Below, piece after piece: positions 1-43,744 of a stretch of 43,744 bases of DNA. The translations under genes and the position numbers were made by a program. The stretch comes from an uncultured Bacteroidota bacterium (GTDB lineage: Bacteria > Bacteroidota > Bacteroidia > 2-12-FULL-35-15): positions 1 through 43,744 of the forward strand of contig CAIXIP010000244.1 in assembly GCA_903919535.1 (NCBI GenBank), given 5' to 3'. Under the pieces are notes generated by a model. That model was not told the DNA's origin and ran no database searches. It was given only the letters and a program-made list of their open reading frames with translations. Positions within the stretch are counted from its first letter, which is position 1. Every line of letters begins with the position of its first letter.

Positions 1-106
1 AGACAACCGCTATACTTTCATCAATCTGTTAATTCTACTACTATCAAAAATACACCATTCCTATACCTTTAACATAATTTCTGAAACTAAATGAACAGCA
101 ATTCAG

Positions 107-114
107 TATATTTG
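107..114 (+). promoter_or_regulatory. candidate -7 box for the TPR gene
   Basis: The octamer TATATTTG fits the Bacteroidota -7 consensus TAnnTTTG and lies 34 bases before the ATG at 149. No good -33 TTTG element is visible at the expected 18-20 base spacing, so this is only a candidate. Confidence 0.4.
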
Positions 115-148
115 AAATTATAATTCGCTTAAATTTTTTAAGGAACAT

Positions 149-1246
149 ATGCCCAAGTTAAAAACACATTATTTCATACTCCTTTTTATTCTACTTTCTG
201 TCAGATTGATAGCTCAGCCAATTGCTGATTCTACCGATGCATCTCTAGCCTATATCAAATCCGGAAAAATAAAATTAGATTCAGCCAAAATTCGTTCAAA
301 AAATAATGATATCAAAACAGCAAATAAATACGATTCTGATGCTATTAAAGATTTCAAAAAGGCAATCAAAATAAATCCAAATACGTATACCCCCTATTAT
401 TTATTGGGAATTGCTCAATCAGGAACATCTGATTATAAAACAGCGATTTCAAGTTTCACTAAAGCTTTAAATGTTGATTCCACATTATGTGACGCCTTTC
501 GTGAACGAGGACTTGCGCAGGTTGCACTTGGTAAAGACAAAGAAGCATTTTCGGATTTTAGTACAGCTTTAGATAAGAATATTGAGGATGCCGAATCGTT
601 CTACCAAAGGGGAATGTTAAAAGCAAAAAAAAGGGACATTACCTCTGCGATGGCCGATTATGCTCAAGCACTTGAATTAAAACCAAATTTCGCAGATGTA
701 TTCCTGAAGCGAGGTATTCTATTTTATAGCGTAAAAAAGGATTATGTGCTGGCATTGAATGACTTTAACAGCCTACTTGAGGTAAACCCCGATAACAATG
801 AAGGGTATTTATGGCGCGGAAAAACCAAATTTAATGGATACGATTATAAAGGTGCCGAAAAAGACCTTAGTAGATATCTAGATTTTGAACCTGAAAATGT
901 GGATGCTTTAATCACACGAGGTGCAGCCAGATTGAGTATCAATGATTATTCAAATGCAGTTCGTGATTTTGATGAGGCTATTAAATTAGAGCCCAAAAAC
1001 TTTATTGCATACATGAATAGAGGAACAGCAAAAGGTGCTATGAAAAACTTTACTGGCGCCTTAGAAGATTTGGATATGGCAATTGAACTGAAATTTGATT
1101 ATTCATCAGCCTATATTAACAGGGCTGCTGTTCGTTTTGCATCCGGTGACAAAAAAGGTGCTTGCAAAGACCTTGAAAAAGCGGATAGCCTTAACAATGA
1201 AAAAGCTTACGAACTAATGAAAAAATATTGCAAAGAATACCAATAA
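149..1246 (+). CDS. secreted tetratricopeptide-repeat protein
   Basis: A 365-residue protein opening with a Sec signal peptide: a basic start, a hydrophobic stretch, and likely cleavage after the Ala-Gln near residue 23. From about residue 65 to 345 it is built of roughly eight 34-residue TPR units, recognisable by repeated patterns such as AIKINPN, ALELKPN, LLEVNPDN and AIKLEPKN. It ends with a short Cys-containing tail (MKKYCKEYQ), common at the end of Bacteroidota TPR proteins. TPRs are protein-binding scaffolds and no catalytic domain is visible, so the partner and process are unknown. It is probably periplasmic or outer-membrane associated. The ATG at 149 follows a good -7 box, and the gene looks like its own transcription unit. 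Confidence 0.85.
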   Translation: MPKLKTHYFILLFILLSVRLIAQPIADSTDASLAYIKSGKIKLDSAKIRSKNNDIKTANKYDSDAIKDFKKAIKINPNTYTPYYLLGIAQSGTSDYKTAISSFTKALNVDSTLCDAFRERGLAQVALGKDKEAFSDFSTALDKNIEDAESFYQRGMLKAKKRDITSAMADYAQALELKPNFADVFLKRGILFYSVKKDYVLALNDFNSLLEVNPDNNEGYLWRGKTKFNGYDYKGAEKDLSRYLDFEPENVDALITRGAARLSINDYSNAVRDFDEAIKLEPKNFIAYMNRGTAKGAMKNFTGALEDLDMAIELKFDYSSAYINRAAVRFASGDKKGACKDLEKADSLNNEKAYELMKKYCKEYQ

Positions 1247-1385
1247 TCGCTCCTGATACTTTATTCTGTCCCACCTTTCTTTCGTAATTTTTTCCGTTTA
1301 TCCTTCCAATAAATGGTATCATCCTAAACTTCTGTATTATTTAAAAATCTTCATTACTTTAGAACTTCAAAAAATAAATTTTTTT

Positions 1386-4300
1386 ATGAGAAAATCAACA
1401 ATGCTCTTATTCGCTTCATTCATTGTTAGCGCTTCAATTAATTCCCAAACTGACCCTGAAAAAGAAAAAAAATGGGACGTATCAAACCCAAAAGGCACTT
1501 TTAAAGAAGTTGAAATAACAACATCTGAAGGCACCTGGATGAATCTTGACGTTAGTCCGGATGGAAAAAGCATTGTATTTGATATGTTGGGTGATATATA
1601 CATTATGCCAGTTACCGGTGGCGAAGCCAAAGTTTTAAGAACGGGATTTCCGTTTGAGGTACAACCCCGTTTTAGTCCGAATGGAAAAAAAATATCCTTT
1701 ACAAGTGATGCTGGCGGTGGCGATAATATCTGGACAATGAATGCCGATGGTTCTGATGCAAAAGCTGTTACAAAAGAAAATTACCGATTACTTAATAACG
1801 CAGTCTGGACTCCCGATGGCAACTATTTAATTGCACGCAAACACTTTTCTTCCACCCGTTCGTTAGGTGCAGGTGAAATGTGGATGTATCATACATCAGG
1901 CGGTGAAGGATTACAGCTTACAGTTAAGAAAAATGTTCAGCAGGATGCCGGAGAGCCTTGTATTTCGCCTGATGGGCATTATTTGTATTACAGCGAAGAT
2001 ATGTATCCGGGTGGAATGTTTTTATATAATAAAGACCCCAATAATCAGATTTATGTAATCAAACGTTATGACCGAATTAAAGGGGAAACGGATATTGTTA
2101 CTGGCGGCCCAGGTGGTGCATTTCGTCCTCAGATTTCCCGTGACGGAAAAACACTGGCATTTATAAAACGTGTTCGGGAAGCTACTGTTTTATATTTACG
2201 TAATCTGGAAACTGGCGAAGAATGGCCTATCTACGATAAGTTAAGCAAGGATCAACAAGAAGCTTGGGCAATATTTGGAGTTTATACCAACTTTAATTGG
2301 TTAGATGCAAAACATATTATTATTTGGGCAAATGGTAAAATCATGAATGTTGATATAGATCAATCTACTGCTTCAGAAATTCCTTTTACGGTAAACGCAA
2401 AACACAAAATTATTGATGCATTGAAATTCCGTCAGGAAGTTGCTCCGAGTAAATTCACCGTCAAAGTAATTCGAAATGCTACCACTTCTCCTGATGAAAA
2501 AACGTTGATCTTTAATTCTGTTGGTTATTTGTGGAAAAAAGACTTGCCAAATGGAACTCCTGTGCGATTAACTTCATCAATTGATTTTGAATTCGAACCT
2601 TCGTTTTCTCCTTCCGGAGAAGAAATTGTTTATACTACATGGAACGATGAAAACATGGGTGCTATTTACAAGTTGAATTTGAAAAGCAAAAAGCAAATAA
2701 AAATTACAGCTGATAAAGGGATTTATCGTACTCCACGTTTTTCTGCTGATGCGAAGGAAATCGTTTATCAAAAAGAAGATGGAAATGATCATATGGGCTT
2801 TTCATTTTGTGTTGAACCCGGAATTTACCTGATCGAAAATAAGGAAAATGCAAAACCTAAATTAGTGAGCAAAGAAGGTGAAAACCCGCGATTTCTTGCT
2901 GATGGAAGAATTTTCTTTCAAACCGATGATGGAGAAAGCAAAACCTATAAAAGTATTTCAATTGAAGGAAAAGATCTTCGGACCAATTTCACTTCTAAAT
3001 ATGCAACGTCAGTTGTACCTAGTCCTGATGGCAACTGGATAGCCTTTATTGAATTATTTAAAGCATATGTTGCAGCATTCCCAGAGACAGGAAAAGCAAT
3101 TGAACTAAGTTCTAAAACAGAAGCATTGCCGTTAACACAAATTGCGAAAGATGCCGGATTAAATTTGAATTGGAGTATCGACAGCAAAAAAATTCATTGG
3201 ACATATGGAGATCAATATTTTACAGATAATATTAAGGACCGATTTACTTTCTTGGAAGGTTCGCCTGATAAAATAGCTGCAATGGATAGCGTTGGAATAA
3301 AGATTGGCTTAGAATTACCTTTTGATAAACCCAACGGTAAACTTGCATTGAAAGGCGCCCGCATCATTTCCATGAAAGGCGATGAGGTGATAGAAAATGG
3401 AACAATCATTATCAATGAAAATATTATTGAAGAAATTGGCAAAGCTGATGAAATAAAAATCCCTTCCGATGCGAAAATAATTGATTGTACCGGTAAAACC
3501 ATAATGCCAGGAATGGTTGATGTCCACTCACATTTAAGTACATGGCGTTTAGGTCCTTCTCCGCAAAAGCAATGGAGCTATTATGCAAATCTGGCTTATG
3601 GCGTTACAACAACACACGATCCATCATCTGTTTCGGAAATGGTATTTTCTCAATCAGAAATGGTTAAAACAGGATATATGGTTGGTCCGCGTATATTTTC
3701 AACAGGAACGATTTTATATGGAGCTGAAGGGGATTTTAAAGCTGTGATAAATAGCTTAGATGATGCCCGCTCAGCTATTGCACGAACAAAAGCTTTTGGT
3801 GCATTTTCTGTAAAAAGTTATAATCAGCCTCGAAGAGAACAGCGTCAGCAAGTAATACAAGCAGCACGTGATTTGCAAATAATGGTTGTTCCAGAAGGAG
3901 GATCTACTTTTTTTCATAATATGAGTGAAATTATTGATGGACATACGGGTATTGAACATAATATTCCAATTGCAGACCTTAGTAATGATGTAATTAAATT
4001 ATGGGGTGCAAGTAAAACAGGCTATACTCCCACTCTGATTGTTACTTATGGTGCCATTAATGGTGAAGATTACTGGTATCAGAAAACTAATGTTTTGGAA
4101 AATAAACGTTTGCTGAACTTTTATCCTCGTTCAATTATCGATTCTCGTTCCCGCCATCGCACTATGATACCTGATGCAGAGTATGAAAATGGATTTATCG
4201 AAGTTTCAAAATCGTGCAAAAAATTAACGGATGCAGGTGTAAAAGTAAATTTAGGTTCTCATGGACAAATTCAAGGTATTGGTGCACATTGGGAATTATG

Positions 4301-4646
4301 GATGTTACAGATGGGTGGACTAACTCCATTACAAGCAATACGTTGTGCAACAATGAATGGAGCTGAATATATTGGAATGGGAGATCAAATAGGATCATTG
4401 GAGAAAGGTAAATTAGCCGACCTTGTTGTGATGGATAAAAACCCATTAGATAATATTCGCAATACAGAAAGCATCAAATACGTGATTGTAAATGGCCGTT
4501 TATACGATGCCGAAACAATGAACCAGATTGGTAATTATGATGTTAAAAGAAGTAAATTCTATTGGGAAAATTCAAAAGCAAATAATAACTTCCCTTGGCA
4601 TCAGGAAACAAACAGCTTTATGCAAGGATGTGATCTGGGAGATTAA
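1386..4646 (+). CDS. TolB-like beta-propeller / amidohydrolase two-domain protein
   Basis: A 1086-residue exported protein with a signal peptide over about residues 1-21. The first 600 or so residues hold repeated PD40/WD40-like blades, marked by recurring motifs such as SPDGKSIVF, SPNGKKISF and SPSGEEIVY. From about residue 690 to 1070 it is an amidohydrolase-superfamily domain. It has the metal motif His714-Ser-His716 (DVHSH), later histidines at 853 and 857 (GHTGIEH), and a C-terminal LADLVVMDKNPL strand typical of imidazolonepropionase/cytosine-deaminase-like enzymes. Where many amidohydrolases carry a metal-binding Asp, this one reads LGSHGQ. The family is probably a periplasmic metal-dependent hydrolase, but the substrate cannot be told from sequence. 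The length is as usual for this architecture. Confidence 0.85.
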   Translation: MRKSTMLLFASFIVSASINSQTDPEKEKKWDVSNPKGTFKEVEITTSEGTWMNLDVSPDGKSIVFDMLGDIYIMPVTGGEAKVLRTGFPFEVQPRFSPNGKKISFTSDAGGGDNIWTMNADGSDAKAVTKENYRLLNNAVWTPDGNYLIARKHFSSTRSLGAGEMWMYHTSGGEGLQLTVKKNVQQDAGEPCISPDGHYLYYSEDMYPGGMFLYNKDPNNQIYVIKRYDRIKGETDIVTGGPGGAFRPQISRDGKTLAFIKRVREATVLYLRNLETGEEWPIYDKLSKDQQEAWAIFGVYTNFNWLDAKHIIIWANGKIMNVDIDQSTASEIPFTVNAKHKIIDALKFRQEVAPSKFTVKVIRNATTSPDEKTLIFNSVGYLWKKDLPNGTPVRLTSSIDFEFEPSFSPSGEEIVYTTWNDENMGAIYKLNLKSKKQIKITADKGIYRTPRFSADAKEIVYQKEDGNDHMGFSFCVEPGIYLIENKENAKPKLVSKEGENPRFLADGRIFFQTDDGESKTYKSISIEGKDLRTNFTSKYATSVVPSPDGNWIAFIELFKAYVAAFPETGKAIELSSKTEALPLTQIAKDAGLNLNWSIDSKKIHWTYGDQYFTDNIKDRFTFLEGSPDKIAAMDSVGIKIGLELPFDKPNGKLALKGARIISMKGDEVIENGTIIINENIIEEIGKADEIKIPSDAKIIDCTGKTIMPGMVDVHSHLSTWRLGPSPQKQWSYYANLAYGVTTTHDPSSVSEMVFSQSEMVKTGYMVGPRIFSTGTILYGAEGDFKAVINSLDDARSAIARTKAFGAFSVKSYNQPRREQRQQVIQAARDLQIMVVPEGGSTFFHNMSEIIDGHTGIEHNIPIADLSNDVIKLWGASKTGYTPTLIVTYGAINGEDYWYQKTNVLENKRLLNFYPRSIIDSRSRHRTMIPDAEYENGFIEVSKSCKKLTDAGVKVNLGSHGQIQGIGAHWELWMLQMGGLTPLQAIRCATMNGAEYIGMGDQIGSLEKGKLADLVVMDKNPLDNIRNTESIKYVIVNGRLYDAETMNQIGNYDVKRSKFYWENSKANNNFPWHQETNSFMQGCDLGD

Positions 4647-4695
4647 AAATTATCTCGGTGAATAATATTTTATTTAGAATTTAAACCATAAAAAA

Positions 4696-4959
4696 ATGGA
4701 AAAATCATTTAAAAATTGTCAAAGCTGCGGAATGCCATTAAAAAAAGATCCAAAAGGAGGTTCTACAAATGCTGATGGAAGTAAAAATGTAACGTATTGT
4801 AGTTACTGTTTTGAAAGCGGCAAGTTTCTCCAACCTGATGTTACAGCTGAGGAAATGCAAAAATTTGTAAAAGGGAAATTAAAAGAAATGGGATTTCCTG
4901 GGTTTTTGGCCGGATTTTTCACAATGGGAATTCCGAAATTGGAACGCTGGAAAAAATAA
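4696..4959 (+). CDS. small zinc-ribbon protein
   Basis: An 87-residue cytoplasmic protein with two CxxC pairs, CQSCG near residue 8 and CSYC near residue 35. They would bind one zinc ion as a zinc ribbon, in the manner of the putative zinc-ribbon family (PF12674 type). The second half, with EEMQKFVKGKLKEMGF, is helical and has no recognisable catalytic motif. It begins 49 bases after the amidohydrolase stop and could share its transcript. A strong bidirectional terminator follows. The biochemical role is unknown. Confidence 0.75.
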   Translation: MEKSFKNCQSCGMPLKKDPKGGSTNADGSKNVTYCSYCFESGKFLQPDVTAEEMQKFVKGKLKEMGFPGFLAGFFTMGIPKLERWKK

Positions 4960-4991
4960 TTTATTTAATATCATGACTTGTAACACTTTAT

Positions 4992-5025
4992 AAAAAACGG
5001 AGCATAATTATATGCTCCGTTTTTT
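4992..5025. terminator. bidirectional intrinsic terminator
   Basis: Arms at 4992-5006 and 5011-5025 pair perfectly over 15 bp around an ATTA loop. An A-run leads and a T-run follows, so the hairpin can stop transcription from both the zinc-ribbon gene (+) and the fused aminotransferase/T9SS gene (-), whose stop codon overlaps its edge. Confidence 0.9.
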
Positions 5026-8000
5026 AATATATAACAAGTTTTTTGCTCGCTACCCCCTTTGAATTTATTAAGGAAAGTAAGTAAAGTCCTTTTCCGAAAG
5101 GTGAAAGATCAACTGCGCTTTCCTCACGGCCCAGAAAAGATGAGTATTTTCGGGAGAAAAGAAGTCTTCCAACAACATCAGTGATTTCAATAGTTATATC
5201 TGATTTTATTTTTGTTTGAAAATTCAAATTAACAATTCCATTGCTAGGGTTCGGGTACACAGAATAAATAATTCCGTTATCTGAAATTTCATCCATGCCA
5301 AGAAAAGGAGATGATGTTGAATAACAGCCCGTAACAGAATCGGTTTGGCGAAGAGTAATAGATGCTCCAAAATACGGTATAACGAAATATGACCCTATTG
5401 CACCAACAACAATAACATTATTTACATACCATTGATTTCCAAATAAATAACTTGAGTATAGTGTATCGTTACTTAAAGTAATTGTTGGAGTTGTAGGTAA
5501 TGGTGCAACAAAAATATTCACTGTGTCGGATGACACAGCGCAACCAAAAGCATCGGTAACAGTTACTGAACGAAAACCTGTTGAATTTACTCCCAAAACG
5601 GGTGATGTTTGATTTCCAGGATGCCATAAATAATAATTACCACTTGATGTAGATAGCGAAACAGTTTGTCCTTGGCAAATAGTGTCGTTTTTGTTGAGAA
5701 TCACAATAGGTTTTACTTGCGGACTCACAGCGATATAGCTATATTTTGTAACAGAATCTGTTCCAAAAGCATTCGTAACAACCAATGTTGTATTATAATA
5801 GGTTCCAGGAGTATTGTATGTAACAATTGGGTTTTGCAAATTAGATGTGGCAGGTGTTCCGCCAGGAAAAGTCCAACTCCATGAAATAGGCGAATTTAAT
5901 GTACTGTCAGAATATTGAACATTAAAACCAGGACAACCACTCAACGTATCTCCGGCAAAATTAGCAAATGGTAAATTGGATAAAGGATCATGAATTTTGG
6001 TTTGCCATAACCCGCGACCGAAACTTGCAGCCCGTAATTTATTACTTCCGTAGTGAATTTCTAATTCATCAATAACAACATTTGGCAAGCCATTTGAAAA
6101 AGGCATCCATGAATTTATATTATTATCAAAATAATAAACGCCAACATCGGTTCCAATATAAATACCATCATTTGTTCCTGTTTGATTTACGATACAATTA
6201 ACTGGGATATTTAGCAAACTGCCTGATATGTTTGTCCAGGTAGTTCCACCGTCAGCAGTTTTATATACTTTATTTCCAGCAGAATAGCCTGAACGAGTTA
6301 TCCAAATTTTATTAGGATCGGTTGTACATATTTCAATATCCGAAATAGCTGAGCCGCCATCAACGGGATAAATAACTATCGTCCAAGTTGAACCACCATC
6401 AATTGTTTTATAAATAGTAGTAGCTGTTGCTGCATAAATGTAGAGAGGATTAGATTTAGCAACTTTCAGAATTGTTAAGCCAATGGAATTAAAATTTGAA
6501 ATTTGAGTCCAGGAATTCCCTCTACTTGTCGATTTCCAAACATTTTCAAAACCTGCATAAATGGTTGAAGAGTTAATTGGGTCTTGCATCCAAGGAGTTA
6601 TCCATTGGCCTGGTTCAGAAATATTATTTACAATATCATTAAAATTTCCACCACCATTTGAAGAACGCTGTAAAGATCCATTTTGAGAGGCACCATACAT
6701 GTAACTTGGGTTACTCCAATCAATAAAACATTCCATCCCATCACCACCAAGAACCCTATCAAATCCTCCTGCATTGTATAAGCTACAACCATTATCCTGC
6801 CAGCCCTGAATTACCATATTTGCATTTGTAACCGAATTACCTAATCGATACATTTCACCAATTTGCAATCCATCACTTTTATCTTGCCATGAATTTCCTG
6901 CATCAGTAGTTACGTAAATTCCACCATCACATACAGCATAAGTTGCTGAACCGTCTGCACGATAAACTAAATTATGTATATCAGCATGGACGTATGGCAA
7001 TCCGCCTGCACCATACCAATGAGCACTGCAGTTCCAACTACTTCCTGCGTCATTTGATTTCCAAACATTTACCCCGCCAACCATAATTTCATTTTCATCA
7101 GTTGGAGAAGCCGCAAAAGAAAGTGTGTACCAACCTTGTCCTCCTGAATCATTTCCATTTGAATCCCATCCCAATAAATTCGGGAAGTCGCTTTGCATAG
7201 CAAAAGATGCCCCTGAGTTAGTAGAAAGATATACCCCTTTATAACCACTATCAGAACTTGCCGAATATAAAACATAAACGTAATTTGGATTTGCAGGTGT
7301 TACAGCAATAGCCATTCGGTTAACAGTTGAATTAGAAGGTAAACCACTTGGAGTTGATACAAAAGTAAATGATGTTCCTGTATTTATTGACCTATAAAAT
7401 CCATTGGAAGAACCCGCGTAGATAATAGACGGATCTCCTGGTTTTAGTTCAAGATCTTTTACATTGTTTGTATTTAAAACCTTTACCCACGTGCCCCCCG
7501 CATCAATTGATTTAAAAACACCAATACTGGTAGCTGTAAAAATCATATTATGATTATTAGGATTTATGATCACTCTTCCAATGCTTCTTGCTTGAATTGT
7601 CATCCAATTTAACCCTGTAATATTCCAGGTTGCTCCACCATCAGTTGATTTTAAAATCCCGACTCCATAGGTATCGCTTGCATCAAGATCACCTGTTCCG
7701 ATATACATTATATTCGTATTTGTGGGATCTATGGCAATATCATTCACTCCAAGGGTTGGTAAATTATCTGTATTAGTTGACCAGGTTAAGCCTGAATTAG
7801 TTGATTTCCATAATCCACCTGCTGGAGCTCCAGCCCAAATAATATTTTGATCTATCGGATCAAATGCAACACAATTTAATCTACCTGCTCCTCCGCCATT
7901 AGCAGGAACATTAAATGCTCCCATTGGCGACCAGTTTCCACCAACCATACGAGAACTTTTATTCGCATGATTTTCTATTATTTTTTGTAACTCTTCACTT

Positions 8001-9259
8001 CCATTGTTAAGTAAATGCCTATTTCCTGAAGGATAAACACGAGGAGCAACATATTGTTCCCAACGTTTGTATAATAGATATCCTTCATTTTCTTTTTCAG
8101 AATTATTGTTGAAACCAAAAAAACTTTTGAATTTCTCTTTTTTCTCCTCTTTTTTAGCAAAACAAAAGCGTAAGGCTTTGTTATCAACTAATTCATGATA
8201 AAATACGGACATTGGAATAGATGCTATTCCAAATTCTTTTGTTAAACGAATTGCATATTCAGTATCTTTTTCTTTGCTAATACCTTTGTAATTCAGCAAT
8301 TGAAAATAAGTTCCGTTTGCTGGTATGAATTCAAATTTTGAACCTTTCAATAGGTCAATAAAATAATCACGTTTCTTTTGATAAAAACTTCCGAGACTTA
8401 AATAATTTTCTTTGTTTTTTAGGTATTCGGCTAAGGCATGTTGGATAGGAGTGTTAACAGAAAACACTAGGAACTGATGTACTTTACGAAATTCGGCCAT
8501 TAAATTTTCCGGTGCAATACAATATCCCATTTTCCAACCCGTTGTATGAAATGTTTTACCAAATGAAGAAATAATAAAACTGCGTTCAGCAAGTTTAGGA
8601 AAACGAGCCACACTCTGGTGTTCGAATCCATCAAAAATGATGTGTTCGTATACTTCATCACTAACAATTACAATTTCGGTATTCCTGGTTAGTTTTTCTA
8701 GTTTGGCCATGTCGCTTGCCGTCATTATACTTCCGGTAGGATTATGTGGCGTATTAATGATAATCATCTTTGTTCGATGATTTATCACTTTTTTAACCTC
8801 TTCCCAATCAATTGAATAGTTTGGGGCTTTCAGTTGCAAATAAATAGTTTTTCCTCCGTTCAATTCAATTGCAGGTTGATAGCAATCATATGCGGGTTCA
8901 AATATGATTACTTCATCTCCTTCGTGAACTATCGCTGAAATAGCTGTAAAAATTGCTTGAGTGCCACCAGCTGTAATTGTAATTTCAGTTTCGGGATTAT
9001 ATTTTGCACTGTATAATCCTTCTGTTTTTTCAGCAATTACTTCTCTAAGGCTCATTAAACCAGCCATTGGAGCATATTGGTTATTCCCATTAAGCATATA
9101 TTTATTTACAAGTCCGATCAATTCATCGCTGCAGCTAAAATCAGGAAATCCTTGTGAAAGGTTTATAGCATTGTTATCGGCCGCCAGTTTGCTCATTATG
9201 GTAAAAATGGTGGTGCCTACATTCGGTAATTTGCTTTTGATAAGACTAGGATACTTCAT
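5024..9259 (-). CDS. fused frame: PLP aminotransferase + T9SS-type BNR/PKD secreted protein
   Basis: One 1411-codon frame without a stop joins two unrelated proteins. Residues 1 to about 370 are a class I/II aminotransferase close to the methionine/kynurenine aminotransferases (YbdL type). They contain NTPHNPTG, SDEVYEH and the PLP lysine Lys235 in SSFGKTFHTTGWK, and break off after LRFCFAKKEE, some 10-15 residues short of the usual C-terminus. From about residue 372 the sequence is the mature part of a secreted surface protein: a YKRWE..APRVYPSGN block, sortilin/BNR-like repeats (about 435-1085), a PKD domain (about 1096-1183) and a type A T9SS sorting domain from about 1330 (YPNPSNG ... KKLVIY). 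The secreted half has lost its signal peptide, so as written it could not be exported. The cause may be a real deletion fusing neighbours or an assembly error. The ATG at 9259 gives the normal aminotransferase start. Confidence 0.8.
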   Translation of the reverse strand: MKYPSLIKSKLPNVGTTIFTIMSKLAADNNAINLSQGFPDFSCSDELIGLVNKYMLNGNNQYAPMAGLMSLREVIAEKTEGLYSAKYNPETEITITAGGTQAIFTAISAIVHEGDEVIIFEPAYDCYQPAIELNGGKTIYLQLKAPNYSIDWEEVKKVINHRTKMIIINTPHNPTGSIMTASDMAKLEKLTRNTEIVIVSDEVYEHIIFDGFEHQSVARFPKLAERSFIISSFGKTFHTTGWKMGYCIAPENLMAEFRKVHQFLVFSVNTPIQHALAEYLKNKENYLSLGSFYQKKRDYFIDLLKGSKFEFIPANGTYFQLLNYKGISKEKDTEYAIRLTKEFGIASIPMSVFYHELVDNKALRFCFAKKEEKKEKFKSFFGFNNNSEKENEGYLLYKRWEQYVAPRVYPSGNRHLLNNGSEELQKIIENHANKSSRMVGGNWSPMGAFNVPANGGGAGRLNCVAFDPIDQNIIWAGAPAGGLWKSTNSGLTWSTNTDNLPTLGVNDIAIDPTNTNIMYIGTGDLDASDTYGVGILKSTDGGATWNITGLNWMTIQARSIGRVIINPNNHNMIFTATSIGVFKSIDAGGTWVKVLNTNNVKDLELKPGDPSIIYAGSSNGFYRSINTGTSFTFVSTPSGLPSNSTVNRMAIAVTPANPNYVYVLYSASSDSGYKGVYLSTNSGASFAMQSDFPNLLGWDSNGNDSGGQGWYTLSFAASPTDENEIMVGGVNVWKSNDAGSSWNCSAHWYGAGGLPYVHADIHNLVYRADGSATYAVCDGGIYVTTDAGNSWQDKSDGLQIGEMYRLGNSVTNANMVIQGWQDNGCSLYNAGGFDRVLGGDGMECFIDWSNPSYMYGASQNGSLQRSSNGGGNFNDIVNNISEPGQWITPWMQDPINSSTIYAGFENVWKSTSRGNSWTQISNFNSIGLTILKVAKSNPLYIYAATATTIYKTIDGGSTWTIVIYPVDGGSAISDIEICTTDPNKIWITRSGYSAGNKVYKTADGGTTWTNISGSLLNIPVNCIVNQTGTNDGIYIGTDVGVYYFDNNINSWMPFSNGLPNVVIDELEIHYGSNKLRAASFGRGLWQTKIHDPLSNLPFANFAGDTLSGCPGFNVQYSDSTLNSPISWSWTFPGGTPATSNLQNPIVTYNTPGTYYNTTLVVTNAFGTDSVTKYSYIAVSPQVKPIVILNKNDTICQGQTVSLSTSSGNYYLWHPGNQTSPVLGVNSTGFRSVTVTDAFGCAVSSDTVNIFVAPLPTTPTITLSNDTLYSSYLFGNQWYVNNVIVVGAIGSYFVIPYFGASITLRQTDSVTGCYSTSSPFLGMDEISDNGIIYSVYPNPSNGIVNLNFQTKIKSDITIEITDVVGRLLFSRKYSSFLGREESAVDLSPFGKGLYLLSLINSKGVASKKLVIY

Positions 9260-9359
9260 ATATGAAATTTTCAGAAAAATGGATAAATACGAAAATAAAA
9301 TTACATGTTATTGCCGAATTGTTGCTAAATGTTGAAAACAAAAACCTTTTTTTATAATT

Positions 9360-9385
9360 TATTTTTGCGATTTGGACTATTTTTG
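9360..9385 (+). promoter_or_regulatory. two candidate -7 boxes before the prolyl isomerase gene
   Basis: TATTTTTG occurs twice, at 9360-9367 and 9378-9385, both matching TAnnTTTG. They lie 49 and 31 bases before the ATG at 9417. No convincing -33 partner is visible for either, so which one is used, if any, is open. Confidence 0.35.
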
Positions 9386-9416
9386 AAGCCAATTATTAAT
9401 TTAAAAACATTGTAAA

Positions 9417-9923
9417 ATGATCATTGAAAAAAACACTGTAGTTTCTGTGAACTACTTATTATCCTTAAAAGAATCAGGAGAAAAAGTGGAGCAGACTAGC
9501 AAAGAAAATCCGTTTGTGTTTATTTTTGGCACAGGTGGCTTATTAGAAGATTTTGAAGCTAATCTTCAAGGAAAAAAAATTGGAGATTCATTCGATTTTT
9601 TTGTTGACCACCAACGTGGTTATGGTGTTCGTGATGAGCAGCATTTAGTTATGATTCCTATCGAAGCTTTTTTAGGTGAAGACGGATCATTTGATAAAGA
9701 AAATGTGAAAATTGGAGTAACCCTTCCAATGGTTGATAACGAAGGAAATCGTTTATATGGAACAGTTATGGAAATTTCTACTGAACATGTAAAGATGGAT
9801 TTTAATCATCCTTTAGCAGGAAAAGATCTACATTTTAAAGGTGAAGTTCTTGAAGTACGCAAAGCTACAGAAGATGAACTAGCTCATGGTCATGTTCATG
9901 GTGAGCATGGACATCATCATTAA
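9417..9923 (+). CDS. SlyD-like FKBP peptidyl-prolyl cis-trans isomerase
   Basis: A 168-residue cytoplasmic protein with the SlyD arrangement. A split FKBP domain starts with KNTVVSVNYLLSLKESGE, followed by FGTGGLLEDFEANLQGKKIGD. An insert-in-flap chaperone domain covers about residues 70-125, and the second FKBP strand contains HPLAGKDLHFKGEVLEV. The tail is histidine-rich (HGHVHGEHGHHH), as in SlyD proteins that bind nickel or other metals. The expected role is prolyl isomerisation and chaperone activity, perhaps with metal handling. It is followed by its own terminator. Assignment to the SlyD group is secure, while the metal role is inference from the tail. Confidence 0.9.
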   Translation: MIIEKNTVVSVNYLLSLKESGEKVEQTSKENPFVFIFGTGGLLEDFEANLQGKKIGDSFDFFVDHQRGYGVRDEQHLVMIPIEAFLGEDGSFDKENVKIGVTLPMVDNEGNRLYGTVMEISTEHVKMDFNHPLAGKDLHFKGEVLEVRKATEDELAHGHVHGEHGHHH

Positions 9924-9943
9924 TAGTTTTATAGGTGATTTAG

Positions 9944-9984
9944 CAATTGGCAATTTGTGAAATACATGTTGCCAATTGTTTTTT
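9944..9984 (+). terminator. intrinsic terminator after the prolyl isomerase
   Basis: CAATTGGCAA at 9944-9953 pairs with TTGCCAATTG at 9969-9978, a 10 bp perfect stem with a 15-base loop, followed by six T (9979-9984). It starts 20 bases after the stop codon. Confidence 0.8.
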
Positions 9985-10013
9985 GATTCCATACCGAACT
10001 GTTAATTTTAAAA

Positions 10014-10430
10014 ATGAACTTACATCTTAAATCACCTTCTGATAAGGAATTTATGCTTATCCAAGCATACATCTTAGAATTCGAGTTAGATAGTCGTGCT
10101 TTACAAAAAGAACAATTCACAGCCGCTTATAGAGATAATGAATTAGTTGGATTTGGACGTATTCGCAAACACGATGACTGCATCGAACTTTGTTCATTAG
10201 GAGTTATTACTCAGCACCGAAGAAAGGGAATTGGAAAAGCAATTGTGAAGGAACTTGTTCACAGAGCAGAGCAGTCAATTTATCTTGTGTGTATAATTCC
10301 CGAATTTTTTACTCCTTTGAACTTTAGAATCGTTAGCGAATTCCCGGATTCAATCAATAAAAAAATAAATTATTGCAAGGAGGAGCTGATTGTTCCCGAA
10401 AGCTATGTTGCAATGCTTTTTCAGAAATAA
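10014..10430 (+). CDS. GNAT-family N-acetyltransferase
   Basis: A 138-residue protein with the GNAT fold. The acetyl-CoA pyrophosphate-binding loop is visible in QHRRKGIGKAIVKEL (about residues 72-86), preceded by the beta-4 strand CIELCSLGVI. The N-terminal part has ELVGFGRI, the usual beta-2/beta-3 hairpin. The acceptor substrate cannot be predicted. The stop is only eight bases from the end of the convergent CHAT gene, with no clear terminator between them. Confidence 0.8.
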   Translation: MNLHLKSPSDKEFMLIQAYILEFELDSRALQKEQFTAAYRDNELVGFGRIRKHDDCIELCSLGVITQHRRKGIGKAIVKELVHRAEQSIYLVCIIPEFFTPLNFRIVSEFPDSINKKINYCKEELIVPESYVAMLFQK

Positions 10431-10438
10431 TTCCGTTA

Positions 10439-13273
10439 TTAACTACCAATTAAAATAAATGCTCCCCAATAAAAAGGTTCTTTAAATTTCATTTTTAATT
10501 GCTTCTGAGCTTTCAGAAAAGCGTCTTGTTTATTACCCGAAAGCATATAAAATTTATAGAAGTTAGTCATTAGTTCCATTGTAGCATCGTCACTTACTTG
10601 CCATAAACTCATAATTATTGCTTTTGCTCCGGCAACTTGAAAAGCTCGTTGTAAACCATATACACCTTCACCTGCTTTTATATCACCCAGTCCAGTTTCG
10701 CAAGCACTAAGTATTACCAATTGCGTTTTATCCAACGAAAGATTCATTGTTTCATATGCCGTTAATATCCCATTATCCTTATTGGAAAGATCAGAAGTTC
10801 CATCAAACACTTTTTCGCAATTAGCAAGTAATAATCCGGAGCGATGAAGCGGATTGTTTTTTGCTTTTGATGTTTCGATCCCTAATACTTTTTCATCTTC
10901 TATTGCACTTGTATTTGCCAAAAAGAAGCCGTGTGTGGCAATATGCAATATGCTCGATTTAGCTAATTTAACATTTGTTTCAGAAGCATCATTTCCTTCG
11001 AAAAGCGTAGTCGAATAACCATTTGTTTTTAGGATTGGATTAATATTTTCTACTTCCAGTTTTGTTCCAGGTAAGGATGGAATAACTTCTTCGCCACCAT
11101 AATTTGGAAATCCGAATAAAGAAGCTGTTTTAGGAAAGTCTTTTTTCAGAACAGTGTTTTTTAATTCTAATACATCTTTCGAATTGCTGACCAAAATGAT
11201 GTTTTTCGAATCAATTAAATATTTTCCGGTGCCATCTTTTAATGTGTTTAAGCTAATTTGATTATAAACACCATCCAATGAAACGTAAATTGTTTTTTTA
11301 TTAATAATAGCGTTATCAATAGTCGACCAATATTTTGAATACGATTCGTTATCAGGTTTAATATTTTTAATGCTGTTTCTGTAAAATTTTATTGCGGAAG
11401 TTTCGAGTTCTGATCCATTTTTGTTTATAAGCAATTCGGGTTGCGTAGCGTTTTTAGTCAATACTAATGTGGCATAATAAACTTCATTTGTAAAAGAGGT
11501 ATTGAATTTTTTGAATTCAATGATATCTACAATTGCTTCATCGTCATTGAGAGTTTTTGTGAGGTCAGTAAAAAGAATCGTGCTCCCTGAATAACCTATT
11601 TTAAAAGCATTTGACTGGGAGGATAATTTTTTTTCCAGGTCATTTGTTTCTCTTTCAAGAGAATCTAAATTTACTTTTTCATCAGCCAGTTCATCTTTTG
11701 ATAATGTATAAAGTCTTGCTAATTGCTCCTTTTGATCCAACCACTTCGAATAATTATTTTTTAATTCTTCATTGCCACCGCTCAAGATTGCATTTTTTAC
11801 TTTGTTAGTGGAGTTAAGTAACAGAGCTTTTGTCTTCAATTGGTAATTGAACATTTTACCTTTAAGTTCAGGATTGCTTGAATATGCATCAGCAACAAAT
11901 GAATTAAAACGTTGTAAGCGAGGCGAAATTTTATTCCAAAATGTAGCTTTTTCACTTTCACTCATTGGCGCAAAATAAGCATCTATATAGTTCATCGTTG
12001 CATCCATGACTTTTATATAATTGATTGCAGCAACATCAATTTTGTTGCTTTGCCATTGCACAATAGCTAAATCTTCTAATGATTTGATATAATCCGGATG
12101 AGTATTACTCAGTAACTCGCTTCGCATTTTTACTGCATTAGTAAGTACTATTTCGGCTTCAGGCAAACGATTGTTTATTCGGTAGAAGTTTCCTAGATCA
12201 ACCATTGTTGCAACTGTTGCGGGGTGCTTCTCACCAAATTTGCGTTTGTAAATTTCAAATGCATCTTTTAACAATGCTTCCACCTCGCTTGTTTTTCCCA
12301 TTTGCAGATACAAGGAAGCTAACCCTCTTTTGAGATAAGCATAATCAGGATGATTTTTTCCTAGTTTTTTTTCTTTAAGTTTAAGCGCATTTAAATAAAT
12401 GGTTTCTGCTTCTGTAAACCTTTCCATATCCTGATAAAGCAATGCCAGGTTAATTGTAAGTCGGATGTGGTTGCTGGAAGATTCTTTTAATTTTTCTTTG
12501 GTAATGCTTAAAACCTGTGTCATTAATTTTTCTGCATCTTCATCACGACCAAGAAGTTGTAATAACATTGCTTTGTTATTTAAAGCGATTGCATATGGAA
12601 TTGAATTTTTCCCAAGTGTATTTGAATTGTCTTCAATAGCTTTATTTATAAGCTCTTCCGCTTCATTATACTTCCCTTCGTCTTTTAGTAGAACCGCTTT
12701 ATTATTTTCGGATGCTGCATAAGCTGCAGATCTTTCATCTAAATCTTTTCGCAACGCTAAAGCAAGGTCAGAATATTTTTCTGCATTTATATAACGACCT
12801 GTTGTTTGGTAAAGTAGCGCTAAATTGCTTTCTGTTAGGGCATAATCCGATGTTTTTTGTGCGCCATTTTTTTCATAGATAAACATTGCTTGTTTAAAAG
12901 AAAATTCGGCAGTATGAAATTTGTTACTTGCAAAAGCAATTTCTCCTGAATTATTAAAGTTTTTTGCTCGGTCAACTGTTAAGTCAGCATCACGGTTGGT
13001 GGAAACTTTATACCCTTCAATAAAAGCATTTTTTACCCTGTCGGATTTTTCTTTTGTTTCAAATAGACCCGCATTGTCGCTGAATGAAATGGCATAGTTG
13101 AAATTTGATTCATCAAATTCTTTTCGTGAATCATCCATTTTGTTTTCACCGGCTTCTTTAGCTTTTTTCAAAGCATCATCTTTGGCTTTATTTAATGCGC
13201 CTTTAAAATCTATTTGTGAAAAAGCATTTAAAAACAGGGTTAATGAGAATATTAATAGGAATGATTTTTTCAT
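10439..13273 (-). CDS. secreted TPR-CHAT protein (caspase-like protease candidate)
   Basis: A 944-residue protein with a signal peptide (about residues 1-19, ending NAFSQ). TPR repeats of the kinesin-light-chain kind follow (about 105-430, with units like ALNNKAMLLQLLGRDEDAEKL). Next comes a charged, coiled-coil-prone stretch (about 500-560) and then a C-terminal CHAT domain (about 650-944). The CHAT catalytic pair is present: His781 in IATHGFF and Cys858 in LSACETGLGD, followed by GVYGLQRAFQVAGA. CHAT is a clan CD (caspase/separase-like) peptidase fold. The intact dyad suggests activity, but the substrate is unknown. The signal peptide places it outside the cytoplasm, unlike CRISPR-linked (Csx29) or gasdermin-linked CHAT proteases, and neither partner type is present here. 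Confidence 0.87.
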   Translation of the reverse strand: MKKSFLLIFSLTLFLNAFSQIDFKGALNKAKDDALKKAKEAGENKMDDSRKEFDESNFNYAISFSDNAGLFETKEKSDRVKNAFIEGYKVSTNRDADLTVDRAKNFNNSGEIAFASNKFHTAEFSFKQAMFIYEKNGAQKTSDYALTESNLALLYQTTGRYINAEKYSDLALALRKDLDERSAAYAASENNKAVLLKDEGKYNEAEELINKAIEDNSNTLGKNSIPYAIALNNKAMLLQLLGRDEDAEKLMTQVLSITKEKLKESSSNHIRLTINLALLYQDMERFTEAETIYLNALKLKEKKLGKNHPDYAYLKRGLASLYLQMGKTSEVEALLKDAFEIYKRKFGEKHPATVATMVDLGNFYRINNRLPEAEIVLTNAVKMRSELLSNTHPDYIKSLEDLAIVQWQSNKIDVAAINYIKVMDATMNYIDAYFAPMSESEKATFWNKISPRLQRFNSFVADAYSSNPELKGKMFNYQLKTKALLLNSTNKVKNAILSGGNEELKNNYSKWLDQKEQLARLYTLSKDELADEKVNLDSLERETNDLEKKLSSQSNAFKIGYSGSTILFTDLTKTLNDDEAIVDIIEFKKFNTSFTNEVYYATLVLTKNATQPELLINKNGSELETSAIKFYRNSIKNIKPDNESYSKYWSTIDNAIINKKTIYVSLDGVYNQISLNTLKDGTGKYLIDSKNIILVSNSKDVLELKNTVLKKDFPKTASLFGFPNYGGEEVIPSLPGTKLEVENINPILKTNGYSTTLFEGNDASETNVKLAKSSILHIATHGFFLANTSAIEDEKVLGIETSKAKNNPLHRSGLLLANCEKVFDGTSDLSNKDNGILTAYETMNLSLDKTQLVILSACETGLGDIKAGEGVYGLQRAFQVAGAKAIIMSLWQVSDDATMELMTNFYKFYMLSGNKQDAFLKAQKQLKMKFKEPFYWGAFILIGS

Positions 13274-13348
13274 ATTTTTTGTCTTTCTAAAATCTATATC
13301 GAAGGTATAAAAAAGGGCGATTCGATACTTCTTTTTATAATTAAAAAC

Positions 13349-13356
13349 TATATTTG
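13349..13356 (+). promoter_or_regulatory. candidate -7 box for the HEAT-repeat gene
   Basis: TATATTTG matches TAnnTTTG and lies 51 bases before the ATG at 13408, in the divergent spacer between the CHAT and HEAT genes. The -33 region is poor (TTCG, 24 bases upstream). Confidence 0.35.
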
Positions 13357-13407
13357 AGATAGCATTTATGGTGATTTTTTAAGTTCAAACAGCAGGTTAA
13401 GTTTATC

Positions 13408-14163
13408 ATGGGGTTTTACGAATTAGATAAGGAGCAACGGCAAATTCTGGTTGACAAGATCAATCAGAATATTCTTTCTAAAATTATCAAAGGGCAGTCA
13501 ACTTTAATTTCAGATTATTTTTCTGATGAGGATACTTATGTTCGAAAAACAGCCTATATAGCGCTTGGTCGAATATACAAGGAGAATAAAGATCTAAAAA
13601 ATAATATTTTAAATTTTCTTGATACTCAAATAAAGTCAAAGAATGAAAAGATAAGACAAACCGTAATTAACGCTGCTGGTGAAATAGGGAAATTTGATTT
13701 TGAAGCAATTGAACAATTTATGAAAACAGGACTTTTTGATGAGCATCATTCTGTTCGGAATGCAGTGATAGGTTCGATCAAAAAGATGAGTGAGAAAAAT
13801 CCTAAACCAACGCTTGCATTCGCAAAACAATTTCTACACCATGAAGATAAAGAGATCCGTAGAGAAATTTGTCATGGAATAGAACTTCGTGGAAGAACAC
13901 ATCCAAAAGATGTATTGCCTCTTTTAAAAGAATTGCAAAATGACAAAACAGTAAGAGTTCGAAAAACATTAATACATGTTTTAGGGCAAATTGCTTATAA
14001 AAAGGGGTGCTTAGAAATAGTAATAGCTGATCTCAAACAATGGGAAAATAAAGAATTGGTAGCTAAAGCAATTGAAGAGATTATTGATGTTCATGATCGA
14101 TATATAAATTTCTCCGAAAAGACTCAAAAGCAGGCCATCGATTATATCGAGAAAAATTATTAG
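13408..14163 (+). CDS. HEAT-repeat protein
   Basis: A 251-residue protein made almost wholly of paired helices of the HEAT/PBS-lyase type. Examples are DEDTYVRKTAYIALGRIYKE, KIRQTVINAAGEIGK, HHSVRNAVIGSIKKM, DKEIRREICHGIELR and TVRVRKTLIHVLGQIA. There is no signal peptide, so it is probably cytoplasmic. HEAT solenoids act as binding scaffolds. A few relatives are DNA-alkylation-repair (AlkD-like) proteins, but nothing here identifies that activity. The gene converges on the deacetylase with a gap of three bases. Function is unassigned. Confidence 0.75.
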   Translation: MGFYELDKEQRQILVDKINQNILSKIIKGQSTLISDYFSDEDTYVRKTAYIALGRIYKENKDLKNNILNFLDTQIKSKNEKIRQTVINAAGEIGKFDFEAIEQFMKTGLFDEHHSVRNAVIGSIKKMSEKNPKPTLAFAKQFLHHEDKEIRREICHGIELRGRTHPKDVLPLLKELQNDKTVRVRKTLIHVLGQIAYKKGCLEIVIADLKQWENKELVAKAIEEIIDVHDRYINFSEKTQKQAIDYIEKNY

Positions 14164-14166
14164 AAT

Positions 14167-14778
14167 TTAGTTGAAGATATCAAACTCAAATCCTTTTTCT
14201 TTTGCATATTCAATAAAACGCGGCAAGGCATATTCCATGTTCTTTTGGGCTTTAATACTATCATGAAAAACTATGACAGAACCATTTCTTACATTATCAA
14301 TTACATTTTTCAAACATTTTTCGGGAGATGTTTTTTTATCAAAATCTCCACTCAGAACATCCCACATAATAATTTTGAATTTTGAATTTAGAATAGCAAA
14401 TTGTGATTTTTTTAATTTGCCATATGGAGGACGAAACAAATTTGTACTTACATAGTTTGCACATTTTTCAATGTTCTGAATGTAATTTTTTGAATGTGTA
14501 TTCCATCCTTTTAGATGGTTGAACGTATGGTTTCCAATCGCATGATTTTCATCTACTATCCTTTGATAAACGGCCGTATTCTTTTGTATGTTTTCTCCTA
14601 CGCAAAAAAAAGTTGCTTTGATGTTATGTTGTTTTAGTATGTCTAAAACCCAAGGGGTAATATCAGGAACGGGCCCATCATCAAATGTTAGATAGATTTT
14701 TTTGTCTGTTTTGTCCATTCGCCAAATCGCCTTTTGGAAAAGCTTTCGAAAAAGATATGGAGGCCGAACTAAGTACAA
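14167..14778 (-). CDS. polysaccharide deacetylase (NodB homology domain)
   Basis: A 203-residue protein containing all the NodB motifs: LTFDDGP (Asp33, Asp34), the zinc-binding HxxxH in GNHTFNH, RPPYG, WDVLSGDFD and the catalytic-histidine strand VIVFHDS. It should hydrolyse N-acetyl groups from a polysaccharide such as peptidoglycan or an exopolysaccharide. No signal peptide is visible. The chosen start is TTG at 14778: no ATG or GTG lies between it and the in-frame stop upstream. The residues it adds (MYLVRPPYLFRKLF) resemble the usual N-terminus of Bacteroidota members. The alternative is the internal ATG at residue 21, which would still keep the catalytic domain. Confidence 0.85.
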   Translation of the reverse strand: MYLVRPPYLFRKLFQKAIWRMDKTDKKIYLTFDDGPVPDITPWVLDILKQHNIKATFFCVGENIQKNTAVYQRIVDENHAIGNHTFNHLKGWNTHSKNYIQNIEKCANYVSTNLFRPPYGKLKKSQFAILNSKFKIIMWDVLSGDFDKKTSPEKCLKNVIDNVRNGSVIVFHDSIKAQKNMEYALPRFIEYAKEKGFEFDIFN

Positions 14779-14815
14779 AGTCTTTAATATATTTTTTGTG
14801 AATATTTAAAACTAT

Positions 14816-14857
14816 AAAACAAATCCCCAAAATGATTTTATTTTGAGGATTTGTTTT
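14816..14857 (-). terminator. intrinsic terminator after the DUF2723 gene
   Basis: Arms 14816-14833 and 14840-14857 pair over 17 of 18 positions (one C/A mismatch) around a six-base loop. On the minus strand the 3' arm ends in TTTT. It lies 18 bases past the DUF2723 stop and would separate that gene from the deacetylase. Confidence 0.75.
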
Positions 14858-14874
14858 AGAAATATGATTAACAA

Positions 14875-17800
14875 CTATTGACGCATTTGTGATTTTGGCG
14901 TTAAGTTATATGCCTGAAGCAATCTTTCATAGCGAGAGTTAAACTCTTTCGACAATTCATTTTGTTTGAAATTGCCCGAAAAGTATATCATTCGTTCCAT
15001 AATGTCTTGTGCTTGTTCAACATCACGACCAAATGAAGGAATCTCTTTTCTGTCAAAAGAATAATAATATTTGATATTAATTTCGAAATTATCAAATACT
15101 TTTTTTGCTAAAGCATTAGCTTTTTCATTTGCTCCTGCTTGATAATATCCCAAAACAATTGCATACATGGTAGCATCATACGGAACATTTTCCTGTGGCG
15201 TTACTTCAATACATTTATCCAACAACTTAATGGCTTTATCTTTTTTGCCTTCATCAATTAAAGCAATTGCTAAACTTCCCATGCGTTGGCGGATATTCAA
15301 TGCGCAAGAACGAACAAATACATCATCTAAATAAGTTCCTTTAATATCCATACTGCCCCACTTAAACTTGGTCATCATGTTATTATACATGATATCGGTT
15401 TCAATACGGGTTTCTTGCTGTGATTCTTGCTCATTTTGTTTGATTGGAACCAATCTGTATGCTAAGCCTTCCAATTGTAAATATGGTGCAAGATTTAAGT
15501 AAGAACTTGGCGAATTGGTCGCAGCAAAATAAATTGGTCGTTTCCAATTATTATGAGCTAACAAATCAAGAATCATCAGATCATTTTTTTGAACATAATT
15601 ACCAGGAACTGTCCAATCGATGCTTTTAACAATACGATTTGCCATTGCTTTGGTAACCGTTCCATTATTAACAACAGTTGCGCTATCAACAGGCACACTC
15701 ATGTTTTTAGTAGGGAAATAATTATAAAAAGTTCCACCACCAACATCAAGTTGATTTGTACGATCTTCGCTTTTTGCAAATTCGATAAGATCTTTCACAG
15801 GAATAAATCCTTTGATATTTCGATCATGAAAAAGTACCACATCTCTAGTTCCTTGACGATATTGATCTTTTGTTAAAGAAAAAGGAACAGGGTCAGAATC
15901 ATATGCTTTGTGAACCATTTGATCTATATACCAATCGGTATTCAAAAGTTCAAGACAAATTACGCGAACATCGGTTCGTATGCCTTCTACTTCCTGAGCA
16001 TACCAAAGAGGGAATGTGTCATTATCTCCGTTTGTAAATAAGATAGCATTAGGAGCACAGGAATTTAAATAGTCAATTGCCATGTCTCTTGCAATATATC
16101 TGCCAGAACGATTATGGTCGTTCCATTCTTCTTTTGCCATAATTGTTGGAACAGCCAATAAACAAACAGCAGTTGCAGCAATAGCACTTGTAGTTTGATT
16201 CATTCTTTTTACCAGAAAATCGTAGATTGCTAATACACCAAACCCAATCCAGAAGGCAAATGCATAGAATGAGCCGGCATAGGCGTAGTCACGTTCACGT
16301 GGTTCAAAAGGTTTTTGATTTAAATAAATTACAATTGCTACTCCGGTAAAGAAAAATAATAAACCAACAACAAATGCATTTCTTTTATCTGTTTTGATTT
16401 GATAAAACAGTCCAATTAGCCCCAATATTAATGGCAATCCGTAAAGAGCATTTCTTGCCTTGTTGTTATCAGCTCCGTCAGGTAAACCCACTTGAGGCCC
16501 AAGGCGCTGCTGGTCAATTGCGGGGATTCCAGTTATCCAATTTCCATCAGAACTGTTTCCATGTCCTTGAATATCATTTTGTCGGCCAACAAAGTTCCAT
16601 AAAAAATAGCGAGAATACATCCACCCCATTTGATATTGGAAAAAGAATCCTAAATTTTGACCGAATGTTGGTTTGTCAATCGTTTCGTGTTCTCCTGTTT
16701 GAGGATTTGTTGTGGCAATGTGTTTGTAGTTTCTTGGGTTTGTCCAGTTTTTATAACCAATTACATGGTTTTGCTGGCTACTCCACATTCGTGGAAAAAC
16801 AGTACAGAAATCAGGGTCGTATTTCGGAACAGAATTTTTTCTTGAATCAAGAATTACATATTTTCCTGCTTTTTTATCCTGGCCATAAAGTGGACTTCCA
16901 TCGTCAGAACCAATTGTTGGTGCTGAAAAGTATTGACCGTAAACAATCGGCCACGTACCATATTGTTCGCGATTTAAATAAGATAATAGGTTTACGGCAT
17001 TTTCTGGATTGTTTTCATCCATTGGAGGATTAGCCTGGGAGCGAATCACCAAAATAATAAATGAAGAGTAACCAATTAAAATTACGGTGAAACAAAGTAT
17101 AACTGTATTTAAGATTGGTTTACTGTATTTTGCAGTATATCGCAATCCAACTATGATACCACCAATAAGTAAAATACCATAAATAATTGTTCCGCTATTA
17201 AATGGAAGGCCTGCTGAATTAACTGCAGTAATTTCGAACCAGGCAGCAAGTTTTACAATTAAAGGAATAACACCACCTTGAATACCACCAAGAATTAAAA
17301 TTGCAATAGCTCCTGTAATGATCAAGCCTTTACGGGTAACTGCATCGTATTTTTTGAAATAATAAATAAATACAACTGCCGGAATAACCAATAAGTTCAG
17401 TAAATGGACACCTACTGCCAATCCTATCAGGTAAGCAATTAATATGATCCATCTGTCAGCATGAGGCTGATCTGCTTCACGTTCCCAACGAAGAATAACC
17501 CAAAATGTAATGGCTGTGAAAAAGCTTGACATTGCATAAACCTCCCCTTCAACAGCAGAGAACCAAAATGAATCAGAGAAAGTATAAGCTAAAGCTCCAA
17601 CAGCTCCTGCACCAAAAACTGCATACATCTGTCCTGTTGTAAATTCTTTTCCTTTATCTACTATTTTACGCGCTAATGCGGTAATAGACCAAAATAAAAA
17701 TAGTATTGTAAATGAACTGCACAATGCAGACACTGCATTAACCATCATACCCACCTTGCTGGTATCGCCAAATGCAAAAAGGCTAAAAAACCGTCCAATT

Positions 17801-17985
17801 AATAAAAATAAAGGAGCCCCTGGCGGATGTCCTACCTCTAGTTTATATGCACAAGCAATATATTCACCACAATCCCAAAAAGATGCGGTAGATTCCATGG
17901 TACTTAAATAAACAAAAGAGGCTACCAGAAAGATAACCCAGCCAATCATATTATTTAAGCGTTGATAATTTGATGTACTATTCAT
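14875..17985 (-). CDS. DUF2723 (TMEM260-like) membrane protein, probable GT-C glycosyltransferase
   Basis: A 1036-residue protein. Residues 10 to about 610 contain ten or more hydrophobic segments. The first periplasmic loop carries SFWDCGEYIACAYKLEVGHP with Asp38 and Glu41, the acidic site expected of GT-C enzymes. The C-terminal third is soluble and ends in TPR-like helices (about 920-985). DUF2723 (PF11028) is the family of eukaryotic TMEM260, described as a protein O-mannosyltransferase (CAZy GT117). A bacterial role in protein O-glycosylation is therefore plausible but not shown. A polyprenol-phosphate-mannose-type synthase gene lies 14.5 kb away. The length and opening residues are typical of Bacteroidota members. 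Confidence 0.85.
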   Translation of the reverse strand: MNSTSNYQRLNNMIGWVIFLVASFVYLSTMESTASFWDCGEYIACAYKLEVGHPPGAPLFLLIGRFFSLFAFGDTSKVGMMVNAVSALCSSFTILFLFWSITALARKIVDKGKEFTTGQMYAVFGAGAVGALAYTFSDSFWFSAVEGEVYAMSSFFTAITFWVILRWEREADQPHADRWIILIAYLIGLAVGVHLLNLLVIPAVVFIYYFKKYDAVTRKGLIITGAIAILILGGIQGGVIPLIVKLAAWFEITAVNSAGLPFNSGTIIYGILLIGGIIVGLRYTAKYSKPILNTVILCFTVILIGYSSFIILVIRSQANPPMDENNPENAVNLLSYLNREQYGTWPIVYGQYFSAPTIGSDDGSPLYGQDKKAGKYVILDSRKNSVPKYDPDFCTVFPRMWSSQQNHVIGYKNWTNPRNYKHIATTNPQTGEHETIDKPTFGQNLGFFFQYQMGWMYSRYFLWNFVGRQNDIQGHGNSSDGNWITGIPAIDQQRLGPQVGLPDGADNNKARNALYGLPLILGLIGLFYQIKTDKRNAFVVGLLFFFTGVAIVIYLNQKPFEPRERDYAYAGSFYAFAFWIGFGVLAIYDFLVKRMNQTTSAIAATAVCLLAVPTIMAKEEWNDHNRSGRYIARDMAIDYLNSCAPNAILFTNGDNDTFPLWYAQEVEGIRTDVRVICLELLNTDWYIDQMVHKAYDSDPVPFSLTKDQYRQGTRDVVLFHDRNIKGFIPVKDLIEFAKSEDRTNQLDVGGGTFYNYFPTKNMSVPVDSATVVNNGTVTKAMANRIVKSIDWTVPGNYVQKNDLMILDLLAHNNWKRPIYFAATNSPSSYLNLAPYLQLEGLAYRLVPIKQNEQESQQETRIETDIMYNNMMTKFKWGSMDIKGTYLDDVFVRSCALNIRQRMGSLAIALIDEGKKDKAIKLLDKCIEVTPQENVPYDATMYAIVLGYYQAGANEKANALAKKVFDNFEINIKYYYSFDRKEIPSFGRDVEQAQDIMERMIYFSGNFKQNELSKEFNSRYERLLQAYNLTPKSQMRQ

Positions 17986-18075
17986 AGTGTTGGTTTTTTG
18001 CTTTATAATGCTTGCGAAGTTAGAAAATAAATTGAACAGGAAAAGGTTAAAAAAGCATAAGATTTAATAAAATGT

Positions 18076-18105
18076 TTTGAGTGTAAAGTTTATTTATTAT
18101 TTTTG
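18076..18105 (+). promoter_or_regulatory. promoter of tRNA-Gln
   Basis: TTTG at 18076-18079 and TATTTTTG at 18098-18105 are 18 bases apart, an excellent match to the Bacteroidota housekeeping promoter. The predicted start of transcription is about 25 bases before the tRNA. Confidence 0.75.
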
Positions 18106-18136
18106 CAACCCGAATCAATAAATATTGGTTTAAAAT

Positions 18137-18209
18137 TGTCTGATGGTGTAATTGGCAACACGTCTGGTTTTGGTCCAGAAGAGTTCAGGTTCGAGACCTG
18201 ATCAGACAA
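18137..18209 (+). tRNA. tRNA-Gln(TTG)
   Basis: A full cloverleaf of 73 bases. The acceptor arm TGTCTGA (18137-18143) pairs with TCAGACA (18202-18208), with discriminator A18209. The D arm is GTG/CAC. The anticodon stem TCTGG/CCAGA encloses loop TTTTGGT, giving anticodon TTG. The T stem TCAGG/CCTGA encloses loop TTCGAGA. The U1-A72 first pair is characteristic of bacterial glutamine tRNAs. CCA is not encoded. Confidence 0.96.
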
Positions 18210-18222
18210 CTTCTAAAAAATG

Positions 18223-18259
18223 AAAACCCTTGTAAGTTAAACACTTACAAGGGTTTTTT
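18223..18259 (+). terminator. intrinsic terminator of tRNA-Gln
   Basis: AAAACCCTTGTAAG (18223-18236) pairs perfectly with CTTACAAGGGTTTT (18244-18257), with a seven-base loop and a T-run continuing to 18259. It lies 13 bases after the tRNA. Confidence 0.92.
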
Positions 18260-18407
18260 GTTTGTTGTTGTCGGTTCGTGTTCCCGTTTTTTCGATAGTT
18301 TGTAAATTCATAATAACACCATTATACCATTCATAGAGGCAAATTGCCTAAAGGAAGTGTTTTTTTTGAATTCAGTTTTATTGACTGAAATGCTTCCAGT
18401 TGCATAT

Positions 18408-19109
18408 TTAATTCTTCAACAAAAGTTTAAATCCTTTTCCATGAACATTAATTAGCTCAACAGAGGGGTCTTCTTTAAGGTATTTACGAATTTTTGCAAT
18501 ATAAACATCCATGCTTCTGCCATTAAAATAATTGTCATCATTCCAAATGAGGCGAAGTGCAAAGTTTCTATCAAGCACATCATTCATGTTTTGACAAAGC
18601 AATTTTAATAATTCAGCTTCTTTGGTAGTAAGTTTTTGTTGTACACCATTTATTTCCAACCGCTGATGTTTATAATCAAATTTGTAATTTCCAATCTGGA
18701 ATTCCAACACGTCAGGTTTTTTTGAAGTTTCGCTTTCTGTTCTTCGCAAAATTGCTTTTAGCCTCAGCAAAAGCTCTTCCATACTAAATGGTTTGGTGAT
18801 ATAATCATCAGCGCCAATTGAAAATCCTTCTATAGCATCTTCCTTTAACGATTTAGCGGTTAAAAACACAATTGGAATAGTTTTATTTACTGCTCTAATT
18901 TCCTTTGCGAGTGTAAATCCATCTTTAACAGGCATCATCACATCAAGAATACAGATGTTGAATTTATCTTTTGAAAATGCAGTAAAGCCCAATTTACCAT
19001 TAACAGCCAAAACTGTTGAATATCCCTTAGCATCCAAATATTCTTTTAAAAGATTTCCTAAGTTTGGGTCATCTTCTACTAACAATACTTTAATTTTTTC
19101 GTTTTGCAT
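18408..19109 (-). CDS. OmpR/PhoB-family response regulator
   Basis: A 233-residue regulator. The receiver domain (about 1-120) has the acidic pocket Glu12/Asp13/Asp14, phospho-acceptor Asp56 (ILDVMMPVKDG), Thr84 and Lys106 (YITKPF). A winged-helix DNA-binding domain follows (about 135-230, with LTTKEAELLKLL and NGRSMDVYIAKIRKYL). It starts 11 bases after the stop of the histidine kinase, so the two form one operon with the kinase first. It resembles the RprY-type regulators of Bacteroidota. It is not PorX, which carries a PglZ domain. OmpR-family regulators bind tandem direct repeats, and such repeats occur in front of this operon. Confidence 0.93.
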   Translation of the reverse strand: MQNEKIKVLLVEDDPNLGNLLKEYLDAKGYSTVLAVNGKLGFTAFSKDKFNICILDVMMPVKDGFTLAKEIRAVNKTIPIVFLTAKSLKEDAIEGFSIGADDYITKPFSMEELLLRLKAILRRTESETSKKPDVLEFQIGNYKFDYKHQRLEINGVQQKLTTKEAELLKLLCQNMNDVLDRNFALRLIWNDDNYFNGRSMDVYIAKIRKYLKEDPSVELINVHGKGFKLLLKN

Positions 19110-19120
19110 AATGTTGAATT

Positions 19121-20734
19121 TTAACTATTTATTTCAAATGGTAAAAATATTGTGAACGTACTTCCTTTTCCTAATTCACTGTTAACACTGATTGACCCAC
19201 CATGTTTTTCGACCACCGCTTTCACATAGCTTAAGCCTAATCCAAAACCTTTAACATTATGAATGTTTCCTGTTGATACACGATACATGGTGTCGAAAAT
19301 GCGTTTTTGATTTTCTTTATTGATACCTATTCCATTGTCTTCTACACCAATAAAAATACCATCTTCATCACTTTTTGTACTAATAATAATTTTTGGTTTT
19401 TGGTTTGAATATTTTAAGGCATTATCAATTAAATTAAAAATAATGTTGGTTACATGAACGCGATCGGCATTAATTATTGTTTTAGTTGCTTCTAATTTTG
19501 TAGTAATCTCACCATCTTTGTTTTCAACCTGTAACTTAATATTTGTAATGGTTTGCTCGATTAGCGCATGGATGTCGATGCTCTGAATCTTCAACTTTAA
19601 TTGACCTTTATCTAGTATGGCAGTTTGCAAAATATTTTCAACCAACAAACTTAAACGCTTGTTCTCATCACCTATCATTTTAATATAATTCGACACTCGG
19701 TCAGGTGATTTTTCGACAGTTTTATCGCTTAATACTTCGCATGCAAGAGATATTGTTGAAATAGGAGTTTTAAACTCATGCGTCATATTGCTAATAAAGT
19801 CGTTCTTGATCTCTGATAATTTTTTTTGTTTAAAGATCGTAGAAACAGTATAATAAAAAGAAAATACAATAATAATAATGAATACTATCGAAACAAGCAG
19901 CATCAGCCACATAGATCCCAATAAATAAGTTGCTTGATTTGGAAAATAAACAGATAAGAATTGAGGTTTTATAAAAATATTGTCTGGAAAAAGATTCACT
20001 TTAAATTTTGTTTCGGCTATTTTTTTTTCACGCTCAGAAATATTATTAGATTCAGCTGAAGGAGCTAATGATGATGTAATGCCAAATTCATATTTGGCCG
20101 AAATTCCTTGTTCTAATAGTTCAACTCGAATTACAGAATCTATCAACACAGTGTCTATTTTTGGATTAAAATCGTTGTAAATGTTGATACTTACAAATTC
20201 ATCAAAAATATCTTTTGTTACATCTTTGCTGTGAGAAAACCACCTGTTTCGTGTTTCTAGAGAATCGAGTAGTTGAAGATTTAGTGGTCCATCATTTTCT
20301 AGTCGAATATTAAAATCGCGGGAAGCCGTATCACTGGAATAATTTTTTTGTCGGTTTTTATTTATTGAAACTCCATTGAAATCGAGTGCAAATTCTTCAT
20401 AAATCTTAACATTTATTTTATCTTTTTGTAATGAAAAGGAGTGTTTATCGGTTAATGAATGAGGCATTAATTTCGCATTCCGTTTTAAGGAGTCTTGAGG
20501 AGTATACCAGCGAATGCCTTGTTTTCGGAAGTTGAATTTCTTTTTGATTTTCGAAGCAACCATCTGCTTCTCTGTTCTGGAAATAACTTTATTTAGTGCT
20601 TCAGATACATCTTGATCGAAACGATGTTCGTTCAAAGAGATGGCATTGTTAATCCAATACATTTGAATGGCTATAATGCCAATCATTGCTATGCTTGCAA
20701 TTAATGTAATAATTTTAACGTTGCCTTTTTTCAT
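19121..20734 (-). CDS. sensor histidine kinase
   Basis: Read from the ATG at 20734 the protein has 537 residues. The frame is open to a TTG at 20773, but that would put 13 extra residues before an otherwise typical inner-membrane start (MKKGNVKIITLIAS). A first membrane segment (about 7-27), a periplasmic sensor region of roughly 240 residues and a second membrane segment (about 270-298) lead straight into HisKA. HisKA has phospho-acceptor His319 in SNMTHEFKTP, and no HAMP domain is obvious. The ATPase domain has NIIFNLIDNALKYS (N box), VEDNGIGI (G1) and GFGLGLSYV (G2). The architecture is like RprX-type kinases of Bacteroidota. The signal sensed is unknown. The operon lies behind four TTAAC repeats. 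Confidence 0.92.
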   Translation of the reverse strand: MKKGNVKIITLIASIAMIGIIAIQMYWINNAISLNEHRFDQDVSEALNKVISRTEKQMVASKIKKKFNFRKQGIRWYTPQDSLKRNAKLMPHSLTDKHSFSLQKDKINVKIYEEFALDFNGVSINKNRQKNYSSDTASRDFNIRLENDGPLNLQLLDSLETRNRWFSHSKDVTKDIFDEFVSINIYNDFNPKIDTVLIDSVIRVELLEQGISAKYEFGITSSLAPSAESNNISEREKKIAETKFKVNLFPDNIFIKPQFLSVYFPNQATYLLGSMWLMLLVSIVFIIIIVFSFYYTVSTIFKQKKLSEIKNDFISNMTHEFKTPISTISLACEVLSDKTVEKSPDRVSNYIKMIGDENKRLSLLVENILQTAILDKGQLKLKIQSIDIHALIEQTITNIKLQVENKDGEITTKLEATKTIINADRVHVTNIIFNLIDNALKYSNQKPKIIISTKSDEDGIFIGVEDNGIGINKENQKRIFDTMYRVSTGNIHNVKGFGLGLSYVKAVVEKHGGSISVNSELGKGSTFTIFLPFEINS

Positions 20735-20770
20735 TTCTTGAAATACTATGCAAAAATAAGCTATTCCAAC

Positions 20771-20778
20771 CAAAAATA
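20771..20778 (-). promoter_or_regulatory. candidate -7 box of the kinase/regulator operon
   Basis: On the minus strand this reads TATTTTTG, matching TAnnTTTG, 36 bases before the kinase ATG at 20734. There is no -33 TTTG at normal spacing. That position is instead occupied by the TTAAC repeats, as expected for an activator-dependent promoter. Confidence 0.5.
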
Positions 20779-20783
20779 ATTAC

Positions 20784-20819
20784 TTAACAAAATTTAACAG
20801 TACTTAACGATTCATTAAC
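20784..20819. promoter_or_regulatory. four TTAAC direct repeats, likely OmpR-family operator
   Basis: TTAAC occurs at 20784-20788, 20794-20798, 20804-20808 and 20815-20819, with steps of 10, 10 and 11 bases, one DNA helical turn each. The array sits directly upstream of the candidate -7 box of the kinase operon. Members of the OmpR/PhoB family bind such tandem repeats side by side; for example, Bacillus PhoP recognises TTAACA-like repeats about 11 bases apart. Autoregulation by the adjacent response regulator is inferred. Confidence 0.6.
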
Positions 20820-20930
20820 ATTTATAATGCTTGGCACCATTTACATTTGTAATGTTTTTGTGTTTCATTACATTGTTATTTAATTCTTTTTACTACCACC
20901 TGAGTTTGTGCAAGAAGTAACAATGAATAA

Positions 20931-20971
20931 AAAGAGGTTGTCTCAAAAAGGCAACCTCTTTCTTTTTGAGA
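20931..20971. repeat. two interleaved 10-bp inverted repeats (terminator-like)
   Basis: AAAGAGGTTG (20931-20940) pairs with CAACCTCTTT (20952-20961). TCTCAAAAAG (20941-20950) pairs with CTTTTTGAGA (20962-20971). Both are perfect, and only one base (20951) is unpaired. The arms alternate, so the two hairpins exclude each other. The first hairpin, followed by CTTTTT on the plus strand or TTATT on the minus strand, looks like an intrinsic terminator. It stands between two divergent genes, 48 bases before the aldehyde dehydrogenase ATG. Confidence 0.7.
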
Positions 20972-21018
20972 AATTAGTACTTTTATGGAATAATTTAGAA
21001 TCTATATAGATAATACAT

Positions 21019-22464
21019 ATGCTAAAAATAAAAAACTACATCAACGGTGAATTGCTTGAACCTTTAGGGAAGGAATATATTGATAATTATAATCCGTCAA
21101 TTGGGAAAGTATATTCCTTTATTCCTGATTCGGATGAACGTGATGTGGAGCTTGCTACACAAGCAGCTTTATCAGCATTCCCCACTTGGAGTGTAACACC
21201 AAAAGAGGAACGTTCAAGAATCATGTTGAAAATTTCAGAACTGATTGAAAAAAATTTAGAGCGTTTTGCAATTGCAGAATCTACTGATAATGGAAAGCCT
21301 GTTTCATTAGCACGAATGGTTGACATCCCGCGGGCAGCAAGTAATTTTCATTTTTATGCAACTGCAATTTTACATTATGCTTCCGAAAGTCATTCAATGG
21401 AGGATACCGCTATTAATTATACATTACGCACTCCTGTTGGAGTTGCGGGTTGCATTTCTCCCTGGAATTTACCTTTGTATTTATTTACCTGGAAAATTGC
21501 TCCTGCAATTGCATCAGGGAATTGTGTAGTTGCCAAACCATCAGAAATTACACCAATGACTGCGTATTTACTTTCCGAATTATGTATTGAAGCAGGCTTA
21601 CCTAAAGGCGTATTAAATATTGTACATGGATACGGACATAAAGTGGGAGCAGCCATTACAGCACATCCTAAAATTCCATTGATCTCCTTTACAGGAGGTA
21701 CAAAAACAGGTGCAGAAATAGCACGAGTGGCTGCCCCGATGTTTAAAAAATTATCATTGGAATTGGGTGGGAAAAATCCGAATATCATTTTTGCTGATTG
21801 CGATTTTGAAAAAATGATCAAAACAACTTTGAGTTCGTCCTTCGCAAACCAGGGACAGATATGTCTTTGCGGATCACGTATTTTTATTGAGCGTTCCATT
21901 TATGAGAAATTTAAAACAGAATTCGTTTCTCGAGTAAAGAAAATGAAAGTAGGAAATCCTGCTGATGCAGAAAGTAAATTAGGTGCTGTTGTTTCAAAAT
22001 CCCATATGGAAAAGGTGTTATCATATGTTGATTTAGCAAAGCAGGAAGGAGGGATAGTTTTATGTGGAGGTGTTCAGGTGAAATTGGATGGAGAATTTGC
22101 AGAAGGTTATTACATTGCTCCAACAGTAATTGAAGGATTAGATTATAATTGTAGAACAAACCAAGAAGAAATTTTCGGACCTGTTGTTACCATAACTCCT
22201 TTTGATACGGAAGAGGAAGTGTTGATGTTTGCGAACAGCACGCAATATGGTTTAGCCTCTATTCTCTGGACCGAAAATTTAACACGGGCACATCGCATGG
22301 CAAGTAATTTACATTCTGGTATTGTTTGGATAAATTGTTGGTTGCTGCGTGATCTTCGTACACCTTTTGGTGGAGTAAAAGGTTCAGGTGTTGGACGAGA
22401 GGGAGGTTTTGAAGCCTTACACTTTTTTACAGAACCGAAAAATGTTTGTATAAAATTGAAATAA
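21019..22464 (+). CDS. NAD-dependent aldehyde dehydrogenase (2-aminomuconic/2-hydroxymuconic semialdehyde dehydrogenase type)
   Basis: A 481-residue ALDH-superfamily enzyme of normal length. The general base Glu248 (LELGGKNPN) and catalytic Cys282 (NQGQICLCGSR) are present, as are the NAD-site strand ISFTGGTKTGAEIA and the C-terminal PFGGVKGSGVGREGG. The overall sequence is closest, from memory of the family, to the ALDH8-like semialdehyde dehydrogenases that act on 2-aminomuconate or 2-hydroxymuconate semialdehyde in kynurenine or catechol breakdown. No other gene of those pathways is next to it, so the substrate is an inference. It is a single-gene unit ending in a strong terminator. Confidence 0.87.
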   Translation: MLKIKNYINGELLEPLGKEYIDNYNPSIGKVYSFIPDSDERDVELATQAALSAFPTWSVTPKEERSRIMLKISELIEKNLERFAIAESTDNGKPVSLARMVDIPRAASNFHFYATAILHYASESHSMEDTAINYTLRTPVGVAGCISPWNLPLYLFTWKIAPAIASGNCVVAKPSEITPMTAYLLSELCIEAGLPKGVLNIVHGYGHKVGAAITAHPKIPLISFTGGTKTGAEIARVAAPMFKKLSLELGGKNPNIIFADCDFEKMIKTTLSSSFANQGQICLCGSRIFIERSIYEKFKTEFVSRVKKMKVGNPADAESKLGAVVSKSHMEKVLSYVDLAKQEGGIVLCGGVQVKLDGEFAEGYYIAPTVIEGLDYNCRTNQEEIFGPVVTITPFDTEEEVLMFANSTQYGLASILWTENLTRAHRMASNLHSGIVWINCWLLRDLRTPFGGVKGSGVGREGGFEALHFFTEPKNVCIKLK

Positions 22465-22474
22465 AAAAAGAAGT

Positions 22475-22508
22475 AAAAAAAGGGCTAAAATATTTAGCCC
22501 TTTTTTTT
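22475..22508. terminator. bidirectional intrinsic terminator
   Basis: AAAAAAAGGGCTAAA (22475-22489) pairs perfectly with TTTAGCCCTTTTTTT (22493-22507) around a three-base loop. A- and T-runs on both sides let it serve the aldehyde dehydrogenase (+) and the lamin-tail protein (-), which end here face to face. Confidence 0.92.
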
Positions 22509-25500
22509 ATAATTTTCCACCAAGCACGCAACTCTTCTTATAATGTTTTACATTACCTTTTAGATCAAACACTTCAAAGAAAATAATATAAATACCTATC
22601 CTTGCTTTTTCGCGATCTTCATTAATTCCATCCCATGAAAATGTTCCTTTTAAACCTAATAATTCATTTCTGATAAGTTGTTTTACAACTCTTCCTTTAC
22701 TATCGTATATAGTTACGTTGGCAGTATAGCCAGGTGAGTCAAAATGATAATTGATGTTTACAACATCATTGTTTCCATCTTCATCGGGTGAAAATATTTC
22801 AGGCGTAATTTCTATTGCGTTATCTGTTTCTCCTGCATCAGTATATTGTGAATTTTTATAGGCAGGTGTTGCAAAACCAACAGCTTCGGCTGCAGAGTGC
22901 CAATTGGTTCTATCTTGCGTAGGGCGATCAAAATTAATACGCTCGAGCGAAATGCCTTTTGTGATATTCAATAATCCAAAGTGCATATCAGCATAATATT
23001 TAAAATTATCAATGATGTTTGAAGTAGTTGCTAAACAAACTGTTCCTCCTGTAATGTTCAATGAAGGTAAGCTTGGAATATCCAGAAATCCTTCAGGGTT
23101 AGAAGTGTTGTATTGACTTTTAATAGCTGCTCCATCTGTACTTAATACCAGATAATCTTTCGGAAAAATTAAATAACCATCAGTTGTAATTGTTTTAATG
23201 CTTGTTTGAACATTGTTAATGGTATCGTATTGAGAAATATTCATTGTTTTAAGATCAATCACTTTGTTCGAACGATTATAAATTTCTACAAAATCAACTC
23301 CTCCTATATTCGGATCAAATAAAATTTCGTTGATCACAATATCATTCGGCATAGCCGCAACTGGAATTGCAAAACGAGCTGAATTGTTTGTTCCTATTTG
23401 GTTCCCAACACAATCGGTAATAGTATTATTAATCGTAATAGTATAAATAATTCCAACTTGTAAAGCTGCAGCTAAAGTTAAGCGTACACTTTTAAAATCA
23501 GGGGCAATAGTAAAAATTTGGGAAGGACTACCAATTCCATTGTCAATGCTGTAAATGGAAGCATTTAGCATAGTGGTGCTATCCAAAGGTTCATTAAAAT
23601 AAAGTTGAATAGTATCAGCTGCAATCACACTTACTCGAACAACTTGTGGAGGTGTATTATCAGTATTTGCCGCATAAATCGAATTCTTTTTTCCAGGTGT
23701 TCCACCAAAAGTATTTGTTGATGCACGCCAATTGTTCATTCCGGCACAAGGATTAGTTGGATCTATTTGCTCTAAACTATAACCTCCGTCTTTTTTATTT
23801 GCATCCTGGTACCAGTTATCTGTATAGGAAACAGTCGAAATTGTTTTTCCTTCGGGAGTTTGTAAAATTAATGTTTGCCCAGTATTTGTTAATGCCAGAC
23901 TAGATAGTTCGGCAAATACAATTGTTCCTGAAGGATAATTAGCAACGCCAGTTGTTGAAATAATTACTACAAAACTGTCGGGTTGAATAAAAACATTAGG
24001 AATGGCTTTTGTCGATGTTCCTGTTGTAAATTTCCAGTTATTAAGATTGATGGGGTATTGTGTTCTGTTGAATAATTCAACATATTCGAAGTTCGGCAAA
24101 TTGACAACTGGATCGGGATCTGCCATAATTTCATTGATCACCACATCAAAGGGTTTTACTTTGTAATAAGTAAATATTGTAGTTGTTGGCGAAAGTATAT
24201 TTCCCGAGCAATCGCTAAGATTAGTGAATGTGATTGTATACGTTGTTGGAGAAGTTAATGGATTTGCAAGAGATAAATTCACACAAGTTAGTGTGCTGTT
24301 TGCGGTGTCAGTAATTGGTGATCCAATTCCATTACTGATAATAAAATTGCTGAGCACATTTATTTGTGAACCTTCTAAGGCTTCCGAAAAACAAACCATG
24401 ATATGTGTTGAATCAATAACTGTGATACCGGCAATGTTTGGTGAAATAATATCTGCTACTGTTGAGTAAACACTGTTTTGTATACCAGGAGTTCCGCCAT
24501 TTGAATTGTTTGATGCTATCCAATTATTTGAAGCCGGACAACCTATTGGAGCGTTAGGATTAATTAATTCCAAGGTCCATCCACCACCTTTTTTTGCTGT
24601 ATTTTGATACCATGTATCTAAATAATTTACCGAATCAATATCAACTAAGGTATTATCTTTTAATTTTAAATTGTCGCCCGAATCATTAAGTGAAGGTATA
24701 CTACTTACCCCCAGAAAATTTCCAAATGAAGAAAATAAGGCAGTGTCTGTATTCTTGCAAATAATTAAATATTGGTTGGGCGCAAGATTATAGTTTCCGA
24801 ATGTAGATGTTGATGATCCTGAAGCGTCACTAAATTTCCAACCGTTTAAATTAATGGTATTTGTGCTTCGGTTGTATAGTTCAATAAATTCTACCAATGG
24901 TAAAGCGACTTGTGGGCTAGGATTAGCCATTATTTCATTTATGATAACATCTTTATAAGACGCTACAACAGGAGCAAAATAAGTAAAGTTTGTTATGGCT
25001 GTTGTAATCGCATTTGTACTAAAATCCTGAACATTTGTGACTGTAAGTGTATTTGATAAGGCATTAGTAAAGGGTGTTGTAAATGTTAAATGTATCAAGC
25101 TCAAGTTAACTGCATCTCGGGTTGCTATTGAAGGGTTTCCTAGGCCATTGTTTGCACTGTAATTTGTGAGCGTTTGAGATGTAGCTAGGTCAACACTTTC
25201 ATTAAAAAAAACATCCAGTTGTGTGTTTGAAATTACAGTTGATGAAACAATTGTTGGGGCTGTAACATCCATCATAATTGGTCCATTATAAAAATCATCG
25301 AAATAATGTTTTTTAATATTACTCACGGTATAAACAGTAGCTACCCCAAAATAATTACTTGTTGTATATGTGTTTTCTGTTCCTGTTGCTTCTAAAACGT
25401 AAGCTGATCCACCCGTACCATCAACATACAAATTCCAAACACCTGCAGCATCACGTGTTACTTTTATCCCAATTGCGAATGCTGCAGCAATTTGTCCGTT

Positions 25501-25917
25501 TGTTCCGCGTGCTATGGAGGTACTTGCTAATCCTGTTTGTTTGAATAATTCAACTGCATCATTACTTAGGTTTTCTCCAAATTGTAAATAATATCCATTT
25601 AAAGAGCCTTCTAAATTTGACTGATCTGATGCTAGGTAAACCCTTGCATAATTTGATGCCGAAGGAGCAAAAGCTTCTTTAATATAAAATCGCCATTCTG
25701 TATTGTTAAGTGAAGTTGTAGCAATTGGAGTAGACAAATAACTTGCCCCCGCAACCAGATTGTTTGTTTGTAATTGTTGAGAAGTGTTAATTGTGAATTC
25801 AGCAGCATCTCCAGCCCAAGCAGGTGCGTTAGTATAATCTCCATCCGAGAAATTATCAATTATTTGTGCTGATGCAATTGAGGTTGCAAATAAAAAAAAC
25901 AGAAATAGAGTACGCAT
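22507..25917 (-). CDS. secreted protein with lamin-tail and Ig-like domains, FlgD-like C-terminal domain
   Basis: A 1136-residue protein with a signal peptide (residues 1-17, ending ASAQ). After an N-terminal lectin-like beta region of about 210 residues it alternates SbsA-like Ig domains (for example MVCFSEALEGSQI, IQLYFNEPLDS) with three lamin-tail domains. These are recognised by VIINEIMANPSP, VVINEIMADPDP and IVINEILFDPN, each followed by (V/I)E(L/I)(Y/F)NR. The last 90 residues (EIFSPDEDGNNDVV ... VTIYDSKGRVVKQL ... FSWDG) form a FlgD-like/gliding-associated C-terminal domain probably used for T9SS export. Lamin-tail domains in bacteria occur in surface proteins and nucleases, but no nuclease domain is seen here. 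The likely role is adhesion or a surface structure. Confidence 0.8.
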   Translation of the reverse strand: MRTLFLFFLFATSIASAQIIDNFSDGDYTNAPAWAGDAAEFTINTSQQLQTNNLVAGASYLSTPIATTSLNNTEWRFYIKEAFAPSASNYARVYLASDQSNLEGSLNGYYLQFGENLSNDAVELFKQTGLASTSIARGTNGQIAAAFAIGIKVTRDAAGVWNLYVDGTGGSAYVLEATGTENTYTTSNYFGVATVYTVSNIKKHYFDDFYNGPIMMDVTAPTIVSSTVISNTQLDVFFNESVDLATSQTLTNYSANNGLGNPSIATRDAVNLSLIHLTFTTPFTNALSNTLTVTNVQDFSTNAITTAITNFTYFAPVVASYKDVIINEIMANPSPQVALPLVEFIELYNRSTNTINLNGWKFSDASGSSTSTFGNYNLAPNQYLIICKNTDTALFSSFGNFLGVSSIPSLNDSGDNLKLKDNTLVDIDSVNYLDTWYQNTAKKGGGWTLELINPNAPIGCPASNNWIASNNSNGGTPGIQNSVYSTVADIISPNIAGITVIDSTHIMVCFSEALEGSQINVLSNFIISNGIGSPITDTANSTLTCVNLSLANPLTSPTTYTITFTNLSDCSGNILSPTTTIFTYYKVKPFDVVINEIMADPDPVVNLPNFEYVELFNRTQYPINLNNWKFTTGTSTKAIPNVFIQPDSFVVIISTTGVANYPSGTIVFAELSSLALTNTGQTLILQTPEGKTISTVSYTDNWYQDANKKDGGYSLEQIDPTNPCAGMNNWRASTNTFGGTPGKKNSIYAANTDNTPPQVVRVSVIAADTIQLYFNEPLDSTTMLNASIYSIDNGIGSPSQIFTIAPDFKSVRLTLAAALQVGIIYTITINNTITDCVGNQIGTNNSARFAIPVAAMPNDIVINEILFDPNIGGVDFVEIYNRSNKVIDLKTMNISQYDTINNVQTSIKTITTDGYLIFPKDYLVLSTDGAAIKSQYNTSNPEGFLDIPSLPSLNITGGTVCLATTSNIIDNFKYYADMHFGLLNITKGISLERINFDRPTQDRTNWHSAAEAVGFATPAYKNSQYTDAGETDNAIEITPEIFSPDEDGNNDVVNINYHFDSPGYTANVTIYDSKGRVVKQLIRNELLGLKGTFSWDGINEDREKARIGIYIIFFEVFDLKGNVKHYKKSCVLGGKL

Positions 25918-26002
25918 TGAATTTCTTTTTAGGTCAACCGTAAATATAACAAAAATGCTTTAAACGCGGCAAAGTAGAATGATTTGTATTTTCGTAAAAA
26001 AA

Positions 26003-26033
26003 TTTGTACAAATTTAAAAAATGATTATGTTTG
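26003..26033 (+). promoter_or_regulatory. promoter of the asd transcript
   Basis: TTTG (26003-26006) and TATGTTTG (26026-26033) are separated by 19 bases, a near-perfect Bacteroidota promoter. Transcription would start at about 26038-26042, giving a 5' leader of roughly 145 bases that contains an intrinsic terminator. Confidence 0.75.
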
Positions 26034-26041
26034 CATCTGTT

Positions 26042-26104
26042 ATGAAAACAAATAATAATTCTAATAAATGCATGAAGAAACATTTCCTAAAAGGAAGGGT
26101 TTAA
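26042..26104 (+). CDS. possible 20-codon leader peptide before asd
   Basis: ATG at 26042 opens a 20-codon frame ending in TAA at 26102-26104, ahead of the terminator hairpin. Its product is rich in Asn (four) and Lys (five), with one Thr and two Met including the start. Lys, Thr and Met are end products of the pathway that asd feeds. However, the predicted transcription start is almost at this ATG, so it would have to be leaderless, or the internal ATG at 26072 would be used. It may not be translated at all. Confidence 0.25.
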   Translation: MKTNNNSNKCMKKHFLKGRV

Positions 26105-26135
26105 TGTGTTATTTATAAATATGATAATCACAAAG

Positions 26136-26163
26136 AGCCTTTCCAAATCGGAAAGGCTTTTTT
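26136..26163 (+). terminator. intrinsic terminator inside the asd leader (attenuator)
   Basis: AGCCTTTCC (26136-26144) pairs with GGAAAGGCT (26150-26158) around AAATC, followed by a run of T to 26163. It lies between the promoter at 26003-26033 and the asd ATG at 26188. The gene to the left runs in the opposite direction, so no other plus-strand transcript needs stopping here. Confidence 0.8.
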
Positions 26164-26187
26164 ATTTAAATACAAAAAAACAAAAAA

Positions 26188-27177
26188 ATGAAAGTAGCGG
26201 TAGTAGGTGCCACAGGATTAGTAGGTACAAAAATGATCCAAGTTTTAGAGGAACGTAATTTCTCGGTAACAGAATTAATTCCAGTTGCATCTGAAAAGTC
26301 AATCGGTAAGGAAATTACATATAAAGGAAAATCATATAAAGTAGTTGGTATGCAAACAGCCATTGATATGAAGCCTGCTATTGCATTGTTTTCTGCTGGA
26401 GGAAATACCTCATTGGAATGGGCTCCAAAATTTGCAGCTGCAGGAATTACTGTAATTGATAACTCATCAGCATGGCGAATGGATGAAACAAAAAAATTGG
26501 TGGTGCCTGAAATTAATGCGACCGAATTAACCTCAACGGATAAAATAATTGCGAATCCGAATTGCTCAACTATTCAGATGGTTGTTGCATTAAATCCTTT
26601 GCATAAAAAATATAAAATTAAACGCGTTGTTGTTTCTACCTACCAATCCGTTACTGGAACAGGTGTTAAGGCAGTTACACAATTAATGAATGAGCGACAA
26701 GGAATAAAAGGAGAGATGGCATATGCATATCCAATCGATTTAAATGTAATTCCACACATTGACGTTTTTACTGATAACGGTTATACCAAAGAAGAAATGA
26801 AAATGGTAAAAGAGACTGTTAAAATTATGGGTGATGAAAACATTCGTGTTACTGCTACAACGGTTCGTATTCCTGTGATGGGCGGACACAGCGAAAGTGT
26901 GAATGTTGAATTTGAAAATGAATTTGAGTTGAATGATATACGTACTATTTTGACTAATTCTCCTGGAATTATTTTAGTTGATGACGTTAAAAATTTAAAA
27001 TATCCGATGCCGATGGATGCCCATGAAAAAGATGAAGTTTTTGTAGGTCGTTTGCGTAGAGATGAGACGCAAGCAAAAACATTGAACATGTGGATCGTTT
27101 CAGATAATTTAAGAAAAGGTGCCTCAACAAATGCAATTCAGATAGCTGAATATTTAGTGAAGAATGGGTTGGTGTAA
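26188..27177 (+). CDS. asd: aspartate-semialdehyde dehydrogenase
   Basis: A 329-residue enzyme catalysing NADPH-dependent reduction of aspartyl phosphate to aspartate semialdehyde, the branch point to lysine, threonine, methionine and diaminopimelate. The nucleotide-binding GATGLVG is at residues 8-14. Catalytic Cys126 sits in ANPNCSTIQ, the substrate-binding region contains QSVTGTGVKAV, and PVMGGHSESVNVEF holds the catalytic histidine. The length is usual for the bacterial enzyme. It is expressed alone, behind a leader with a terminator, so transcription attenuation is likely. Confidence 0.95.
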   Translation: MKVAVVGATGLVGTKMIQVLEERNFSVTELIPVASEKSIGKEITYKGKSYKVVGMQTAIDMKPAIALFSAGGNTSLEWAPKFAAAGITVIDNSSAWRMDETKKLVVPEINATELTSTDKIIANPNCSTIQMVVALNPLHKKYKIKRVVVSTYQSVTGTGVKAVTQLMNERQGIKGEMAYAYPIDLNVIPHIDVFTDNGYTKEEMKMVKETVKIMGDENIRVTATTVRIPVMGGHSESVNVEFENEFELNDIRTILTNSPGIILVDDVKNLKYPMPMDAHEKDEVFVGRLRRDETQAKTLNMWIVSDNLRKGASTNAIQIAEYLVKNGLV

Positions 27178-27295
27178 ATAATTTTTACTAGTCAATCAAT
27201 AAATAAATTTCTTTGATTACCCCATCGTTTTATCCTCCTATAGAAAAGGAACGTATTACGCCAGGTGAATATGCAAAATGTAGATTGCGGATGTT

Positions 27296-27399
27296 ACCCT
27301 GAGTTTGTCGAAGGGTGCGGGAAAGCATACACACATGTTCCGAAAAACTCAACATGGCCGCGCTTAGTTCGGTTTGGTCATTTCGATATGAGTCGAAAT
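27296..27399. repeat. cluster of three small intergenic inverted repeats
   Basis: Three inverted repeats follow each other: ACCCT/AGGGT (27296-27316, enclosing GAGTTTGTCGA), CATGTT/AACATG (27334-27356) and ATTTCGA/TCGAAAT (27380-27399). The first closely resembles the CCCTGAGCTTGTCGAAGGG-type short repeat found scattered between genes in many bacterial genomes. The stretch is richer in G and C than its surroundings and has no open frame. It lies between the ends of asd and the convergent acyltransferase gene. Confidence 0.55.
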
Positions 27400-27424
27400 T
27401 TTGGTTAGGTAATAAATTTTAAAC

Positions 27425-28774
27425 CTAATTTTTGGAAGCCAAATATTTTTCTTTTGCAATTTGCAGCTCTTCAATAATAGCAGTTCGTTCGCTAATCAAT
27501 TCTTCAACTGTTTTGCGATCTTTGCGTACCATATCTAATAAGCGCCATCGTCCAAATATTTTTTTCATCATTGGATAAAAAGCCAATGCATGCGCTGCAG
27601 TCATTGGAACAACAAGTGCATATATTCCAAGAAACATCCAGCTTCTGAAAATCAACGCAACTGTTAATAGTTGTAAAGGATAATAAATTAACCAAATAAA
27701 CATTGCTAGATTTGAATATATCGATGCGAAAAATTCGATATCCTTCGCCTTTTTTGTTGCTATTCTTTTTGCTAAAAAATAAGGTGGAAAATTTGTTGCT
27801 AAGCCAATTGCATAAATTGGCAATCCCATCCATAACATCAAAAATTCTAAAATAAAGGTTCCGATACTCATTTTGTTGATCTTTTCTGGACGCAACAAAT
27901 GATCACGCAAATTATTCTTTTTTAACTTTTTTGTATATGATAAAACTTTTGTTTTAAGAGATTCGATCAATTCTGGATGCTGTTCATCCAGATAATTTAC
28001 CATGTCTGTAATTGCTCTGCTGGCATGATATTGATGCTCTATACTTTTTTCGTTCTTTTTATGTTCTTTTAACCAAAGATGAATGTATATTTCTTCTATG
28101 CCTGTAACCAATTCGTCATTATCGGGGTTTTTGATTATAACAACTAATTTGGACATTTCTTGTTCAAGACTTTTTGTGAAACTATTTATAGCTCTCACTT
28201 TGTCTTGTTTATATTGCTCTTCGTACTTCTGTATTGAAATAGGTTTCCCAATTTCCATAAATAATTTACTGCGAAATTTTGCAGGATTTGTATAATTCAA
28301 ACCTATAGGAATTACGCATACATCTTTTTTAAATTCAAAATTTTCTTCTGTCTGAAAAACGATACGGGATAACCCCTTTTTTAAAGGTTGTAAGCGCCTT
28401 TGCTGAATACAAATTGCTTCTGGAAAAATAAGAATTGTTTTATTGCTTGCAAGCAACGTTCTGCATTCTTCAAATGATTTATTATTTTTTTTGATTTCAC
28501 CATAGCCTTCTTGCAAACGAAACATAGGACTCATATTCATGCTATTCAAGGCCCATTTTACAAAACGACCTTTGAACACATCACCACGCGCATAAAATCT
28601 TACTTTTTGCGGTACGGTCATAGCAACAATTACCGGATCAACAAGAGCATTGGTGTGATTGGGAGCCCAAATAATAGGTTTGTTAGCAGGAATATTCTTT
28701 AACCCGATGTATTCGTATTTATAAAAAATTCGAAAAAAAATATTCCCCAACGGCCTTAAAATAGTATATAACAC
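27425..28774 (-). CDS. PlsC-family acyltransferase with C-terminal membrane segments
   Basis: A 449-residue protein. The N-terminal half is a lysophospholipid/glycerol-3-phosphate acyltransferase domain with the catalytic H(x4)D-type motif at His40-Asp46 (APNHTNALVD) and the acceptor motif FPEA (more often FPEG). Between about 300 and 415 there are three or four hydrophobic segments (FILEFLMLWMGLPIYAIGLA and following), with a basic helical tail. It probably transfers an acyl chain to a phospholipid or aminolipid precursor at the inner membrane. The start is GTG at 28774, with an in-frame TGA six bases upstream ruling out a longer form. It is 85 bases downstream of pyrC and may be its own unit, with a possible minus-strand -7 box TATTTTTG at 28800-28807. 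Confidence 0.85.
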   Translation of the reverse strand: MLYTILRPLGNIFFRIFYKYEYIGLKNIPANKPIIWAPNHTNALVDPVIVAMTVPQKVRFYARGDVFKGRFVKWALNSMNMSPMFRLQEGYGEIKKNNKSFEECRTLLASNKTILIFPEAICIQQRRLQPLKKGLSRIVFQTEENFEFKKDVCVIPIGLNYTNPAKFRSKLFMEIGKPISIQKYEEQYKQDKVRAINSFTKSLEQEMSKLVVIIKNPDNDELVTGIEEIYIHLWLKEHKKNEKSIEHQYHASRAITDMVNYLDEQHPELIESLKTKVLSYTKKLKKNNLRDHLLRPEKINKMSIGTFILEFLMLWMGLPIYAIGLATNFPPYFLAKRIATKKAKDIEFFASIYSNLAMFIWLIYYPLQLLTVALIFRSWMFLGIYALVVPMTAAHALAFYPMMKKIFGRWRLLDMVRKDRKTVEELISERTAIIEELQIAKEKYLASKN

Positions 28775-28859
28775 GAATCAGATTTTTAAAATTAAAAAAC
28801 AAAAATAATTAATTGACTTTAATAAGTGAATTCATTTGAAAAAATAGTTTGAATGTAAA

Positions 28860-30197
28860 TTAACATTCGAACAAAAGACGCTGACCTTTTTCTGAATGAT
28901 TGAAATGGCCATTTTCATAGACCAAATTGCCATTTACAAACGTGTGTGTAATTTTTGAATGGAATACAGCTCCTTCAAAAGGCGACCAGCCACATTTATA
29001 ATATATGTTTGATTTGTCAACTGTCCATGGGGAATTTAGATCAACTAAAACCAGATCGGCAAAATATCCTTCACGAATATATCCACGTTTTTCAATCTTA
29101 AAGCAATCTGTTACAGCATGAGACATTTTCTCCGCAATTTTCTCTAAAGAGATTTTTCCTTGTCTATTTAATTCCAACATTGCTACTAAAGAGTGTTGTA
29201 CCAAAGGGCCTCCAGATGGAGCTTTGAAGTACGACTGCTGTTTTTCTTCAAGTGTATGCGGAGCGTGGTCGGTTGCAATTATGTCAATTTTGTTTTCTAA
29301 AACTCCTTTTATCAAAGCGTTTCGATCGCTTGCTTTTTTTACAGCGGGATTCCATTTGATGAAAACGTCTTTTGTTTTGTAATCTTCATCACTAAACCAA
29401 AGATGATGAATACAGGCTTCTGCGGTTATTCGTTTTTCTTTTAGTGGAATTGTTGAGTCAAATAATTCTAATTCTTTTTCTGTTGATATATGTAAAATAT
29501 GTAAACGGGTATTGTGTTTTTTTGCCAAAGCTATTGCTAAAGCAGATGATTTGTAACATGCTTCTTCGCTCCGAATTAGAGGGTGACATTCCATAGGGAT
29601 ATCTTCTCCGTACTTCTCTTTGTAGATTGCAATATTATTTTTGATAGTTGTTTCATCTTCACAATGTGTAGCAATTAATAATTTGCATTTTGAAAAAAGG
29701 GCTTCCAACGTTTCATTTTTATCAACTAGCATATTACCTGTTGATGAACCCATAAAAACTTTTATTCCACAAACATTTCGTGGATTTGTTTTCAGCACTT
29801 CATCAATATTATCATTGGAGGCACCCATAAAAAATGAATAATTTGCCAATGAAACTTCTGATGCTCGTTTGTATTTTTCTTCCAACAATTCCTGTGTAAA
29901 TGTATTCGGAATGGTATTTGGCATTTCCATGAATGAGGTTACTCCTCCTGCTACAGCCGCTTTTGCTTCTGTATAAATTTCCGCTTTGTGAATTAACCCA
30001 GGTTCACGAAAATGCACTTGGTCATCAATACAACCTGGAAACAAATACTTGCCAGTAGCATCAATAATTAGGTCAGCTTTAATATTTATTTCTGCAGACG
30101 AAATTTTTGCAATTTGATCATTTTGAATCAAAACATTTCCACGAATTATTTTCCCTTCGTTAACGATGTTTGAATTTATAATTAAAATAGTTTTCAT
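28860..30197 (-). CDS. pyrC: dihydroorotase
   Basis: A 445-residue amidohydrolase that would interconvert carbamoyl-aspartate and dihydroorotate in pyrimidine synthesis. Visible motifs are DDQVHFREPG (Gln60, His62, Arg64), the carbamylated-lysine region CGIKVFMGSSTGNM, metal ligands in IATHCEDE and LHILHIST, and the catalytic Asp in IATDHAPHT. The first His of the usual HxH is replaced by Gln, which as far as I know is normal for the Bacteroidota group of dihydroorotases. Its ATG overlaps the TGA of the M28 peptidase gene by one base (TGATG), so the two are translationally coupled. It is an unusual neighbour for a pyrimidine gene. Confidence 0.9.
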   Translation of the reverse strand: MKTILIINSNIVNEGKIIRGNVLIQNDQIAKISSAEINIKADLIIDATGKYLFPGCIDDQVHFREPGLIHKAEIYTEAKAAVAGGVTSFMEMPNTIPNTFTQELLEEKYKRASEVSLANYSFFMGASNDNIDEVLKTNPRNVCGIKVFMGSSTGNMLVDKNETLEALFSKCKLLIATHCEDETTIKNNIAIYKEKYGEDIPMECHPLIRSEEACYKSSALAIALAKKHNTRLHILHISTEKELELFDSTIPLKEKRITAEACIHHLWFSDEDYKTKDVFIKWNPAVKKASDRNALIKGVLENKIDIIATDHAPHTLEEKQQSYFKAPSGGPLVQHSLVAMLELNRQGKISLEKIAEKMSHAVTDCFKIEKRGYIREGYFADLVLVDLNSPWTVDKSNIYYKCGWSPFEGAVFHSKITHTFVNGNLVYENGHFNHSEKGQRLLFEC

Positions 30198-31426
30198 CAG
30201 AAAGTAACTTTTAATTTAATTTCTTTACCATTCCTAAGAACGGTAACTTCAACGGTATCTCCTGCCTTATATGCAGATAAACCTTTCATATAATCCATTG
30301 TGCTCTCCACTTTTATTTCTCCAAACTGGATCACAACATCTCCTTTTAGGATCCCGGCTTTTGATGCAGGTTTTCCATCGGTAACACCATCAATACGCAT
30401 TCCTTTTCCATCATAAGTATAGTCAGGCATTACACCCATGGTAATTTTATATTTCCGTGTACCGGAGTCTGTGTTTCTTGTTTTTAGGAATTGAAGTTTA
30501 GGTAATTTTTCTGTTTCTTCTTCGATTTTAATAATGTATTCCAATACCTTTTTTTCACCAGCGAAATTAATTTTTGAATAATCATCGCTTGGTTTATGAT
30601 AATCGGAATGCTGTCCTGTAAAGAAATGTAAAGCTGGAATATTTGTTAAGTAAAAAGATGTTTGATCGGAGTGCCCAATACCTGCACTGTCTTTTTTTAT
30701 GCTTAGATCTGTTTGTGTTTTATCAATCATTGGCACCCAGTCGGGCGCTGTTCCTACACCAAATATCATGAGTTTTTTTGTTGTATCATTCATGCGGCCG
30801 ATCATATCCATGTTGATCATGTAATTCACTTTTGAAAAATCGATGGTAGGGTTTTCGCAAAATTTCTTAGAGCCATATAATCCTAATTCTTCACCAGAAA
30901 AACAAATGAATAAAAAATTGAATTTTTCTTTACGATTGTTTTGTGAAAAATAGCGCGCGAGTTCAAGAACTCCAGCTACTCCTGAAGCGTTGTCGTCAGC
31001 TCCATTATGTATTTTCCCTAAAGGATTTGGGTCAAGTGAGTTTTTATCTAATCCCATTCCCAAATGATCGAAATGAGCCCCAATTATCACTGTGTTTTCT
31101 GCTCCATTATCGAGATAGCCTACAACATCGATTGCAGAAACAACTTCGCCACCGATGGTATCGTGAACATCTTTTGGTTTTTTGAATGTATAGGAATAAT
31201 AATAACTATTTAAATTTCCTTTAGGTGAAAGTTTTAGATTGCTATAATTTGTTCTTATGTAATTAGCAGCCGTTAGTTCATCTTGGGTTCCGGTTCCTCG
31301 TCCCTTTAATTTATCACTTGCCAGAAATTTGATATGCTTTTTTAATTGTGATACGCTAATTTCTTGCGCAGAAACCGTGTAGAATGAAAAGATTAGTATA
31401 GCGAAAAACAGAGTTAAAGATTTCAT
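30197..31426 (-). CDS. secreted M28-family zinc aminopeptidase with PDZ domain
   Basis: A 409-residue protein with a signal peptide (residues 1-20, ending VSAQ). The M28 metal ligands are all visible: GAHFDHLG (His/Asp), HNGADDNASG (bridging Asp), SGEELGLYG (catalytic Glu and ligand Glu), NMDMIGR (Asp) and GQHSDYHKPSDD (His). A PDZ domain covers about the last 90 residues (MRIDGVTDGKPASKAGILKGDVVIQFG). It should remove N-terminal residues from peptides in the periplasm or outside the cell. It lies 16 bases downstream of the TolB-like gene and overlaps pyrC by one base, so the three are one operon. Confidence 0.92.
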   Translation of the reverse strand: MKSLTLFFAILIFSFYTVSAQEISVSQLKKHIKFLASDKLKGRGTGTQDELTAANYIRTNYSNLKLSPKGNLNSYYYSYTFKKPKDVHDTIGGEVVSAIDVVGYLDNGAENTVIIGAHFDHLGMGLDKNSLDPNPLGKIHNGADDNASGVAGVLELARYFSQNNRKEKFNFLFICFSGEELGLYGSKKFCENPTIDFSKVNYMINMDMIGRMNDTTKKLMIFGVGTAPDWVPMIDKTQTDLSIKKDSAGIGHSDQTSFYLTNIPALHFFTGQHSDYHKPSDDYSKINFAGEKKVLEYIIKIEEETEKLPKLQFLKTRNTDSGTRKYKITMGVMPDYTYDGKGMRIDGVTDGKPASKAGILKGDVVIQFGEIKVESTMDYMKGLSAYKAGDTVEVTVLRNGKEIKLKVTF

Positions 31427-31442
31427 TATGAATAGGAATTAA

Positions 31443-32486
31443 TTAATCCACCCAATCGGCAATAAAGACATTGGTATCGTGTGTTCCGTGGTTATTTCTG
31501 TTAGATGAAAATACTAATTTCTTTTTGTCGGGCGAAAACATTGCGAAAGCATTAAATACACTTTCAGTTGTTATTTGTTCTAAACTTGTTCCATCTTCAT
31601 TAATCATATATAACTGAAAATTAAATCCATTTTCTGCTTTACAATTAGAAGAGAAAATTATTTTTTTTCCATCAGGCGAAAAAAATGGCGCCCAGTTTGC
31701 TTTTCCGAGGTGAGTGATTTGTTTTAAATTAGATCCATCGATGTTGCAAACAAAAATTTCCATATCACTAGGAGCAACCAATCCTTGAGCATAATAATCT
31801 TTGTACTCTTTTACTTCTGACTCAGTTTTCGGTCTTGAAGCCCGAAAAACTAATTTAGTTCCATCTGGTGAAAAAAATGCGCCACCATCATATCCTAAAC
31901 CATTAGTGATTTGTTTTTGGTTTGTTCCATCAATATTCATGGTCCATAATTCCAGATCACCAGAACGAGTAGAAGTAAAAACAATTTTATCTCCTTTCGG
32001 GGAAATTGTTGCCTCGGCATCATATCCGGGGGAATCGGTAAGTTGTTTGGTTATATTTCCTTTTAGGTCAGCAATAAAAATATCGTAAGAACTAAAAATA
32101 TTCCATAAGTATTTTCCATTTTTTCTTAGGTCACCGGTTTCAGGGCAGTTTTCTCCGGCCTTATGTGTTGATGCATATAAAATGTGATTGCCATCGGGTA
32201 AAAAGTAAGCGCAGGTTGTTCTGCCTTTTCCTGTGCTGATCCTTGAAGGTTTGTATAAAGTGTCTTTTGATGCATCAGAAATATTCATCATAAAAATCTG
32301 GTCGCAATTCACTCCCCATTTTTTATAGTTGGATTGAAAAGAAAGATTTTTACTGTCGAAGCTAAAATATGCTTCAGCGTTATCGCCTCCAAAAGTTAGT
32401 TGTGTAATGTTTTTTAAATGTTTTTCATTTTGAGAAAATGAAAGTTGAAAAATCAGAACAGTAAAAATTAAAATTATTTTTTTCAT
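31443..32486 (-). CDS. TolB-like beta-propeller (PD40) exported protein
   Basis: A 347-residue protein with a signal peptide (about 1-18, ending LSFSQ). It consists of six or so PD40 blades. Repeated signatures are SPKGDKIVFTSTRSGDLELWTMNIDGTNQ, shortened in other blades to SPDGTKLVF, SPDGKKIIF and SPDKKKLVF. This is the beta-propeller found in TolB and dipeptidyl-peptidase-like proteins, without any catalytic domain. Since it is the first gene of an operon with an M28 peptidase, it may bind the peptide substrate or the peptidase itself (inference). Confidence 0.85.
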   Translation of the reverse strand: MKKIILIFTVLIFQLSFSQNEKHLKNITQLTFGGDNAEAYFSFDSKNLSFQSNYKKWGVNCDQIFMMNISDASKDTLYKPSRISTGKGRTTCAYFLPDGNHILYASTHKAGENCPETGDLRKNGKYLWNIFSSYDIFIADLKGNITKQLTDSPGYDAEATISPKGDKIVFTSTRSGDLELWTMNIDGTNQKQITNGLGYDGGAFFSPDGTKLVFRASRPKTESEVKEYKDYYAQGLVAPSDMEIFVCNIDGSNLKQITHLGKANWAPFFSPDGKKIIFSSNCKAENGFNFQLYMINEDGTSLEQITTESVFNAFAMFSPDKKKLVFSSNRNNHGTHDTNVFIADWVD

Positions 32487-32541
32487 GTGTAGATAATTTT
32501 TTCACACCAATTAGTTGATTCTCTATGAAATCGCAATTAGT

Positions 32542-33270
32542 TTATTGTGACTGTTTTTTAGAAATTTTTTTGAAGCGCATTTGTAACACTCCCCAAAATG
32601 CTTCTTTAAAAATGCCTTTGCTCATTTTAGAAGAGCCTTCAATTCTATCGGTAAATGTAATTGGAACCTCAACTAAATTAAATCCAAGTTTGTAAGCTGT
32701 GTATTTCATTTCGATTTGAAAAGCGTAGCCAACAAATTTTATTTCATTGAAATTAATTCGCTCGAGTACTCTTCTTTTGTAACATTTGAATCCTGCAGTT
32801 GTATCATGTATTGGAATCCATAATACCATTCGAGCGTATACTGATGCATAAAAAGACATCAAAACTCTTCCTTTGGGCCAGTTTTCAACCTTTCCGTCTT
32901 TAACATATCTCGATCCGATTGCAACATCGGCACCATTTACACAAGCTTCTCGTAAACGAACCAAATCATCTGGATTATGAGAGAAATCGCAATCCATCTC
33001 AAAAATATATTCATATTTCCGTTGTAGTGCCCATTTAAAACCGTGTATGTAGGCTGTTCCTAAACCGAGTTTACCTTTGCGTTCTTCAATAAATAATTTA
33101 TTAGGAAATTCCTGCATTAGATTTTTTACAATAGCAGCAGTTCCATCCGGAGAACCATCATCAATAATTAATAAATGGAAAGGGTGAGGCAAAGAAAACA
33201 CTTTGCGAATCATTCGCTCAATATTTTCTTTTTCGTTGTATGTTGGTATTATAACTAAACTATCGGACAC
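32542..33270 (-). CDS. GT2 glycosyltransferase, polyprenol-monophosphomannose synthase type
   Basis: A 242-residue GT-A enzyme opening with SLVIIPTYNEKENI, then LLIIDDGSPDGT and the metal-binding acidic motif MDCDFSHNP. AIGSRYVKDGKVENWP and FKCYKRRVLERI follow, as in dolichol/polyprenol-phosphate mannosyltransferases (Dpm1-like). It lacks the C-terminal membrane segments that some members have. It would load mannose (or a related sugar) from a nucleotide sugar onto a polyprenyl phosphate at the inner membrane, as donor for GT-C enzymes. The start is GTG at 33270, and the in-frame TAA six bases upstream excludes a longer product. It lies 55 bases upstream of the TolB/M28/pyrC operon and may belong to it. 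Confidence 0.88.
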   Translation of the reverse strand: MSDSLVIIPTYNEKENIERMIRKVFSLPHPFHLLIIDDGSPDGTAAIVKNLMQEFPNKLFIEERKGKLGLGTAYIHGFKWALQRKYEYIFEMDCDFSHNPDDLVRLREACVNGADVAIGSRYVKDGKVENWPKGRVLMSFYASVYARMVLWIPIHDTTAGFKCYKRRVLERINFNEIKFVGYAFQIEMKYTAYKLGFNLVEVPITFTDRIEGSSKMSKGIFKEAFWGVLQMRFKKISKKQSQ

Positions 33271-33376
33271 GCCTTATTTCTTTGAGGAGCGAAGATAGTT
33301 CATATTCAGGAATTATGAAAGTTTTAACAATTTTTTAGGATCGCCTTTTTATATTGGTAAGCTAGGACAGCATTTA

Positions 33377-35269
33377 CTAAACAGCTCCGTTTTTAATATC
33401 TTCAACTACTGAAGGATCTAGGAGCGTTGACGTATCACCCAGATTATGAATATCACCTTCTGCAATTTTCCGTAAAATGCGTCTCATGATTTTACCGCTT
33501 CGTGTTTTAGGGAGAACTTTTACTATTTGAATTTTATCTGGTCGCGCCATTGCTCCCATATTTTTAGTGACAGTTTCAATAATTTCTTTGATTAACAAAT
33601 CTGTATCTTTTCTTTCATGTCCGCACACAACAAAAGCGTAAATCCCATATCCTTTAATATTATGCTGATAACCAACAACTGCGCTTTCAACAAGGTCGGG
33701 GTGCATATCAATTGCATTTTCAATTTCTGCTGTTCCTAATAAATGGCCGGAAACTTTTATTACATCATCAACGCGTCCCGTTATGTGGTAGTAGCCATCT
33801 TCATCTCGTTTACAAGCATCGCCTGTAAAATAATATCCTTTAAATGTTTCAAAATAATTTTCCTTACAACGGTTATGATCTCCATATGTAGTGCGGATAA
33901 TAGAGGGCCAAGGGAATTTAACACACAATCTTCCTTCAACATTATTGCCAATAATTTCATTGCCTTTTTCATCCATCAACGCAGGTTGAATTCCTGGCAA
34001 AGGTAATGTAGCAAAGCCCGGTTTTGTTTTTGTGACACCTGCAATGGGCGAAATCATTATTCCACCTGTTTCAGTTTGCCACCATGTATCTACAATCGGA
34101 CATTTTTCTTTACCAATATATTTATTGTACCAATGCCATGCAACCTCGTTTATGGGCTCTCCAACACTTCCTAATACTCGTAAAGAATCAAGTTTGTATG
34201 GTTTCACAAAATCGAGGCCCGCTGCTTCCAGCGAACGAATTGCTGTTGGGGCGGTGTAAAAAATATTTACCTGATGTTTATCAATTGTTTGCCAAAATCT
34301 TCCTGCATCAGGAAACGTAGGTGTTCCTTCAAAAAGAAGTGTTGTAGCACCTGCTAGCAATGGGCCATAAACCGAGTAAGAGTGACCTGTAATCCAGCCA
34401 ATATCTGCAGTACACCAAAATACTTCTTTATCATTGTATTGAAAAACATTTCGAAATGTATAATCTACATACACCATATATCCGCCACATGTATGCACAA
34501 CACCTTTTGGTTTTCCGGTTGAACCGGAAGTGTATAATATAAAAAGCATGTCTTCTGCATCCATTATTTCTGCAGGATAATTGGATGAGCATTTTTTCAT
34601 TTCATCCTGCCACCAAACGTCACGATTGGCCACCATTTTTACATTTTCATTCGTATGCTTATAAACGATTACTTTTTTTACGGAAGGACAAATTTGTAGC
34701 GCATCATCAATAATATTTTTAAAAGGAACCTCTTTTAATCCACGAGATGCGCTATCAACAGTGATAATCATGTTGCAACCAGCATCGTGAATTCTATCAG
34801 CCACAGATTTATATGAAAAGCCACCAAATACAACAGAATGAATTGCACCAATGCGCGCACAAGCTAAGATTGCTATTGCTAGTTCAGGAACCATTGGCAT
34901 GTAAATGCAAATTCGGTCACCTTTTTGTGCATTATTATTTTTTAACACATTTGCAAAACGACAAACTTCTGCATGAAGTTCCTTATAAGTTAATTTCCGA
35001 ACTTCATCTTTAGGGTTATTTGGCTCCCAGATAATTGCTGTTTGATCTCCTCGTGTTTCGAGATGACGATCAAGACAATTTTCTGTGATGTTGAGTTGTC
35101 CCCCCTGAAACCATTTTATAGTTGGTTCATCAAAATTCCATTCCAAAACCTTATCCCATTTTTTCTGCCAGGTAAACTGTTCGGCTTTTTCTGCCCAAAA
35201 GGCTTCAGGTGTTTCTATACTATGTTTGTATTCCTGCTGATATTGTTCGAAAGAAGTAATTCGGTTCAT
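33377..35269 (-). CDS. acs: acetyl-CoA synthetase (AMP-forming)
   Basis: A 630-residue ANL-superfamily ligase that activates acetate with ATP and CoA. Visible motifs: the P-loop ILYTSGSTGKPKGVVH, VDTWWQTETGG (adenine and acetate pocket), YFTGDACKRDEDGYYHITGRVDD (hinge region) and the C-terminal KTRSGKIMRR with Lys593. Lys593 is the residue whose acetylation regulates Acs in other bacteria. The GNAT gene at 10014-10430 is far away, and nothing links it to this site. The length is typical for Acs. It stands 106 bases upstream of the GT2 gene. Confidence 0.95.
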   Translation of the reverse strand: MNRITSFEQYQQEYKHSIETPEAFWAEKAEQFTWQKKWDKVLEWNFDEPTIKWFQGGQLNITENCLDRHLETRGDQTAIIWEPNNPKDEVRKLTYKELHAEVCRFANVLKNNNAQKGDRICIYMPMVPELAIAILACARIGAIHSVVFGGFSYKSVADRIHDAGCNMIITVDSASRGLKEVPFKNIIDDALQICPSVKKVIVYKHTNENVKMVANRDVWWQDEMKKCSSNYPAEIMDAEDMLFILYTSGSTGKPKGVVHTCGGYMVYVDYTFRNVFQYNDKEVFWCTADIGWITGHSYSVYGPLLAGATTLLFEGTPTFPDAGRFWQTIDKHQVNIFYTAPTAIRSLEAAGLDFVKPYKLDSLRVLGSVGEPINEVAWHWYNKYIGKEKCPIVDTWWQTETGGIMISPIAGVTKTKPGFATLPLPGIQPALMDEKGNEIIGNNVEGRLCVKFPWPSIIRTTYGDHNRCKENYFETFKGYYFTGDACKRDEDGYYHITGRVDDVIKVSGHLLGTAEIENAIDMHPDLVESAVVGYQHNIKGYGIYAFVVCGHERKDTDLLIKEIIETVTKNMGAMARPDKIQIVKVLPKTRSGKIMRRILRKIAEGDIHNLGDTSTLLDPSVVEDIKNGAV

Positions 35270-35387
35270 AGGGAAAGTATTTTAAATTGGGTAACTAGTT
35301 AAAGGTACCAATTTTAAAATGGAAAAGAAAATTGCATTTGAGTAGACTATTAATGGAATCAAACAAATGATTTATGTTATGTAAAAA

Positions 35388-36188
35388 TCATTTCGACAAT
35401 TCGCTTGCTCTGTCTCTAGCCTTAACAATGCCTTTTTGAAGGTTAATCCCAACATTAGTAGCTTCAAATGAAGTTAATGCAGCTTCGGTAGTTCCTCCTT
35501 TTGATGCAACAGCTTTTATTAATTCATCAAGTGATTTGTTTGTGGTATTCATTAAATGAAAAGAGCCTAACATTGTTTGTTTAACAAGCATTGAAGATGT
35601 TGCTTCATCAAATCCCATTTGTTTTCCGGCTTCAATCATTTGTTTTACAATGTAGAAAAAATAGGCCGGTCCACTACCGCTCAATGCAGTAACAGCATCT
35701 AACAAATCTTCATTTTCGAAAAATACAGTACGCCCGGTTGTTGCCAATAAATTTTCAGCTTTGCGAATTTGTTCCAGGGAAACTGATTTGTTAGCAGTGA
35801 ATGCTGTCACTCCCATGCCTAATTCGGCTGGAGAGTTTGGCATTGCACGTATTATGTTTGGGTTATTCAATACGTTTTCAATACGTTGAATTTTTACTCC
35901 TGCCATAATTGAAATAATACATTTGGCTGGTTCTAAAATATGTTTAAGCTCCTTTGCTAAGTCCTCGAAGTCTTGAGGTTTTACTGCAATAATTACAATA
36001 TCGCTTGTGGCAATTTTTGGGTCATTTATAACAGTTACTTCACCAACATTAAGTTTTATTAATTCTTGTTTTCGAACTTCATTTTTTTCGGCAAGCAATA
36101 AATTTTCTTTTGAAACGATATTATATTTCAAAAATGCACGGGCATAAATTAATCCCATGTTGCCGCATCCTACAATTGTAATTTTCAT
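35388..36188 (-). CDS. proC: pyrroline-5-carboxylate reductase
   Basis: A 266-residue enzyme of normal length that reduces pyrroline-5-carboxylate to proline with NAD(P)H. The Rossmann motif VGCGNMGLIYARAF opens the protein, IIAVKPQDF follows, and MAGVKIQRIE and RAMPNSPAELGMGVTAF mark the domain boundary. The C-terminal dimer domain carries the signature DAVTALSGSGPAYFF and VASKGGTTEAAL. It begins 93 bases downstream of the SusD stop, beyond a strong terminator, so it is a separate unit. Confidence 0.95.
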   Translation of the reverse strand: MKITIVGCGNMGLIYARAFLKYNIVSKENLLLAEKNEVRKQELIKLNVGEVTVINDPKIATSDIVIIAVKPQDFEDLAKELKHILEPAKCIISIMAGVKIQRIENVLNNPNIIRAMPNSPAELGMGVTAFTANKSVSLEQIRKAENLLATTGRTVFFENEDLLDAVTALSGSGPAYFFYIVKQMIEAGKQMGFDEATSSMLVKQTMLGSFHLMNTTNKSLDELIKAVASKGGTTEAALTSFEATNVGINLQKGIVKARDRASELSK

Positions 36189-36227
36189 TTTGTTAAATTA
36201 TTTTGGAGCCCCAAAAGTATAAATAAA

Positions 36228-36255
36228 AAACGTCCCGCAATATTGCGGGACGTTT
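36228..36255 (-). terminator. intrinsic terminator of the SusC/SusD operon
   Basis: The segment is a perfect palindrome of two 14-base arms (AAACGTCCCGCAAT and its complement). Read on the minus strand it is followed by a run of T (TTTTTTATTT). It starts 26 bases past the SusD stop. The G+C-rich core stands out from the surrounding AT-rich DNA. Confidence 0.92.
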
Positions 36256-36281
36256 CATTTGTCCTAGTTAATAATGAAAAA

Positions 36282-37748
36282 TTATTTATTTCCAAAATTG
36301 TTTGGATGCAATCTATCAAACCAAACCTGAGAAGATATTACATCACTTGCAGGTGTTAATCCTTGTGTGCCCACAGTTAGATTTGCAGTATTCAAATTTT
36401 TCTCATCGGTATTGTAAGAAATTCTTCTTGGAACAAAACCGTTAGCTGTACCTGCGTTTGAAGCAGGTGTGAATTGAGGATAACCGCTTCTTCTCCAGCT
36501 GTTGAATGCTTCAACACCTTGTCCAAATAATGAAACCCATTTTTGTTCAGCAATTAACTTAGTATTATATGCCGCATTATAAGTAAAATTGGAATCGGCA
36601 AGCATTGAAGTTACTGCAGTAGCTGGAAGACCATTTTGAACAAATGATTCAGTTACTGCAGCCTCATAATTTACTTGGTTAGGATTCATTTCTGCCTTAA
36701 TAAATAATACTTCAGAATATGACATGAAGTAAAAAGGAGTGGCAGAATTATAATATGTTGAGCCCAACCATGAATTGGTATTAATACCACCAGATACTCC
36801 GTTTTTTCCTCCAACAAATTTTCCATCAGCAAGTGGATTAGCATAAACAGCTAAACGTGAATCTGCTGGTAAAGTTGAGTCAGCAGATTTTCCCATCATA
36901 TAGTTAACTAATGTTGAGCTTACTCTGAAATCATTTTTTCTGGAAGAGCTCGGATTAATCCACTGATAAACAGGATTGCCGGAAGTTGCATAAACTATTT
37001 TTGCTTCATCAGCACTAGATTGAAAAATATCTGTTCCAGCTAATAATGCATTTATTTCTGCAGTTTTGTTTAATCCTCCACTGTTCATGGTAAGATAAAT
37101 TCGCAATTTTAAACTGTTCGCAAATTTTTTCCACTTATCCATATCACCACCATAAAGAAGATCATAGGTAGGTAATTCAGTGATTGCATTAAATCCAGTA
37201 GCAGGATCCATTAACGAAATCCCTTTATCCAAATCTGTTAGTACAGCATTCAATACTGTTAATTGAGGATCATAAGCAGGTGTTATTTTCCCATCTGCTG
37301 CTAGTCCAGCTTCAGTATAAGGAACATCGCCCATTAGCATTGTTAAGTTATATCCGATATAACCTTTTAACACCAATGCGATTGCCTGATTATTCGGCTG
37401 TGCATCTGCGATTGCAGCTTTTTCAGCTTGAATACAATCTTCAAAAGATTGAGTATAAAGCGAACTCCAAATTATATCCTGTCTGTCATTACGAGGCTTG
37501 TATTTATCCTCATCCATATAAGTGGTTGCTTTTGAATGTTGAACCCATAGGTCGGTCATTACCATCCCTGCTCTCAATTGCAATGTATAAGCAGTAGTTG
37601 CCATTGCATTCGATAACAACATTTGTGATGGAACTTCTGCTGGGTTATTTGGACTCACATTCATGTCATCAAATCTTTTCTTACAAGAAAAAACAGATGT
37701 TAAGAGTAGTGCTCCAAAACCATATATTATTATTTTTTTCATTTTCAT
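36282..37748 (-). CDS. SusD/RagB-family outer-membrane lipoprotein
   Basis: A 488-residue protein with a lipoprotein signal: hydrophobic stretch, then LTSVFSC with lipidated Cys22. It carries the SusD-like_2 pattern: VSPNNPAEVPSQMLLSNAM near the N-terminus, helical TPR-like pairs, and the C-terminal block with WVSLFGQGVEAFNSWRRSGYPQF. SusD proteins sit on the outer surface and form the lid of the SusC transporter, capturing glycans or peptides. It begins 18 bases after the SusC stop, in the same operon. No sugar-cleaving enzyme lies nearby, so the ligand is not indicated. Confidence 0.93.
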   Translation of the reverse strand: MKMKKIIIYGFGALLLTSVFSCKKRFDDMNVSPNNPAEVPSQMLLSNAMATTAYTLQLRAGMVMTDLWVQHSKATTYMDEDKYKPRNDRQDIIWSSLYTQSFEDCIQAEKAAIADAQPNNQAIALVLKGYIGYNLTMLMGDVPYTEAGLAADGKITPAYDPQLTVLNAVLTDLDKGISLMDPATGFNAITELPTYDLLYGGDMDKWKKFANSLKLRIYLTMNSGGLNKTAEINALLAGTDIFQSSADEAKIVYATSGNPVYQWINPSSSRKNDFRVSSTLVNYMMGKSADSTLPADSRLAVYANPLADGKFVGGKNGVSGGINTNSWLGSTYYNSATPFYFMSYSEVLFIKAEMNPNQVNYEAAVTESFVQNGLPATAVTSMLADSNFTYNAAYNTKLIAEQKWVSLFGQGVEAFNSWRRSGYPQFTPASNAGTANGFVPRRISYNTDEKNLNTANLTVGTQGLTPASDVISSQVWFDRLHPNNFGNK

Positions 37749-37766
37749 GATAATAAGATTTTTAGA

Positions 37767-40700
37767 TTAAAATACAATTTTTAGATTAGCTCCAATTGAA
37801 CGTGTTGAAGGAACTGCGTTGGATTCGAAACCAGATGCATTGCGAGAATTCGCGCTGTTAACTTCAGGATCCATATAAGGTAATTTAGAATAAATGATCC
37901 ATAAATTTCTACCATATACTCCAATTTCAATTTTACTAAAAGGGCTCTTCTTTACAAAGCTTTCAGGTAAAGTATATCCTAAATTTACCTGACGAAGTTT
38001 TACAAACGTTGCATCATACACATTGTTTGAAAAATTCATATAAGAACGATCACCCCAATAATATTCATTTGGAATTGGTGTTGTGTTTGCTACTCCTGTA
38101 CTTACCCATTGGCCAGTTGAATTGTCAGCAACCATTCCTTCATTAACTAAACCTGCATCAGGTCTATTTTCTGTTCTTGCTGATAATCCAGAATAATCCA
38201 TCCACATGTTAGTTTGTGAATATATTTTTCCGCCTTGTTGCCAATCGATTAAGAAACCGAATGTAATCGCTTTGTATGTAATAGTGTTCTCTAATCCCAT
38301 TCTGAAATCAGGAGTAACATTTCCTAATACTTGAGGCTTAGGGTCTTTAATTAAATATCCGTCAGCATCTGTCAAAAGATGTCCATTTCCGTCAGATAAT
38401 ACTCCGTTACCATATAAAGTACCATATGTTTCTCCTTTTACTAAATAAAGGTCAGCCCAGTCTCTAGCTAAGAAAATTTTATCTAATCCTTCAGCAACTT
38501 CTAAGATCTTACCTTTGTTCTTACCAAAGTTCAATCCGATATCCCATTTAAACCCTTTTTCTGTTGTTACTGCATTTAGGTTTAACATGATTTCGATTCC
38601 TTGATTATTGATCTTACCAGCATTGATTATAGTAGATGAATAACCTGATGAAGCAGGAATTGAAACAGGAACAATAAGGTTTTTGGTAGTTGTATTGTAG
38701 TAAGTAATATCAAGTCCTACACGGCTATTAAAAAATCTTAGATCAGCTCCAACCTCAAAAGATTGAGTGCTCTCAGGTTTTAAATTAGCATTTTTTAATG
38801 TGTTTTCCTCTGTAATCAAAGTAGCGCCATTGAAAGGGTTGTTGATAATTGATGGGTCTGAACCAATTTCTCCTTTTGCTTTGTAAGAAGTTAAATTGTA
38901 AGGGTCAGTATCATTACCAGTGAATGCTAAACCTGCTCTTAATTTACCAAATGATAACCATTTTTGAGATTTCATTAATTCAGAGAAGATAAAACTTCCT
39001 GAAAAAGATGGGTAAAAATAAGATCTGTTTTTAGATGGTAAAGTTGATGACCAGTCGTTTCTTGAAGTAATATCTAAATATAAATAATCTTTATATCCCA
39101 ATGAAACTACTCCATATAAACCAACAATTTCTTTTGCTGATTTATAAGATGTTATAATTGGTGCATTTGCAGCAAAAGATACATTATAAAGATCTGGAAC
39201 TAACAAACCTCTAACTTCAGTGTTGCTAGTTTGGTAGGTGGTTCTGAAATAATTGTATCCAAAAATACCTGTTACAGAAAATTTATCTTTAAATCTTTTA
39301 TTAGCAGTTAACATTGCATCAATATTACTTGTGTTCTTTCTGGTTTTATCGTCATAAAATCCACCACTTTGCATATAGGAATAATCAATTGTTCCTTTTT
39401 TGAATTGTTGGAAACGACTCTCAGTATAAAAATCAGAACCAGCTCTAACAGTTGCTGATAACCAATCATTAAATTTGTAATTAAATTTAGCGGTTGATAA
39501 TACTCTATCTCTACGATCCTTGTTAATGTTATTATTCAAGGTCCAATAAGGATTGTTGTGATACACTGGATTCCAATTGTAATGAAGTCCTGTTGCTGGG
39601 TCAATCTCGTCAAAATGAGCTTGTAATTCTTTCATATCAACTTGACGACCAAACCATCCAAATAATGATTGTAGAGGATTGTATGAATCATATCCAACAC
39701 CTGGACGATTTTTACCTTGTGATAAGGTATAATTAATTCCAATTTCAGTGCTAAGTTTTTTAGTCAATTGTCTGTCGATGTTTAATCCTGCAGTGTATTT
39801 ATTATAAGCAGTGTTATGAACAGTTCCTTTTTGATTATAGGTAGATAAAGATACACGTACCGCACCTTTGTCATCGCCACTGGCAATTGAAAGAGCGTTT
39901 GTACATTGATGACCTGTCTCAAAAAAGTCCTTTATATTATTAGGTTGTGCTACCCATTTTGAAGGCGCACCACGATAATTAATATAATCTCTTCCATCTA
40001 AAGGCGCACCCCAACTTTCATCGGCACCCATAAAATTTCCAGTTCCATCTGAAGGGTCGTCACCAGTGTATCCTTGTCCGTAAGAATTCTGGAATTTTGG
40101 TAAACGTAATGTTTTGTCTATTGAAACACCAACATTATATGTTACTTGAAAATCAGAATTTTTTCCTTTTAAGCCTTTACCACTTTTTGTAGTAACGATA
40201 ATAGCTCCGTTTGTTGCTCTTGAACCGTATAGTGCAGCAGCAATTGGCCCTTTAAGAATATTAACTGATTCTATATCATCTGGATTTAAATCCGAAATAG
40301 GATTTCCTGGGTTAGGAGAGCCGGTACGTGCTGCTCTAAAATCGTTGTCAACAGGAATACCATTAATAACAAATAATGGCGAATTGTTTCCGGTAAAGGA
40401 AGTGGCACCGCGCAATGTAATGTTAGAAGAAGCACCAACTGCTCCGCTTGAAGATGTGATGTTTAATCCGGCAACTTTGCCTTCTAATGAGTTAATAACA
40501 CTCATTTCACGAGCACCTTGTACGGCATCACCTTTAACTTCTTGTGAAGCATAACCCAGTGATTTTTTCTCACGGGAAATACCAACTGCAGTTACAACAG
40601 TTTCTTTAAGTAAAGTTGTGTTCGGCACAAATGCAATATCAATTACATCTTTATTCGCATCTACTGCTTGGGTGATGTAACCCACTGAAGAGATAGCAAG

Positions 40701-40913
40701 TTTTTTGCCTTCACCTTCTACATTAATAGAAAATACACCCTTCTCGTTAGTAGAAGTTGCATTAGTAGTTCCAACTACTAAAACTGTTACTCCGGGAAGC
40801 GTTTCGTTTGTTTTGGAATCCTTTATGGTTCCGGTTATTATTCTACCTTGCGCAAACACTGCGACTTGTAGGAGAATAAACATGACTGTAAATAGTACGT
40901 TTCTTCTTTTCAT
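37767..40913 (-). CDS. SusC/RagA-family TonB-linked outer-membrane transporter
   Basis: A 1048-residue protein with a signal peptide (1-21, ending VAVFAQ). A carboxypeptidase-regulatory-like domain follows (GTIKDSKTNETLPGVTVLV ... ISSVGYITQ), then the plug (ALYGSRATNGAIIVTTKSGKG, the SusC signature at about 225-245) and a beta-barrel to the end (NLKIVF, with a terminal Phe as expected). Energy comes from TonB. With SusD it should import an oligosaccharide or peptide. The operon ends in a strong terminator and begins after a spacer containing two TTAAC repeats. Confidence 0.95.
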   Translation of the reverse strand: MKRRNVLFTVMFILLQVAVFAQGRIITGTIKDSKTNETLPGVTVLVVGTTNATSTNEKGVFSINVEGEGKKLAISSVGYITQAVDANKDVIDIAFVPNTTLLKETVVTAVGISREKKSLGYASQEVKGDAVQGAREMSVINSLEGKVAGLNITSSSGAVGASSNITLRGATSFTGNNSPLFVINGIPVDNDFRAARTGSPNPGNPISDLNPDDIESVNILKGPIAAALYGSRATNGAIIVTTKSGKGLKGKNSDFQVTYNVGVSIDKTLRLPKFQNSYGQGYTGDDPSDGTGNFMGADESWGAPLDGRDYINYRGAPSKWVAQPNNIKDFFETGHQCTNALSIASGDDKGAVRVSLSTYNQKGTVHNTAYNKYTAGLNIDRQLTKKLSTEIGINYTLSQGKNRPGVGYDSYNPLQSLFGWFGRQVDMKELQAHFDEIDPATGLHYNWNPVYHNNPYWTLNNNINKDRRDRVLSTAKFNYKFNDWLSATVRAGSDFYTESRFQQFKKGTIDYSYMQSGGFYDDKTRKNTSNIDAMLTANKRFKDKFSVTGIFGYNYFRTTYQTSNTEVRGLLVPDLYNVSFAANAPIITSYKSAKEIVGLYGVVSLGYKDYLYLDITSRNDWSSTLPSKNRSYFYPSFSGSFIFSELMKSQKWLSFGKLRAGLAFTGNDTDPYNLTSYKAKGEIGSDPSIINNPFNGATLITEENTLKNANLKPESTQSFEVGADLRFFNSRVGLDITYYNTTTKNLIVPVSIPASSGYSSTIINAGKINNQGIEIMLNLNAVTTEKGFKWDIGLNFGKNKGKILEVAEGLDKIFLARDWADLYLVKGETYGTLYGNGVLSDGNGHLLTDADGYLIKDPKPQVLGNVTPDFRMGLENTITYKAITFGFLIDWQQGGKIYSQTNMWMDYSGLSARTENRPDAGLVNEGMVADNSTGQWVSTGVANTTPIPNEYYWGDRSYMNFSNNVYDATFVKLRQVNLGYTLPESFVKKSPFSKIEIGVYGRNLWIIYSKLPYMDPEVNSANSRNASGFESNAVPSTRSIGANLKIVF

Positions 40914-40953
40914 TTTTGTAGCATTTTTAATTTATGGGGTCAATTTGGACATT

Positions 40954-40968
40954 TTAACTTTAATTAAC
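40954..40968. promoter_or_regulatory. two TTAAC repeats upstream of susC
   Basis: TTAAC at 40954-40958 and 40964-40968 are 10 bases apart, 41-55 bases before the susC ATG. They lie in the same orientation relative to the gene as the four repeats before the kinase operon. No clear -7 box is seen beside them. A shared regulator is inferred only. Confidence 0.35.
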
Positions 40969-41075
40969 AACATAAATGGGGGTGATTTTTAGAAGTCACT
41001 CCTTGTTAAGGCAAAAGACGGTTTGTAATATGTTGACTGCTAGTGTGTTGTTGTTTGGTTTTTTTGAAAAAGAGT

Positions 41076-41098
41076 TATCAACTTTTTGAAAGTTGATA
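41076..41098 (-). terminator. intrinsic terminator after the 117-residue protein gene
   Basis: TATCAACTTT (41076-41085) pairs with AAAGTTGATA (41089-41098) around a three-base loop, and on the minus strand ACTCTTTTT follows. It begins four bases past the stop codon at 41102. Confidence 0.75.
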
Positions 41099-41101
41099 TT
41101 T

Positions 41102-41455
41102 TTAATGCTTTTTATAATGCTCTCTTATGACCACTTTTTGCAATTCTCTTTTTATTATTAGGTCAGTAACAATCACTGAAAATGATTCGGAGGAATTTTC
41201 GCTTACAGCCTTTTTAATTTGAATATCGCTAACATCGATACGATAAAGAATGCCTAAAAATTTTTGATGATTGTTATTTATCAGATTTTTTATTTGTGGT
41301 TCAATTTGCTCAAACAATTCTTGATACGCATTATATGCATTGCCCGAAAACTTTATTTCCATTCCAAACATATCAAAATCTTTAATGATTTGAGCGGCTG
41401 TGTCTTTTATCAGATCAAGACGATTGAAATACGGTGTTATATCTGTGAAATTCAT
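41102..41455 (-). CDS. small protein of unknown function
   Basis: The protein has 117 residues from the ATG at 41455. The frame is also open to a TTG two codons earlier, which I do not favour. It has no signal peptide, no membrane segment and no cysteine motif. It is mostly charged and mixed helix/strand (NFTDITPYFNRLDLIKDTAAQI, then QKFLGILYRIDVSDIQIKKAV). I do not recognise a domain. It sits between the susC operon and a T9SS protein, with its own terminator, and so is probably transcribed alone or with the gene to its right, 88 bases away. Confidence 0.6.
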   Translation of the reverse strand: MNFTDITPYFNRLDLIKDTAAQIIKDFDMFGMEIKFSGNAYNAYQELFEQIEPQIKNLINNNHQKFLGILYRIDVSDIQIKKAVSENSSESFSVIVTDLIIKRELQKVVIREHYKKH

Positions 41456-41543
41456 TTTCAATTTATTTCAAATCATGTTTTTTATACTTTTTGGAACAGT
41501 TTTTTTGATAAAACTTTAAAAGGGTAAAGTGTTAGGCCAGAAA

Positions 41544-43744
41544 TTAATTGGTTTTTACAATTTTCTGTGTAACTCTTTTTTCTTTTGATTGAATCGTTAT
41601 CAGGTATATTCCCGTGGAAAAGTTTGTTATATCAAATTGTTTTTTTGTATTAATTGAAGGTTTTACCCCTTCTTCAACTATTATAATCTTTCCTGTTTCA
41701 TCTAGTATTTTTATTGTAAGCGTATTGATTAAATCAATAAAATTAAAACCGATAAATATGAATGAATTATCGTTTGTTATTTTAATTGCATTGTTAAAAT
41801 CTAACTCATTTACAGATTGTACTGTGATGTATTCATTGGGTGTTGTGTACGAACATCCTGTGCTGGTGTCGGTTACTGTAAGGCTATAATTACCTGTTTG
41901 TACAGCAATACATGTATCATTCGAAGCACCAACAATAGGATTGTTATTAAAATTCCATTGGGTAGCATATGAAAAAAATAATGCATTAATTGAATACATG
42001 GATGCAGGGTTTATGTGATCAATATCTGAGTAAGGAAGTGGATTAACGCTTACTTGCACAGAGTCGAAATTCTTGCATCCAAATGATGTGATTGCTGTGA
42101 TAGAATATTGAGTAGAATTGTTTGGTGTAATTGATATTGATGGAGTAGTTAAGTTTCCAGGTTGCCAAATAATATTGCTTGCTATATCCGTATTTGCATT
42201 TAATGTAATTGAATTGCCATCACATATTGCTGTGTCATTTGAAACAGTTAGTAATGGATTTGAGTTGACATTAACTATAACATTTTGAATGGTATCAGAT
42301 GTTGTAATGTTTGCACTATCAGCTATTACAAAAGTATAGTTTCCACTTATTGCAGTTGGCTTCCAAATGAAAGGGGAGTGAGAATCAATATAGTTTGCAG
42401 CAATAGTGTCAAAAATGCCACCATCAACAGAGTAAAATATATTTACTTTGTTGACACCAAAACTTTGCCAGTCAATTGGAATTGATGTTGAATCAGACTC
42501 GCAAAATGAATTATTTGAACTTCCGCTAGTTGCCACAATTATTGGGTTTGATACCGGGTTGCAAAATAATTTATTGCAATAATCGTCAGGAGCATATTTT
42601 GTAACGATAAATTGTTGAGATGGGGAAGCAACTGAAGTATTTCCAAAATGCACATTTATTCCTTTCAATGTAAAATACAGATCTCCACATTTGCTTTTTT
42701 CCATCATACCAGATTCTTCCAAAAAATTATAATAATCATCTTTACAGACTAAACTATTTACCCATAATAAATTTCCTGAAGAGCTATATTCTCCAATAAA
42801 AAAATCATTATTCTCTTTAGCTTCTATTCCTGAAGGAGTAATGTTTTGTGAATAAAATCCAGCAAATGGAAGTTCTAACCCATAATAATAGGTGCTTGTT
42901 TTTCCAAAAACATATGGGTTATTGTTTTCGCCAACAACTACATTTCTAACATCTGGGGCTTTGATTAAGTTATACCAAATTAAATTCCCATTCAAATCGA
43001 ATTTAGCAATAAAGCTATATTGATTCGAAAATGTTGTAATCGTATTTGTGCCAATAGTAACATTTGTACCCACGCTTTGGTCGTCCTTATTCCATGATCC
43101 GGTAAAATAAATATTGTTGTCGGCATCAATATCAAAAGAAATAAAATCACCTAAAGAGCTCCAGTTGGCATTTGGGGGTATATTTATTTTACTTGAAATA
43201 AATGCATTAGTCCATGAATTAGAACTTGTATCAGCAATAGCTACAAAATAAATTTGTTCACTATTAGAACAGTTAAGTGTTGTGTTTCCAAAATAAAAAT
43301 TGCCATTCGCCCCCTTCCCAACAACAACAAGTCTTCCTTGCTTGTCGAATTTTATTTTCGGACTAAGAACAGGAATTTGTGTTCCAACAACGGTACTGTA
43401 ACTTAATGATTGGGTCGTAATAATCCGTTGCGTTGATTGTAATGGGACATTTAATTCGTTGATAAAAATTCCATTTGTGTTATAGTGCATTATTTTATAA
43501 GCAAAGTTTGAAAATAGCACAGATACATAAATGTCATTATTCCTTCCTAAAAGAATGTCTGAACTCATTGATACAAAGGATGCATTGTTGGGGTTTGTAA
43601 CTGCCCATTGTGCCACTCCATTACTATTGTATTTAACAACAAAAAACTGTTTAGTATTGAATGGAGAAATAGACAAGGTTATTCCATTGCCAAAGTCGAT
43701 AAATTGTGAAGCAACTGTTCCGCTAACATAAATGTTTCCTAATG
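41544..43744 (-). CDS. T9SS-secreted surface protein, N-terminus beyond the window
   Basis: The frame has no stop up to the right edge. A TTG at 43676 could be mistaken for the start, but the codons before it continue the protein in phase (GNIYVSGTVASQFIDFGNGI), matching the SBBP-like beta-propeller repeat that recurs inside (DNNIYFTGSWN, NNDIYVSVLF). At least 733 residues are present. The repeats occupy the first 350 or so. Ig/PKD-like segments with DTAICDGNSITLNANT and CKNFDSVQVSVNPLP follow, and the last 80 residues form a type A T9SS sorting domain (ILDETGKIIIVEEG ... TGIYLITIQSKEKRVTQKIVKTN). It should be exported across the outer membrane and anchored or released. Function beyond that is unknown. 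Confidence 0.85.
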   Translation of the reverse strand, partial: LGNIYVSGTVASQFIDFGNGITLSISPFNTKQFFVVKYNSNGVAQWAVTNPNNASFVSMSSDILLGRNNDIYVSVLFSNFAYKIMHYNTNGIFINELNVPLQSTQRIITTQSLSYSTVVGTQIPVLSPKIKFDKQGRLVVVGKGANGNFYFGNTTLNCSNSEQIYFVAIADTSSNSWTNAFISSKINIPPNANWSSLGDFISFDIDADNNIYFTGSWNKDDQSVGTNVTIGTNTITTFSNQYSFIAKFDLNGNLIWYNLIKAPDVRNVVVGENNNPYVFGKTSTYYYGLELPFAGFYSQNITPSGIEAKENNDFFIGEYSSSGNLLWVNSLVCKDDYYNFLEESGMMEKSKCGDLYFTLKGINVHFGNTSVASPSQQFIVTKYAPDDYCNKLFCNPVSNPIIVATSGSSNNSFCESDSTSIPIDWQSFGVNKVNIFYSVDGGIFDTIAANYIDSHSPFIWKPTAISGNYTFVIADSANITTSDTIQNVIVNVNSNPLLTVSNDTAICDGNSITLNANTDIASNIIWQPGNLTTPSISITPNNSTQYSITAITSFGCKNFDSVQVSVNPLPYSDIDHINPASMYSINALFFSYATQWNFNNNPIVGASNDTCIAVQTGNYSLTVTDTSTGCSYTTPNEYITVQSVNELDFNNAIKITNDNSFIFIGFNFIDLINTLTIKILDETGKIIIVEEGVKPSINTKKQFDITNFSTGIYLITIQSKEKRVTQKIVKTN

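Follow-up and report, generated by a model that had tools for sequence, protein, structure and literature searches.

The long open frame on contig C244 that joins an aminotransferase to a T9SS cargo protein is, with high probability, the product of a chimeric contig that brought together two ordinary, separate genes of one bacterium. The window analyzed here is this contig in its entirety (43,744 bases), taken from a 3.87-Mb draft genome of 358 contigs with 97.95% completeness. An earlier note had claimed a single 1411-codon frame at 5024-9259, and this frame is indeed present as sequence in C244, on the minus strand, starting with ATG and encoding 1411 amino acids. While the frame was confirmed within C244, the contig join conflicts with C62 and C248, two further contigs of this genome. 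The features concerned are as follows.

5024 to 8144, minus strand: T9SS cargo body (BNR/sortilin-like repeats, PKD, and type A sorting domain) without its first ~46 residues, defined by Pfam, TIGR04183, and the orthologue in the relative G016
8145 to 8155, minus strand: probable chimeric joint, AAAAAAGAGGA, delimited by the divergence of C62 past 8145, the start of the G016 cargo alignment at 8155, and codon comparison
8145 to 8223, minus strand: 79 bases identical to the first bases of C62, another contig of this genome, found by sequence comparison
8156 to 9259, minus strand: aminotransferase body (methionine aminotransferase family, PRK09082) without its last ~14 residues, which lie on C62, defined by the NF006569 score, identity to G016:C107, and collinearity

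Residues 1 to ~366 of the fused frame constitute a methionine-type class I/II aminotransferase, and the remainder is a BNR/PKD protein ending in a type A T9SS tail. Pfam placed Aminotran_1_2 at residues 31-372 and Por_Secre_tail at residues 1334-1410, and it also matched Sortilin-Vps10 (BNR-type) and PKD_4 in the frame. Scored alone, the aminotransferase part of the window reached 564.7 bits with NCBIfam NF006569 (cut-off, 420). Its body is 95% identical to the counterpart on contig C107 of the closest relative, G016, and window positions 8145-14169 are collinear with that locus. The next best aminotransferase match elsewhere in the genome was only 31% identical, revealing no second close copy. 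Within the collinear region, positions 10439-13273 encode a 944-amino-acid protein with, by eye, tetratricopeptide repeats and a CHAT-like protease domain, and this gene lies near the aminotransferase in G016 and in G011, too.

The cargo body is 78% identical to a 1089-amino-acid, signal-peptide-bearing orthologue in G016, and window positions 5021-8155 match the cargo gene on G016:C4. The type A T9SS sorting domain that had been noted earlier was recovered at its C terminus by both models; PF18962 scored 50.2 (cut-off, 27) and TIGR04183 scored 40 bits (cut-off, 23).

The missing end of the aminotransferase was found on C62. The first 79 bases of this contig are identical to window positions 8223 to 8145 (minus strand), after which it diverges, GCTAAAAAAGAGGA being followed by AACACTTGAAAAAGC on C62 and by GAAAAAAGAGAAATTC in the window. 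After the divergence point, C62 encodes a normal aminotransferase end, KKEETLEKAAEILNRI, closed by a stop codon. By comparison with a relative whose protein ends in KKEETLEKAAGILCKI, the window copy lacks ~14 residues, in agreement with the loss of the last 10-15 residues claimed previously. Five bases past the stop codon, an amidohydrolase of the PRK10438 family begins on C62; this native neighbor of the aminotransferase scored above its family cut-off (NF007757), and two more genes come after it, in the gene order of G016:C107. Judged by these sequences, C62 completes the aminotransferase. The most fitting assignment for the enzyme is a methionine/glutamine-type transaminase adjoining an omega-amidase-like hydrolase, both activities being those suggested by family membership. 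The pairing of glutamine transaminase with omega-amidase is known from methionine salvage, in which hydrolysis of ketoglutaramate by omega-amidase renders glutamine transamination irreversible (PMC6302742), and because of this irreversibility the two neighboring genes would make ordinary metabolic sense as a pair.

The other displaced end lies on C248. Read on the minus strand, this contig ends with ATGCTACGTAAATC...TATTCTCAAGATTGGGT, which encodes MLRKSILLLTLVFSFSLISYSQDWV, the putative signal-peptide region of the cargo, and it breaks off within the 5′ end that the window copy is missing; its ATG and Sec-like N terminus were recognized by eye and through homology with the G016 cargo. About 46 residues, signal peptide included, are missing from the window copy, matching the earlier figure of 40-50, and no N-terminal signal peptide is present in the window frame. 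C248 also carries GNAT, glutamine-amidotransferase (trpG-like), and glycosyltransferase genes, all of which precede the cargo in G016. Comparison with G016 further indicated that the assembly lacks ~64 bases of the cargo gene, those separating C248 from the joint. Very probably, then, C248 completes the cargo, the link to the window being drawn through homology to relatives.

Among the genes upstream of the cargo, C248 has one more than G016. This extra gene (L049:216-2549), flanked by the GNAT gene and the start of the cargo, encodes a 777-amino-acid protein with, by eye, tetratricopeptide repeats and a SpoIIE-like phosphatase domain. Beyond the opposite end of the cargo, window positions 1-5023 gave no match in the compared cargo flanks of relatives; nor did the 1086-amino-acid, secreted-looking protein encoded there at 1386-4646, in which TolB-like repeats and an amidohydrolase domain were discerned by eye.

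The matches to G016:C107 and G016:C4 meet on window positions 8145-8155. The joint AAAAAAGAGGA is an exact match to the aminotransferase gene and has a single difference from the cargo gene of the closest relative (AAAAAAGAAGA). In codons, the aminotransferase on C62 reads GCT AAA AAA GAG GAA and the G016 cargo reads TGG AAA AAA GAA GAA, such that the joint specifies Lys-Lys-Glu-Glu in both genes and in the same phase. A join at these codons therefore keeps the frame open with no need for selection. No more than 11 bases are shared, as measured against the G016 cargo, because the native cargo sequence just upstream of the joint in this genome falls in the unassembled gap. Such a stretch is short for a de Bruijn-graph join, and a chimeric read or a gap-filling error must therefore be assumed. 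To see whether 79 bases could be the k-mer length of the assembler, the ends of 83 contigs were compared for exact overlaps; besides that of C62 with the window there was a single one, of 83 bases, between the 3′ ends of L054 and L077 (contigs C4 and C249), in opposite orientation.

In same-genus genomes, the aminotransferase is a separate open frame of ~385-445 codons, and the cargo is a separate open frame of ~1010-1127 codons, the shortest frames being cut by contig ends. The expectation of two separate adjacent genes was thus borne out for separateness and failed for adjacency, as the genes lay on different contigs in 20/20 same-genus genomes for which both were listed. In G011, which is assembled in large pieces, one gene is on a 520-kb contig, 32.6 kb from its nearer end, and the other is on a 626-kb contig, 66.7 kb from its nearer end, which puts the two at least ~99 kb apart. 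These data bear on the proposal that a deletion fused two neighboring minus-strand genes, leaving the cargo tail as dead weight on the enzyme. Such an event would fit the shared strand of the two genes in the contig and their in-frame join, but they are not neighbors in any relative examined, and the DNA that should have been lost is still found on C62 and C248, which is refuting unless these contigs represent another strain. We regard a deletion between neighbors as ruled out by the surviving gene ends with their own neighbors on C62 and C248, and its probability as negligible.

The same fusion was also sought in other genomes, as had been suggested, and the junction appeared in no second one. 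It occurred in 0 of the 59 relatives searched; a degenerate junction pattern allowing up to 3 mismatches hit 1 of 395 genomes of the phylum, namely that of the window itself (0 of the other 394); and the pattern had no exact match in genome_contigs, a collection that may not include the record of the window itself. A functional moonlighting fusion, a cytosolic aminotransferase carrying a selected BNR/PKD tail, found no support in these searches and is exceedingly improbable. A near-complete catalytic domain and a complete sorting domain do share one frame, but this arrangement is unique to the contig, and the last residues of the enzyme are replaced. Moreover, its N terminus carries no export signal, whereas T9SS substrates bear a Sec signal peptide (PMC12618676), and the Sec-like N terminus of the cargo itself lies on C248.

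A separate observation from the comparison with relatives concerned window positions 27262-27424, an intergenic-type repeat. Stretches ~74-82% identical to it adjoin both the cargo gene of G016 (L028:8551-8677) and its aminotransferase locus (L029:4772-4896), and it may be a palindromic repeat dispersed in the genus.

A real rearrangement, by inversion or translocation at the microhomology in part of the population, would leave C62 and C248 as contigs from cells with the intact arrangement, and it would yield a cytosolic aminotransferase with a tail of ~1045 residues from a cell-surface protein. The join is, after all, present in the contig; the A/G-rich microhomology could serve a biological break as well, and the intact aminotransferase end on C62 coexists with the join. 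Nevertheless, we consider this origin unlikely: the join was seen in a single 358-contig draft, with the junction in no related genome, the reciprocal product, in which the start of the cargo would run into the end of the aminotransferase, was not observed, and each of the displaced ends falls exactly at a contig break, at position 1 of C62 and position 1 of C248.

The chimeric contig accounts for all of the observations. In this explanation, one locus would comprise the aminotransferase and the omega-amidase-like gene, and an unlinked locus elsewhere would hold the signal-peptide-bearing T9SS cargo gene, running from C248 over the ~64-base gap into the window. The two would have been joined at the A/G-rich stretch during library preparation or assembly, by a chimeric read or a graph mis-join, and the same-phase Lys-Lys-Glu-Glu at the false joint would keep a single open frame. 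The join thus probably arose in the library or the assembly and not in cells. The earlier note had offered an assembly collapse as one reading, and an assembly error is supported, although it would be a mis-join of two distant loci, as indicated by C62, C248, and the separate loci of relatives, and not a collapse between neighbors. No independent genome among those searched has the junction, and the true aminotransferase end and the cargo start are both in the genome of C244 itself.

The case illustrates how a false joint, if the stretch common to both genes specifies identical residues in one codon phase, can produce an extended frame that passes for a multidomain protein. The gene record should be split, and surveys of domain architecture should not count the C244 frame as a T9SS fusion. 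A literature search combining chimeric contigs with gene fusions found none.

Compared with known systems, the enzyme half resembles PRK09082/NF006569 in scoring far above the cut-off, and its C62 neighbor resembles PRK10438/NF007757 in scoring above the cut-off, but in the window the false join takes the place of that neighbor and of the final ~14 residues. The cargo half is like other T9SS type A cargo (TIGR04183/PF18962) in its C-terminal sorting domain and in having full-length orthologues in same-genus genomes; the window copy differs in being without a signal peptide, as its 5′ end is on another contig. Finally, short-read metagenome assembly is documented to generate chimeric contigs (PMC3100316). 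Like these, C244 unites sequence from two loci, and the displaced pieces are left where other contigs end; unlike them, it draws both of its parts from a single genome and has a joint that happens to keep the reading frame.
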